From positions 1-54,943 of the forward strand of contig JAJQAH010000008.1 of NCBI GenBank assembly GCA_021203885.1: a stretch of DNA of 54,943 bases. Reading direction: 5' to 3'. The notes under the pieces were generated by a model. That model saw only the letters and a list, made by a program, of their open reading frames with translations. It was not told the DNA's origin and did not search any database. Made by a program: the position numbers and the translations under genes. Shown in pieces: positions 1-54,943 of this stretch (within the stretch, counting starts at the first letter, position 1; every line of letters starts with the position of its first letter). Source of the stretch: Oscillospiraceae bacterium. Lineage in GTDB: Bacteria > Bacillota > Clostridia > Oscillospirales > Oscillospiraceae.

Positions 1-94
1 TCATCCCCCACCTGCTTCGCAGAGGTGGAGGCTTTCTGGCTAATTCTTCGGTAAAAACGGAGACCCCCTGAAGTACGGACCGGCCCTTTTGTTC

Positions 95-123
95 TTGTAC
101 ATTTTGGCGCCAGCTGATATAAT
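95..123 (+). promoter_or_regulatory. Predicted sigma-A promoter upstream of pyrE
   Basis: TTGTAC - 17 nt - TATAAT, about 65 nt upstream of the pyrE start. Confidence 0.65.
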
Positions 124-186
124 GTAAGGACCCGCTCCGGGACGGTCCGGAGTTGAAGCAAAGAAGAAGAAAGCAGGCGGAAAGCT

Positions 187-858
187 GTGACTTATAAAGA
201 AGAATTCATCACATTCATGGTGCGCTCCGGTGTTCTGACATTCGGAGATTTTGTCACCAAGTCGGGGCGGAAGACGCCTTATTTTATCAATACGGGAAAT
301 TACCGGACCGGGGCGCAGGCGGCCAAACTGGGCGAGTACTACGCCCGCTGCATCCAGGAAAACGCGCCCGACGGCATCGACTGCCTGTTCGGCCCCGCGT
401 ACAAGGGGATCCCGCTGGCCGTCTCGGCGGCGGCCTCCCTGTATAACATGTACGGCCGGGATCTGCCCTACGGCTTTAACCGGAAAGAGGTCAAGGACCA
501 CGGGGAGGGCGGATTCATGGTCGGTTACACGCCCGTCGACGGCGACCGGATCGCCATCGTGGAGGACGTGGTCACGGCCGGAACGGCCGTCCGGGAATCC
601 CTGCAGCTTCTGCAGTCTCTCGGCGACGTCCGGGTGACGCACCTGTTCGTCTCCGTGGACCGGATGGAGCGGGGGACAAGGGACTGCTCCACACTGGACG
701 AGCTGCGGGAGGATTACGGCATCACGGTGTGTCCCATCGTGACGATCCGGGATATCATCTCGTTTATGTACCAGAGGGAAGTGGACGGGAAAGTCTACAT
801 CGACGATGAGATGCGCGGCCGTATGGAGGACTATCTCGCCGAGTACGGCGGCAAATGA
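187..858 (+). CDS. pyrE: Orotate phosphoribosyltransferase
   Basis: GTG-start ORF, 223 aa; PRPP-binding motif ([17 protein letters not shown]) and overall PyrE pattern. Confidence 0.93.
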
Positions 859-906
859 TCCCTGTTTTTGTGTCTGAAGAAATCCTGAGAAAAGGGGGCC
901 GTATTT

Positions 907-2874
907 TTGGATCATTTTGAACTGCACAGCGAATACAGCCCCACCGGGGACCAGCCGGAGGCCATTGCGCAGCTGACGGAGGGGCTGAAGAACGGACTGG
1001 ACGAGCAGACCCTGCTGGGTGTCACCGGGTCCGGGAAGACCTTCACGATGGCCAACGTCATCGCGAACACGAACCGGCCGACGCTGATCATCTCCCACAA
1101 CAAGACACTGGCCGCCCAGCTGTTTGAGGAGATGCGTGAATATTTTCCCAATAACGCGGTGGAGTATTTTGTCTCCTACTACGATTACTACCAGCCGGAG
1201 GCCTATATTCCCCATACGGACACCTATATCGAAAAGGACGCCTCCATTAACGAGGAGATCGACCGGCTGCGGCTGTCCGCCACCGCGTCCCTGATGGAAC
1301 GCAGGGACGTCATCGTCGTCGCCTCCGTATCCTGCATATACGGACTCGGCGAGCCGGAGGATTTTGCCAATATGATGGTATCCCTCCGGGTGGGGCAGAC
1401 CATCAAAAGAGACGATCTGCTCAGCAGGCTGATCGATATCCGCTATGAGCGCAACGACATCGCCTTTGAGCGGAATAAATTCCGGGTGCGGGGCGACACG
1501 GTGGAGATCTTTCCGGCCTATTGGAAGTCCAGCGCCATCCGGGTGGAGTTCTTCGGGGACGAGATCGACCGGATCTCGGAGATCAATCCCCTGACGGGGG
1601 CGCCCATCCGGCGTCTGGAGAATATCCCGGTGTGGCCGGCCACGCACTATGTGACGCCCCGGGATAAAATGGAAAAGGCCGTCCATGAGATCTGCCGGGA
1701 GATGGACGAGCGGGTGGCCTATTTCAAGGAGAACGACAAGCCCCTGGAGGCGGAGCGCATCGCACAGCGGACCATGTACGACGTGGAGATGATGCAGGAG
1801 CTGGGCTACTGTTCCGGCATTGAGAATTACAGCCGCGTCATCGAGGGCCGCGCGCCCGGCACGCCGCCCCACACGCTGCTGGACTACTTCCCGGAAGATT
1901 TTATCCTGTTCGTGGATGAATCCCATGTGACCCTTCCGCAGCTGCGGGCCATGTACAACGGGGACCACGCCAGAAAAACATCCCTGGTGGAATACGGGTT
2001 CCGGCTGCCCTGCGCCTTTGACAACAGGCCTTTGAAGTTTGAGGAGTTCGAGCAGCGCCTGAATCAGGTCATCTACGTCTCCGCCACGCCGGGCGAATTC
2101 GAGATCACCCGGTCCGGGCAGGTGGCCGAACAGCTGATTCGGCCCACCGGCCTGCTGGACCCCGTCGTGGAAGTGCGGCCGGTGGAGGGCCAGATCGACG
2201 ACCTGATTTCGGAGATCAATCTGCGGGTGGACCGGCAGGAGCGGGTACTGGTCACCACCCTGACCAAGAAAATGGCGGAAGATCTGTCCTCCTATCTGAA
2301 GGAGGCGGGCATCCGCTGCCGCTACATGCACCACGACATCGACGCCATCGAGCGGGCGGAGATCATCCGGTCCCTCCGGCTGGGTGAATTCGACGTGCTG
2401 GTGGGCATCAATCTTCTTCGGGAGGGCCTCGATCTGCCCGAGGTCAGCCTGGTGGCGATCATAGACGCGGACAAGGAAGGATTTCTCCGCTCGGAGACCG
2501 CGCTGATCCAGACCATGGGCCGGGCTGCCCGGAACGCCGGGGGCACCGTCATCCTGTATGCGGATACGGTGACGCCCTCCATGGCCAGGGCCATGGAAGA
2601 GACCGCCCGGCGCCGGACCAAACAGGACGAATATAACCGGGCCAACGGGATTACGCCGACCACGATCGTCAAGGATGTCAGGCGGGGGATCGACCTTTCC
2701 AGCGAGGAGGAGACTTCCGAATTCGACTTCAACGAGAAACAGATGACCAAACAGCAGCGGCAGGAACTGATCGCGAAACTGGAGAAGCAGATGAATCAGG
2801 CGGCCAAACTGCTGGAATTCGAGTACGCGGCCGAGCTGCGGGACCGGATCATATCCCTGCAGGGAAAGAGGTAA
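907..2874 (+). CDS. uvrB: Excinuclease ABC subunit UvrB
   Basis: 655 aa, TTG start; Walker [24 protein letters not shown]-terminal UVR motif. Confidence 0.98.
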
Positions 2875-2878
2875 TATT

Positions 2879-5713
2879 TTGACAGATCGCATTTCCGTCC
2901 GGGGCGCCCGGGTCAACAACCTGAAAAATATCGACGTGGATATCCCGCGGGACAAGCTGGTCGTGCTGACCGGCGTGTCCGGCTCCGGGAAATCCTCTCT
3001 CGCCTTCGACACCATCTACGCGGAAGGGCAGAGGCGGTATGTGGAGTCCCTTTCTTCCTATGCCCGGATGTTTCTGGGCCAGATGGACAAGCCGGACGTG
3101 GATTCCATCGACGGGCTGTCCCCGGCGATCTCCATCGACCAGAAGACCACATCCAAGAACCCGCGCTCGACGGTGGGCACCGTGACGGAGATCTATGACT
3201 ACCTGCGCCTGCTGTGGGCACGGGTCGGAACGCCCCACTGCCCGAAATGCGGCAAGGAGATCCGGCAGCAGAGCATCGACCAGATCATCGATCAGATCCT
3301 GGATCTGCCCGAAGCCACGAAGATCCAGATCATGGCGCCCGTGGTCCGTGGGAAAAAGGGAGAGCACGCCAAGATCCTGGAGGACGCCTCCAGGTCCGGC
3401 TACGTGCGGGCCCGGATCGACGGGAACATGTACGAGCTGGGGGAGCCGGTCGGGCTGAACAAGAACCAGAAACATAATATCGAGATCGTGGTGGACCGGC
3501 TGGTCATCCAGGACGGGATCCGCCGCAGACTGACGGACAGTGTGGAGACCGCGTCGAACCTGGCCGGGGGACTGGTCCTGGTGAATATCCTGCCGGAGGA
3601 CGAAGACCTGATGTTCTCCCAGAACTACGCGTGCGAGGACTGCGGGATCTCCATCGAGGAACTGACGCCCAGAATGTTCTCCTTCAATAATCCCTTCGGC
3701 GCCTGCCCGACCTGTTCCGGACTGGGCAGCCATCTGAAGGTGGACCCGGAGAAGATCCTTCCGAACAGGGACCTCTCTATCATGGAGGACGCGTTCAACG
3801 CGCCGGGCTGGACTGGAGTCAAAAGCGACGGCATCGTCCGCATGTATTTTGAGGCCCTGTCGAAGAAATACCATTTTTCCCTGAAGAAGCCTGTGAAGGA
3901 ACTGAGCCAGGATGTGATCGATCTGATCCTGTACGGCACCGGCGACGAGAAGCTGAAGCTGACCTATGAGCGGGCCGACGGGCAGGGAACGCTTGAGCAG
4001 CCGTTCGAGGGGATCGTCAACAATCTGGAGCGCAGATACAAAGAGACAAAGAGCGACAGCGTCCGTGCGGAGCTGGAGCAGTGCATGAGCGAATTCCCGT
4101 GCCCGGACTGCCAGGGCCGCCGCCTGCGTCCTGAATCCCTGGCCGTCACGGTGGGCGGCCTGAATATCGACGAGTTCTGCCGCAAATCCGTGACGAAGGC
4201 CCTGGAGTTCATGGAGGGGCTGAAGCTGTCCAAGCAGAAACAGCGCATTGCGGAACTGGTTCTGAAAGAGATCATCTCGCGCCTGCGCTTTCTGCAGAGC
4301 GTGGGACTGGAATATCTGACGCTGTCCAGGACTTCGGCGACCCTCTCCGGCGGCGAGAGCCAGCGGATCCGGCTGGCCACGCAGATCGGATCTTCGCTTA
4401 TGGGTGTCGTGTATATCCTGGACGAGCCGTCCATCGGCCTGCATCAGCGGGATAACGCGATGCTGCTGGATACTTTGAAACAGCTGCGGGACCTGGGCAA
4501 TACCCTGATCGTGGTGGAACACGATGAGGAGACCATGCGCGCGGCCGACTGGATCGTGGATATCGGACCGGGCGCCGGCGTGCACGGCGGCGAGGTGGTG
4601 GCCAGCGGCACGGCGGAGGACATCATGAGCACGCCCGGTTCGGTCACCGGCGACTATCTGTCCGGACGGAAAAAGATCCCCGTGCCCGCGGTGAGACGGC
4701 CGGGAAACGGGAAGAAACTGACCGTCCTGGGTGCGGCGGAAAACAATCTCCGCCATATCGACGTATCCTTTCCCCTGGGCACGTTCATCTGCGTGACCGG
4801 CGTGTCCGGATCCGGAAAATCCAGCCTGGTCAACGAGATCCTGTATAAGAAACTGGCCTGCGACCTGAACCACGCCAAGTGCAGGCCGGGGAAATTCGGC
4901 AGCATAAAAGGGGAGGAGTATCTGGACAAGGTCATCGCCATCGACCAGTCGCCCATCGGCCGCACGCCCCGGTCGAACCCTGCAACATACACTGGACTGT
5001 TCAACGATATCCGGGAGCTGTTCGCCTCCACGCCGGACGCGAAGGCGAGAGGCTACGGACCGGGCCGGTTCTCATTTAACGTGAAAGGCGGGCGCTGCGA
5101 GTCCTGCCAGGGTGACGGCCTTCTGAAGATCGAGATGCATTTTCTTCCGGACGTCTATGTCCCCTGCGAGGTGTGCAAGGGGAAACGCTATAACCGGGAG
5201 ACACTGGAGGTCTGCTACAAGGGTCAGAACATTTATGAAGTATTGAATATGACCGTGGACGAGGCACTGGAATTTTTCGAAAACCTGCCGAGGATCCGGA
5301 ACAAGCTGGCCACGCTACGGGACGTGGGAATGGGATATATCAAGCTCGGTCAGCCTTCCACCGAGCTTTCAGGCGGCGAGGCACAGAGAGTCAAGCTGGC
5401 CACCGAACTCTCCAAGCGTTCCACCGGACGCACGCTTTATATCCTGGACGAGCCCACCACCGGCCTGCATTCGGCCGATGTCCAGCAGCTGATCCAGGTC
5501 CTTCAGCGGCTGGTGGACCAGGGGAATACGGTGGTCGTCATCGAGCACAATCTGGACGTGATCAAGACCGCCGACTATATTATCGACCTCGGTCCGGAAG
5601 GGGGAGACGCCGGCGGCGAGGTGGTCGCGGCGGGGACGCCGGAGGAGATCGCCGAATGCCCCGCCAGCTATACGGGCCAGTACATGAAAAAACTCTGTAC
5701 GCTGAAAAAATAG
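2879..5713 (+). CDS. uvrA: Excinuclease ABC subunit UvrA
   Basis: 944 aa, TTG start; two ABC ATPase modules, zinc-finger CxxC motifs, [12 protein letters not shown]. Confidence 0.98.
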
Positions 5714-5736
5714 TGTGCCTTTTGGCCCTTTACTGA

Positions 5737-5770
5737 AAAAGAGGCGCAGCCTGACGGCCGCGCCTCTTTT
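5737..5770. terminator. Bidirectional intrinsic terminator between uvrA and tsf
   Basis: AAAAGAGGCGC-agcctgacggcc-GCGCCTCTTTT, perfect 11-bp stem with A/T tracts on both sides, between convergent genes. Confidence 0.9.
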
Positions 5771-5802
5771 GAACACAAGATTTTAGCGAAAATTTTTTCG
5801 GA

Positions 5803-6723
5803 TCAGCCTTTCTGCAGTTCCTTGGCGATCTCCTCGGCAAAATTCTGCTCTTTCTTTTCGATCCCTTCGCCGCGCTCGTACCGGACGGCGTCTTTCAGGG
5901 TGATGGTTCCGCCCAGGTCCTTCGCCACGCCGGAAAGGTACTGCTCCACGGTCATGTTGGAATCCTTGACGAAATCCTGCTGCATCAGGCAGTTCTCCGT
6001 GTAGAATTTGTTCAGCTTGCCGGTGACGATCTTCTCCTTGACCTGGTCGGGCTTGTCGGCCATTTTCGGGTCGTTTGCCATCTGTGCCAGCAGGATCTTC
6101 TTCTCCTCGTCCAGCACATCGTCCGTGACCTGGCTCTTGTCCAGGAAACGGGGATTCAGAGCCGCGATCTGCATGGCCAGGTCCTTGCCGGCCTCATTGA
6201 CCTGCTCCGGCGTCAGATCCGTCTCCAGATTGACCAGCACGGCGATCCTGCCGTTGGCGTGGTTATAGGCAACGGATACATTTTCCGTAAACATGGCGAA
6301 ACGCCGGACCTGGATGTTTTCTCCGACCAGCAGGACCATCTCCTGCTGCTGCTGGAGAACGGTCAGGGCGGTGTCAAGATAGGGACTCTCCATCAGCGTA
6401 TCCAGATCTGCCGGTTTGCAGGCCGCGACCGTGGCGGCCACGCCCTTTACGAAGTCCACGAACTTCTCATTCATGGCCACAAAATCGGTCTCCGAATTGA
6501 CCTCGACCGCAACACCGGTCCCGTCGATGACGTCCGCGTAAGCCATGCCTTCGGCCGCCACACGGCCGGCTTTCTTCTGGGAAGCAGCCAGACCTCTCTC
6601 ACGCAGGATCTCGACGGCCTTATCCATATTTCCGTCTGCCTCGGTCAGCGCCTTTTTGCAGTCCATCATACCGACACCGGTCATGGTGCGCAGTGCCTGG
6701 ACATCTTTTGCGGTAACTGCCAT
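5803..6723 (-). CDS. tsf: Translation elongation factor Ts
   Basis: MAVTAKDVQALRTMTGVGMMDCKKAL; start refined from ORF start 6747 to the internal ATG with RBS. Confidence 0.97.
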   Translation of the reverse strand: MAVTAKDVQALRTMTGVGMMDCKKALTEADGNMDKAVEILRERGLAASQKKAGRVAAEGMAYADVIDGTGVAVEVNSETDFVAMNEKFVDFVKGVAATVAACKPADLDTLMESPYLDTALTVLQQQQEMVLLVGENIQVRRFAMFTENVSVAYNHANGRIAVLVNLETDLTPEQVNEAGKDLAMQIAALNPRFLDKSQVTDDVLDEEKKILLAQMANDPKMADKPDQVKEKIVTGKLNKFYTENCLMQQDFVKDSNMTVEQYLSGVAKDLGGTITLKDAVRYERGEGIEKKEQNFAEEIAKELQKG

Positions 6724-6832
6724 TATTATACACTCCTTTAAATTCACGAATGAATGCGCCCGCCCACACCGGACGGGCGCAGATTTTTAGAAATTTGGAA
6801 AATCAGATTCCGGCTCCGCCGAAGGATCCGGA

Positions 6833-8095
6833 TCATTCGGCGGCAGCTTCGACCTTCTCCTCAGCCGCTTCTTTTGTTTCCTCGGCGGATTCTTTTACTT
6901 CCTCAGCCGCTTCTTTCGCGGCATCTTTTGCCTCCTCAGCGGCTTCTTTTACTTTCTCAGCTTTTTTACCGCCGTCTTTCTCTTCGGAAGCGGACTCGCC
7001 GGTTTCTTTCTCCGCTTTTTTGGCGGTGCTCCTGGAGGAGGATTTTGTCGTCTTTTTAGCGGTACTTTTCTTTTCCGCGGCTTCTTCTGCCGGCTTTTCT
7101 GTTTTTTCAGTCTTATCTGACGCTTCAGCCGTCTCTTTCGCCTTGGAGGAAGTTCTCTTTCTGGGCGCAGCTTTCTTCTCGGACGCACTTTCTTTTTCCG
7201 TATCGTCGTCCTCGGCCGGGATCACATACTCCTTCTTTGCCGGTTTTTCAGCGGGCTCGCTAACCTCAACGACCTCCAGGTCGCTTTCCTGAAGAACGTA
7301 TTCCTTCCTGACCGGCTTGGATGCTGCTTCCGCCTCAGCCTGTTCCTTCGCGGCTTTTTCGGCGGCGGCTTTCTCCTCCGCTTCCTTCGCGGCTTCCTTT
7401 TCCGCCGCGTCGCGGCCCTGCAGACCTTCCTCAACGGCGTTTGCCATGATCGAACAGATCAGGCGTATGGCACGGATCGCGTCGTCGTTTCCGGGGATCA
7501 CATAGTCAATCTCATCCGGGTCGCAGTTGGTATCCACAACAGCGACGATGGGAATATGCAGCTTTCTCGCCTCGTTGATGGCGTTCCGTTCTTTCCTGGG
7601 GTCAATGACGAACAGGGCGGAAGGAAGCTCATCCATCTGGACGACGCCGCCCAGGTATCTTTCCAGTTTGGACATCTCGTTCATCAGTTTGATGACTTCT
7701 TTTTTTGTCAGCATGTCGAACGTTCCGTCTTCCTGCATCTTCTGCAGCTGGTTGAGACGGTCCACACGTCCGCGCATCGTCTTGAAATTGGTCAGCATGC
7801 CGCCGAGCCAGCGGGAATTGACATAATACATGCCGCAGCGTTCCGCTTCCTCGCGTATGGCGTCCTGTGCCTGCTTCTTGGTCCCGACGAACAGCACCGT
7901 TCCGCCGTCCTCCGCGACCGAACGGATGAAATTATACGCCGTGTCCAGTTTCTTGACGGTCTTCTGAAGATCGATGATGTAGATACCGTTCCGTTCGGTA
8001 TAGATATAGGGCTCCATCTTGGGGTTCCAGCGGCGGGTCTGGTGCCCGAAGTGAACGCCCGCCTCCAAAAGCTGCTTCATTGATACGACTGCCAT
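6833..8095 (-). CDS. rpsB: 30S ribosomal protein S2 with a long low-complexity C-terminal extension
   Basis: [28 protein letters not shown]2 core about residues 1-230 followed by about 190 aa rich in A/E/K. Confidence 0.96.
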
Positions 8096-8144
8096 GTAAT
8101 ATCCTCCTTAAAATTTTTGGTTTTTACCTCTGGGCGTCTCATTC

Positions 8145-8185
8145 AAAAAACTCCATTCCCGACCGATCGGGAACACCGGAGCTTT
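8145..8185 (-). promoter_or_regulatory. Terminator-like hairpin in the rpsB leader (possible attenuator)
   Basis: RNA sense: AAAGCUCC ggug UUCCCGA ucgg UCGGGAA u GGAGUUUU UU; nested stems ending in a U tract between the promoter and the rpsB RBS. Confidence 0.55.
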
Positions 8186-8213
8186 GTCGACCTCCCATGC
8201 GAAGTGCATGAAG

Positions 8214-8242
8214 ATTCTACCACAGTTTTTCGGCAAGTGCAA
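8214..8242 (-). promoter_or_regulatory. Predicted sigma-A promoter for rpsB-tsf
   Basis: TTGCAC - 17 nt - TAGAAT on the minus strand. Confidence 0.7.
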
Positions 8243-8306
8243 GAACTTTTTACTGATTTTTCTGCATTTTCTGCAGGTTTCATCCCGGGATAGGGAGTTC
8301 ACGCAG

Positions 8307-8345
8307 AAAAAGACCGCGGGTGCCGGAGCACCGACAGCCGCGGTC
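8307..8345 (-). terminator. Intrinsic terminator downstream of the MFS gene
   Basis: GACCGCGG...CCGCGGTC stem with inner GTGC/GCAC, followed by TTTTT on the minus strand. Confidence 0.8.
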
Positions 8346-8447
8346 AGGGAAATTAAGGGGGAAATGTGCCAGGGGGTTCCGGCAGATCCGGGTGCCCGGC
8401 ACGATCTTCGCTTCATGCCGCCGGTCCGCGGGACCGGCCGGCAGGGA

Positions 8448-9698
8448 TCAGTCCTCCAGATCCGTTCTCTCCACGTCTCTTTTCCACCGCTTCGCGAGGA
8501 ACATGCAGATGGCGCCTATGACACAGAATACGGCCAGGATCCGGAAGACCAGCGCGTAGCTCTGGCCGCTGGCATCCAGCAGGAAACCGGAGAGCGCGGG
8601 TCCGGCGACTCCGCTTAAAAAGCCATACGCGGAGAAGACAAGGCTGAAGATCATACTGTAATGCTTCAGGCCGAACAGGTCGGAGACCAGGGGTGCCGTA
8701 ATTGTGAACAGGGTCCCGAAAGCAAGGCCAACCAGGGCGGCCAGAACAGCGACCAGGACGATATTCGTACACCAGGGCAGCAGCAGGTACCCCAGACCGC
8801 CCAGCAGGAGTGCGATCAGTCCTGTCGCGTTGCGCCCGATCCAGTCGGAAACGGTGCCGGCGATGATACGGCCCACTCCGTTGGTCACGTTGAAGGCCGT
8901 CAGGACGGTGGCGGTCGTCAGTCCGATGGATGCGGCATACGAACCGGAAAGGCTGATCATGGAGACGCCGGCGGCGCCCATAAACAGCCAGCCCACCCAG
9001 ATCAGCCAGAAATTCCGGGTGCTGAGGGCCTGTTTGACGGTGTAGGATTTTTTGGCCAGCGCCGGGCCGGCCGCGGCGGAAGCTTTTTTCAGCTCCTCCA
9101 GTTCGCTGCTCTGCTTTTCGGTGAGATGGCAGAAGGAGGGAAGCTCGGCAAAGACCATGCTGGCACAGTTGAAGACCACGATCATGGCGACTACGATCCA
9201 GTTCATCGTCTGATACCCCACGCTGTCCAGCAGGGCCTGGTATACCAGGGACATGATGGCGCCCGCGATGCCGAAAGTCAGATTCACGACGCCGGAGGCC
9301 AGGCCGCGGCGCTGGGGAAGCCAGTTCTGGCAGGTGGAGATACAGGGCCCGTAAATAAATCCGGTGCCGGCTCCGCAGAAGAAGGCCCATATGTACGAAT
9401 ATACGATACTGGTGGCGAAGTTTGCGAAGATCATGTCGGCCAGCAGGATAGCCGTGCCGATCATCAGGCATCTGCGCGTGCCGATCTTCGCGTGTATGGA
9501 CCCGGAGACCAGCATCAGGACTCCTACGCCCAGACAGGCAAACATCATAATGAATCCCGTCTGGCTGGAGTCGGCGTCAAACTGATCCGCCCAGTAAGGC
9601 GTCAGAATACCGGGGTACCCGAAGAAAAGGGCACCGGAATTAAATGTGGCCAGGGCACAGGAAAGAATGCCCAGCCAGCTTCTTGTTCTGAGAGTCAT
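8448..9698 (-). CDS. MFS transporter, OFA (oxalate/formate antiporter)-like family
   Basis: 416 aa, about 12 TM segments; N-terminal GYPGILTPYWADQF pattern. Confidence 0.8.
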   Translation of the reverse strand: MTLRTRSWLGILSCALATFNSGALFFGYPGILTPYWADQFDADSSQTGFIMMFACLGVGVLMLVSGSIHAKIGTRRCLMIGTAILLADMIFANFATSIVYSYIWAFFCGAGTGFIYGPCISTCQNWLPQRRGLASGVVNLTFGIAGAIMSLVYQALLDSVGYQTMNWIVVAMIVVFNCASMVFAELPSFCHLTEKQSSELEELKKASAAAGPALAKKSYTVKQALSTRNFWLIWVGWLFMGAAGVSMISLSGSYAASIGLTTATVLTAFNVTNGVGRIIAGTVSDWIGRNATGLIALLLGGLGYLLLPWCTNIVLVAVLAALVGLAFGTLFTITAPLVSDLFGLKHYSMIFSLVFSAYGFLSGVAGPALSGFLLDASGQSYALVFRILAVFCVIGAICMFLAKRWKRDVERTDLED

Positions 9699-9769
9699 AT
9701 ATTACCGTTCCTGTTTTCCGGGCGCGTCCGGATGACGGACGCGCAATGGCGGGACCTAACAACTTAACT

Positions 9770-9798
9770 ATTATAACGGGCTCCAGAAATACTGTCAA
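9770..9798 (-). promoter_or_regulatory. Consensus sigma-A promoter for the MFS transporter
   Basis: TTGACA - 17 nt - TATAAT on the minus strand. Confidence 0.8.
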
Positions 9799-9929
9799 GG
9801 CGGGGAAGATCCTTTTCCGGACATGCATTTTTAGAAGACAAACGGAACGGCCGGAAAAGAGGACCCGGACAGGCAAAAATTTAAATTGTAACTTTTTGTA
9901 AATTAATCTGATTTTTCCGCTGGCTTCCC

Positions 9930-9958
9930 TTGCTATTTTGCCGGAAATACAGTATAAT
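9930..9958 (+). promoter_or_regulatory. Predicted sigma-A promoter for cdaA-cdaR
   Basis: TTGCTA - 17 nt - TATAAT. Confidence 0.65.
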
Positions 9959-10032
9959 TTTATTATAAAATGCGGTTATTCTGTCCTCAGATACTTTTGT
10001 ACCAATTTTTCCTTTAATTTTTTCGATGGGAG

Positions 10033-10950
10033 GTGATGACTGTGGACTGGTTTTCGAGTGCCTGGCAGGTCATTCGAAGTTATATCGATCTGATCCGGAT
10101 CACGGATATTCTGGACATGGCCATCATCGCCTATGTCATATACCGCCTGCTGCTTGTCCTGCGCAGAAGTCGTTCCGGACAGGTGCTGAGAGCGATTATT
10201 ATCATTATAGTGGCACTGGCCGTTTCCTCGTTCCTGAATCTGCACGTCATCACCTTTGTGCTCAGCCGCGCAGTGGAGATCGGGCTTCTTGCCCTTGTCA
10301 TTATCTTTCAGCCGGAACTCCGGCGCTTTCTGGAGGGCATCGGAAGCGGAGGAATCCGAAGGCTGTTTTCCAGGGAACACTCGCCCGAGGTGCTGGAAAA
10401 CGCTATTTCGCAGACTGTGGAGGCATACACAAATTTCTCCAAAGAAAAAGTTGGCGCACTGATGGTGTTTGAACGGAAGGTGCTGCTGGACGATATCATC
10501 AAAACAGGCTCTCCGCTGGATGCCGCCGTCTCGGCGGATCTGCTGAGCAACCTGTTCTGGAATAAGGCGCCTCTGCATGACGGCGCGGTCATCGTCCGGA
10601 AAGGGCGGATCGTCGCAGCGGGCTGCGTCCTTCCTCTGTCCAGCAACATGAATCTGTCCAAAGAACTGGGAACACGGCACCGTGCCGGGGTCGGTGTCAG
10701 TGAAAATTCCGATGCCGTTGTGGCCATCGTGTCGGAGGAGACCGGCTCCATCTCCGTCGCCATCAACGGATCGCTGCAGCGGCATCTGACGCCGGAGACC
10801 CTGGAACAGATCCTGCGCAGGGAACTTCTTACGGACGAGGAAGAGACATCCAAAGGAAGAACCTATTGGGAGAGATTCAGGGACTTTGTAACAGGGAGAA
10901 CGAAAAAACTGAAAAAGGGAGAATCGGACGATGGGAAAACGGATTCTTAA
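10033..10950 (+). CDS. cdaA: Diadenylate cyclase CdaA
   Basis: 305 aa; three N-terminal TM segments, DAC domain with LHDGAVIV and RHRAGVGVSE motifs. Confidence 0.95.
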   Translation: MMTVDWFSSAWQVIRSYIDLIRITDILDMAIIAYVIYRLLLVLRRSRSGQVLRAIIIIIVALAVSSFLNLHVITFVLSRAVEIGLLALVIIFQPELRRFLEGIGSGGIRRLFSREHSPEVLENAISQTVEAYTNFSKEKVGALMVFERKVLLDDIIKTGSPLDAAVSADLLSNLFWNKAPLHDGAVIVRKGRIVAAGCVLPLSSNMNLSKELGTRHRAGVGVSENSDAVVAIVSEETGSISVAINGSLQRHLTPETLEQILRRELLTDEEETSKGRTYWERFRDFVTGRTKKLKKGESDDGKTDS

Positions 10951-12196
10951 CAGCAAAATTTTATATGCTGTGCTGGCCATCATTCTTTCCATCGGCCTGT
11001 GGGTCTATGTCGTAGCGGTGGAAGGGACCGATTCCACCATCGATATCAGCGGCATCCCCGTTACCTTTACCAACCAGGAAGTGCTGGAGGAGAGGGGACT
11101 GATGATCACGGAAGGCGAGGGCCAGACCGTGACGCTGACCGTAAGCGGAGCCAGCACGAGCCTGACGGAACTGAGCCAGAGAAGATCAGATATTTCCGTG
11201 ACGGTGGATGTCGGCAGGATCACGTCCCCCGGCTCGCAGCAGATGGCCTATACCGTCACGCTGCCAAGCGGCTATTCCTCATCGGTTACCATATCCGACC
11301 GGTCGCCGGGCAATATCGATTTTACCGTTTCCCGGTTTGTCACGGAGGAGATCGAGATCGGATGCAAGTTCGACGGAACGCTTGCGGACGGCTATATGCG
11401 GGACGATTTTATCGTGACTCCGAGTACACTGACCATTTACGGTGCGGAGGAAGAGGTTGAAAACATTTCCTATGCGCTGGTGACGGTCCAGGGAGAAAAT
11501 CTCAGTGAATCGGTCACGGAGGTTCTGCCTTTCACGCTGATGAATGCGCAGGGCCAGGAGACCTCATCCCAGACGGTCACCTGCAGTGTAGAAACGGTGG
11601 AAGTCACCATGCCTGTGGTCAAGTCCAATGAGATCAAGCTGGCGGTGGATCTGATTCCCGGCGGTGGGATCACCGAGGAGAATATGGACAAATATGTGAC
11701 CTGTACCATCGACCCGGCGGAGATCACGGTCTCCGGCCAGGAGGAGGATCTCGAATCCCTCGATACGCTGACGCTGGGCGAGATCGATCTGAACGAGGTC
11801 TCCGGTACGGAAAACTTCGAGTTTGAGATCCCGCTGGAATCGAATCTGAAGAATATCAGCGGCATTACCAGTGCCAGCGTGACCGTGACGATCAGTGACG
11901 AATTGAAGACGGAAGAGTATGAAGTCGATACGATCAGCCTGAGGAACGTGCCGGACGGATTTAAAGCCGAGTCCGTCACGCAGACTCTGCAGGTCGAGGT
12001 GCGCGGCACGGAGGATGCGCTGGCGGAGCTGCTGGAATCCAACTTGCGGGCTGTCGCCGATCTGAGCGAGATCGAGGAGCCGGCGGCGGGCAGATATTCT
12101 GTGCACGCAACGATCTATCTGGATACTGTTTCCGATGACATCGGTGTGCTGGACGGCGACTACGAGATCGTGGTCGACCTGGAGGAGAGCGGGTGA
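10931..12196 (+). CDS. cdaR: YbbR-domain protein, CdaA regulator CdaR
   Basis: N-terminal TM plus YbbR-like repeats; overlaps cdaA. Confidence 0.88.
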   Translation: MGKRILNSKILYAVLAIILSIGLWVYVVAVEGTDSTIDISGIPVTFTNQEVLEERGLMITEGEGQTVTLTVSGASTSLTELSQRRSDISVTVDVGRITSPGSQQMAYTVTLPSGYSSSVTISDRSPGNIDFTVSRFVTEEIEIGCKFDGTLADGYMRDDFIVTPSTLTIYGAEEEVENISYALVTVQGENLSESVTEVLPFTLMNAQGQETSSQTVTCSVETVEVTMPVVKSNEIKLAVDLIPGGGITEENMDKYVTCTIDPAEITVSGQEEDLESLDTLTLGEIDLNEVSGTENFEFEIPLESNLKNISGITSASVTVTISDELKTEEYEVDTISLRNVPDGFKAESVTQTLQVEVRGTEDALAELLESNLRAVADLSEIEEPAAGRYSVHATIYLDTVSDDIGVLDGDYEIVVDLEESG

Positions 12197-12200
12197 TCCT

Positions 12201-12626
12201 GTGACTCAGATTGCAACCGTAAAAAAACTGCTGGAGGAGAAAAAAGCGGAGATCACCGTCGTGCGCCAGTCGGCCTGCAGCCATGACTGCTCAACCTGCG
12301 GAGGATGCGGTCCTACCGAATCCACCAAGGTGGACGCCGTGGCGGACAATCTGGTCGGCGCCCGGCCGGGAGATACCGTCCGGGTGGAGAGCGACAGCGG
12401 CAAGGTTCTCGGGCTTGCGGCCGTGTTTTATCTGATCCCTCTTGTGCTTTTCTTCGTGGGGTATTTCGTGGCTCAGGCTCTGGGCCTTTCGGAGGGCCTT
12501 TGTCTGCTGGCCGGGGTCCTGCTGGGCGCTGCCTCCTTCCTGATCGCCTGGCTGGTCGACCGGCGCCTGAAAGCCAACAGCGTCCGCATGAAGATCGTTG
12601 AGGTTCTGCATTGTTCGGATATGTGA
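12201..12626 (+). CDS. SoxR-reducing system protein RseC family
   Basis: Cys-rich N terminus (CSHDCSTCGGC) then two TM segments; GTG start refined inside ORF 12135..12626. Confidence 0.75.
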   Translation: MTQIATVKKLLEEKKAEITVVRQSACSHDCSTCGGCGPTESTKVDAVADNLVGARPGDTVRVESDSGKVLGLAAVFYLIPLVLFFVGYFVAQALGLSEGLCLLAGVLLGAASFLIAWLVDRRLKANSVRMKIVEVLHCSDM

Positions 12627-13474
12627 GACCGCTGCAGAGCGAGCTGAAAGTACGGGAACTTGATGACTATAAAGCTGTCTACTGCGGCCTGTGCCGCACG
12701 ATGGGAAAACGATTCGGACTGCTGGCACGGATGACTCTGAATTATGATTTTACCTTTCTGGCGATGGTCCTGGCCTGGGGTTCGGATCCCTGTACCATGG
12801 AAATGAGACGGTGCCCGGTGCATCCTCTTTCCAGAAGGAACATGTGCGAGAACATGCCGGCCCTGGCCGTGGCCGCCGACGAGAGCGTGATCCTGACGTA
12901 CAGGAAATTCCTGGACGATGTGGCGGATAAGTCGTTTCTGAAGGGACTTCCCACCAGAGTCCTGACCTGGGTCTTCCGTCCCAGCTACAAAAAGGCCGCC
13001 CGGCTGCGCCCGGAATTCGATGAAAAAGTAACCAGCTGCCTGCGCCGGATCAGCGACCTTGAGAAAGAGAACTGTGCTTCCATAGACTACCCCGCCGACG
13101 CCTTTGCCCAGATTCTGCAGGCGGCGGCGCCGGAAACGGGAGATACCGCCCGGGACAGGGCGCTGGCCCAGCTTCTGTACCACGTGGGCCGCTGGATCTA
13201 TCTGGTGGACGCCTGGGATGACCTGGCGGAAGACATTAAAAAAGGCAGATACAATCCCATGAACCTGCGTTTTGAGGGGAAGGCCTTTGAACATATACAG
13301 GATGTGCGCGTCACGCTGCTCCACTCCAGAAACCTGGCCTCTTCGGCCTATGAACTGGCCAAGGCGGAGCGGTGGGATTCCATCCTTTCCAATATAATCT
13401 ACCTGGGTCTGCCGGCGGTGGAGGAATCTGTCCTGACCGGACGCTGGCAGAAAAAGAGGAGGAAAGTTTCATGA
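12611..13474 (+). CDS. DUF5685-family protein
   Basis: [36 protein letters not shown] pattern. Confidence 0.7.
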
Positions 13475-14145
13475 CTGATCCCTACGAGGTGCTGGGCGTA
13501 AAGCCTGACGCCAGCGACGAAGAGGTCAAAAAAGCCTACAGGGAACTGGCGCGGAAATATCACCCGGATAATTATCAGAATAACCCTCTTTCCGATCTGG
13601 CCGAGGAGAAAATGAAGGAGATCAACGAGGCCTATAATACCATCGTTCAGGAGAGGGAACACGGCGGAAGCTCCGGCTCTTCCGGCGGGTACTCCTCATC
13701 CTCTTCTTACGGGAATGCCAACCGGCAGAATTCCTACCAGAATTCCTATCAGAATACATACCAGAATGCGTATCAGAATCAGAGAAGCGCGAGCCCGAAC
13801 CTGCAGCAGGTCCGGACCTGTATCAACAACGGGCAACTGGCCCAGGCGGAGCAGATCCTGCGTTCCGTCAGCAACAGAAATGCCGAGTGGTATTTTCTGA
13901 CGGGCAGCATCGCCTACCGCAGAAATTATCTGGATGAGGCCATGCGCAACTATCAGATCGCGGTTCAGATGGAACCGAATAATATGGAGTACCGCCAGGC
14001 GCTGAATATGATGCAGAACAGCGGCAACAACAATTACAGACCGCAGGGATACGGCGATGCTGGCATGGGCGCGATGGACTGCTGTTCGACCATGCTCTGC
14101 ATGAACTGTCTGTGCGGCGCATGCGGGGGAGGACGCGGCTGCTGA
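13471..14145 (+). CDS. J-domain protein with TPR-like region and Cys-rich tail
   Basis: [37 protein letters not shown] motif present; ATG refined inside ORF 13372..14145. Confidence 0.88.
13726..13782 (+). repeat. 12-bp tandem repeat coding (QN[ST/A]Y)n in the J-domain protein
   Basis: cagaattcctac cagaattcctat cagaatacatac cagaatgcgtat cagaat. Confidence 0.85.
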
Positions 14146-14675
14146 TGGGGCGGGGCAGGACAAAAACTTCCTCTCAGGTCGCACTGGGAGGCGTCATGGC
14201 GGCGCTGGCCCTGGTCCTGATCTATCTTGCCAGCGTGATCCCGACCGCCCAGATCGGCGTGGCCGCCGTGGCCGGCCTGTGCCCGCTGGTCGTGGTGGTG
14301 GGCGCCAGCTTCCCGGCCGGCTTTCTCAGCTATGCGGCGTCCGGGATCCTGGCGCTGCTGCTGGTGCCCAGCAAGTCCTGCGCTGTCATGTATGCCATCC
14401 TGCTGGGTCTGTATCCGGTTCTGAAGGGCCTGATCGAGCGCCTCCACAACATCGTGCTGGAACTTCTGATCAAGCTCGTCTATTTTAACATTGTCATGAC
14501 GCTCATGTGGTTTGTTTTCGGTGCGATGGTCCTGCCTATGCTGCCGGAACTTTTAAACGTCGCCGTCTGGTTTTATATCGTGGGGAATATCGTGTTCCTG
14601 ATCTATGATTACGGGGTCAGCAAGCTGATCACCGCTTTCGGGCCGCGGATCGTGAAAATGATCCGCCGGAGCTGA
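14145..14675 (+). CDS. Predicted integral membrane protein (possibly ECF S-component-like)
   Basis: about 176 aa, hydrophobic TM segments; ATGA-type overlap with the upstream gene. Confidence 0.6.
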   Translation: MGRGRTKTSSQVALGGVMAALALVLIYLASVIPTAQIGVAAVAGLCPLVVVVGASFPAGFLSYAASGILALLLVPSKSCAVMYAILLGLYPVLKGLIERLHNIVLELLIKLVYFNIVMTLMWFVFGAMVLPMLPELLNVAVWFYIVGNIVFLIYDYGVSKLITAFGPRIVKMIRRS

Positions 14676-14704
14676 CGTACTGATTCGGACTGGAGGAGAA
14701 GAGC

Positions 14705-15592
14705 ATGATCAAAAGTATGACCGGTTACGGACGGGGCGAAATGGATTCCGGCGGGCGCAGGTACATGGTGGAAGTCCGGTCCGTGAACAACCGCTATCTG
14801 GACTGCTCCGTAAAAATGCCCAGGGCTTATTTTTATCTGGAGGACGACATCAGGACCCGGGTCGGAGAGACCATCTCCAGGGGAAAGATCGATGTTTTTC
14901 TGAATATCGAGGATACCGGCTCCAGTGCGAATTCCCTGCATCTGAATGAACCGCTGGCGAAAGCGTACATCGAGTCGCTCCGCAGGATCGGAAAGATCGG
15001 GAAGGACGCAGGGGTCTCCCAGAAGATCACGGCCGCACAGATCGCGCAGTTTCCGGAGGTGCTGACACCGGAAAACAGCGTGGAATATCCGGAGGCCGCC
15101 CAGGCCGATATCCTGTCGGCTCTGGACCAGGCTCTGGAGGAGTTCGACGGCATGCGGACCCGGGAGGGACAGCACCTGGCCGATGATATATCGGAACATA
15201 TGCGGACCATCGAGGATTATGTGGGCCGGATCGAGGCCCGTTCCCCGGAGACCGTGAAGGAATACAGGGCCCGGCTGGAGGAGAAACTCAGGGAGGTTCT
15301 GGCCGACTCGGATATCGACGAGCACATGATACTGAACGAGGCGGCCATCTACGCGGACAAGATCGCGGTGGACGAGGAGACCGTCAGGCTCCGCAGTCAT
15401 CTGTCCCAGCTGGGGGAGATGCTGCACTCGGACGGCGCCGTCGGACGGAAAATGGATTTTCTGATCCAGGAGTTCAACCGGGAAGCCAACACCATCGGGT
15501 CCAAATGCAATGATCTGGACATATCCCGTACCGTGGTGGACCTGAAGGCGGAGATCGAAAAGATCCGGGAGCAGGTCCAGAACGTCGAGTAA
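14705..15592 (+). CDS. yicC: YicC/YloC family endoribonuclease
   Basis: MIKSMTGYGRGE N terminus; C-terminal DLKAEIEKIREQVQNVE. Confidence 0.95.
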   Translation: MIKSMTGYGRGEMDSGGRRYMVEVRSVNNRYLDCSVKMPRAYFYLEDDIRTRVGETISRGKIDVFLNIEDTGSSANSLHLNEPLAKAYIESLRRIGKIGKDAGVSQKITAAQIAQFPEVLTPENSVEYPEAAQADILSALDQALEEFDGMRTREGQHLADDISEHMRTIEDYVGRIEARSPETVKEYRARLEEKLREVLADSDIDEHMILNEAAIYADKIAVDEETVRLRSHLSQLGEMLHSDGAVGRKMDFLIQEFNREANTIGSKCNDLDISRTVVDLKAEIEKIREQVQNVE

Positions 15593-15623
15593 GTGTTTAA
15601 AAAAATCAAGGCGGTGAATACCT

Positions 15624-15878
15624 GTGCAGCTGGTGAATATCGGTTTCGGAAATCTGATCTCGGCGCAGCGCCTGGTGGCCGCCGTCGCCCCGGACTCGGC
15701 GCCCATCAAGCGCATCATTCAGGAGGCAAGGGAGCGGGGCCTGCTGATCGACGCCAGTTTCGGACGGAAGACCCGGACGGTGCTGATTATGGACAGCGAT
15801 CACGTGGTGCTCTCGTCCCTGACGCCCGCCGCGATCGAGACAAGACTCAGGGAATCGGAGGATTCCGGCCAGGACTGA
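15624..15878 (+). CDS. remA: Extracellular matrix regulatory protein RemA family (DUF370)
   Basis: 84 aa; VNIGFGN...[30 protein letters not shown]...[17 protein letters not shown]. Confidence 0.9.
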
Positions 15879-15891
15879 GGAGGAAAGTTTC

Positions 15892-16548
15892 ATGGAACAG
15901 GGAAAACTTTTTGTCGTATCCGGACCCTCCGGTGTGGGGAAAAGTACCGTTATAGCAGACGTGCTGAAGGATATCCCGGATCTTTATTTTTCCGTGTCCT
16001 TTACGACACGGCCGCCCAGACCAGGGGAGAAGGACGGGGTCCATTACCACTTTGTGGACGATGCGGAATTTAAGCGGATGATCAGCGACGGGGAACTGCT
16101 GGAGTATGCGCAGTATGTGGATCATTATTACGGGACATCCGAAAAGCTGATCGACGAACATCTGGCGAAAGGGGAGGATGTCCTGCTGGATATCGAGGTG
16201 CAGGGCGCCGCCATCGTCCGGGAAAAGCGCCCGGATGCGATATTCGTCTTTGTTATGCCGCCCTCTTTCGATGATCTGGCGGAGCGCCTGCGGGAACGCG
16301 GGACCGATGACGAAAAGACCATCGAGAAGCGCCTGAAGCAGGCAAAAAAGGAATGCCGAGAGGCGTCCAAATATGCGTATTTGATTGTGAACCGGACTGT
16401 ACCCCAGGCGGTATCGGATCTGGAGATCGTCATCCGCAGCGAGAGGAAAAAAGCGGAAGAGGAAGAGAAGGAAGCCGGCCGGGTACCTGTGCGGAAAGAT
16501 GAGAATGAAGAGGAGGACGATCAAAATGCTGAATCAGTCGATGGATGA
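15892..16548 (+). CDS. gmk: Guanylate kinase
   Basis: VSGPSGVGKSTV; SFTTRPPRPGEKDGVHYHFV. Confidence 0.97.
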   Translation: MEQGKLFVVSGPSGVGKSTVIADVLKDIPDLYFSVSFTTRPPRPGEKDGVHYHFVDDAEFKRMISDGELLEYAQYVDHYYGTSEKLIDEHLAKGEDVLLDIEVQGAAIVREKRPDAIFVFVMPPSFDDLAERLRERGTDDEKTIEKRLKQAKKECREASKYAYLIVNRTVPQAVSDLEIVIRSERKKAEEEEKEAGRVPVRKDENEEEDDQNAESVDG

Positions 16549-16717
16549 TCTGCTGGCCAGGATCCCCAACCGGTATCTGCTGGTCAATGTCGTGGCACAT
16601 CGCGCACGTGAGATCGCAGCCGAAGCCGAGGACACAAATGAGCCCCTGGATGACAAGGCCGTCTCCATAGCGCTCCGCGAGGTGGCGGACGGGGAAGTCA
16701 CCGTACCGGAGGACTGA
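16526..16717 (+). CDS. rpoZ: DNA-directed RNA polymerase omega subunit
   Basis: MLNQSMDDLLARIPNRYLLVNVVAHRAREI; downstream of gmk. Confidence 0.92.
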   Translation: MLNQSMDDLLARIPNRYLLVNVVAHRAREIAAEAEDTNEPLDDKAVSIALREVADGEVTVPED

Positions 16718-16763
16718 TGCCGGTTCCGGTCGGTTCTGACGGTCCGCAGAGGAGAGAAACCAG

Positions 16764-19232
16764 GTGAACAGTGTTTCAGTGGCGAAGATCGCTCTCTCCG
16801 CCGCCGTTTATGCCATCGACAGGCCGTACTCCTATCTGATACCAGATACGATGAAGGGCCTGCTGGAGCCCGGCATGCGGGTCATCGTGGCATTCGGGTC
16901 CGGAAACAGACGCTGTGACGGGATCGTGCTCTCGGTGGACTGCGAGATCCCGGACCGGGAGATGAAAGAAGTCCTGGCCGTTCTGGATGACGAGCCCGTG
17001 CTGGACTATGACGGGATCCGCCTGGCCCTGTGGATGAGAGAAATGTGCTTCTGCACGGTCTATCAGGCGGCCCGTGCCATGCTGCCCGCGGGGCTGTGGT
17101 TTTCCCTTCGTGACGTCTGGAGAGTGGCGGACGGCGTCGAGCGGGAGGCGGCCTTTGAGGCAGCCGGTCGTTCTCCGGGCTGCCGGAAACTGCTGGAGCT
17201 TCTTTACGCGAACGGCGGCTCCATGGAGAGCGGACAGATCCGTGAGGAATTTGAGGGGAAAAGCCCCACCGCTCACCTGAAGCAGCTTCAGGAGGGCGGG
17301 ATCCTGGTCCTGGAGACCAGCGCCTCACGCGGCGTGGGGGATAAGACCGAGAAGGTGATCTCCCTGGCTGTATCCGCGGAGGAGGCACTGAACGCCACAG
17401 CGGGGAAGAGAGCACCTGTCCAGCGGTCTGTGGTGGAGCTTCTGGCCGCCGTCGGCCGGGCGGGGGCCAAGGAGGTCTGCTATCATACGGGCGCGACTTC
17501 CGCCACGCTGAGGACCCTTGAGAAGAAAGGCCTGATCGAGCAGGAGATCCGTCAGGTGTTCCGCAGGCCTGCCGCACCGCGTCAGGAGAAGGCCTGCGCC
17601 CCCGTGCTGAACCTCGAGCAGCAGGCGGCCGTGGACGGCATGACCGCGCTTCTGGATCAGAGGGAGCCTGCGGCCGCGCTTCTCTACGGCGTGACCGGGA
17701 GCGGGAAAACCCTGGTCTATATGGCCCTGATCGATCATGTGCTCGCCATGGGCCGGACAGCGCTGGTACTGGTGCCGGAGATCGCGCTGACCCCCCAGCT
17801 GATGCAGAAATTTACGGCGCGTTTCGGGGGAAAAGTAGCTGTCATGCACAGCAGCCTGCGGATCGGCGAACGGTATGATGAGTGGCGGCGGGCCAAAACC
17901 GGACAGGCGAAGGTCGTTCTGGGCACCCGCTCCGCCGTATTCGCGCCTCTGAAGGATCTGGGGCTCGTGATCCTGGACGAGGAACAGGAGCATACGTTTA
18001 AGTCGGAAAACACCCCCCGGTATCACGCACGGGATGTGGCGAAATACCGCTGCATGCAGACCGGGTCGCTGCTGGTCCTCGGGTCGGCGACTCCGTCGAT
18101 CGAGAGCATGTACCAGGCCCGGGAGGGAAACTACCACCTGTTCACCCTGCGGAACCGCTACAACGAGCAGGCCATGCCCCGGGTGGTCATTGCCGATATG
18201 AAGAAGGAACTGCAGAGCGGGAACGGGACGGATATCAGCGGCCCGCTCCGGCAGGAGCTGGAGTCCAATCTTTCCCGGGGGGAGCAGAGCATCCTCCTGC
18301 TGAACAGACGCGGCGCGTCCAGAATGGTCACCTGCGGCGAGTGCGGCTGGGTGCCCGGGTGTCCCAGATGCAGTGTCGCCCTGACGTACCACTCCGCGAA
18401 CCGGCGGCTGATGTGCCACCACTGCGGATATTCCATGCCCCTGCCTGCCGAATGTCCCGAATGCGGGGGGAAGCTCGCCTTTGTGGGGACCGGCACGCAG
18501 AAAGTGGAACGGGAACTGGAGGAGATGTTTCCGGGAACGGAGGTCCTCCGAATGGATACGGATACGGTCTCGCCGACCAACCCCCACGAGAAGCAGCTGG
18601 ACCGGTTTGCCGAAGAAAAGATCCCGTTCATGGTCGGGACCCAGATGGTGGCCAAGGGGCTGGATTTTGAGAACGTCACGCTGGTCGGCGTCATCGCCGC
18701 GGATCTCTCCCTGTACGCGGACAATTTCCGTGCCGGGGAGATGACGTTTTCCCTGATCACGCAGGCCGTAGGCCGGGCCGGACGGGGCAACAAGTCCGGA
18801 AGGGCCGTAATACAGACGATGACGCCGGAGAACGAGGTGATCCTCACAGCAGCCAGACAGGACTACGACAGCTTTTACAGCCAGGAGCTGGAGATGCGAA
18901 GACTGTGCGGCACTTCGCCGTTCCGGGATGAATTCCGGATCTCCGCATCCGGGCCGGACGAGAATACCGTGATCCTGGCCTGCTCCCGGATCCGGCAGGC
19001 GCTGGACGAGGCGCTGGCGGAGGAGGAATACCGGGACCTGGATGTTGAGGTGCTGGGCCCGGCGCCGGCTTCCGTGACGAAAGTCAATAATCAGTATCGA
19101 TACCGGGTGACCGCCATGGGAAAGAACGGGAAGAAGCTGAGAGCGCTTCTCGCCCATCTTCTTCGGCGCGCACAGCAGGATAAAGCCAATAAAGGCGTGT
19201 CGATCCAGGCGGATCTGAACCCGTTCGATTAA
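16764..19232 (+). CDS. priA: Primosomal protein N' (PriA helicase)
   Basis: 822 aa; Walker [16 protein letters not shown], zinc-binding CxxC cluster. Confidence 0.97.
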   Translation: MNSVSVAKIALSAAVYAIDRPYSYLIPDTMKGLLEPGMRVIVAFGSGNRRCDGIVLSVDCEIPDREMKEVLAVLDDEPVLDYDGIRLALWMREMCFCTVYQAARAMLPAGLWFSLRDVWRVADGVEREAAFEAAGRSPGCRKLLELLYANGGSMESGQIREEFEGKSPTAHLKQLQEGGILVLETSASRGVGDKTEKVISLAVSAEEALNATAGKRAPVQRSVVELLAAVGRAGAKEVCYHTGATSATLRTLEKKGLIEQEIRQVFRRPAAPRQEKACAPVLNLEQQAAVDGMTALLDQREPAAALLYGVTGSGKTLVYMALIDHVLAMGRTALVLVPEIALTPQLMQKFTARFGGKVAVMHSSLRIGERYDEWRRAKTGQAKVVLGTRSAVFAPLKDLGLVILDEEQEHTFKSENTPRYHARDVAKYRCMQTGSLLVLGSATPSIESMYQAREGNYHLFTLRNRYNEQAMPRVVIADMKKELQSGNGTDISGPLRQELESNLSRGEQSILLLNRRGASRMVTCGECGWVPGCPRCSVALTYHSANRRLMCHHCGYSMPLPAECPECGGKLAFVGTGTQKVERELEEMFPGTEVLRMDTDTVSPTNPHEKQLDRFAEEKIPFMVGTQMVAKGLDFENVTLVGVIAADLSLYADNFRAGEMTFSLITQAVGRAGRGNKSGRAVIQTMTPENEVILTAARQDYDSFYSQELEMRRLCGTSPFRDEFRISASGPDENTVILACSRIRQALDEALAEEEYRDLDVEVLGPAPASVTKVNNQYRYRVTAMGKNGKKLRALLAHLLRRAQQDKANKGVSIQADLNPFD

Positions 19233-19251
19233 TTAGAGGTGTGTTTTAGAT

Positions 19252-20016
19252 ATGGCAATCAGAAAAATACTGACCGGGGACGAGCCGGCGCTTCATAAGG
19301 TCTGCCACCCGGTGACAAAGTTTGATGAGAAACTGGCGATCCTGCTGGATGACATGCGGGAGACCCTTGCCGAAGCAAACGGACTGGGCCTGGCAGCGCC
19401 GCAGGTGGGCATCCTCCGGCGCGCCGTCCTTGTGGTGGATATGCCGGAGACCCCGGAGAACGGCGGAGATACGCCCGAACAGGACGCCGCTCCGGAGGAG
19501 AAATCCGATCCGGAAGAGAAAGCCGGACCTGCTGCTGAGGCGGAAGGGACAGAGAAGGCCGGTACGGAACCGGAAGGGGAAGAAGGTCCGGAAAAGGAAA
19601 ATCCGCAGGACGAAGAAAATAATCAGGAGCCGGAGGCCGAAGTACTCGAGCTGATCAATCCCGAGATCTTTTATACGGAGGGGGAGTCGGAGGAACTGGA
19701 GGGCTGCCTCTCGATCCCGGGGAAATGGGGCTATGTGAAACGGCCCACCCTCGTCCGGGCCCGTGCACAGGACCGGAACGGGGACGAGTTCGAGATCGAG
19801 GCGACCGGTTATACCGCCCGCTGTGTCGTTCATGAGTGCGAGCACCTGGACGGGCATCTTTTTTCCGAGCTGTGCGACAGACTGTATACGGCTGACGATC
19901 TGCAGGAACTGGCGGAACAGGCGAAAAAAGAGGAAGAACAGGAAGGATCAGACAGCTCGGAGGATCAGGAAGCGGCCGGCATGGAGGAACACCGGGAAGA
20001 GGGAGCAGAGCAGTAG
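19252..20016 (+). CDS. def: Peptide deformylase with large acidic insertion and tail
   Basis: GLGLAAPQVG, EGCLSIPG and HECEHLDG motifs; about 66-aa Glu/Pro-rich insertion between motifs 1 and 2. Confidence 0.94.
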   Translation: MAIRKILTGDEPALHKVCHPVTKFDEKLAILLDDMRETLAEANGLGLAAPQVGILRRAVLVVDMPETPENGGDTPEQDAAPEEKSDPEEKAGPAAEAEGTEKAGTEPEGEEGPEKENPQDEENNQEPEAEVLELINPEIFYTEGESEELEGCLSIPGKWGYVKRPTLVRARAQDRNGDEFEIEATGYTARCVVHECEHLDGHLFSELCDRLYTADDLQELAEQAKKEEEQEGSDSSEDQEAAGMEEHREEGAEQ

Positions 20017-20017
20017 G

Positions 20018-20950
20018 ATGCGGATCCTTTTTATGGGGACGCCGGATTTTGCCGTTCCCAGTCTCTCCGCGCTGGTCCGGGCGGGACATACGGTCTGCGG
20101 CGCATTTACGCAGCCGGACCGCAAAAAGAACAGAGGCATGAAGCTTGTGCCGTCCCCGGTGAAGGAATTCTGCGAGGCCGAACAGATCCCTGTCTTTCAG
20201 CCGGAGGGTTTCAGGGATCCGGAAGCCGTGGAGCAGATCCGGCAGCTGTCGCCGGACCTGATCGTGGTGGCCGCCTACGGGAAGATCCTGCCGGAAACGG
20301 TGCTCTCCATTCCAAAGCTGGGATGCGTCAACGTCCACTCCTCGCTGCTTCCCGCGTACCGGGGGGCAGCGCCCGTTAACTGGGCCATTATCAACGGGGA
20401 GAGCAGGACGGGCGTGACGATCATGTATATGTCGGCCGAGCTGGACGCCGGGGATATCATCGATCAGAAGGCCGTGGACATAGGGCCCGATGAGACGGCC
20501 GGTGAACTGACGGACCGGCTGGCGGTGCTGGGCGCTTCTCTGCTGACAGGCGCCGTTTCGGATATCGGGAACGGCACCGCTACGCGGACGCCTCAGGATC
20601 CGGGAAAGGCCACCTACGCGCCCATGCTGACCCGGGAGCTGTCCCCGGTGGACTGGTCCATGACGGCGGAGCAGATCCACAACAGGGTCAGGGGGCTTCT
20701 GCCCTGGCCCGCGGCCACGGCGATCCTCGGCGGAACGCGCTGCAAGCTGCTCCGGACGAGGATCTGCCCGGAAAAGACGGACTGCCGGGCCGGGACCGTC
20801 CTCGCCGCGGACAGGAGCGGGCTGCGCATTGCTGCCGGTGATGATACGTCTATTGAACTTCTGACAGTGCAGCCGGACGGGAAAAAACCGATGGAAGCTG
20901 AAGCTTTTCTGGCCGGCCATCCGATCGAAAAGGGGAGTATTCTGAGCTGA
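20018..20950 (+). CDS. fmt: Methionyl-tRNA formyltransferase
   Basis: MRILFMGTPDFAVPSL; HSSLLPAYRGAAPVNWAIINGE. Confidence 0.97.
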   Translation: MRILFMGTPDFAVPSLSALVRAGHTVCGAFTQPDRKKNRGMKLVPSPVKEFCEAEQIPVFQPEGFRDPEAVEQIRQLSPDLIVVAAYGKILPETVLSIPKLGCVNVHSSLLPAYRGAAPVNWAIINGESRTGVTIMYMSAELDAGDIIDQKAVDIGPDETAGELTDRLAVLGASLLTGAVSDIGNGTATRTPQDPGKATYAPMLTRELSPVDWSMTAEQIHNRVRGLLPWPAATAILGGTRCKLLRTRICPEKTDCRAGTVLAADRSGLRIAAGDDTSIELLTVQPDGKKPMEAEAFLAGHPIEKGSILS

Positions 20951-22248
20951 TGAATGGGAGAGAGGCCGCACTGAAGGTGCTCTTGGAATGTGAAGAACAG
21001 GATGCCTGGGCCGATGTGGCTCTGGACCGGGTGATCCGTGAAAATGCTATGGACCGCCGGGAGGCGGCGCTGGCCACGCAGCTGACCTATTCCGTACTGC
21101 AGAACCGGACCTTTCTGGACTGGTATATCGATACACTGGCCAGAGGGGAACTGGACAGCGACGTGCGGAATATCCTGCGCCTCGGAGCGTGTCAGATGCT
21201 CCTGCTGGACAGGATTCCCGTCAGTGCTGCGGTCAACGAGTCGGTCAACCTGGCGAAACAGACCTGTAAAAACCCGGGCGCTTCCGGCCTGGTGAACGGC
21301 ATCCTGCGCAATCTGGACCGGCAGAAGGACAGTCTGGAGCCGCCGGAGGATCCGGAGATCCGTTACAGCCACCCGAAATGGCTGGTGGACGAGCTGAGAG
21401 AGCTCCGGGGCGATGATGATCTGGAGTCCCTGCTGGCCTGCCATAACTCGCAGGCGCCGACGGTGGCACAGATCAATCTGTGCTGTGCCTCCACGCGCCA
21501 GGTCCGGCAGGAACTGGAAGATGAGGGGGTCACGGTCCGGCCGCACCCCTGGCTTCCGGACTGTTTGATCCTGGAAAAAACGGGTCCCGTGGATCAGCTG
21601 TCTTCTTTTCAGAAAGGGCATTTTTACATTCAGGATACCGCGGCGCGGCTGGCCGTTGCTGCGGCCACGCCCAGGCCGAATATGCGGGTTCTGGATGTGT
21701 GCGCCGCCCCCGGCGGGAAATCCTTCGCGGCCGCCGTTGCCATGGAGGATCTGGGAGAGATCATCGCCTGCGATCTGTATCCGCAGAGAGCCGAAATGAT
21801 CCGGTCCGGCACCTCCCGCTTAGGGCTGAATTCCATCCGCTCCTGCGTGCAGGACTGCCTGACGCATGTTCAGGATTGGGAAGGTGCGTTCGATCTGGTG
21901 CTGGTGGACGTTCCCTGCTCGGGGCTAGGCGTCATCCGCAAGAAACCGGATATCCGGTATAAGGATCCGGAGAAAATGGAGGAGCTTCCAGAATTACAGG
22001 AAAACCTGCTGCGCGCAGCCGCGGAATATGTCAGGCCCGGAGGCACGCTGCTGTATTCCACCTGCACCATGCGGAAGAAAGAAAACGAGGACGTGGTGGA
22101 AAACGTGCTCCGGGAGTTTACGAATTTCGCGCTGGAGCCCTTCTTTTTACCGGGGCCGGTCGGCCAGACCCACGGCAGTGTGACGCTGTGGCCGGACATA
22201 CACGGCACGGACGGGTTTTTCATCGCCAGGCTCAGGCGTTCGTTGTGA
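20950..22248 (+). CDS. rsmB: 16S rRNA (cytosine(967)-C(5))-methyltransferase RsmB
   Basis: N-terminal NusB-like domain; VDVPCSGLGVIRKKPD; YSTCTMRKKENE. Confidence 0.94.
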   Translation: MNGREAALKVLLECEEQDAWADVALDRVIRENAMDRREAALATQLTYSVLQNRTFLDWYIDTLARGELDSDVRNILRLGACQMLLLDRIPVSAAVNESVNLAKQTCKNPGASGLVNGILRNLDRQKDSLEPPEDPEIRYSHPKWLVDELRELRGDDDLESLLACHNSQAPTVAQINLCCASTRQVRQELEDEGVTVRPHPWLPDCLILEKTGPVDQLSSFQKGHFYIQDTAARLAVAAATPRPNMRVLDVCAAPGGKSFAAAVAMEDLGEIIACDLYPQRAEMIRSGTSRLGLNSIRSCVQDCLTHVQDWEGAFDLVLVDVPCSGLGVIRKKPDIRYKDPEKMEELPELQENLLRAAAEYVRPGGTLLYSTCTMRKKENEDVVENVLREFTNFALEPFFLPGPVGQTHGSVTLWPDIHGTDGFFIARLRRSL

Positions 22249-23270
22249 TCGACATCAAATCCATGGGCATGGAGGAGATCTCCGCTCTGATGGAGGAGTG
22301 GGGGGAACCGTCTTTCCGGGGCGGCCAGATCTTTTCCTGGCTGCAACGGGGCGTCGTCGATTTTGAGCAGATGAGCAATCTGCCGAAGCCGCTGAGAAGT
22401 CGGCTGAGCCGGGAGTGCAGACTGACGGGACCCGAGGCGGTCCGCCGTCAGGAATCCCGGCTGGACGGGACGATCAAATACCTGTGGCGGCTGCAGGACG
22501 GTGAATGTGTGGAGTCCGTTCTGATGCGGTACCGGTACGGGAATACGGTCTGCATCTCCAGCCAGGCCGGCTGCCGCATGGGATGCGCGTTCTGTGCCTC
22601 CACGCTGGGCGGACGCGTCAGGAACCTGACATCCGGAGAGATGCTGGATCAGGTGCTTTTTACCGGGATGGACAGCGGCCTGCATATTTCAAATGTCGTT
22701 TTAATGGGCATCGGGGAGCCTCTGGACAATCTGGACGCGGTGCTCGGATTCCTCCGGCTTGTCAATTCCCCGGAGGGATTGAATATCGGAATGCGGCATA
22801 TATCCCTTTCCACCTGCGGATTGGTGGCAGGAATTGACAAGTTGGGTACTTATGGTTTACAATTAACGCTAAGCGTATCTTTACATGCGCCGGACGATGA
22901 GACCCGGAACAGGCTTATGCCTGTCAACAGAAAAACGGGTGTCCAGGCCCTGATGGCCGCCTGCCGCAGGTATTATGACGCGACCGGGCGGCGGATCTCT
23001 TTTGAGTACGCCATGATTGACGGCGTCAACGACTCGGACCGGCAGGCGGATCTGCTGTCCGGGCTGCTTCATGAGACACCGGGCCATGTGAATCTGATCC
23101 CGCTGAACCGTGTGAAGGAAAGTCCCTTCAGGCCCAGCCGGCGGACCGATGTCTTCCGAAAACGCCTGGAGGATCAGGGGATTACGGTCACGGTACGCAG
23201 ACGTCTCGGCAGCGATATAGATGCTTCCTGCGGGCAGCTGCGACGCAGAGAGATGCGGGAAGAGGTATGA
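22245..23270 (+). CDS. rlmN: 23S rRNA (adenine(2503)-C(2))-methyltransferase RlmN
   Basis: Radical SAM CRMGCAFCAS motif; C-terminal SDIDASCGQLR; GTG start refined inside ORF 22188..23270. Confidence 0.94.
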   Translation: MIDIKSMGMEEISALMEEWGEPSFRGGQIFSWLQRGVVDFEQMSNLPKPLRSRLSRECRLTGPEAVRRQESRLDGTIKYLWRLQDGECVESVLMRYRYGNTVCISSQAGCRMGCAFCASTLGGRVRNLTSGEMLDQVLFTGMDSGLHISNVVLMGIGEPLDNLDAVLGFLRLVNSPEGLNIGMRHISLSTCGLVAGIDKLGTYGLQLTLSVSLHAPDDETRNRLMPVNRKTGVQALMAACRRYYDATGRRISFEYAMIDGVNDSDRQADLLSGLLHETPGHVNLIPLNRVKESPFRPSRRTDVFRKRLEDQGITVTVRRRLGSDIDASCGQLRRREMREEV

Positions 23271-23343
23271 TATTGGGAAGATCGAAAGGCGGCGAAGCAG
23301 TGCATATATGTCTGGAGAACTGGATCACTGCACTGCAGTTTGT

Positions 23344-24066
23344 ATGAATGCTTGGGGAGTTTCAAATGCGGGCCTGGTCCGCAAAGAAAATCAGGATTCG
23401 TTCTGTATTCAGCAGATCACTCCGGAATGTCTGCTGCTCACCATCTGCGACGGCATGGGAGGAGCCCGGGCCGGCGGCGTTGCCAGTGAGATCGCTGCCG
23501 AGGAAATCTGCGCGGCGGTCACGGAGCTGACAAAACGTGTCGACAATCCGGCGCAGATCCTGGTGGATGCCGTCTCCAGAGCCAACGAAGTGGTCTACGA
23601 CCGCGCCTGCAGCGATCCGGAGTGTGAAGGCATGGGAACGACGATGGTGATTTGCCTCGTATACGACCGGAACTGCCTTATTGCCAATGTGGGGGACAGC
23701 CGGGCTTATCGGATATCCCCGGACGGGATCCGCCTCGTGACGCAGGATCATTCGCTGGTCGAGGACCTGGTGCGCCGGGGCGAGATCACCGAGGAGCAGG
23801 CGCGGAATCATCCGCATAAGAATCTGATCACCCGTGCACTGGGTGCCACGGAGGCTGTGACTGCGGACTTTTTTGTCGAACCCTGTACGGAGGGGGACTA
23901 TCTGCTGCTTTGTTCGGACGGCCTGACAAAGGTCTTGACGGATCAGGAGATATATAATGAAGTGATCAGCGGCGGTGAGCCGGATGAATGCTGTCAGCGG
24001 CTTCTGGATACTGTCCTGTCGCGCGGAGCGCCTGATAATGTCAGCGTCGTTCTGCTTCAAATGTAA
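23344..24066 (+). CDS. prpC: PP2C-family serine/threonine phosphatase
   Basis: NAGLVRKENQDSF, CDGMGGARAGGVAS, NVGDSRAYRI; precedes PASTA kinase. Confidence 0.92.
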   Translation: MNAWGVSNAGLVRKENQDSFCIQQITPECLLLTICDGMGGARAGGVASEIAAEEICAAVTELTKRVDNPAQILVDAVSRANEVVYDRACSDPECEGMGTTMVICLVYDRNCLIANVGDSRAYRISPDGIRLVTQDHSLVEDLVRRGEITEEQARNHPHKNLITRALGATEAVTADFFVEPCTEGDYLLLCSDGLTKVLTDQEIYNEVISGGEPDECCQRLLDTVLSRGAPDNVSVVLLQM

Positions 24067-24084
24067 GGAAAAGGAGAATATGCC

Positions 24085-26217
24085 ATGGAAGATCAACTGA
24101 TCGGTAAATTCCTCGACGGCCGATACGAGATATTGGAACGCATCGGGACCGGAGGTATGGCTGTGGTTTATAAAGCCCGATGCCACAAACTGAACCGGCT
24201 GGTCGCGATTAAGATACTGAAGCCTGAGCTGGCGAACGATGAGGAGTTCCGCCGCCGTTTTCATGACGAGTCTCAGGCAGTCGCCATGCTGTCCAATCCG
24301 AATATCGTCTCTGTGTATGATGTGGCCGAGTCTGACGGCCTGAACTATATCGTCATGGAGCTGATCGACGGGATCACGCTGAAGCAGTATGAGCAGAGAA
24401 AGGGCGGACCGCTGAACTGGCGCGAGGCCGTACACTTTACGACACAGATCCTCAAAGCCCTTTCCCATGCCCACAGTCATGGGATCATTCACAGGGATAT
24501 CAAGCCGCAGAATGTCATGGTGCTGCGGGACGGGAGCGTCAAGGTGACCGATTTCGGCATTGCCCGGCTGGCGGCCTCCAATCAGAAGACCATGACGCAG
24601 GAGACGCTCGGATCCGTTCATTATATCTCGCCGGAGCAGGCCAAAGGAAGTTTCATCGACTGCCGCACCGATATTTATTCCACGGGCGTGGTCCTGTATG
24701 AGATGATTACCGGACGGCTTCCTTTTGAAGGGGATACGCCTGTCTCTGTCGCGATCCAGCATATCAATTCCATCCCGCTCTCTCCGAGAGATATCAATCC
24801 GGATATTCCGGAGGGACTGGAAGAGATCACCATGAAAGCCATGGCGTCAAATCTGGACAAGCGGTACGCCAGTGCCGACGAGATGCTGGATGATCTGGAA
24901 GAGTTCAGAAAGAATCCTGAAATCGCCTTTGCCTATGCGCAGGAAGATCTTTTCAAGAACGATGATGAAGTCGACGAGCCGACGATCATCCGTGAAATGG
25001 AAGCTGCCGGCGTGGATGACGATGCTCTGGGGGGTCCGGAAGAGGAGAATACGGATCTGGAAGATGAAGAGGAATCCGAGGGGAAACCCAAGAGAAGCGT
25101 CGTCGCCATCGTGGTCGGGGTCGCGGCTGTGGTCCTTTTCCTTGGAGCGCTTGCGTATATCCTGATCTCCGGCGTTTTCGGGAGCGGAGGGATCCTTTCC
25201 GGAAACGGGGAGGAAGTCATCGTTCCGAACTTTGTGGGTCTGACTCTGGATGAGGCCAATGAGGCGCTGGCCTCCGGAGAAATCGAAAACGCGAAATACT
25301 TTGTCATAGAAAAGGGAGAAGATGTTCCAAGCGACAAGCCGGTGGGGCAGATCGTCTCGCAGGATCCCGAATTTAACGAGAAGAAAAAGGTGGCATCGGG
25401 GGATACCCTGACGATTACCGTGGATATTTCCGCCGGTCCCGATACGCTGATCATGCCGGACGTGGTGGGTCAGGACTACAGACTGGCCCAGACCACGCTG
25501 GAAGATACATACGGTGTAGTGGTGGATATCAGTTTTGTTTATAATGATACGGTGGATTCCTATGTCGTGATCAGCACGGAACCGGCAGCGGGCACGAACC
25601 TGACAAAGGGGCAGACCGTGACGATTACGGCCAGCAGGGGCGCCTCCTCGCAGGCGATCACCGTGCCCAACTTCCTGAATATGAATATTGATGAGGCGCA
25701 GGCGCAGGCGGAGGAAATGGGCCTGTTTGTCCAGGACATCCAGGAAATGCAGGATTCCCGGGCGAAGGGCACCGTGATCTATCAGAGCCTCAGCGCCGGC
25801 ACACTGGCTCAGGAAGGGGATACCATCGTATTCTATGTCAGCAACGGCTCGGCCGCTGCTGAGACCTCAACGGAACCGTCTGCGTCCGAAGAGCCGTCTA
25901 CTGAGCCTTCAACGGAGCCTTCGACAGAACCTTCCGCGGAGCCGTCTCCGTCTCCGTCTGAAGAACCTTCCGCGTCCACTGAACCGGATACCGGAGGCGT
26001 CACCGTCAATAAGATCATCGATGTGGACCTGGGCGATTATTCCGATCTGGACAAGGTCACCGTCACGATCACCGTGGACGGTGTGACTCAGATCAACAGC
26101 GATGTGGAAACCAGTGTTGGTGTATACGAGGCAAAAATCTCCGGTAAGGGCACTCAAAACGTTACGGTTTCCATTGACGGCACCGTAGTCGAATCTTTTG
26201 ATTATGACTTTTCCTGA
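24085..26217 (+). CDS. prkC: PASTA-domain Ser/Thr protein kinase (PrkC/PknB)
   Basis: GTGGMAVVYKA, HRDIKPQN, DFG, TM segment then PASTA repeats and a Ser/Thr/Pro/Glu-rich linker. Confidence 0.95.
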   Translation: MEDQLIGKFLDGRYEILERIGTGGMAVVYKARCHKLNRLVAIKILKPELANDEEFRRRFHDESQAVAMLSNPNIVSVYDVAESDGLNYIVMELIDGITLKQYEQRKGGPLNWREAVHFTTQILKALSHAHSHGIIHRDIKPQNVMVLRDGSVKVTDFGIARLAASNQKTMTQETLGSVHYISPEQAKGSFIDCRTDIYSTGVVLYEMITGRLPFEGDTPVSVAIQHINSIPLSPRDINPDIPEGLEEITMKAMASNLDKRYASADEMLDDLEEFRKNPEIAFAYAQEDLFKNDDEVDEPTIIREMEAAGVDDDALGGPEEENTDLEDEEESEGKPKRSVVAIVVGVAAVVLFLGALAYILISGVFGSGGILSGNGEEVIVPNFVGLTLDEANEALASGEIENAKYFVIEKGEDVPSDKPVGQIVSQDPEFNEKKKVASGDTLTITVDISAGPDTLIMPDVVGQDYRLAQTTLEDTYGVVVDISFVYNDTVDSYVVISTEPAAGTNLTKGQTVTITASRGASSQAITVPNFLNMNIDEAQAQAEEMGLFVQDIQEMQDSRAKGTVIYQSLSAGTLAQEGDTIVFYVSNGSAAAETSTEPSASEEPSTEPSTEPSTEPSAEPSPSPSEEPSASTEPDTGGVTVNKIIDVDLGDYSDLDKVTVTITVDGVTQINSDVETSVGVYEAKISGKGTQNVTVSIDGTVVESFDYDFS

Positions 26218-26223
26218 GGGAAT

Positions 26224-27105
26224 ATGAATACCGGCCGGATCGTAAAAGCACTTTCCGGGTTTTACTATGTGGACTGCGGAGACTCTGAACCGCTGACCTG
26301 CCGCGGACGCGGAAAACTGAGGCATCAGCAGATGGCGCCTTTGGTCGGGGACGAGGTCAGAGTGGAACAGGCGGATTCCGGCGAGGGCGTCATCGACGAG
26401 GTCCTGCCCAGAAGAAATGCGTTCCGCCGGCCTGCGGTGGCCAATGTGGATCAGCTGGTCATGATCGTCTGCGATACGATCCCGGTTACCGACCCGTTCC
26501 TGATCGACCGCCTGACTTCCATGGCCGCACGGCAGGACTGTCAGTGCGTGATCTGCATCAATAAATGCGATCTTGTGCGCTCGGACAGGCTGTATTCCAT
26601 CTATACCGAAGCCGGATATCCCACTCTTCATGTCAGCGCGGTGACGGGTGAGGGGATCGATCAGCTGACGGAGCTTTTAAAAGATCAGGTCTCCGTTTTC
26701 ACGGGAAATTCCGGTGCCGGGAAATCCAGTATCCTGAACAAGATGGAGCCCGATTTTTCCATTCCGGTGGCGGAAGTCAGCCAGAAGCTGGGCCGCGGCC
26801 GGCACACGACACGTCATGTGGAACTGTTCCGCCTTCGTACCGGCGGCTTTGTCGCCGATACGCCCGGGTTTTCGTCATTCGAAAATGAGACGCCCTGTCC
26901 CAGGGAGGAGCTGGCAGCGACCTTTCCGGAATTCAGGCCCTTTCTGGACAAGTGCCGGTTTGCCGGCTGTACGCACCGGAAAGAAAAAGGCTGCGCCGTC
27001 TTGGCGGCCGTGGACAGAGGAGAGATACCGGCCAGCCGGCACAAAAGCTACGTGCGGCTGTACCAGGAAGCCGAGGAATACAAACCCTGGGAACATAAAA
27101 AATGA
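26224..27105 (+). CDS. rsgA: Ribosome small subunit-dependent GTPase RsgA
   Basis: Circularly permuted GTPase: NKCDLV, GNSGAGKSSILN, DTPGFSSF; zinc-binding C-terminal. Confidence 0.95.
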   Translation: MNTGRIVKALSGFYYVDCGDSEPLTCRGRGKLRHQQMAPLVGDEVRVEQADSGEGVIDEVLPRRNAFRRPAVANVDQLVMIVCDTIPVTDPFLIDRLTSMAARQDCQCVICINKCDLVRSDRLYSIYTEAGYPTLHVSAVTGEGIDQLTELLKDQVSVFTGNSGAGKSSILNKMEPDFSIPVAEVSQKLGRGRHTTRHVELFRLRTGGFVADTPGFSSFENETPCPREELAATFPEFRPFLDKCRFAGCTHRKEKGCAVLAAVDRGEIPASRHKSYVRLYQEAEEYKPWEHKK

Positions 27106-27114
27106 ACCGAAAAA

Positions 27115-27146
27115 AGCGCCTGCCCGGTTTAAATCGGACAGGCGCT
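27115..27146. terminator. Bidirectional intrinsic terminator
   Basis: AGCGCCTG...CAGGCGCT stem between convergent rsgA and hydratase, A/T tracts on both sides. Confidence 0.85.
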
Positions 27147-27173
27147 AATTTTAGAATTTTTCTAACAGGCGGA

Positions 27174-29396
27174 TCAGCTGTAATAATTGATCAGGCAGCC
27201 GGAGAGGATAATGTCCCGTTCCTCCCGGGTCAGATCCGGCAGCAGCAGAGTGACGGTGCGGTCACCATCCGGCTGGATCAGTTTCGCGTCGATGGACTCA
27301 CCGTCGCCCAGAAGCAGGTCCCGGATCCCGGGGATATACAGGCGGTCACCGCACTGGACGTTCAGCTCCTCCAGTTCAGGCACAACAAAGGGGAGCATGC
27401 CCCAGTTGACCACGTTGGAGCGGTACCGCTTGGTGGCGAATTCCCGCACCAGATTCGCGCAGCCGCCCAGCACCCGCTGGCACGAGGCAGCCTGCTCGCG
27501 GGCGGAGCCGTCGCCCGGCTTCAGCGCCATAACCAGGGAACCAAGTCCCGTGTCGGTCGGGTCGTAGCCTTCCATGACTTCAAGGACGGCCGGGTCTTCC
27601 GGGTTTTCCTGGCGCAGCTGTTCCAGCTTCTGGATATCCTTCGCACGTCCCACGTAACCCGGGTCCTTCCGGGACAGCGCAAACTCCGCGAGAAGAAGCG
27701 GGTTGGACCGGTAGGAGGACGTCTCGCCGGACGGGATCAGCTCGTCGGTGGTGGTGACGCTGTCGTAGATCGCGCTGCATACGGTCAGCAGCAGATTTTC
27801 CGGCAGGGGGATCTGGTTCGGCCAGTCCGCTATATTCGGGCCGTAGATCAGTTCCTGCTCCGGATCCGGTTTGCCCACGCCGTGGTATACCCGGGCCTTG
27901 TAAGTCCGGTCGTCGTATTCGGACAGCTCCTCGGGCCTGTCTTCCGGCGGGGAAGGCAGCTGGTCGGCCGCCGTCAGGAAGCCGCCGTTCACGGCCGTAG
28001 CTGCGATCGAGCGGGCGTCCATCAGCGCCACGTAAGAGAGCTGGCCGTTCGTCGGCTTCGAACCTTCCCGGTTCGGGAAGTTCCGGGTGGAGTGCCGGAT
28101 GGAGAACGCGCCGTTTGCCGGCGTGTCGCCGGCACCGAAACACGGACCGCAGAAGCAGGAGCGCCAGTCGACGCCGCAGGCCATCGTATCGGAAACACAG
28201 CCCTCTTTGATCAGGGCGTTCAGGGTCGGCATGCTGCCCGCGTAGCAGGAGAGCCGGAATGCGTCGTCCCCGATCGTATTTCCCTCGATGATCTCGCTTG
28301 CGCGTTTCAGGTTCTGATATGTGCCGCCGGAGCAGCCGGCGATGACGCCCTGGTCCACGTGCATCCGCCCGTCGATCAGTTTATCGGTCAGAGCACCGGG
28401 CAGCGTTTCCACGCCCAGCTGCTCCACGGCGTCTTTTTCCACCTGACGGAGCAGATCCGGCGCGTTGGCGTTGAACTCCTCGATCGTATAGGCATTGGAA
28501 GGATGGAAGGGCAGAGCGATCATCGGGCGGATCGCCGACAGATCGATCTCGATCAGGCCGTCATACAGGGCGCCGTCCTCAGGAGCCATCTCTTTATAAT
28601 CTTCACTGCGGCCCAGCCGCTCGAAAGCTCTCTGGGTATACTCATCGGTCTGCCAGACGGAGGAGAGGCAGGAGGCCTCGGTGGTCATGACGTCGATGCC
28701 GCACCGGTAGTCCATGGAGATCTCTTTGACGCCTGGTCCGAAGAACTCCAGGACCACGTTTTTGACGATGCCGTCTTTGAACGTGCTGCCGACCAGTTCC
28801 AGCGCCACGTCCTGCGGACCCACGCCGGGGCTGGGCCTGCCGGTCAGATATACGGCGATCACCTTCGGATAGGCGACGTTGTAGTCTTTCTTCAGAAGCT
28901 GGCGTGCCAGTTCCGGGCCGCCTTCACCGATCCCCATGCAGCCGAATGCACCGTACCTCGTGTGGGAGTCGGAACCCAGGATCATCCGGCCGCAGGCCGC
29001 GTACCGCTCCCGCATATAGGAGTGGATCACCGCCTGATGGGGCGGGACAAATTCGCCGCCATACTTTTTGGCCGCGGAGAGCCCGAAAATGTGGTCGTCC
29101 TCATTGATCGTACCGCCCACCGCACACAGGGAATTGTGGCAGTTGGTCATCACATAGGGAAGGGGAAATTCCGTCAGTCCGGAGGCTCTGGCGGTCTGAA
29201 TGATCCCCACGTAAGTGATATCGTGGGAGACCAGGGCATCAAAACGCAGGGAAAGCTGGGCCGGGTCGCCCGAGTGGTTGTGTGCCTGCAGGATCTTGTA
29301 CGCCATTGTTTTTTCTGCACTGGCATCCGGCGCTTCGGCGGGAGACACAAAACCCCCGTCCTTCCAGCACATAGGCTGTGTTTGAATTTTCAGCAT
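27174..29396 (-). CDS. Aconitase-superfamily hydratase (YbhJ-like)
   Basis: 740 aa; SCFCGPCFGAG Fe-S motif, STRNFPNREGS aconitase-like motif, GSDSHTRYGAFGCMGIGEGG. Confidence 0.8.
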   Translation of the reverse strand: MLKIQTQPMCWKDGGFVSPAEAPDASAEKTMAYKILQAHNHSGDPAQLSLRFDALVSHDITYVGIIQTARASGLTEFPLPYVMTNCHNSLCAVGGTINEDDHIFGLSAAKKYGGEFVPPHQAVIHSYMRERYAACGRMILGSDSHTRYGAFGCMGIGEGGPELARQLLKKDYNVAYPKVIAVYLTGRPSPGVGPQDVALELVGSTFKDGIVKNVVLEFFGPGVKEISMDYRCGIDVMTTEASCLSSVWQTDEYTQRAFERLGRSEDYKEMAPEDGALYDGLIEIDLSAIRPMIALPFHPSNAYTIEEFNANAPDLLRQVEKDAVEQLGVETLPGALTDKLIDGRMHVDQGVIAGCSGGTYQNLKRASEIIEGNTIGDDAFRLSCYAGSMPTLNALIKEGCVSDTMACGVDWRSCFCGPCFGAGDTPANGAFSIRHSTRNFPNREGSKPTNGQLSYVALMDARSIAATAVNGGFLTAADQLPSPPEDRPEELSEYDDRTYKARVYHGVGKPDPEQELIYGPNIADWPNQIPLPENLLLTVCSAIYDSVTTTDELIPSGETSSYRSNPLLLAEFALSRKDPGYVGRAKDIQKLEQLRQENPEDPAVLEVMEGYDPTDTGLGSLVMALKPGDGSAREQAASCQRVLGGCANLVREFATKRYRSNVVNWGMLPFVVPELEELNVQCGDRLYIPGIRDLLLGDGESIDAKLIQPDGDRTVTLLLPDLTREERDIILSGCLINYYS

Positions 29397-29560
29397 GATC
29401 TACACTCCAATCATAAATTAACAGATATACTGTACCATTTTTCTCAGCAAAAAGCAATGCCGCAAAATCCGGATCCGGGCCGAGTGGACTTGCAGAACGC
29501 ACCCCGGATGTGGTATGCTGTTCTGGTAGAAAAGATCCGGGAGGAGTGGGTCCCAACTTC

Positions 29561-30613
29561 ATGACAGCGACAAGGCTTAAAAAAACCGTTCTTTTCCTTT
29601 TCCTGTGCGCGTTTTTACTCGCCTGCGCCGGCTGCGGGTCGGAACAGAGCACCGGGTCAGATTCGGACGGGCAGGTAAAAGAATATACCAGCGAGATTTT
29701 TGCCATGGATACCTATATGAGCCTGGACGTTTACTGTACGGGACAGGATGTGGTGGACAGGGCCGCCGAGAGGATCCGCGAGATCGAAGAATTGTTTTCG
29801 GTGACGGATGAGCAGAGTGAGATTTACGCCGTCAACGAGAACGGCTCCGCCCGGGTCTCCGAGGAGACCGCATCCCTGCTGGAGCGCACGCTGGAACTCT
29901 GCGAACTGACGGACGGCGCGCTGGACATCTCCATCTATCCCGTGGCCAGGGCATGGGGGTTTACCACGGAGGAATACAGGATCCCGGACAGCGAAGAACT
30001 TTCTGAGCTTCTGAAATATGTGGATTACGCCCGGATCCAGGTGGACGGCGATCAGGTAACGCTGGGGGAGAACATGATGATCGACCTTGGAAGCGTCGTG
30101 AAGGGCTATACGGGCGATGAGGTCGTGGAGATGCTTTCGGAGGAGGGCGTGACCAGCGCCCTTCTGAACCTGGGCGGCGATGTCAGGACGCTGGGCGCGA
30201 AGCCGAACGGGAAACTGTGGAACATTGCGATCCGGGACCCGAACGACAGCTCCGGGTATGCCGGCATCGTCAGCGTGGAAAATAAGTCTGTTGTCACTTC
30301 CGGCGGCTACGAACGCTATTTTGAAGGAAGCGACGGGGAGACCTACTGGCATATTCTCGATCCCGCCACCGGGTCCAGCGCCCGCAGCGGGCTGATCTCC
30401 GTTACCGTTGTCAGCGACAGCGGGTTATACGGAGACGCGCTGGCCACGGCGCTCTTCGTCATGGGTGAGTCAGAGGCCGTGAATTTCTGGCGGGAGCGTC
30501 AGGACTTTGAAATGGTCCTGATTACCGACGACGGGAGGCTGCTGGCCACAGGAGGCCTGGAAGACTGCTTTGAGCCGGAAGGCGGATATCAGGCAGAGTT
30601 TGTTCAGCCGTAG
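29561..30613 (+). CDS. apbE: FAD:protein FMN transferase (ApbE) lipoprotein
   Basis: Lipobox (LLACAGC), IDLGSVVKGY, LLNLGGDVRTLG; start refined to 29561. Confidence 0.93.
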   Translation: MTATRLKKTVLFLFLCAFLLACAGCGSEQSTGSDSDGQVKEYTSEIFAMDTYMSLDVYCTGQDVVDRAAERIREIEELFSVTDEQSEIYAVNENGSARVSEETASLLERTLELCELTDGALDISIYPVARAWGFTTEEYRIPDSEELSELLKYVDYARIQVDGDQVTLGENMMIDLGSVVKGYTGDEVVEMLSEEGVTSALLNLGGDVRTLGAKPNGKLWNIAIRDPNDSSGYAGIVSVENKSVVTSGGYERYFEGSDGETYWHILDPATGSSARSGLISVTVVSDSGLYGDALATALFVMGESEAVNFWRERQDFEMVLITDDGRLLATGGLEDCFEPEGGYQAEFVQP

Positions 30614-30628
30614 AAAAGGGGAGAGCCG

Positions 30629-31021
30629 ATGCTGAAAACCAGAACCTGGATCATCATCCTGGCAGCGGCGTTCCTTCTGTGCGGCGCTGCCTGCCTGTGG
30701 ATATTCCTGAGACCCGTTTCCGGCCAGACGGCCAATATTTACCGGGACGGCGTCTGCATCTACTCCGTTGATCTCAGCCGTGTCTCCGACAGCTACGAAA
30801 TGACGTTTACGGATGACAGCGGCAGCAATACCGTCAGCATCGAGCGGGGCAGGATCTGCGTCTCGGAGGCGGACTGCCCGGATCAGGTCTGTGTCGAGTC
30901 CGGGTGGCTCTCCGACAGCACGGTGCCCATCGTCTGTCTGCCGCACCGGCTTGTGATCCGGATCGAGGATCAGGCTGCGGACACCGGACCGGACACGGGC
31001 ATCGACGCAGTGGCGAGTTAG
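30629..31021 (+). CDS. NusG domain II-containing membrane-anchored protein
   Basis: N-terminal TM; ADCPDQVCVESGWL...IVCLPHRLVIRIE. Confidence 0.85.
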   Translation: MLKTRTWIIILAAAFLLCGAACLWIFLRPVSGQTANIYRDGVCIYSVDLSRVSDSYEMTFTDDSGSNTVSIERGRICVSEADCPDQVCVESGWLSDSTVPIVCLPHRLVIRIEDQAADTGPDTGIDAVAS

Positions 31022-31029
31022 GCGCGGTC

Positions 31030-31584
31030 ATGAGTGCGAGACGGCTGGCAAGGGACGCCATCATGGCGGCCATCGCCCTGATCCTTTTTATCATCGAGCT
31101 TCAGATCCCGCCCCTGACGCCTATCCCGGGGGTGAAACTGGGTCTGGCCAATATCGTGACGGTCTGTTCCATGTTTCTGTTCGGGCCGCTGGATACGCTG
31201 GCTATCCTGCTGGTGCGTATCCTGCTGGGGAGTATCTTTGCGGGACAGATGATCTCCCTCCTGTACAGCCTTGCAGGGGGCCTTCTGTGCTATCTGGTCA
31301 TGCTGCTCCTCCGGAAGATCCTGACCTGGAGACAGATCTGGGTCTGCAGCGTGATCGGCGCCGTGGCGCATAATGTGGGCCAGATTGCAGTCGCGATCCT
31401 GATCACGAGCACGCCGCTTCTGATCACATACCTGCCGGTCCTGCTGGTATCCGGCATGATCGCGGGCCTGATTACCGGCATCATCGCGCAGCTTCTGACG
31501 CCCCGGCTGGCGAAGCCGCTGGGGATCAAGATGGAAGACAGAAAAAAAATCAAGTCTGAAAAAAAGCCTCAGGACGGATCCTGA
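31030..31584 (+). CDS. Gx transporter family / heptaprenyl diphosphate synthase component I-like membrane protein
   Basis: LQIPPLTPIPGVKLGLANIVTV motif; ATG refined inside ORF 30904..31584. Confidence 0.85.
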   Translation: MSARRLARDAIMAAIALILFIIELQIPPLTPIPGVKLGLANIVTVCSMFLFGPLDTLAILLVRILLGSIFAGQMISLLYSLAGGLLCYLVMLLLRKILTWRQIWVCSVIGAVAHNVGQIAVAILITSTPLLITYLPVLLVSGMIAGLITGIIAQLLTPRLAKPLGIKMEDRKKIKSEKKPQDGS

Positions 31585-31592
31585 GGTTTTTT
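31567..31592. terminator. Intrinsic terminator
   Basis: CCTCAGGA-cgga-TCCTGAGG followed by TTTTTT; A tract on the other side. Confidence 0.9.
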
Positions 31593-32647
31593 CATTGTCT
31601 CAGTTTCAGATCGCCGTCCCGGATCCAGCCGAGTTTTCGCTCGGCCAGCCCGAACAGCCAGGTCAGAAGACCCGGCAGGATGAAACAGATCAGAATAAGG
31701 CCGGCCCAGTCCATGAATGTGGTCGTGATCCCGTCGTCGATCCAGCCGGTGATGACGCCGATCTGTCCGACGAACCCGCAGGTGCCCATGCCTGAGGAGA
31801 CAGGGGAGCCGTTCATCTGCAGGTGGAAGACACAGGTGGCGATCGGGCCCGTGATCGCGCTGGTCAGGGTGGGCGCGATCCAGATCCGCGGGTTTTTGAC
31901 GATGTTACCCATCTGGAGCATGGACGTGCCGATGCCCTGGCTGACCAGGCCGCCCCAGCGGTTCTCCCGGAACGACATGACCGCAAATCCCACCATCTGG
32001 GCACAGCAGCCCGCCACGGCGGCGCCGCCCGCCAGGCCCGTCAGGGACAGAGCCGCGCAGATGGCCGCGCTGGAGATCGGCAGGGTCAGCGCCATTCCGA
32101 CTATCACGGACACCACGATTCCCATCAGGAACGGCTGGAGCTCGGTGGCCCACATCACGGCGGATCCCACTGCGCTGGCCGCGACCCCGACGGGCGGGGC
32201 GATCAGAATGGAAAGCCCTGCGCCGACAAAGATCGTCACAGCGGGTGTCACAAGGATATCGACTTTCGTCTCCTTGCTGACTGCCTTTCCGAATTCTGCG
32301 GCCACGATGGCGATGATCAGGACCGCCAGCGGGCCTCCGGCGCCGCCCAGGTCGTTGGCGGCGTAGCCCACGGCAACCAGTGAGAACAGGACCATTGGAG
32401 GTGCCTTCAGAGCATAGCCGATGGCGACGGCCATTGCCGGGCCGGCCATAGCCGTCGCAAAGCCGCCGATCGTCTCGAAGAATTCGACACCCAGAAGCTG
32501 GCCGAGGGTATTGAAGATCGTGCCGATCAGGAGCGAGCAGAACAGGCCCTGCGCCATGTAACTGAGCGCATCGATCCCGTACCGGCGGCCCGAGATCACA
32601 ATGTCTTTCCGCTTCAGAAATGCCTTTACTTTTTTCAGGAGAACCAC
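31592..32647 (-). CDS. PTS transporter subunit IIC (PTS_EIIC_2-like)
   Basis: 351 aa multi-TM; MNGSPVSSGMGTCGFVGQIGVI pattern. Confidence 0.78.
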   Translation of the reverse strand: MVLLKKVKAFLKRKDIVISGRRYGIDALSYMAQGLFCSLLIGTIFNTLGQLLGVEFFETIGGFATAMAGPAMAVAIGYALKAPPMVLFSLVAVGYAANDLGGAGGPLAVLIIAIVAAEFGKAVSKETKVDILVTPAVTIFVGAGLSILIAPPVGVAASAVGSAVMWATELQPFLMGIVVSVIVGMALTLPISSAAICAALSLTGLAGGAAVAGCCAQMVGFAVMSFRENRWGGLVSQGIGTSMLQMGNIVKNPRIWIAPTLTSAITGPIATCVFHLQMNGSPVSSGMGTCGFVGQIGVITGWIDDGITTTFMDWAGLILICFILPGLLTWLFGLAERKLGWIRDGDLKLRQ

Positions 32648-32684
32648 TTCCAGTCTCTTGAATTTTGATTCGGAAAATTTGGGT

Positions 32685-32731
32685 AAAAAGGAACATGGCT
32701 GTCATCGGGATTCCGTTGACAGCCATGTTCC
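32685..32731 (-). terminator. Intrinsic terminator downstream of mscL
   Basis: Perfect 15-bp stem GGAACATGGCTGTCA-N12-TGACAGCCATGTTCC followed by TTTTT on the minus strand. Confidence 0.88.
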
Positions 32732-32780
32732 AGACAAAGGAGATACAATCAGCAAAAAAGCAATTGCACTGGTTGACGTA

Positions 32781-33320
32781 TCAGGATTCCGTTGTAGATC
32801 CCTCAACTGCCTTTTCCGCTTCCTCAAGCTGTGAAGTGCAGCAGGGGCAGCGAGTGGCGTCGATCGGAATCTCGGATTTGCAGAAGGGGCAGATCTTCGT
32901 GGTGGGCGCAGGCTCCACATCTTCCTTGTGCATCAGTTTCTTTGTCCCCTTGGAGAGGTTGGAGAGCAACTTGATCAGCAGGAAAATGACAAGAGCCAGG
33001 ATGATGAACTGGATGACCGCGGTGATAAATACACCATAGTTCAAGGTAGCGGCCCCGGCTTCCTGCGCGGCGGCAAGAGTGGAATAATGAGTGCCGTCCA
33101 GTGAAATGAACCAGTTCGTGAAATCAATGCCGCCGGTAATCAGGGTAATTACAGGCATGATGATATCATTGACCAGAGAGTTCACGATCGACTGGAATGC
33201 GGCACCGATGATCACGCCGACAGCCAGGTCCATCACGTTGCCCTGCATGATGAAGTCTTTAAAGTCGCTCCAGAAGCCCTTCTTCTTTTCAGTTTCTTCT
33301 ACTTTTTCTTCTTCCTCCAT
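32781..33320 (-). CDS. mscL: Large-conductance mechanosensitive channel MscL with C-terminal zinc-ribbon-like motif
   Basis: [34 protein letters not shown]; tail [18 protein letters not shown]. Confidence 0.94.
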
Positions 33321-33360
33321 GTTTTCCTTTCACCCCCAAAATTAAATTTGAACTGACATT

Positions 33361-33389
33361 ATTTTACAGGAAAGAAAGAAAAGTTTCAA
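33361..33389 (-). promoter_or_regulatory. Predicted sigma-A promoter for mscL
   Basis: TTGAAA - 17 nt - TAAAAT on the minus strand. Confidence 0.6.
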
Positions 33390-33435
33390 CACCCAATTCA
33401 CACATTCTTATAAAACTTTTTCAAAAAAAATATTA

Positions 33436-33522
33436 TGGTGCGCCTGACGGGGCTCGAACCCGCACGCATAAAGATGCACAAGATTCTAAATCTCGCATGT
33501 CTGCCAATTCCATCACAGGCGC
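33436..33522 (-). tRNA. tRNA-Leu (anticodon UAG), CCA encoded
   Basis: GCGCCTG/CAGGCGC acceptor stem, anticodon loop TTTAGAA, long variable arm, GGTTCGAGCC T-arm, 3' ACCA. Confidence 0.96.
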
Positions 33523-33553
33523 AGATCAAGAAGCCCTGCGACGGAAAAGCAGT

Positions 33554-34372
33554 TCAGCCGTAGAGCAGTCCTATGATCCAGTTGCTTAGTCGGCAGGGCA
33601 GGATCTGGCAGAGTACACAGATCAGCTGATAGGAAAAACCGACGGAGTACAGAGGCTTGACGCTGTGCTTGAAGGCAATCGACCGGACCCGCCGGGCCAC
33701 CCGGTCGGGGCTCATACCGTTCAGCTCATCGTGCTCCATCTTGGCCACACTTTTTGAGATCCTGCCGTCATATTCCTGATCGCCGGCCAGGGATTTATTG
33801 CGGGCCTCGGTAAATCCGGTATGGATATCTCCGGGCATGACCGCGGCAACGCTGATCCCGAAAGGACGCACTTCATTGGCCAGTGCGCAGGTATACGAGT
33901 TGATCGCCGCCTTGGAGGCGGAGTAGAATGTCTGGAAGGGAATGGCCGCGGGCGCGGCGACGGAGCTGATATTGATGATCCGGCCGCTTCTCTGCTCCCG
34001 CATATGGGGAAGGACCGCTTTATTGACATTGACCATGCCGAAGAAATTCACATCGAACTGGCTCTTGGCCTGATCCAGCTCGGTAAATTCGACAGCTCCG
34101 GAAATGCCGTAACCGGCGCAGTTCACCACAAGGTCGATCCGGCCTGCCTGTTCCGCGATCTGTCTGACCGCGGCCTGCACCTGATCTTCCTTTGTCACGT
34201 CCACGGAAAAATGTACGGCCTTATTTGCACCCTGCGCGGGCTCATGACGGCTGAACTCGTATACGGTGCAGCCGGCGGAGGCCAGCCGGCGGACCGTGCT
34301 GAGACCGATCCCGGAACTGCCGCCGGTCACAAGTGCTATTTTATTTTCCCGGGTCTCCGTTGTACGGGCCAT
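33554..34372 (-). CDS. SDR family oxidoreductase
   Basis: TGGSSGIG, NCAGYG, YSASKAA motifs. Confidence 0.92.
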   Translation of the reverse strand: MARTTETRENKIALVTGGSSGIGLSTVRRLASAGCTVYEFSRHEPAQGANKAVHFSVDVTKEDQVQAAVRQIAEQAGRIDLVVNCAGYGISGAVEFTELDQAKSQFDVNFFGMVNVNKAVLPHMREQRSGRIINISSVAAPAAIPFQTFYSASKAAINSYTCALANEVRPFGISVAAVMPGDIHTGFTEARNKSLAGDQEYDGRISKSVAKMEHDELNGMSPDRVARRVRSIAFKHSVKPLYSVGFSYQLICVLCQILPCRLSNWIIGLLYG

Positions 34373-34443
34373 GTCGATTCACCCCAGCAGTTTTTTGCTT
34401 TGTATCTCTCAAAATCTCAAGCAGCGGCTTTGCCGCTGAAAAT

Positions 34444-34472
34444 ATTATAATGAAAAGAAAAATGAAAAGCAA
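34444..34472 (-). promoter_or_regulatory. Predicted sigma-A promoter for the SDR gene
   Basis: TTGCTT - 17 nt - TATAAT on the minus strand, overlapping the upstream terminator. Confidence 0.6.
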
Positions 34473-34486
34473 GGGAAACCTTGCTT
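34455..34486 (-). terminator. Intrinsic terminator after the GNAT gene
   Basis: AAGCAAGG-tttc-CCTTGCTT followed by a T-rich tract (TTCATTTTTCTTTTC). Confidence 0.75.
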
Positions 34487-34502
34487 CCGCTGTCGCGCGG
34501 GA

Positions 34503-35096
34503 TCACTGTTCTTCGGCCGGATCTTCCCGATACGGCCTGCAGAGCCTGGAAAACCTCGTACCATATATATACCGGTAGAATTCGACTACGGCGTCAAACA
34601 GGCTGTCGTCCGAAACCGGGAGATCACCTGTGGGCAGGAACAGGATATTGTAATCGATAAAAAAGAGCACGCATTTGACCGTGGTCACGCGCGCCCCGTT
34701 CCGGACATAAAACCGGATCCGCCGCTCCCGCTGGTCGCGTTCTCTTTCATTCTTCGCGCCCGAGACGCACTCCGCTTCAATGAAAAAACCCTTCTGAGCG
34801 GGCACGGCTGCAGCCAGATCCGACAGAAATGCGCTTCCGATGCCCTGATCGCGAAGATCCGGCACCACGGCGAAATAATCCATGAACACGTACTCTTTCT
34901 CCGGCTGGAGGAAACAGCAGGAGTAAGCCAGCAGCCGGTCGCCGTCGAAGTAACCGTACGCCGCGTATTTCCCGTCCCGGATGGCGGACACCATGGCCCG
35001 GTACGGCCGGAGTTCCCGGGGCGGAAAATCCCCCCGCATATACTGATGATAGATCTGTTTCAGCTGAATTTCATCCAGCAGTCTGATTTCAGCCAT
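34503..35096 (-). CDS. GNAT family N-acetyltransferase
   Basis: DYFAVVPDLRDQGIGSAFLSDL acetyl-CoA-binding motif. Confidence 0.8.
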   Translation of the reverse strand: MAEIRLLDEIQLKQIYHQYMRGDFPPRELRPYRAMVSAIRDGKYAAYGYFDGDRLLAYSCCFLQPEKEYVFMDYFAVVPDLRDQGIGSAFLSDLAAAVPAQKGFFIEAECVSGAKNERERDQRERRIRFYVRNGARVTTVKCVLFFIDYNILFLPTGDLPVSDDSLFDAVVEFYRYIYGTRFSRLCRPYREDPAEEQ

Positions 35097-35168
35097 ATTT
35101 TTCCCTTTTTGTACAGGAAGTTCTCCACTCAGGGAAGAGCAGAGAACTTCCTTTCTGGAACGCAGAAA

Positions 35169-38100
35169 TTATACTTCAACCGTTCCCACATACACATTGT
35201 AAGCGCCGCCGGTCATGAGGACGGTGCCGTCGTCCCTGTATCGTACGGTCAGATCACCGCCGCTGAGGCTGACCAGAATCGGCTCATTATAGTCACAGTG
35301 GCCGTTCTTGACGGCGGCCACAACCGCCGCACAGGCGCCCGTACCGCAGGCCAGCGTCTCGCCGGTGCCGCGCTCCCATACGCGCACTTTCAGAGTATGG
35401 TCATTGACGACCTGTACGAATTCGGCATTGACCCGTTCGGGGAAGATCTCATTGTGTTCAAACTGGGGACCGACCCGCTGCAGATCCAGTGCCTCCACTT
35501 CACGGCAGAAGACCACGCAGTGGGGGTTGCCCATGGAGACGCAGGTGATCTGATAGGCCTCGCCTCCTATGACCACCGGATAGTCCACCACTTCATCGCC
35601 GCTGAGGGAGACCGGGATCTGTGACGGACTCATTTCCGCCTTGCCCATATCGCCCTCAACCTGGATGACGTGGCCTTCCTGGGTGATCACCCGCATGGTC
35701 CGGACGCCCGCCGGCGTCTCCAGGCAGATCGTGCGGTTTTTCACGTTGCGGATGTCGTATAAATATTTGGCCACGCACCGCATGGCGTTGCCGCTGACTC
35801 CGCCGTCGCTGCCGTCGGCGTTATACATGATGACCTTCGCGTCGGCCACCTCGGAGGGGTACATCAGTACGATCCCGTCGCTGCCGATGCCCCAGTGCCT
35901 GTCCGAGAGGGACACAGCCATGGACTCCGGGGAGGAGACCTCCTGCTCGAAGCAGTCGATATAGATATAATCGTTCCCGCAGGTCTGCATCTTGACGAAG
36001 TCCAGCTTTTTCACCTGATCGCTGGTGTGGTTGATATCCACCAGACTCGTGCTGTATTCGCTGAACCGGCTCATCAGACTGTCGGCCAGGGCGTTGGCGG
36101 TGTCGACGCTGGTCATGCAGGGAATGCCCAGCGCACAGGCCCTGCGGCGCATCCGCACGCTGTCTCTTGCGGGTATGCGGCCTCTGGTGGATGTGGACAG
36201 GATATATTTGACCTTTCCGCTCTCCATCAGGGTGACCGTATTATCCTCACTCTCATGGATCTTATTGACCGTGATGGGATGCAGGCCGGCGGCCTCCAGC
36301 GCCTTGGCCGTGCCGCTGGTCGCATACAGCTGAAAGCCGAGCTTTGCAAATTTCCGGCCAATGTTCGCCACCTCGTGTTTGTCGCTGTCCCGGACGGTGA
36401 TCAAAACACCGCCATCCTTGTACATCTGGTATCCGGCGGCCACAAGGCCCTTATACAGAGCCTCCTGCAGCGTCTTCGCCACGCCCAGGACCTCACCGGT
36501 GGATTTCATTTCCGGACCCAGCTGGGTATCCACGCCGCTGAGCTTCTCAAAGGAGAAGACGGGTACTTTCACGGCCACATGGGGCGGCGATTTGTGCAGG
36601 CCGGTTCCGTAGCCCAGATCTTCCAGCTTCTCACCCAGGCTGACCCGCAGTGCCAGATCGACCATGGGAATGCCGGTGACCTTGCTCAGATAGGGGACGG
36701 TGCGGGAAGCCCGGGGATTGACCTCGATGACATAGATGTTGTCGTTCTGGATGATATACTGCAGATTGATGATCCCGATCGCGTCCAGGCCCTGGCACAG
36801 CTCCTTGGTGATCTTTTCAAGCCGTTCAGCCATATCGTCATCAATGTGGGTGGCGGGATAGACGGCGATGCTGTCGCCGGAATGGATGCCGGTGCGTTCG
36901 ATATGCTCCATGATGCCGGGCATCAGGACATCCTCACCGTCGAAAATGGCGTCCACTTCGATCTCGCGGCCCTCGATGTATTTATCGATCAGGACCGGAT
37001 TTTCGATATTGGTGCTGAGAATGATCGACATGTACTCCCGGATGTCGTCGTCGTTGAAGGCGATGATCATATTCTGGCCGCCCAGCACATACGAGGGCCG
37101 CATCAGGACCGGGTAGCCGATCTCATTGGCGGAGGCCAGCGCCTCCTCGGTCGTCATAATGGTCTGGCCGGCTGCCCGGGAGACACTCAGCCTCTCCAGC
37201 AGTTCGTCGAACCGCTCCCGGTCCTCGGCCATATCGATGCTGTCGGCGCAGGTGCCGATGATCGGGATATTCCGCTTGCTCAGCGCCTTCGTCAGTTTGA
37301 TGGAGGTCTGGCCGCCGAATGCGACCACGACGCCGCAGGGATTTTCCACATTGATGATATCCAGCACGTCCTCCTCGCACAGAGGCTCAAAGTAAAGACG
37401 GTCGCCGATATCGAAGTCGGTGGAGACGGTCTCCGGGTTGTTGTTGATGATGACGACCTCAAAGCCCATCTTCTTCAAGGCGTTGACGCAGTGTACGCTG
37501 GCGTAGTCGAATTCGATCCCCTGACCGATCCGGATCGGGCCGGAGCCCAGGACCACCACGGTCTGCTTTTCGGTCCGGTTCAGGAAAGGGAGGACCTCAT
37601 TCTCTCCGCCGGATTCCGGACTGTTGAACGTTCCGTAAAAGTAGGGGGTGGTGGCGGCAAATTCGCCGCTGCAGGTATCGACCATCTTATAGGTGGGCGT
37701 CAGGTGTTCGGGAAGTTCAAAGCCGGAGAAAGAGGCAAGGGCGTGGTCCGTGTACCCAAGCTTTTTGCCCTCGTAATATTCCTCGTCCGTCAGTTTCTTT
37801 CCCGTGATCCTGTTTTCATAATCCACCAGGTTCAGCATTTTATACAGGAACCACCGGTCGATCTTTGTCGTCTGATACAGGGTATCCACATCCACGCCCC
37901 GCAGCAGCGCTTCATAGATATAAAACATGCGCAGGTCCGTAGGCTCACTGAGCTTTTCCATCAGCTCCTCATCACTGAGCTCCTGCAGATCCGGAGAGCG
38001 CATGGTTTCATGGGAGATCTCGGCTCCGCGGACCGCCTTCATCAGCGCGGATTCGAAGCTGTCGGAGATCGCCAGAACTTCGCCGGTGGCTTTCATCTGG

Positions 38101-39221
38101 GTTCCCAGTGTGCGCTTGGCATACACGAATTTGTCGAAGGGCCATTTCGGGAATTTGACGGCCACGTAATCGATGGCCGGCTCGAAGGCAGCGTAGGTCG
38201 TGCCCGTCACCGCATTCTGAATCTCGTCGAGGGTGTAGCCCAGGGCAATCTTCGTGGCGACCTTCGCGATCGGATAACCGGTGGCTTTGGAGGCCAGTGC
38301 GGAGGAGCGGGACACACGGGGATTGACCTCGATGACGGCGTATTCGAAAGAATCCGGATTCAGGGCGAACTGACAGTTGCAGCCGCCTTCCACTCCGAGG
38401 GCGTCGATGATATCCAGCGCGGCGGACCGGAGCATCTGATATTCCTTGTCGGCCAGAGTGACGCACGGCGCGATGACGATACTGTCACCGGTGTGGACAC
38501 CGACCGGGTCGATGTTTTCCATGGAACAGACCGTGATGACGTTGCCGGCTGAGTCACGCATGACTTCAAATTCGATCTCTTTCCAGCCAGCCACGCAGCG
38601 TTCGATCAGGACCTGGCAGATGGGGGACTGCTGAAGCCCGCCGGAGGCGATCTCATACAGTTCCTCCGGCGTATTGGCGATCCCGCCGCCGCTGCCGCCC
38701 AGGGTGAAAGCGGGACGTACGATCACAGGATAGCCGATGGTCTCGGCAAATTTCAGGGCGTCCTCCGGTTCATTGACGACCGTGGAGGGAATACAGGGCT
38801 GGCCGATGGACTCCATGGTCTCCTTGAACATCTGCCGGTCTTCCGCCTTGTCGATCGTTTCTGGGAAGGAGCCCAGCAGCCGCACGTTGTGTGACTCCAG
38901 AAATCCGCTTCTGGCCAGCTGCATGGACAGCGTCAGGCCCGTCTGGCCGCCGAGGCCGGACAGGACACTGTCGGGCTTTTCCTTCTCGATGATCCGCTCC
39001 ACCGTCGTCAGGGTCAGCGGCTCAATGTAGATCTTATCCGCCATGACGCTGTCGGTCATGATGGTGGCCGGGTTCGAATTGACCAGGACGATCTCAATGC
39101 CGTCCTCCCGCAGAGCGCGGCAGGCCTGCACGCCGGCATAGTCGAACTCCGCGGCCTGTCCGATCACGATGGGGCCGGATCCGATGACCAGGACCTTTTT
39201 GATGTCAGGATTTCTGGGCAT
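35169..39221 (-). CDS. carB-dapF: Fusion protein: carbamoyl-phosphate synthase large subunit (CarB, about residues 1-1072) + diaminopimelate epimerase-like domain (DapF, about residues 1073-1350)
   Basis: Single 1350-aa ORF with no internal stop. CarB half: two ATP-grasp modules and MGS-like domain. DapF half begins LDFVKMQTCGNDYIYIDCF and ends with ACGTGACA motif. Confidence 0.93.
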   Translation of the reverse strand: MPRNPDIKKVLVIGSGPIVIGQAAEFDYAGVQACRALREDGIEIVLVNSNPATIMTDSVMADKIYIEPLTLTTVERIIEKEKPDSVLSGLGGQTGLTLSMQLARSGFLESHNVRLLGSFPETIDKAEDRQMFKETMESIGQPCIPSTVVNEPEDALKFAETIGYPVIVRPAFTLGGSGGGIANTPEELYEIASGGLQQSPICQVLIERCVAGWKEIEFEVMRDSAGNVITVCSMENIDPVGVHTGDSIVIAPCVTLADKEYQMLRSAALDIIDALGVEGGCNCQFALNPDSFEYAVIEVNPRVSRSSALASKATGYPIAKVATKIALGYTLDEIQNAVTGTTYAAFEPAIDYVAVKFPKWPFDKFVYAKRTLGTQMKATGEVLAISDSFESALMKAVRGAEISHETMRSPDLQELSDEELMEKLSEPTDLRMFYIYEALLRGVDVDTLYQTTKIDRWFLYKMLNLVDYENRITGKKLTDEEYYEGKKLGYTDHALASFSGFELPEHLTPTYKMVDTCSGEFAATTPYFYGTFNSPESGGENEVLPFLNRTEKQTVVVLGSGPIRIGQGIEFDYASVHCVNALKKMGFEVVIINNNPETVSTDFDIGDRLYFEPLCEEDVLDIINVENPCGVVVAFGGQTSIKLTKALSKRNIPIIGTCADSIDMAEDRERFDELLERLSVSRAAGQTIMTTEEALASANEIGYPVLMRPSYVLGGQNMIIAFNDDDIREYMSIILSTNIENPVLIDKYIEGREIEVDAIFDGEDVLMPGIMEHIERTGIHSGDSIAVYPATHIDDDMAERLEKITKELCQGLDAIGIINLQYIIQNDNIYVIEVNPRASRTVPYLSKVTGIPMVDLALRVSLGEKLEDLGYGTGLHKSPPHVAVKVPVFSFEKLSGVDTQLGPEMKSTGEVLGVAKTLQEALYKGLVAAGYQMYKDGGVLITVRDSDKHEVANIGRKFAKLGFQLYATSGTAKALEAAGLHPITVNKIHESEDNTVTLMESGKVKYILSTSTRGRIPARDSVRMRRRACALGIPCMTSVDTANALADSLMSRFSEYSTSLVDINHTSDQVKKLDFVKMQTCGNDYIYIDCFEQEVSSPESMAVSLSDRHWGIGSDGIVLMYPSEVADAKVIMYNADGSDGGVSGNAMRCVAKYLYDIRNVKNRTICLETPAGVRTMRVITQEGHVIQVEGDMGKAEMSPSQIPVSLSGDEVVDYPVVIGGEAYQITCVSMGNPHCVVFCREVEALDLQRVGPQFEHNEIFPERVNAEFVQVVNDHTLKVRVWERGTGETLACGTGACAAVVAAVKNGHCDYNEPILVSLSGGDLTVRYRDDGTVLMTGGAYNVYVGTVEV

Positions 39222-40293
39222 CGCCGTTCACCTCCATCATGGTGATGAAATCATCGAAAAGAAATTCGGTCTCATGGGGCCCGCCGCAGGCTTCCGGGTG
39301 GAACTGTACACTGAATGTCGGCTCGTTCAGATAGCGGATCCCCTCATTGGTGCAGTCGTTGACATTCAGGAACAGGACCCGGGCGGTCTCCCGGTCGACG
39401 CTGTCATTAATGACCGCATATCCGTGGTTCTGGGAAGAGATGTAGACCCGGCCCGTCTCGGTATTCCGGACGGGCTGGTTGGCGCCCCTGTGGCCGTATT
39501 TCAGCTTTTCGGTATGGAAACCGTGGGCCAGAGCCAAAAGCTGGTGCCCGAGGCAGATCCCCATGGTAGGGATCCCATACGGCTGCAGATCACGAAGAGT
39601 CTGGATCGACACCGGATTGTCCTCCGGGTCGCCGGGTCCGTTGGACAGGAAAAGACCGTCCGGCTGCAGGGCAAGAATGTCCTCCGGGCTGGAATCGTAG
39701 GGGAGGACATGGACCTGGCAGCCACGCTTTACCAGCATCCGGCATATGTTTTCCTTCAGCCCGAAATCGAGCATGGCGATCTGGAACCGCGGTGTACCTT
39801 CGGGAGAGAGGATATAGCCGTTTTCCGTGGAGACGCGGGCGACGGGCTGCTCGACCCGGAAGCCGGACAGATCCACCGCATTCGCGCGGTCCGGGTCATC
39901 GGTCAGAAATCCGTTCATGACCCCGTGCTCCCGGAGCATGCGGGTCAGGGCCCGTGTGTCGATGCCGCAGAGGCCCACCACGTTGTTTTCTTTCAGGAAG
40001 GCATCCAGGTCCCCCTGGCTTCTGAAATTGGAGGGGTGCCGGCACCACTCGCGGACGATGTAGCCGCAGGGGCCCACACGGTCGCCCTCCGCGTCTTCCG
40101 GTATAATGCCGTAGTTGCCGATCAGCGGGAATGTCTGGACGACCGCCTGACCGGTATAGCTTTTATCTGTCAGGGTCTCGAAATAGCCCGTCATGCCGGT
40201 GGTAAAAACGATTTCGGCCATGACCTCGCCCGGGGCGCCGAAAGCCTGCCCCCGGAAGACCGCTCCGTTTTCCAATACCAGGTATTTATCCAT
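39205..40293 (-). CDS. carA: Carbamoyl-phosphate synthase small subunit
   Basis: GICLGHQLLALA, SQNHGYAV, FHPEACGGPHE; start refined to MDKYLVLENGAVFRG. Confidence 0.97.
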   Translation of the reverse strand: MDKYLVLENGAVFRGQAFGAPGEVMAEIVFTTGMTGYFETLTDKSYTGQAVVQTFPLIGNYGIIPEDAEGDRVGPCGYIVREWCRHPSNFRSQGDLDAFLKENNVVGLCGIDTRALTRMLREHGVMNGFLTDDPDRANAVDLSGFRVEQPVARVSTENGYILSPEGTPRFQIAMLDFGLKENICRMLVKRGCQVHVLPYDSSPEDILALQPDGLFLSNGPGDPEDNPVSIQTLRDLQPYGIPTMGICLGHQLLALAHGFHTEKLKYGHRGANQPVRNTETGRVYISSQNHGYAVINDSVDRETARVLFLNVNDCTNEGIRYLNEPTFSVQFHPEACGGPHETEFLFDDFITMMEVNGDAQKS

Positions 40294-40294
40294 A

Positions 40295-41728
40295 TTATTT
40301 CTTCCTTTCGGACAGCCTCCGCTCGAAGCGGAACTTTTCCGTGACAGTTGGAATGGCAGTGGGGTATTCCCCGTCGAAACAGGCCGTACAGAACCCCGTA
40401 TTCGTACCGCCCGCCGCAATGCGTTTCACGCTGTCCACCGAGAGATAGCCCAGGCTGTCTGCACCGATCTCACGGGCAATCTCCTCTGTGGAGTGGTGGC
40501 AGGCGATCAGGTTTTCGGTAGAGTCGATATCGATCCCGTAGTAGCACGGATTCGTAAAGGGGGGCGCGGAGATGCGCATATGCACCTCGCTGACGCCGGC
40601 TTCCCGGAGCAGGTTGATGATGCGCCTGCTGGTCGTGCCCCGGACGATCGAGTCGTCCACCAGAACGACCCGTTTGCCTTTAACGGTGTTTGTAACGGGG
40701 TTCAGTTTCATCCGCACCTTATTTTCCCGGACGGACTGTCCGGGTTCGATAAACGTGCGGGCCACGTAACGGTTTTTGACCAGACCGGTCCCGTAGGGGA
40801 TCCCTGAGGCTCTGGCGTAGCCCATGGCGGCGTCCAGTCCGGAGTCCGGGACCCCTATGACGATATCCGCGTCCACGGGATGTTCCTCCGCCAGAAAGGC
40901 ACCGGCCTGCAGGCGGGCCTGCTGGACCGATACGCCGTTGATGATTGAATCCGGCCGGGAAAAATAGATATACTCGAAAACACACATGGCGGCCGGGACC
41001 TGGTTGCAGTGCGTGGTAATGGACCGCACACCCTGGTCACTGAAAACAAGCACCTCTCCGGGGTACAGATCCCGGATCAGTTCGGCGCCGACGGCCGAAA
41101 GCGCGCAGCTTTCGGAGGCCACGATATAGGTGCCGTCCGGACACTGCCCGTAGCACAGCGGCCGCATGCCCCTGGGATCTCTGACCGCGACCAGTTTGGT
41201 AGCCGACATGATGATCATGGAGTACGCGCCTTCGATCATGTCCATGGCGGCGTCCACGGCCTCCTCGATAGACGGCTCCGTCAGGCGTGCCTGGATGATC
41301 GAGTAGGCGATGATCTCCGAGTCGCTGCTGGTGTGAAAGATCGAACCTTTCATTTCCAGGTCATTCCGCAGGACCGCGGCGTTCGTCAGGTTCCCGTTGT
41401 GGACCAGCGACATGACGCCTTTGATATGGTTCACTTCCAGAGGCTGACAGTTGATCCTGCTCCGCCCGCCGGTGGTTCCGTATCGCGTGTGACCGATGGC
41501 CAGACTGCCGGGCCCCATTCTTTCCAGGATTTCCGGGGTGAAGACCTCGTTTACCAGGCCCACATCCTTATATGTGGTCAGTACGCCGTCGTCATTCACG
41601 GTCATGCCGCAGCCCTCCTGACCGCGGTGCTGCAGAGCAAAAAGACCGCAGTAAGTCGTGTAGGCCACATTCGACGGCTGGGTGCCGAAGACGCCGAAGA
41701 CGCCGCATTCCTCATGGATCGAGCTCAT
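40295..41728 (-). CDS. purF: Amidophosphoribosyltransferase
   Basis: HEECGVFGVFG N-terminal nucleophile region; VLVDDSIVRGTT PRPP motif. Confidence 0.97.
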   Translation of the reverse strand: MSSIHEECGVFGVFGTQPSNVAYTTYCGLFALQHRGQEGCGMTVNDDGVLTTYKDVGLVNEVFTPEILERMGPGSLAIGHTRYGTTGGRSRINCQPLEVNHIKGVMSLVHNGNLTNAAVLRNDLEMKGSIFHTSSDSEIIAYSIIQARLTEPSIEEAVDAAMDMIEGAYSMIIMSATKLVAVRDPRGMRPLCYGQCPDGTYIVASESCALSAVGAELIRDLYPGEVLVFSDQGVRSITTHCNQVPAAMCVFEYIYFSRPDSIINGVSVQQARLQAGAFLAEEHPVDADIVIGVPDSGLDAAMGYARASGIPYGTGLVKNRYVARTFIEPGQSVRENKVRMKLNPVTNTVKGKRVVLVDDSIVRGTTSRRIINLLREAGVSEVHMRISAPPFTNPCYYGIDIDSTENLIACHHSTEEIAREIGADSLGYLSVDSVKRIAAGGTNTGFCTACFDGEYPTAIPTVTEKFRFERRLSERKK

Positions 41729-41801
41729 AAAAAAACACTTCCTGCCCCCGGGCCTGGAACGAACAGGACAATCCCGGAAAATTTAGGATCTTGGTATTGA
41801 T

Positions 41802-44208
<2,407 letters not shown>

Positions 44209-44793
44209 CTAACGGTCATAGGTGCGGATAATACTTTCGGCGACCTCCCTGCGGGGGATCCTCCCGTCCATCGCGCGTTTTTCAATAAAATAATGCGCAT
44301 CGCTTTCGCTCATGTTCAGCTTGTCAATCAGGATCCATTTGGCCCGGTTGACCGCACGGATATCCTCCATCTTCCGCTGGAGGGATTTATTCTTGTTTTC
44401 CATTTTCTGCAGCCGGTAGCTCAGCGCGGACAACAGCCGGACGGAACTATAGTAGTTCTGCCTGGAATTCGGCTTTGAAAGGGTCAAAACCCCGCTGCTT
44501 TCCAGGCGGAAAGAAGTCTGCTCGTAAGCGTCCAGCTTTACCAGCAGAAGAACGGCCACGCAGCTTTCAGCCTGATCCAGCGCCAGATCGTCCCCGAATT
44601 CATCGGGCAGGGGAGCGTCGACGAGAAGAATATCGATCTCCAGCTCCATTAATTTTTGCCGTGCTTCACCAGCGCTGTGCGCCCGTACGACCGGAAAATA
44701 TTCCGGAAGCGCCAGCAGATCGGAAAAATATTCGAACATTTTGTCGCTGCCTGTCGCCAGCAGGATTCTCTGGCGTTTTTCGTGTGTACTCAT
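44209..44793 (-). CDS. Receiver-like + ANTAR domain regulator (RNA-binding antiterminator family)
   Basis: C-terminal VNRAKWILIDKLNMSESDAHYFIEKRAMDGRIPRREVAESIIRTY matches ANTAR; N-terminal receiver-like fold lacking the acidic pair. Confidence 0.88.
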   Translation of the reverse strand: MSTHEKRQRILLATGSDKMFEYFSDLLALPEYFPVVRAHSAGEARQKLMELEIDILLVDAPLPDEFGDDLALDQAESCVAVLLLVKLDAYEQTSFRLESSGVLTLSKPNSRQNYYSSVRLLSALSYRLQKMENKNKSLQRKMEDIRAVNRAKWILIDKLNMSESDAHYFIEKRAMDGRIPRREVAESIIRTYDR

Positions 44794-44803
44794 CTTGCCA
44801 CAC

Positions 44804-46012
44804 TTACTCTCCTAATTCTTCAAAAAACCTCTCAGGCAGGATTCCCTGTATAAATGCGCTGCTGCGGGCTGCTTTGACGGCGTCATTAAGCTTGCCGGGC
44901 AGCTCGGTGTAGCTCTCGAGCATATCCGGCGGTGCGTACAGAAGGTTCAGGCTCGTTTCATCCGGCAGTTGCAGTTCCCGCTCCAATCCGTCCAGCCCCG
45001 CATAGATCAGCAGCGCGTAGGTCAGATAGGGGTTGGCCATGGGATCCGGGGAACAGAGGATGAATTCGGAAATGTCCATATCTTTTGACTGAATCTGAAG
45101 AAGCGTGGTGCGGTTCGAACGCCCCCATGATATGTATTTGGGCGCCTTCCGGTGCCCGAGACGAAGATAGGATTCAGCCAGAGGATTGAAAAATGCGGTC
45201 ATTTCCTCAATATGATCCAGAATGCCGGCCATAAAGCCGGGGATGATATCCTGTCCGTCCGAACTCTTCGGAGAAATAAGAATATGGAAACTGTTGCCGC
45301 TCTCTTCCGGCAGCGGTTTCGGCGAAAAATCTGCGCACAGCCCGTTCTGTACAGCAACCGCCTGCACGACGTTCGTGAAATTTACGGCGTTATCCGCAGC
45401 GGTGACCGCGTCGCTGCCTGCAAAATCGATCTCGTTCTGCCCGGGGCCCTCCTCGTGACGGGAGCTGAGAGCCTGAATTTCCATCTCGTCTAAAGTCAGG
45501 CAGATCTCTCTCCGAATATTCTCACCGCGGTCTTCCGGAGATGTATCCATATAGCCGGCGGAGTCAAGAGGGGTCTTCGTCGGAAATCCCTGATCATCTC
45601 TCTGAAACAGGTAGAATGTGATCTCGCATCCGAAGTCGACGGAGATGTTTTTGGCACCGGCTGCCTCGACCGCCTTTTCCAGGATAACCCGGCTGTCCAG
45701 TTCGAACGGCGTTCCATCCTCATAACAGAGATGGCAGAACATGCGGACGACTTTTCCGTGCGCGGAGCGCCAGGGAAGAGTGGTCAGAGTGGAAGGTATG
45801 GGGAAAAGATAAAGATCCGGACACAGTTCATCGTCAAATCCCGGGACAGCGGAGGCATCCAGATGAATGCCTTTTTCAAAAGCCTGCGACAACAGACTCG
45901 GATTGATAGCCATGTTCCGCTGACGGCCAGTCGGGTCGCAGAATGCCAGCCGGATAAACCGCACATCCTCCTGTTCAACGTATTCCATGACTTCTTCTTC
46001 GGTATATTTCAT
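44804..46012 (-). CDS. glnA: Divergent glutamine synthetase-family protein (GSI-like)
   Basis: EITFYLF, EEGPGQNEIDF, SPDPMANPYL; about 402 aa from MKYTEEEVMEYV; conserved active-site residues substituted. Confidence 0.85.
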   Translation of the reverse strand: MKYTEEEVMEYVEQEDVRFIRLAFCDPTGRQRNMAINPSLLSQAFEKGIHLDASAVPGFDDELCPDLYLFPIPSTLTTLPWRSAHGKVVRMFCHLCYEDGTPFELDSRVILEKAVEAAGAKNISVDFGCEITFYLFQRDDQGFPTKTPLDSAGYMDTSPEDRGENIRREICLTLDEMEIQALSSRHEEGPGQNEIDFAGSDAVTAADNAVNFTNVVQAVAVQNGLCADFSPKPLPEESGNSFHILISPKSSDGQDIIPGFMAGILDHIEEMTAFFNPLAESYLRLGHRKAPKYISWGRSNRTTLLQIQSKDMDISEFILCSPDPMANPYLTYALLIYAGLDGLERELQLPDETSLNLLYAPPDMLESYTELPGKLNDAVKAARSSAFIQGILPERFFEELGE

Positions 46013-46102
46013 GATTTTTCTCCTCTCGGAACGCCAGTAACGCAACCCGTATATACAAAATGAAAGGATGCCTGGCGAATTTTGGGACATTCCCTGCTGG
46101 CC

Positions 46103-46120
46103 AAAAACACCCTCGTTTTT
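46103..46120 (-). promoter_or_regulatory. 5' leader hairpin with hexaloop GAGGGU in the glnA-like transcript
   Basis: AAAAAC-GAGGGT-GTTTTT perfect 6-bp stem near the predicted 5' end. Confidence 0.5.
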
Positions 46121-46128
46121 CAAAATTA

Positions 46129-46157
46129 ATTATACCCGATGGCCCCTCCTTTGTCAA
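46129..46157 (-). promoter_or_regulatory. Consensus sigma-A promoter for the glnA-ANTAR-pyrG operon
   Basis: TTGACA - 17 nt - TATAAT on the minus strand. Confidence 0.82.
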
Positions 46158-46259
46158 CGACGATTCCGCCGTTTTTGAGGCCCGAAAAAAGCCTTTTTTT
46201 ATGTGAAACGGAGGCGCAATTCCCTGAGTTGCCGTGGATTGATGCGATTATTGGATTAA

Positions 46260-46295
46260 TTACCCATTGACATGGAGGGTAAAAGGGTTTATGAT
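46260..46295 (+). promoter_or_regulatory. sufCBDSU promoter with overlapping palindrome
   Basis: TTGACA (46267-46272) - 17 nt - TATGAT (46290-46295); TTACCC-N11-GGGTAA at 46260-46282 spans the -35. Confidence 0.75.
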
Positions 46296-46330
46296 GGGCA
46301 TAGAAAAATGAAAGGGGCTTAACGCGTAAA

Positions 46331-47179
46331 ATGGCTGAAACACTTTTAAAGGTCAGCTCACTGGATGTCCGGGCGGGGGAAAAGAATATCCTGCATGGGG
46401 TTGATCTGAGCATAAAAGACGGAGAGACCCATGTGCTCATGGGCCCGAACGGAGCCGGAAAATCTACGCTGGGCTTTGCTCTTATGGGCTCACCCCGCTA
46501 TGAGATCACTTCCGGCAGCATCACATTTGACGGAGAGGACGTGACTTCGGAAAGTGCGGATAAACGGGCACGGGCCGGCATGTTTCTCTCCTTCCAGGAG
46601 CCGCTGGAGGTGCCGGGGCTGTCGCTGGAATCTTTTCTGCGCAGCGTGATCGTGCAGCGGACCGGAAAGGCTGTACGCAGAAAGGAGTTTAAACAGAAGC
46701 TGGAGGACTCCATGAATCTGCTGCAGATCGACCGCTCGTATGCATCCCGGGATCTGAATGTCGGGTTTTCGGGCGGCGAAAAGAAAAAGATCGAGATCCT
46801 GCAGATGCTGATGTTAGAGCCGAAGCTGGCCATCCTGGATGAGACCGATTCCGGTCTGGACGTGGATGCGGTCAGGCTGGTCTCCGATGGGATCCGGGCG
46901 TATCAGGAGCAGAAAAAGGGAGCCCTGCTGGTGATCACCCACAGTACGCGCATCCTGGATTCCCTGCATGTGGACCGGACGCATGTGATGGTGGACGGCC
47001 GCATCGCGGCGGAGGGAGACGCATCCGTCGTGGAGCGCATCAACGCAGGCGGGTATGAACAGTTCCAAAGTCCTGCCTCGGGCGAAGTATGCCGGGAAAT
47101 TCCGACGGACCGGAGTCCGGCGAATAATAAATCGGAAAGGATCACGGAGTATGGCGGAGAAAGAAAAAACGAGGGTTGA
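46331..47179 (+). CDS. sufC: Fe-S cluster assembly ATPase SufC
   Basis: ABC ATPase GPNGAGKSTLGFALMG, FSGGEKKKIEILQML. Confidence 0.96.
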   Translation: MAETLLKVSSLDVRAGEKNILHGVDLSIKDGETHVLMGPNGAGKSTLGFALMGSPRYEITSGSITFDGEDVTSESADKRARAGMFLSFQEPLEVPGLSLESFLRSVIVQRTGKAVRRKEFKQKLEDSMNLLQIDRSYASRDLNVGFSGGEKKKIEILQMLMLEPKLAILDETDSGLDVDAVRLVSDGIRAYQEQKKGALLVITHSTRILDSLHVDRTHVMVDGRIAAEGDASVVERINAGGYEQFQSPASGEVCREIPTDRSPANNKSERITEYGGERKNEG

Positions 47180-48563
47180 GGATATCAACCGCAGCATCTA
47201 TGATATCGCCAATGAAAACGTAGATTCGTTTCAGGTTGAGGCCGGGCTGACAAAAGATATCGTGGAGCAGATATCCAGGGAGAAAAACGACCCGGAATGG
47301 ATGCACGATTTCCGTATGAATGCGCTGGATATTTACAATGCCACAGATTTGCCCGACTGGGGTCCGTCCTTGGACGGTCTGGATATGGATCATATCGTTG
47401 CCTATGTCCGGCCGAACACGACAATGAGTGCGAAATGGGCGGATGTGCCCAAGGATATCAAGGATACGTTCGAACGCCTGGGCATCCCCCAGGCGGAGCG
47501 CGAGTCGCTGGCGGGTGTGGGCGCTCAGTTCGATTCGGAACTGGTTTATCATAACGTAAAGGACGAGGTCGAGGCGCAGGGCGTGGTCTACTCGGATATT
47601 GAGAGCGCACTGCACGGACCGTACGCCGGTATGATCCGGGACCATTTCATGACACTGCTGACCCCGCGGGATCACAAGTTCCAGGCACTGCACGGAGCTG
47701 TCTGGTCCGGCGGCTCGTTCGTATATGTACCGAAGGGTGTGAAGGTGGAGATCCCGCTGCAGTCCTATTTCCGCCTGAATGCGCCGGGTGCCGGCCAGTT
47801 TGAGCATACGCTGATCATCGTGGACGAGGGCGCCGATCTGCACTTTATAGAGGGGTGCTCCGCACCCAAGTACAATGTGGCGAATCTACATGCGGGCAGC
47901 GTGGAGCTGTTTGTGGGAAAGAACGCCAGGCTTCGCTACTCGACCATCGAGAGCTGGTCAAAAAACATGTACAACCTGAACAGCAAGAGAGCACTGGTGG
48001 AGGAGGGGGGCACCATGGAATGGGTGTCCGGCTCCTTCGGTTCCCATGTCTCCTATCTGTACCCCATGACGATCCTGAAGGGAAAGGGATCCCGGATGGA
48101 GTTTACGGGGATCACGTTTGCCGGGAAAGGGCAGGATCTGGACACGGGCATGAAGGTGGTGCACGCCGCGGAGGACACCTCGTCGGTGGTCCACACCCGG
48201 TCCATTTCAAAGGACGGCGGTGCAAGCACGTTCCGCAGTTCGGTCGTCATTGAAGAAAAAGCGGCGCGCAGCAAGACATCCGTGTCATGCCAGTCGCTGA
48301 TGCTGGATTCCGTATCCCGGTCCGATACGATCCCGGCCATGGATATACGTGCGGGAGACGCCGATGTGGGCCACGAGGCTAAAATAGGCAGGATCAGCGA
48401 CGAGGCCGTTTTTTATCTGATGTCAAGGGGCATAGAAGAAGAGGAAGCGAAGGCCATGATCGTAGGCGGATTCGCGGACAATGTTTCCAAGGAACTGCCG
48501 CTGGAATATGCGGCGGAGATGAATAACCTGATCCGTATGGAGATGGTGGGCAGCATCGGCTGA
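47151..48563 (+). CDS. sufB: Fe-S cluster assembly protein SufB
   Basis: AVWSGGSFVYVPKGVKVEIPLQSYFRLN; ATG refined to MAEKEKTRVEDINRS. Confidence 0.97.
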   Translation: MAEKEKTRVEDINRSIYDIANENVDSFQVEAGLTKDIVEQISREKNDPEWMHDFRMNALDIYNATDLPDWGPSLDGLDMDHIVAYVRPNTTMSAKWADVPKDIKDTFERLGIPQAERESLAGVGAQFDSELVYHNVKDEVEAQGVVYSDIESALHGPYAGMIRDHFMTLLTPRDHKFQALHGAVWSGGSFVYVPKGVKVEIPLQSYFRLNAPGAGQFEHTLIIVDEGADLHFIEGCSAPKYNVANLHAGSVELFVGKNARLRYSTIESWSKNMYNLNSKRALVEEGGTMEWVSGSFGSHVSYLYPMTILKGKGSRMEFTGITFAGKGQDLDTGMKVVHAAEDTSSVVHTRSISKDGGASTFRSSVVIEEKAARSKTSVSCQSLMLDSVSRSDTIPAMDIRAGDADVGHEAKIGRISDEAVFYLMSRGIEEEEAKAMIVGGFADNVSKELPLEYAAEMNNLIRMEMVGSIG

Positions 48564-48576
48564 GGGAGGAACACGG

Positions 48577-49740
48577 ATGGGAATAAAGAAAATAAAGGTC
48601 AACAAGCTGCCTTCCGTCACCTGGCACTGGACCGGAATGAATGACGCAGATCTTGATATCGACCTGTCCGGCGATGCTCCTTTGTACACGCTGCGAGGAC
48701 AGTCAGAGGGCATGAGATGGATCGATGATCTGAATTCCGCGGACGGCCGGATGGAGGAGATCCTGCGGCGGCCGGGATGGGAACAGACGGAGACCGGAAT
48801 GGGAACTGAATTCGCCGATGCCATGCGGGAAACGCCGGGTGCGCTTCTGGATATTCCGGAAGGAGACAAAGGGAATGGGCCGGTGGTGATCACTGCCGAA
48901 GCCCGTGACGGCCGGTGCGCCGGTCAGATACTGATCCGCGCCGGAGCGGGCAGTGATTCTGACGTGGTCGTTGTGATCGGCAGTGAAAAGCAGACCGGCA
49001 CCGATCAGGACACGGTGGCCGTTCAGATATTGATCCAGACAGAAATGGACGCGGACCTGCGGCTGTTCGTGGTGCAGGATCTTCCGCAGAAGGGAATCAG
49101 CTGCCTGAATCTGGGGGGCGTGTGCGGCGAAAGAGCGAAAATCGAATGGACCCATCTCTCGCTGGGCGCCGGCAGGGCATTCATCGGAGCCGCCATGGAG
49201 CTGTCCGGCGATGACAGCGTCTTTCATGGTGAGACGGGTTATCGTGTCCGATCCGGTCAGAACGTGGATATCAATTATGTATGCAGGCACTGCGGCAGGA
49301 GATCCGTCAGTAACCTGAACGCGTGGGGTGTGCTGGAAGACGGTTCCGTCAAACTGTTCCGCGGCACGATCGACTTTCACGAGGGCTGCAGCGGATCTGT
49401 CGGCGCCGAAAAGGAAGATGTGCTTCTGCTCGGAAAGAACCAGATCAATAAGACGATCCCGCTGATCCTCTGCCATGAGGAAGATGTGGAAGGGGATCAC
49501 GGTGCCACCATCAGCCGGCTGGACGAACAGATGCTTTTTTATCTGGCCAGCAGGGGACTGGATGCCGGGTATGCCGAGAATATGATCGCCCGGGCAAGGC
49601 TGGATGCGCTGTGTGAAAAAATTCCGGATTCTGAGATCCGTTCGGAGGCAGAGAAAAAGATCCGCTTTGAGCCTGTGATCTCGGGCGGCATCCGTTCGGA
49701 CGCGGACGGCCGGAGCGGGGAAGGGGAAGACGGCCCATGA
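48577..49740 (+). CDS. sufD: SufD-family Fe-S assembly protein
   Basis: SufB/SufD C-terminal pattern DHGATISRLDEQMLFYLASRGLD; between sufB and sufS. Confidence 0.92.
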   Translation: MGIKKIKVNKLPSVTWHWTGMNDADLDIDLSGDAPLYTLRGQSEGMRWIDDLNSADGRMEEILRRPGWEQTETGMGTEFADAMRETPGALLDIPEGDKGNGPVVITAEARDGRCAGQILIRAGAGSDSDVVVVIGSEKQTGTDQDTVAVQILIQTEMDADLRLFVVQDLPQKGISCLNLGGVCGERAKIEWTHLSLGAGRAFIGAAMELSGDDSVFHGETGYRVRSGQNVDINYVCRHCGRRSVSNLNAWGVLEDGSVKLFRGTIDFHEGCSGSVGAEKEDVLLLGKNQINKTIPLILCHEEDVEGDHGATISRLDEQMLFYLASRGLDAGYAENMIARARLDALCEKIPDSEIRSEAEKKIRFEPVISGGIRSDADGRSGEGEDGP

Positions 49741-50948
49741 GGGACTGCAGAAAGGATTTTAAGATCTTTCAGGACCGGGATATCGTCTACCTGGATAATG
49801 CCGCCACCACACAGAGACCGGAACCCGTGCTGGAGGCGGAGAGGAAATTTTACGAACAGGACAATGCGAATCCTTTCCGCGGCCTGTATGAGCTGGGCGT
49901 TAAGGCCACGGAGGAATATGAAAAAAGCCGCGCCCGGACGGCCAGGTTCATCCATGCGGAGAGGCCCGAGGAGATCGTATTCACCCGCAATACGACAGAG
50001 AGCATCAATCTGGTCAGTTACAGTTATGCCTCCAGTTTTTTGAAACCCGGTGATGAGATCCTGATCACCATCGCGGAACACCACAGCAACCTTCTTCCCT
50101 GGCAGGCGGCTGCCCGCCGGACGGGAGCGGTGCTGAAATATCTGGAATGTGACGGGGACGGATCGTTTTCAAGGGAGAGCATAGAGGAGGCCGTGACACC
50201 CCGCACGAAGCTGGCCGCCATATGCCACATTTCCAATGTGACCGGCCGGGTTACACCGGTGGAGGAGATCATCCGCCTTGTGCATGCCGCCGGCGGCATA
50301 GTGCTCGTCGATGCGGCCCAGAGCGCTCCGCATATGCTCCTGGACGTGCAGGAGATGGACTGTGATTTTCTGGCGTTCTCGGGCCACAAGATGTTCGGGC
50401 CCATGGGAATCGGCGTGCTGTACGGTAAATTTGATCTTCTGAACGCCATGCCGCCGTTTCTGACCGGCGGGGAGATGATCGATTCTGTGTCCAGAGACAG
50501 CGCCGTCTGGGCGCCGGTCCCGCACAAATTTGAAGCGGGAACGGTAAACGCGGCGGGCGCCGTCGGGCTGGCGGCGGCCATGGATTATCTGGATGAACTC
50601 GGACGGTATGAGATGGAGACACATCTGAAAGAGCTGACAGGTATGGCACTGGAGGGAATGAGCCGGATACCCGGTCTTCATATCATCGGAAGTGCGGATC
50701 CGGGGGAACATACCGGGATCCTCAGTTTCACTGTGGACGGCGTGCATCCGCACGATATCGCGTCCATTCTGGACGCGTCGGATATCGACATCCGGGCGGG
50801 CCATCACTGTGCGATGCCTCTTCTGAATCATCTGGGGATGCGCTCCTGCGCCAGAGCCAGCATCGCCGCATATAATTCTCAGGAAGATATCCAGCGGCTG
50901 GTCAGCTGCCTGGAGACGGTCAGGGGGCTGATGGGTTATGGAGAATAA
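49737..50948 (+). CDS. sufS: Cysteine desulfurase SufS
   Basis: YLDNAATTQRPEPVLEA; FSGHKMFGPMGIGVLYGK; RAGHHCAMPL active-site Cys. Confidence 0.96.
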   Translation: MRDCRKDFKIFQDRDIVYLDNAATTQRPEPVLEAERKFYEQDNANPFRGLYELGVKATEEYEKSRARTARFIHAERPEEIVFTRNTTESINLVSYSYASSFLKPGDEILITIAEHHSNLLPWQAAARRTGAVLKYLECDGDGSFSRESIEEAVTPRTKLAAICHISNVTGRVTPVEEIIRLVHAAGGIVLVDAAQSAPHMLLDVQEMDCDFLAFSGHKMFGPMGIGVLYGKFDLLNAMPPFLTGGEMIDSVSRDSAVWAPVPHKFEAGTVNAAGAVGLAAAMDYLDELGRYEMETHLKELTGMALEGMSRIPGLHIIGSADPGEHTGILSFTVDGVHPHDIASILDASDIDIRAGHHCAMPLLNHLGMRSCARASIAAYNSQEDIQRLVSCLETVRGLMGYGE

Positions 50949-51387
50949 GACTTTTTACAACGGGGCCCTGAATGAGCATAATCTCCATCCGTACCATAAG
51001 GAAAAACTGTCGGATGCGAATCTCGTCCTGGAGGGAGTCAACCCTTCCTGCGGGGATGATATCATACTCCAGCTGAAGGTCGTGGACGGTGTCATTGAAG
51101 ACGGCTCGTTCGTGGGTGACGGCTGCGCCGTATCACAGGCCTCGGCAGACATTATGCTGGATATGATCATCGGGGAGACGAAAGAGGAGGCTCTGCGGCT
51201 TGCCGATATCTTCATCCGGATGATCACCGGGGAAGTGACGGAGGAGGAGCTGGATGAGCTGGACGAGGCAGCTGCACTGAAAGATATTGCTCATATGCCC
51301 TCACGGGTAAAATGCGCCGTTCTTGGATGGCACACCATGCAGGAAATGCTCGGAAAGGAACAGGACGGACCTACAAGTATGCAATGA
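50938..51387 (+). CDS. sufU: SufU-type Fe-S scaffold/sulfur acceptor
   Basis: NPSCGDD, GCAVSQASADIML, RVKCAVLGWHTMQEML. Confidence 0.93.
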   Translation: MENKTFYNGALNEHNLHPYHKEKLSDANLVLEGVNPSCGDDIILQLKVVDGVIEDGSFVGDGCAVSQASADIMLDMIIGETKEEALRLADIFIRMITGEVTEEELDELDEAAALKDIAHMPSRVKCAVLGWHTMQEMLGKEQDGPTSMQ

Positions 51388-51421
51388 AGGAAGCAAAGAT
51401 TTTCATCGGGAGGGGAACGGC

Positions 51422-51871
51422 ATGGCCGAGGTTTTAGCTGTCTGTACCAGCGAGAGAAAAGGAATACAGAAGCGTCCCGTGGACGAGGTACAGCTGCGGG
51501 AGGAGTACGGAATCATAGGAGATGCCCATGCAGGGAACTGGCACCGCCAGGTCAGCCTGCTGGGCGTCGAGAGCGTGCGGAAGATGCAGGAACGGATATC
51601 GATTCCGCTGAAACCGGGTGATTTCGCAGAAAATATACTGACCGAGGGGATCACTTTATATGAACTGCCGGTGGGCACCCGACTGCGGATCGGGGATGTG
51701 GAGTGCGAGATCACCCAGATCGGGAAGGAGTGTCACGCGGACTGCGCGATCCGGAAGCAGACGGGTTACTGCGTTATGCCCACGGAGGGGATCTTTGTGC
51801 GAATCCTGAATCCCGGCACGATCCGTGCCGGCGACGAAATCTCCGTACTGGACACGCCGGCGCAGGCATGA
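51422..51871 (+). CDS. MOSC domain-containing protein
   Basis: GDAHAGNWHRQVSLL...GKECHADCAIRKQTGYCVMPTEGIFVRIL. Confidence 0.88.
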   Translation: MAEVLAVCTSERKGIQKRPVDEVQLREEYGIIGDAHAGNWHRQVSLLGVESVRKMQERISIPLKPGDFAENILTEGITLYELPVGTRLRIGDVECEITQIGKECHADCAIRKQTGYCVMPTEGIFVRILNPGTIRAGDEISVLDTPAQA

Positions 51872-52019
51872 ACCGGCAAAGCTTTTCAAACAAGATGCGG
51901 CCGGTTTGAAGGAAATATTTTTTGTCTTGCGAATATGGTGACATGGCTTGTGGGCAGATTTGTGTATTTTTCTCAGGATAACACAGCTTTTTTTGTGAAA
52001 ATTTCATTCAGAATCGATG

Positions 52020-52048
52020 TTGACTTTTGCAAGTTCAAATGCTAGAAT
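52020..52048 (+). promoter_or_regulatory. Predicted sigma-A promoter for glnN
   Basis: TTGACT - 17 nt - TAGAAT, giving a leader of about 170 nt. Confidence 0.75.
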
Positions 52049-52125
52049 ATTCACGTCAGGTGACAAGGTGGTCATGGGCGTTCTATTTTTGCGCCTATGG
52101 CTTTAAATTTATGAGCCGATGATTA

Positions 52126-52158
52126 AGCGACAAGGGTGTCGTTATGGAAAGTTCCATA
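52126..52158 (+). promoter_or_regulatory. Candidate ANTAR-target RNA (two adjacent A1/G4 hexaloop hairpins) in the glnN leader
   Basis: AGCGAC-AAGGGU-GUCGUU followed by UAUGG-AAAGUU-CCAUA. Confidence 0.5.
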
Positions 52159-52223
52159 ATTCCCTTGTCGCTTGAATATTATAGGCAGCATTTTGCTGGC
52201 CTAAGAAAAGGAGTGTCTATTCT

Positions 52224-54320
52224 ATGAGCGACTCGGTTACCGAAATTTACGGCGAATTAGTTTTCAATGACGGTGTCATGCAGAAGCGCCTGCCAAAGGA
52301 GACATACAAAGCGCTTCAGCGGACAATTAAGGAAGGAAAACCTCTGGAAAAATCTGTAGCCACTATTGTCGCTAACACCATGAAAGACTGGGCCATCGAG
52401 AACGGTGCGACACATTACACCCACTGGTTCCAGCCTATGACTGGTGTGACCGCAGAAAAGCACGACAGTTTTATCACCCCCATCAGCAACGGAAAGGTGA
52501 TCATGGAGTTTTCCGGAAAGGAACTGGTTCAGGGCGAACCGGACGCATCCTCGTTCCCGTCCGGAGGTCTCCGTGCCACATTTGAAGCCAGAGGGTACAC
52601 CGCCTGGGATGCCACGTCCTATGCGTTCATCAAGGAAGGTGTCCTGTGCATTCCCACCGTCTTTTACTCTTACGGCGGTGAGGCGCTGGACCAGAAGACG
52701 GCGCTGCTCAGGTCCATGGAGGCCATCAGCAAACAGGCTATCCGGGTGCTGAGACTGTTCGGAAATGAGGAAGTCAAATCCTGCAAGACGACTGTCGGTG
52801 CGGAGCAGGAATATTTCCTGATCGATCGCGATATGTTCGATCGGCGCAAGGACCTGCTGTACACCGGCCGCACGCTGTTCGGCTCCCGTCCCCCGAAAGG
52901 ACAGGAACTGGACGACCACTATTTCGGAGCCATCAAGCCCCGCGTACGCGATTACATGCGTGAGCTGAATTTTGAGCTTTGGAAGTTCGGGATCCCCGCG
53001 AAGACCGAACATAACGAAGTGGCCCCCGCACAGCATGAGATCGCACCCGTTTACAGCTATTCCAACCAGGCCGTGGATCAGAACCAGCTGATGATGGAGC
53101 TGATGCAGAAGATCGCACGGAAACACCACATGGTCTGCCTGCTGCATGAGAAGCCCTTCGACGGCGTGAACGGCAGTGGCAAGCACAACAACTGGTCCAT
53201 CGGGACGGATACCGGGATGAACCTTCTGGACCCCGGCGATACGCCCAGCGAGAATGCGCAGTTCCTGCTGTTTTTGTGCGCGGTCATCAAGGCCGTGGAC
53301 GAGTACCAGGATCTGCTGCGGATCTCCGTCGCAAGCCCCGGCAACGACCACCGTCTCGGTGCTAATGAGGCGCCCCCGGCGATCATTTCGATCTTCGTGG
53401 GCGATGAGCTTTACGCGATCCTGGAGGCCCTCGAACAAGACAAGGAGTACGGGACCAAGGAGAAGGAAGTCCTGCGGGTCGGTGTTCATACGCTTCCTTC
53501 GTTCAGAAAGGACGATACCGACCGGAACCGGACATCCCCGTTCGCATTTACCGGCAGCAAGTTTGAGTTCCGTATGCCCGGCGCCGCCATGTCCATCGCG
53601 CCGTTCAACATGGTGCTGAACACAGCGGTCGCAGAAGAGCTGAGGCAGTTTGCGGATGAACTGGAAGGCGTCGAAGACTTTGAGCAGGGCCTGCATGATC
53701 TGATCCAGCGCGTGATCCATGAGCATAAGAGGATCCTGTTCAACGGGGACGGCTACGATGAGTCCTGGCAGGTGGAGGCCGAGAAACGCGGCCTTTTAAA
53801 TCTGCGTACCACGCCGGATGCCGTTGCGCATCTTCTGGATGAAAAGAACGTCAAGCTGTTCGAGACACATCATGTCTATTCGCCCACCGAGCTGAATGCC
53901 CGGTACGAGGTCCGCATGGATAATTACGTAAAGGTCCTGAATATCGAAGCTCTGTCCATGCTGGACATGGCAAACAAGGATATCCTGCCGGCCATGAGCG
54001 CGTACAGCAAGCAGCTGGCGGATGCCGTCCTGCAGAAGAGCTCCGTATCAGACGACGTCGACTGCGTGTATGAAAAGGAGATGCTGCGCAAGATCAGTTC
54101 CATGATCTCCGCCATGCATAAGGCTTCCGACAAGCTGGAGGAGGACCTCCTGAACGCAAAGAGCATCGAGGATCCCGGCGAAGCCGCCTTTTACTTTAAA
54201 GACAATATTTTGCCGGATATGACGGCTCTCCGGATCCCCGCAGACGAAATGGAAACTCTTGTTTCCGCCGAGGCTTGGCCCTATCCGTCCTACGGCTCTA
54301 TGTTGTTCAGTGTACAGTAA
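52224..54320 (+). CDS. glnN: Glutamine synthetase type III
   Basis: 698 aa; [52 protein letters not shown]. Confidence 0.97.
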
Positions 54321-54363
54321 TACACTGAAATCTGCTGCGAACAGTTAGGAGCGGAAAGATCGA

Positions 54364-54943
54364 ATGACGTCTAGCGAATGTGTGATCGTTCTGGATTTCG
54401 GAGGCCAGTATAATCAGCTGATCGCCCGCAGGGTACGCGAGTGCAATGTCTACTGCGAGGTAAAGCCGTATACGACTCCTTTGTCCGAGCTTATGAAAAT
54501 GTCGCCTATCGGTTTCATTTTCACCGGCGGACCGAACAGTGTGTATCTTCCGGATGCGCCGAAAGCGGATCCTGAGATCTATTCACTGGGGATCCCGATC
54601 CTCGGGATCTGTTACGGCTGCCAGCTGATCACGGAACAGATGGGCGGCCGGGTGACCGCCGCGGATGATGACAGTGCGCGGGAGTATGGGAAGACGGAGA
54701 CCTGGTTCGACACGGAATGCCCGCTGTTTCAGGGGCTGCCCGACCACAGTATTACGTGGATGAGTCACGGGGACTATATGGCTTCTCTCCCGGAGGGATT
54801 TACCCTGGAAGCGCACAGTGATCAGTGCCCGAATGTGGCGATCGCGGACAGGGAGAAAAAGATCTACGGCGTGCAGTTTCACCCGGAAGTCAATCATACG
54901 GAGTACGGACAGGATATGATCCGGAATTTCCTCTATCTCGTAT
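54364..54943 (+). CDS. guaA: GMP synthase (glutamine-hydrolysing), 5' part, truncated by window edge
   Basis: Own translation from ATG 54364: [33 protein letters not shown]...[14 protein letters not shown]...[17 protein letters not shown], open to the end of the window. Confidence 0.93.

Follow-up and report, generated by a model that had tools for sequence, protein, structure and literature searches.

The RNA target of ANTAR proteins was defined by Ramesh et al. 2012 (PMC3369931) as two hexaloops, and the search in that study used a dual-hairpin model; a survey of actinobacteria (PMC8164766) likewise required two hexaloops. Reported linkers between dual hexaloops measure 5–12 nt in eut and 2–25 nt in actinobacteria, and induction fell drastically once the eutP linker was cut to 3 nt (PMC3369931). 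Since published ANTAR-target searches required two hexaloops, single-hexaloop elements would have been missed. The crystal structure of EutV (Walshe et al. 2022, PMC8934654) identified one hexaloop as the binding unit, while antitermination still required the pair, and the same study called for bioinformatics on single hexaloops. An antiterminator-type regulator linked to glnA, NitR, is on record for Clostridium acetobutylicum, as cited in PMC4676874.

We analysed a stretch of 54,943 nt from an Oscillospiraceae bacterium (hereafter the window), in which a sequence-only reading had proposed two adjacent A1/G4 hexaloop hairpins, located in the leader of the type III glutamine synthetase (GSIII) gene glnN, as a candidate ANTAR RNA target. 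Hairpin 1 of that pair emerges as a well-supported candidate, on the strength of its conserved loop and covarying stem, of the terminator that excludes it in relatives, of tight co-occurrence with ANTAR genes and of the nitrogen genes downstream, whereas the idea of two adjacent hexaloops did not survive. We put the probability at roughly 80% that a NitR-like ANTAR protein binds a single hexaloop and prevents termination, in the service of a nitrogen-assimilation regulon.

Organisation of the glnN leader

The promoter and hairpin 1 were both recovered letter by letter as the sequence-only reading had given them, including the one G-U pair in the stem of hairpin 1 (Table 1). Between the end of the −10 box and the first hexaloop stem lie 12 nt. 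Two tandem elements follow, E1 nearer the promoter and E2 about 65 nt further on, and both were matched by the covariance model R1 described below (E1 at 52057–52113, 27.0 bits; E2 at 52124–52181, 23.8 bits). The first hairpin of each has A1 and G4 in its hexaloop and a stem of ≥3 bp, as the dual-hexaloop definition asks of a single hairpin. Only nine C-AANGNN-G hairpins with a stem of ≥4 bp occur in the 55-kb window (both strands), and two of them fall inside the glnN leader of ~170 nt, which is beyond chance.

Table 1 Coordinates of the features discussed in the text (positions within the window).
Feature	Position	Strand	Basis
ANTAR protein, degenerate receiver, NitR-like, proposed antiterminator	44209..44793	-	PF03861
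glnA, GSI-type glutamine synthetase, first gene of the operon	44804..46012	-	Pfam; start is the ATG of MKYTEEEV...
E0, variant element in the glnA leader	46056..46120	-	Pattern scan, leader comparison
glnN promoter, TTGACT-17-TAGAAT	52020..52048	+	TTGACT 52020-52025, TAGAAT 52043-52048
E1 antiterminator (putative), single hexaloop hairpin TGAC-AAGGTG-GTCA, A1 and G4	52061..52074	+	Pattern scan, R1 match
E1 alternative hairpin, 52070-52080 with 52092-52102, then TTTAAATTT	52070..52110	+	Folding
E2 alternative long hairpin, 52123-52136 with 52162-52175, then GAATATTAT	52123..52175	+	Folding
E2 antiterminator (putative), hairpin 1, AGCGAC-AAGGGT-GTCGTT, one G-U pair	52126..52143	+	Sequence, R1 match
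Hairpin 2, TATGG-AAAGTT-CCATA, inner helix of the E2 long hairpin	52143..52158	+	Folding, sister comparison
glnN, type III glutamine synthetase, proposed regulated gene	52224..54320	+	Pfam GSIII_N, 266 bits

In E1, the alternative hairpin and the hexaloop hairpin overlap in the 3′ arm of the latter, so that the overlap with an intrinsic terminator is clear here. In E2, the long hairpin sequesters the 5′ arm and the loop of the hexaloop, and the U-tract behind it (GAATATTAT) is weak, so that E2 may terminate poorly in the window. At minimum free energy (MFE), 52120–52180 folds into a 14-bp stem around hairpin 2 (−30.6 kcal/mol, z = −8.1), compared with −12.1 kcal/mol when hairpin 1 is enforced and −10.2 kcal/mol when both hexaloops are enforced. 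Hairpin 1 and the long stem are mutually exclusive and thus give the layout of an attenuator, one whose U-tract is poor in the window.

The leader was compared with that of one same-genus genome, the sister species (G001, locus L018). There, hairpin 1 has the identical loop AAGGGT on a fully Watson–Crick stem, the G-U pair of the window being replaced by G-C, and the core of the E2 long stem is unchanged. The terminator stem of E1 differs by two double compensatory changes (by reading the sequences), and a second strict hexaloop hairpin lies ~65 nt upstream in both genomes. A dual match in the sister species, TTTATG-AGCGAT-TGTAAA, was set aside for its G-U closing pairs and for a stem that the window does not keep intact. 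We also observed a third hairpin, TAGGCAGC...GCTGGCCTA, at 52180–52205 (+), directly before the ribosome-binding site of glnN; in the sister species its sequence is altered and GC-richer, with the pairing kept.

A covarying element family in related genomes

GSIII leaders were gathered from 60 related genomes, with extra regions added. Most ANTAR-positive genomes carry one or two AANGNN hairpins closed by C-G, mostly ≤230 nt upstream of GSIII. In an alignment of 28 elements, the hexaloop stem (P1) is 96% paired and its covariation exceeds that of all 500 shuffles; the terminator stem covaries as well, and the two stems have one arm in common, 5′ in the terminator stem and 3′ in the hexaloop stem. 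Because the aligned elements had been picked for the hexaloop stem, this stem was re-tested with R1, a covariance model containing the terminator stem only and no P1 pairing. Run over 80 named loci outside its training set, R1 returned 62 matches, in which P1 is 89% paired with 66 double-changed cells (0/500 shuffles as high) and 53 of which retain A1/G4 on an unbroken stem of 4 bp. The sequence consensus of R1 came from stem-selected elements, which limits the independence of this control.

The loop invariants are A1, A2 and G4, together with the C-G closing pair. A2 and C-G closure belonged to the search pattern for the full set of 79, which is made up of the aligned elements, one further element of lower quality and those of the named loci; both features were found again in 61–62 of the 62 R1 matches. 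An overlapping hairpin with a U-tract accompanies 66/79 elements, against 11.4 in shuffles. A recognisable promoter was found for 61/79, with the hexaloop stem mostly 8–15 nt behind the −10 box, which leaves no room for an upstream recruitment hexaloop. Some leaders contain tandem repeats, with units ~65–75 nt apart and one terminator each.

The long near-perfect inverted repeat of E2 would also fit an ordinary terminator of an upstream gene, or a DNA operator, without any regulatory hexaloop, and some matches, in ANTAR-positive and ANTAR-negative genomes alike, are plain terminators lacking an intact hexaloop hairpin. However, the elements lie downstream of a promoter, at the short distance given above, and the hexaloop stem covaries independently while its loop is invariant. 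We regard this explanation as extremely improbable. No RNA family in Rfam 15 scored above its gathering threshold in the window or in the loci of 16 relatives; low-score cmscan matches on the E2 inverted repeat were mostly to eukaryotic microRNA models and were dismissed as chance.

One hexaloop or two

A canonical dual-hexaloop ANTAR target composed of hairpins 1 and 2 of E2 would find both strings in place and both loops writable with A1 and G4, and one relative (G031) likewise has an adjoining second hexaloop. The string of hairpin 2 is indeed present at its position, but its hexaloop lacks support: A1 and U6 of AAAGUU can pair, leaving the tetraloop AAGU in the MFE fold, and in the sister species the stem is kept with one compensatory change around a loop of 5 nt (CTATGG-AAGTT-CCATAG). 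The comparison of glnN leaders for compensatory changes, put forward in the sequence-only reading as a check, thus came out for hairpin 1, with its kept loop and covarying stem, and against the loop of hairpin 2. Of the 79 elements, two (E2 of the window and the element of G031) have another A1/G4 hexaloop in the 15 nt downstream, where shuffles give an expectation of 1.0; upstream, the count is 2/79 with 1.2 expected. The two hairpins have zero linker, even tighter than the shortened eutP linker that impaired induction, and forming both hexaloops instead of the long hairpin costs the RNA 20 kcal/mol in stability.

Hairpin 2 was ruled out as a partner hexaloop, given its loop in the sister species and these counts, and a dual target at this site appears very unlikely. 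The locus falls outside the dual-hexaloop class for want of a second loop. The unit is one hexaloop per attenuator, at times in tandem. Its presence before nitrogen genes in many ANTAR-carrying relatives suggests that a single loop suffices for control in place of the textbook pair.

Co-occurrence with ANTAR genes

Among the genomes with a GSIII gene in the 60-genome set, a strict hexaloop was found in the GSIII leader of 21/26 ANTAR-positive and 0/21 ANTAR-negative genomes (P = 5e−9, Fisher test). With one genome per family the numbers become 12/13 versus 0/7 (P = 1e−4), a table that counts operon-level leaders (Amt-GSIII in G037, AsnA-GSIII in G043) and without them gives P = 1.5e−3. Order-wide, R1 matches at E 0.002 occurred in 97/168 ANTAR-positive and 6/127 ANTAR-negative genomes (P = 4e−24). 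The co-occurrence is partly phylogenetic. Three families (f3, f16 and f17) hold both states, and there the matches at E 0.002 are confined to ANTAR-positive members.

These data also bear on whether a real attenuator family could be read by another factor, either an RNA-binding protein or a small molecule, with the ANTAR link reflecting shared ancestry or the nitrogen locus. ANTAR binding to the element is something we infer from sequence; none of the six motif-positive exceptions has an ANTAR match that exceeds the family cut-off, four of these genomes being ≤85% complete, and several ANTAR-positive genomes lack the motif. In the order, 71/168 have no R1 match at E 0.002, which we put down to strict filters and to other ANTAR subfamilies. 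Against another factor stand the A1/G4 hexaloop itself, the published recognition signature of ANTAR proteins (PMC3369931, PMC8934654), the persistence of the association with one genome per family, the joint variation of motif and ANTAR gene inside f3, f16 and f17, and the presence of the element before the ANTAR operon itself in some genomes. Moreover, known riboswitches are larger than a hairpin of ~16 nt, and the element has no match in Rfam. Control by a factor other than ANTAR is therefore unlikely in our estimation, and recognition by an ANTAR protein remains our preferred reading.

The candidate ANTAR protein and the leader of its operon

The sequence-only reading had noted an ANTAR gene about 7.5 kb away. 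We located it ~7.3 kb from the hairpins (PF03861, 55.9 bits; family cut-off 27.3), and it is the sole ANTAR gene found in its own, 71%-complete genome. The closest solved relatives of its product are Rv1626 (1s8n), EutV and AmiR. The protein retains just two of the RNA contacts of EutV, K149 and E160; Arg takes the place of K143 and K147, R142 and R168 are lost (Arg168 to Glu), and the position of Tyr164, which provides aromatic stacking on G4, is His, as in AmiR. The acidic pair by which the receiver was tested as that of an EutV-type phosphorylation-dependent response regulator is absent, and the phospho-acceptor Asp, retained in the protein of the window, is Asn in 17 of 22 NitR-like proteins (by eye). 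For these two reasons, the input is probably not phosphorylation. GlnA or PII as the source of the signal are guesses from gene context.

Two ANTAR subfamilies besides the EutV-like one were observed across the protein of the window and its relatives (L032–L060), a NitR-like one (AHRYIEKQAMD) and a shorter one (AHRFLQK), the latter occurring in several genomes of family f1 with few motif matches.

The leader of the glnA-ANTAR operon contains the variant element E0, whose hexaloop hairpin AAAAAC-GAGGGT-GTTTTT (46120–46103) has G rather than A at position 1, lies at the same distance from its own promoter as in the glnN leader, and overlaps a terminator-like hairpin whose 3′ arm reads GGCATCCTTTC. 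At this place the sister species carries AAAC-AAGGAT-GTTT, and A1/G4 hexaloops are also found in the glnA leaders of G053 and G031. In most other relatives glnA sits close behind another gene, and no such hairpin was seen in their glnA leaders. In total, the window holds three copies of one element, E1, E2 and the variant E0. An R1 search of the genome of the window up to E 10 found no copies beyond E1 and E2 except for a weak match at 37729–37800 (+; 17.4 bits; AAAGAGGCAAGGGCGU...CCGUCAGUUUCUUU), which may have arisen by chance or represent a further element.

The region that separates the glnA-ANTAR operon from glnN carries SUF iron-sulfur cluster genes (sufC, sufB, sufD-like, sufS and sufU-like; 46330–51871, +), followed by a MOSC-like ORF (by eye from translations).

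Genes downstream of the element and its distribution

GSIII is one of several gene types found downstream of the element in relatives. Non-GSIII matches in ANTAR-positive genomes precede genes for ammonium transporters (Amt), most with a C-terminal PII domain, as well as AsnB (G058 and G025), AsnA-GSIII (G043), GlnA-ANTAR (G045), glutamate dehydrogenase (Gdh; G021) and a GltB-like amidotransferase gene (G025). A few precede other genes, namely those for a PPDK_N protein (G043), a GGDEF protein (G015) and a PucR-type regulator (G032). The largest array seen comprises three tandem copies before an Amt-PII fusion gene (L128; G043:C27:52440–52638).

Among the 80 GTDB loci nearest by GSIII, 44 have a strict hexaloop in the leader, including loci of rumen Treponema genomes. 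Isolates with the element include Claveliimonas monacensis DSM 108991 (tandem pair) and Anaerotignum lactatifermentans An390 (one copy). In Herbinix hemicellulosilytica the leader itself has no hexaloop and an R1 match lies ~1.1 kb upstream; several other loci have a match 1.1–1.8 kb upstream, and such positions are consistent with a longer operon. At five loci from Treponema and other spirochaete MAGs (L199, L201, L220, L245, L250), we observed a GSIII 61–72% identical to that of the window together with a hexaloop leader. This suggests either that gene and leader were transferred together or that the MAGs were mis-binned.

Discussion

The hairpin, its alternative, the covariation, the position, the co-occurrence and the gene context are all read directly from DNA sequence, and the attenuator mode of working is well supported. 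Beyond this, we infer ANTAR binding, antitermination and its direction, and a nitrogen signal. The glnN leader would then consist of two tandem transcription attenuators, with a related third in the glnA-ANTAR leader. In each, a single hexaloop hairpin (AANGNN, closed by C-G) would form once the RNA leaves the polymerase. Without the factor, the RNA would refold into the longer hairpin, which consumes part of the hexaloop hairpin and would terminate transcription where a U-tract follows. The ANTAR protein, encoded 7 kb away and predicted to be cotranscribed with glnA, would bind the hexaloop hairpin and hold it, and transcription would proceed into the gene. One hexaloop per attenuator would suffice, no second recruitment hexaloop being conserved, and in relatives the same element would control a nitrogen-assimilation regulon.

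On balance, we lean towards a still broader view, in which a large ANTAR class of gut Clostridia and some Spirochaetes controls a nitrogen regulon through one-hexaloop attenuators, with receivers that mostly cannot be phosphorylated and with tandem single-loop attenuators in place of a dispensable EutV-type recruitment hairpin. Such a system would give a mechanism for the control of glutamine synthetase, ammonium transport and asparagine synthesis in many gut Clostridia. The 2022 EutV-RNA structure left open whether natural single-hexaloop targets exist; the present family supplies many candidates, two cultured species among them, and the question of one loop or two becomes directly testable.

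Searches of an open-access library turned up no previous account of such elements in this order, nor any of attenuation at GSIII. ANTAR targets have been defined as dual and NitR control near glnA is an older proposal, so that the new part would be ANTAR-type antitermination with one loop. The element resembles the single-hexaloop site of Walshe et al. 2022 in being one A1/G4 hexaloop hairpin in an ANTAR-encoding genome, although no natural single-hexaloop regulon was described there (PMC8934654). It shares with NitR of C. acetobutylicum an ANTAR/antiterminator gene beside glnA and a proposed role in nitrogen control; for NitR, no RNA target is described in the sources consulted, and an antisense RNA is also invoked. 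The Desulfotomaculum ANTAR regulons likewise place ANTAR-type elements before nitrogen-metabolism genes, including glutamate synthase, but were identified with a dual-hairpin model and are without the type III glutamine synthetase of the present order (PMC3369931). Finally, eut/EutV of Enterococcus faecalis, nasF/NasR of Klebsiella and amiE/AmiR of Pseudomonas have in common with our locus the six-base loops with A1 and G4, the terminator-exclusive hairpin, the nitrogen genes and an ANTAR protein in the genome. In contrast to these systems, the element described here has one hexaloop, located right where the transcript begins, always closed by C-G and with AA at loop positions 1–2, and often occurs in tandem with separate terminators.
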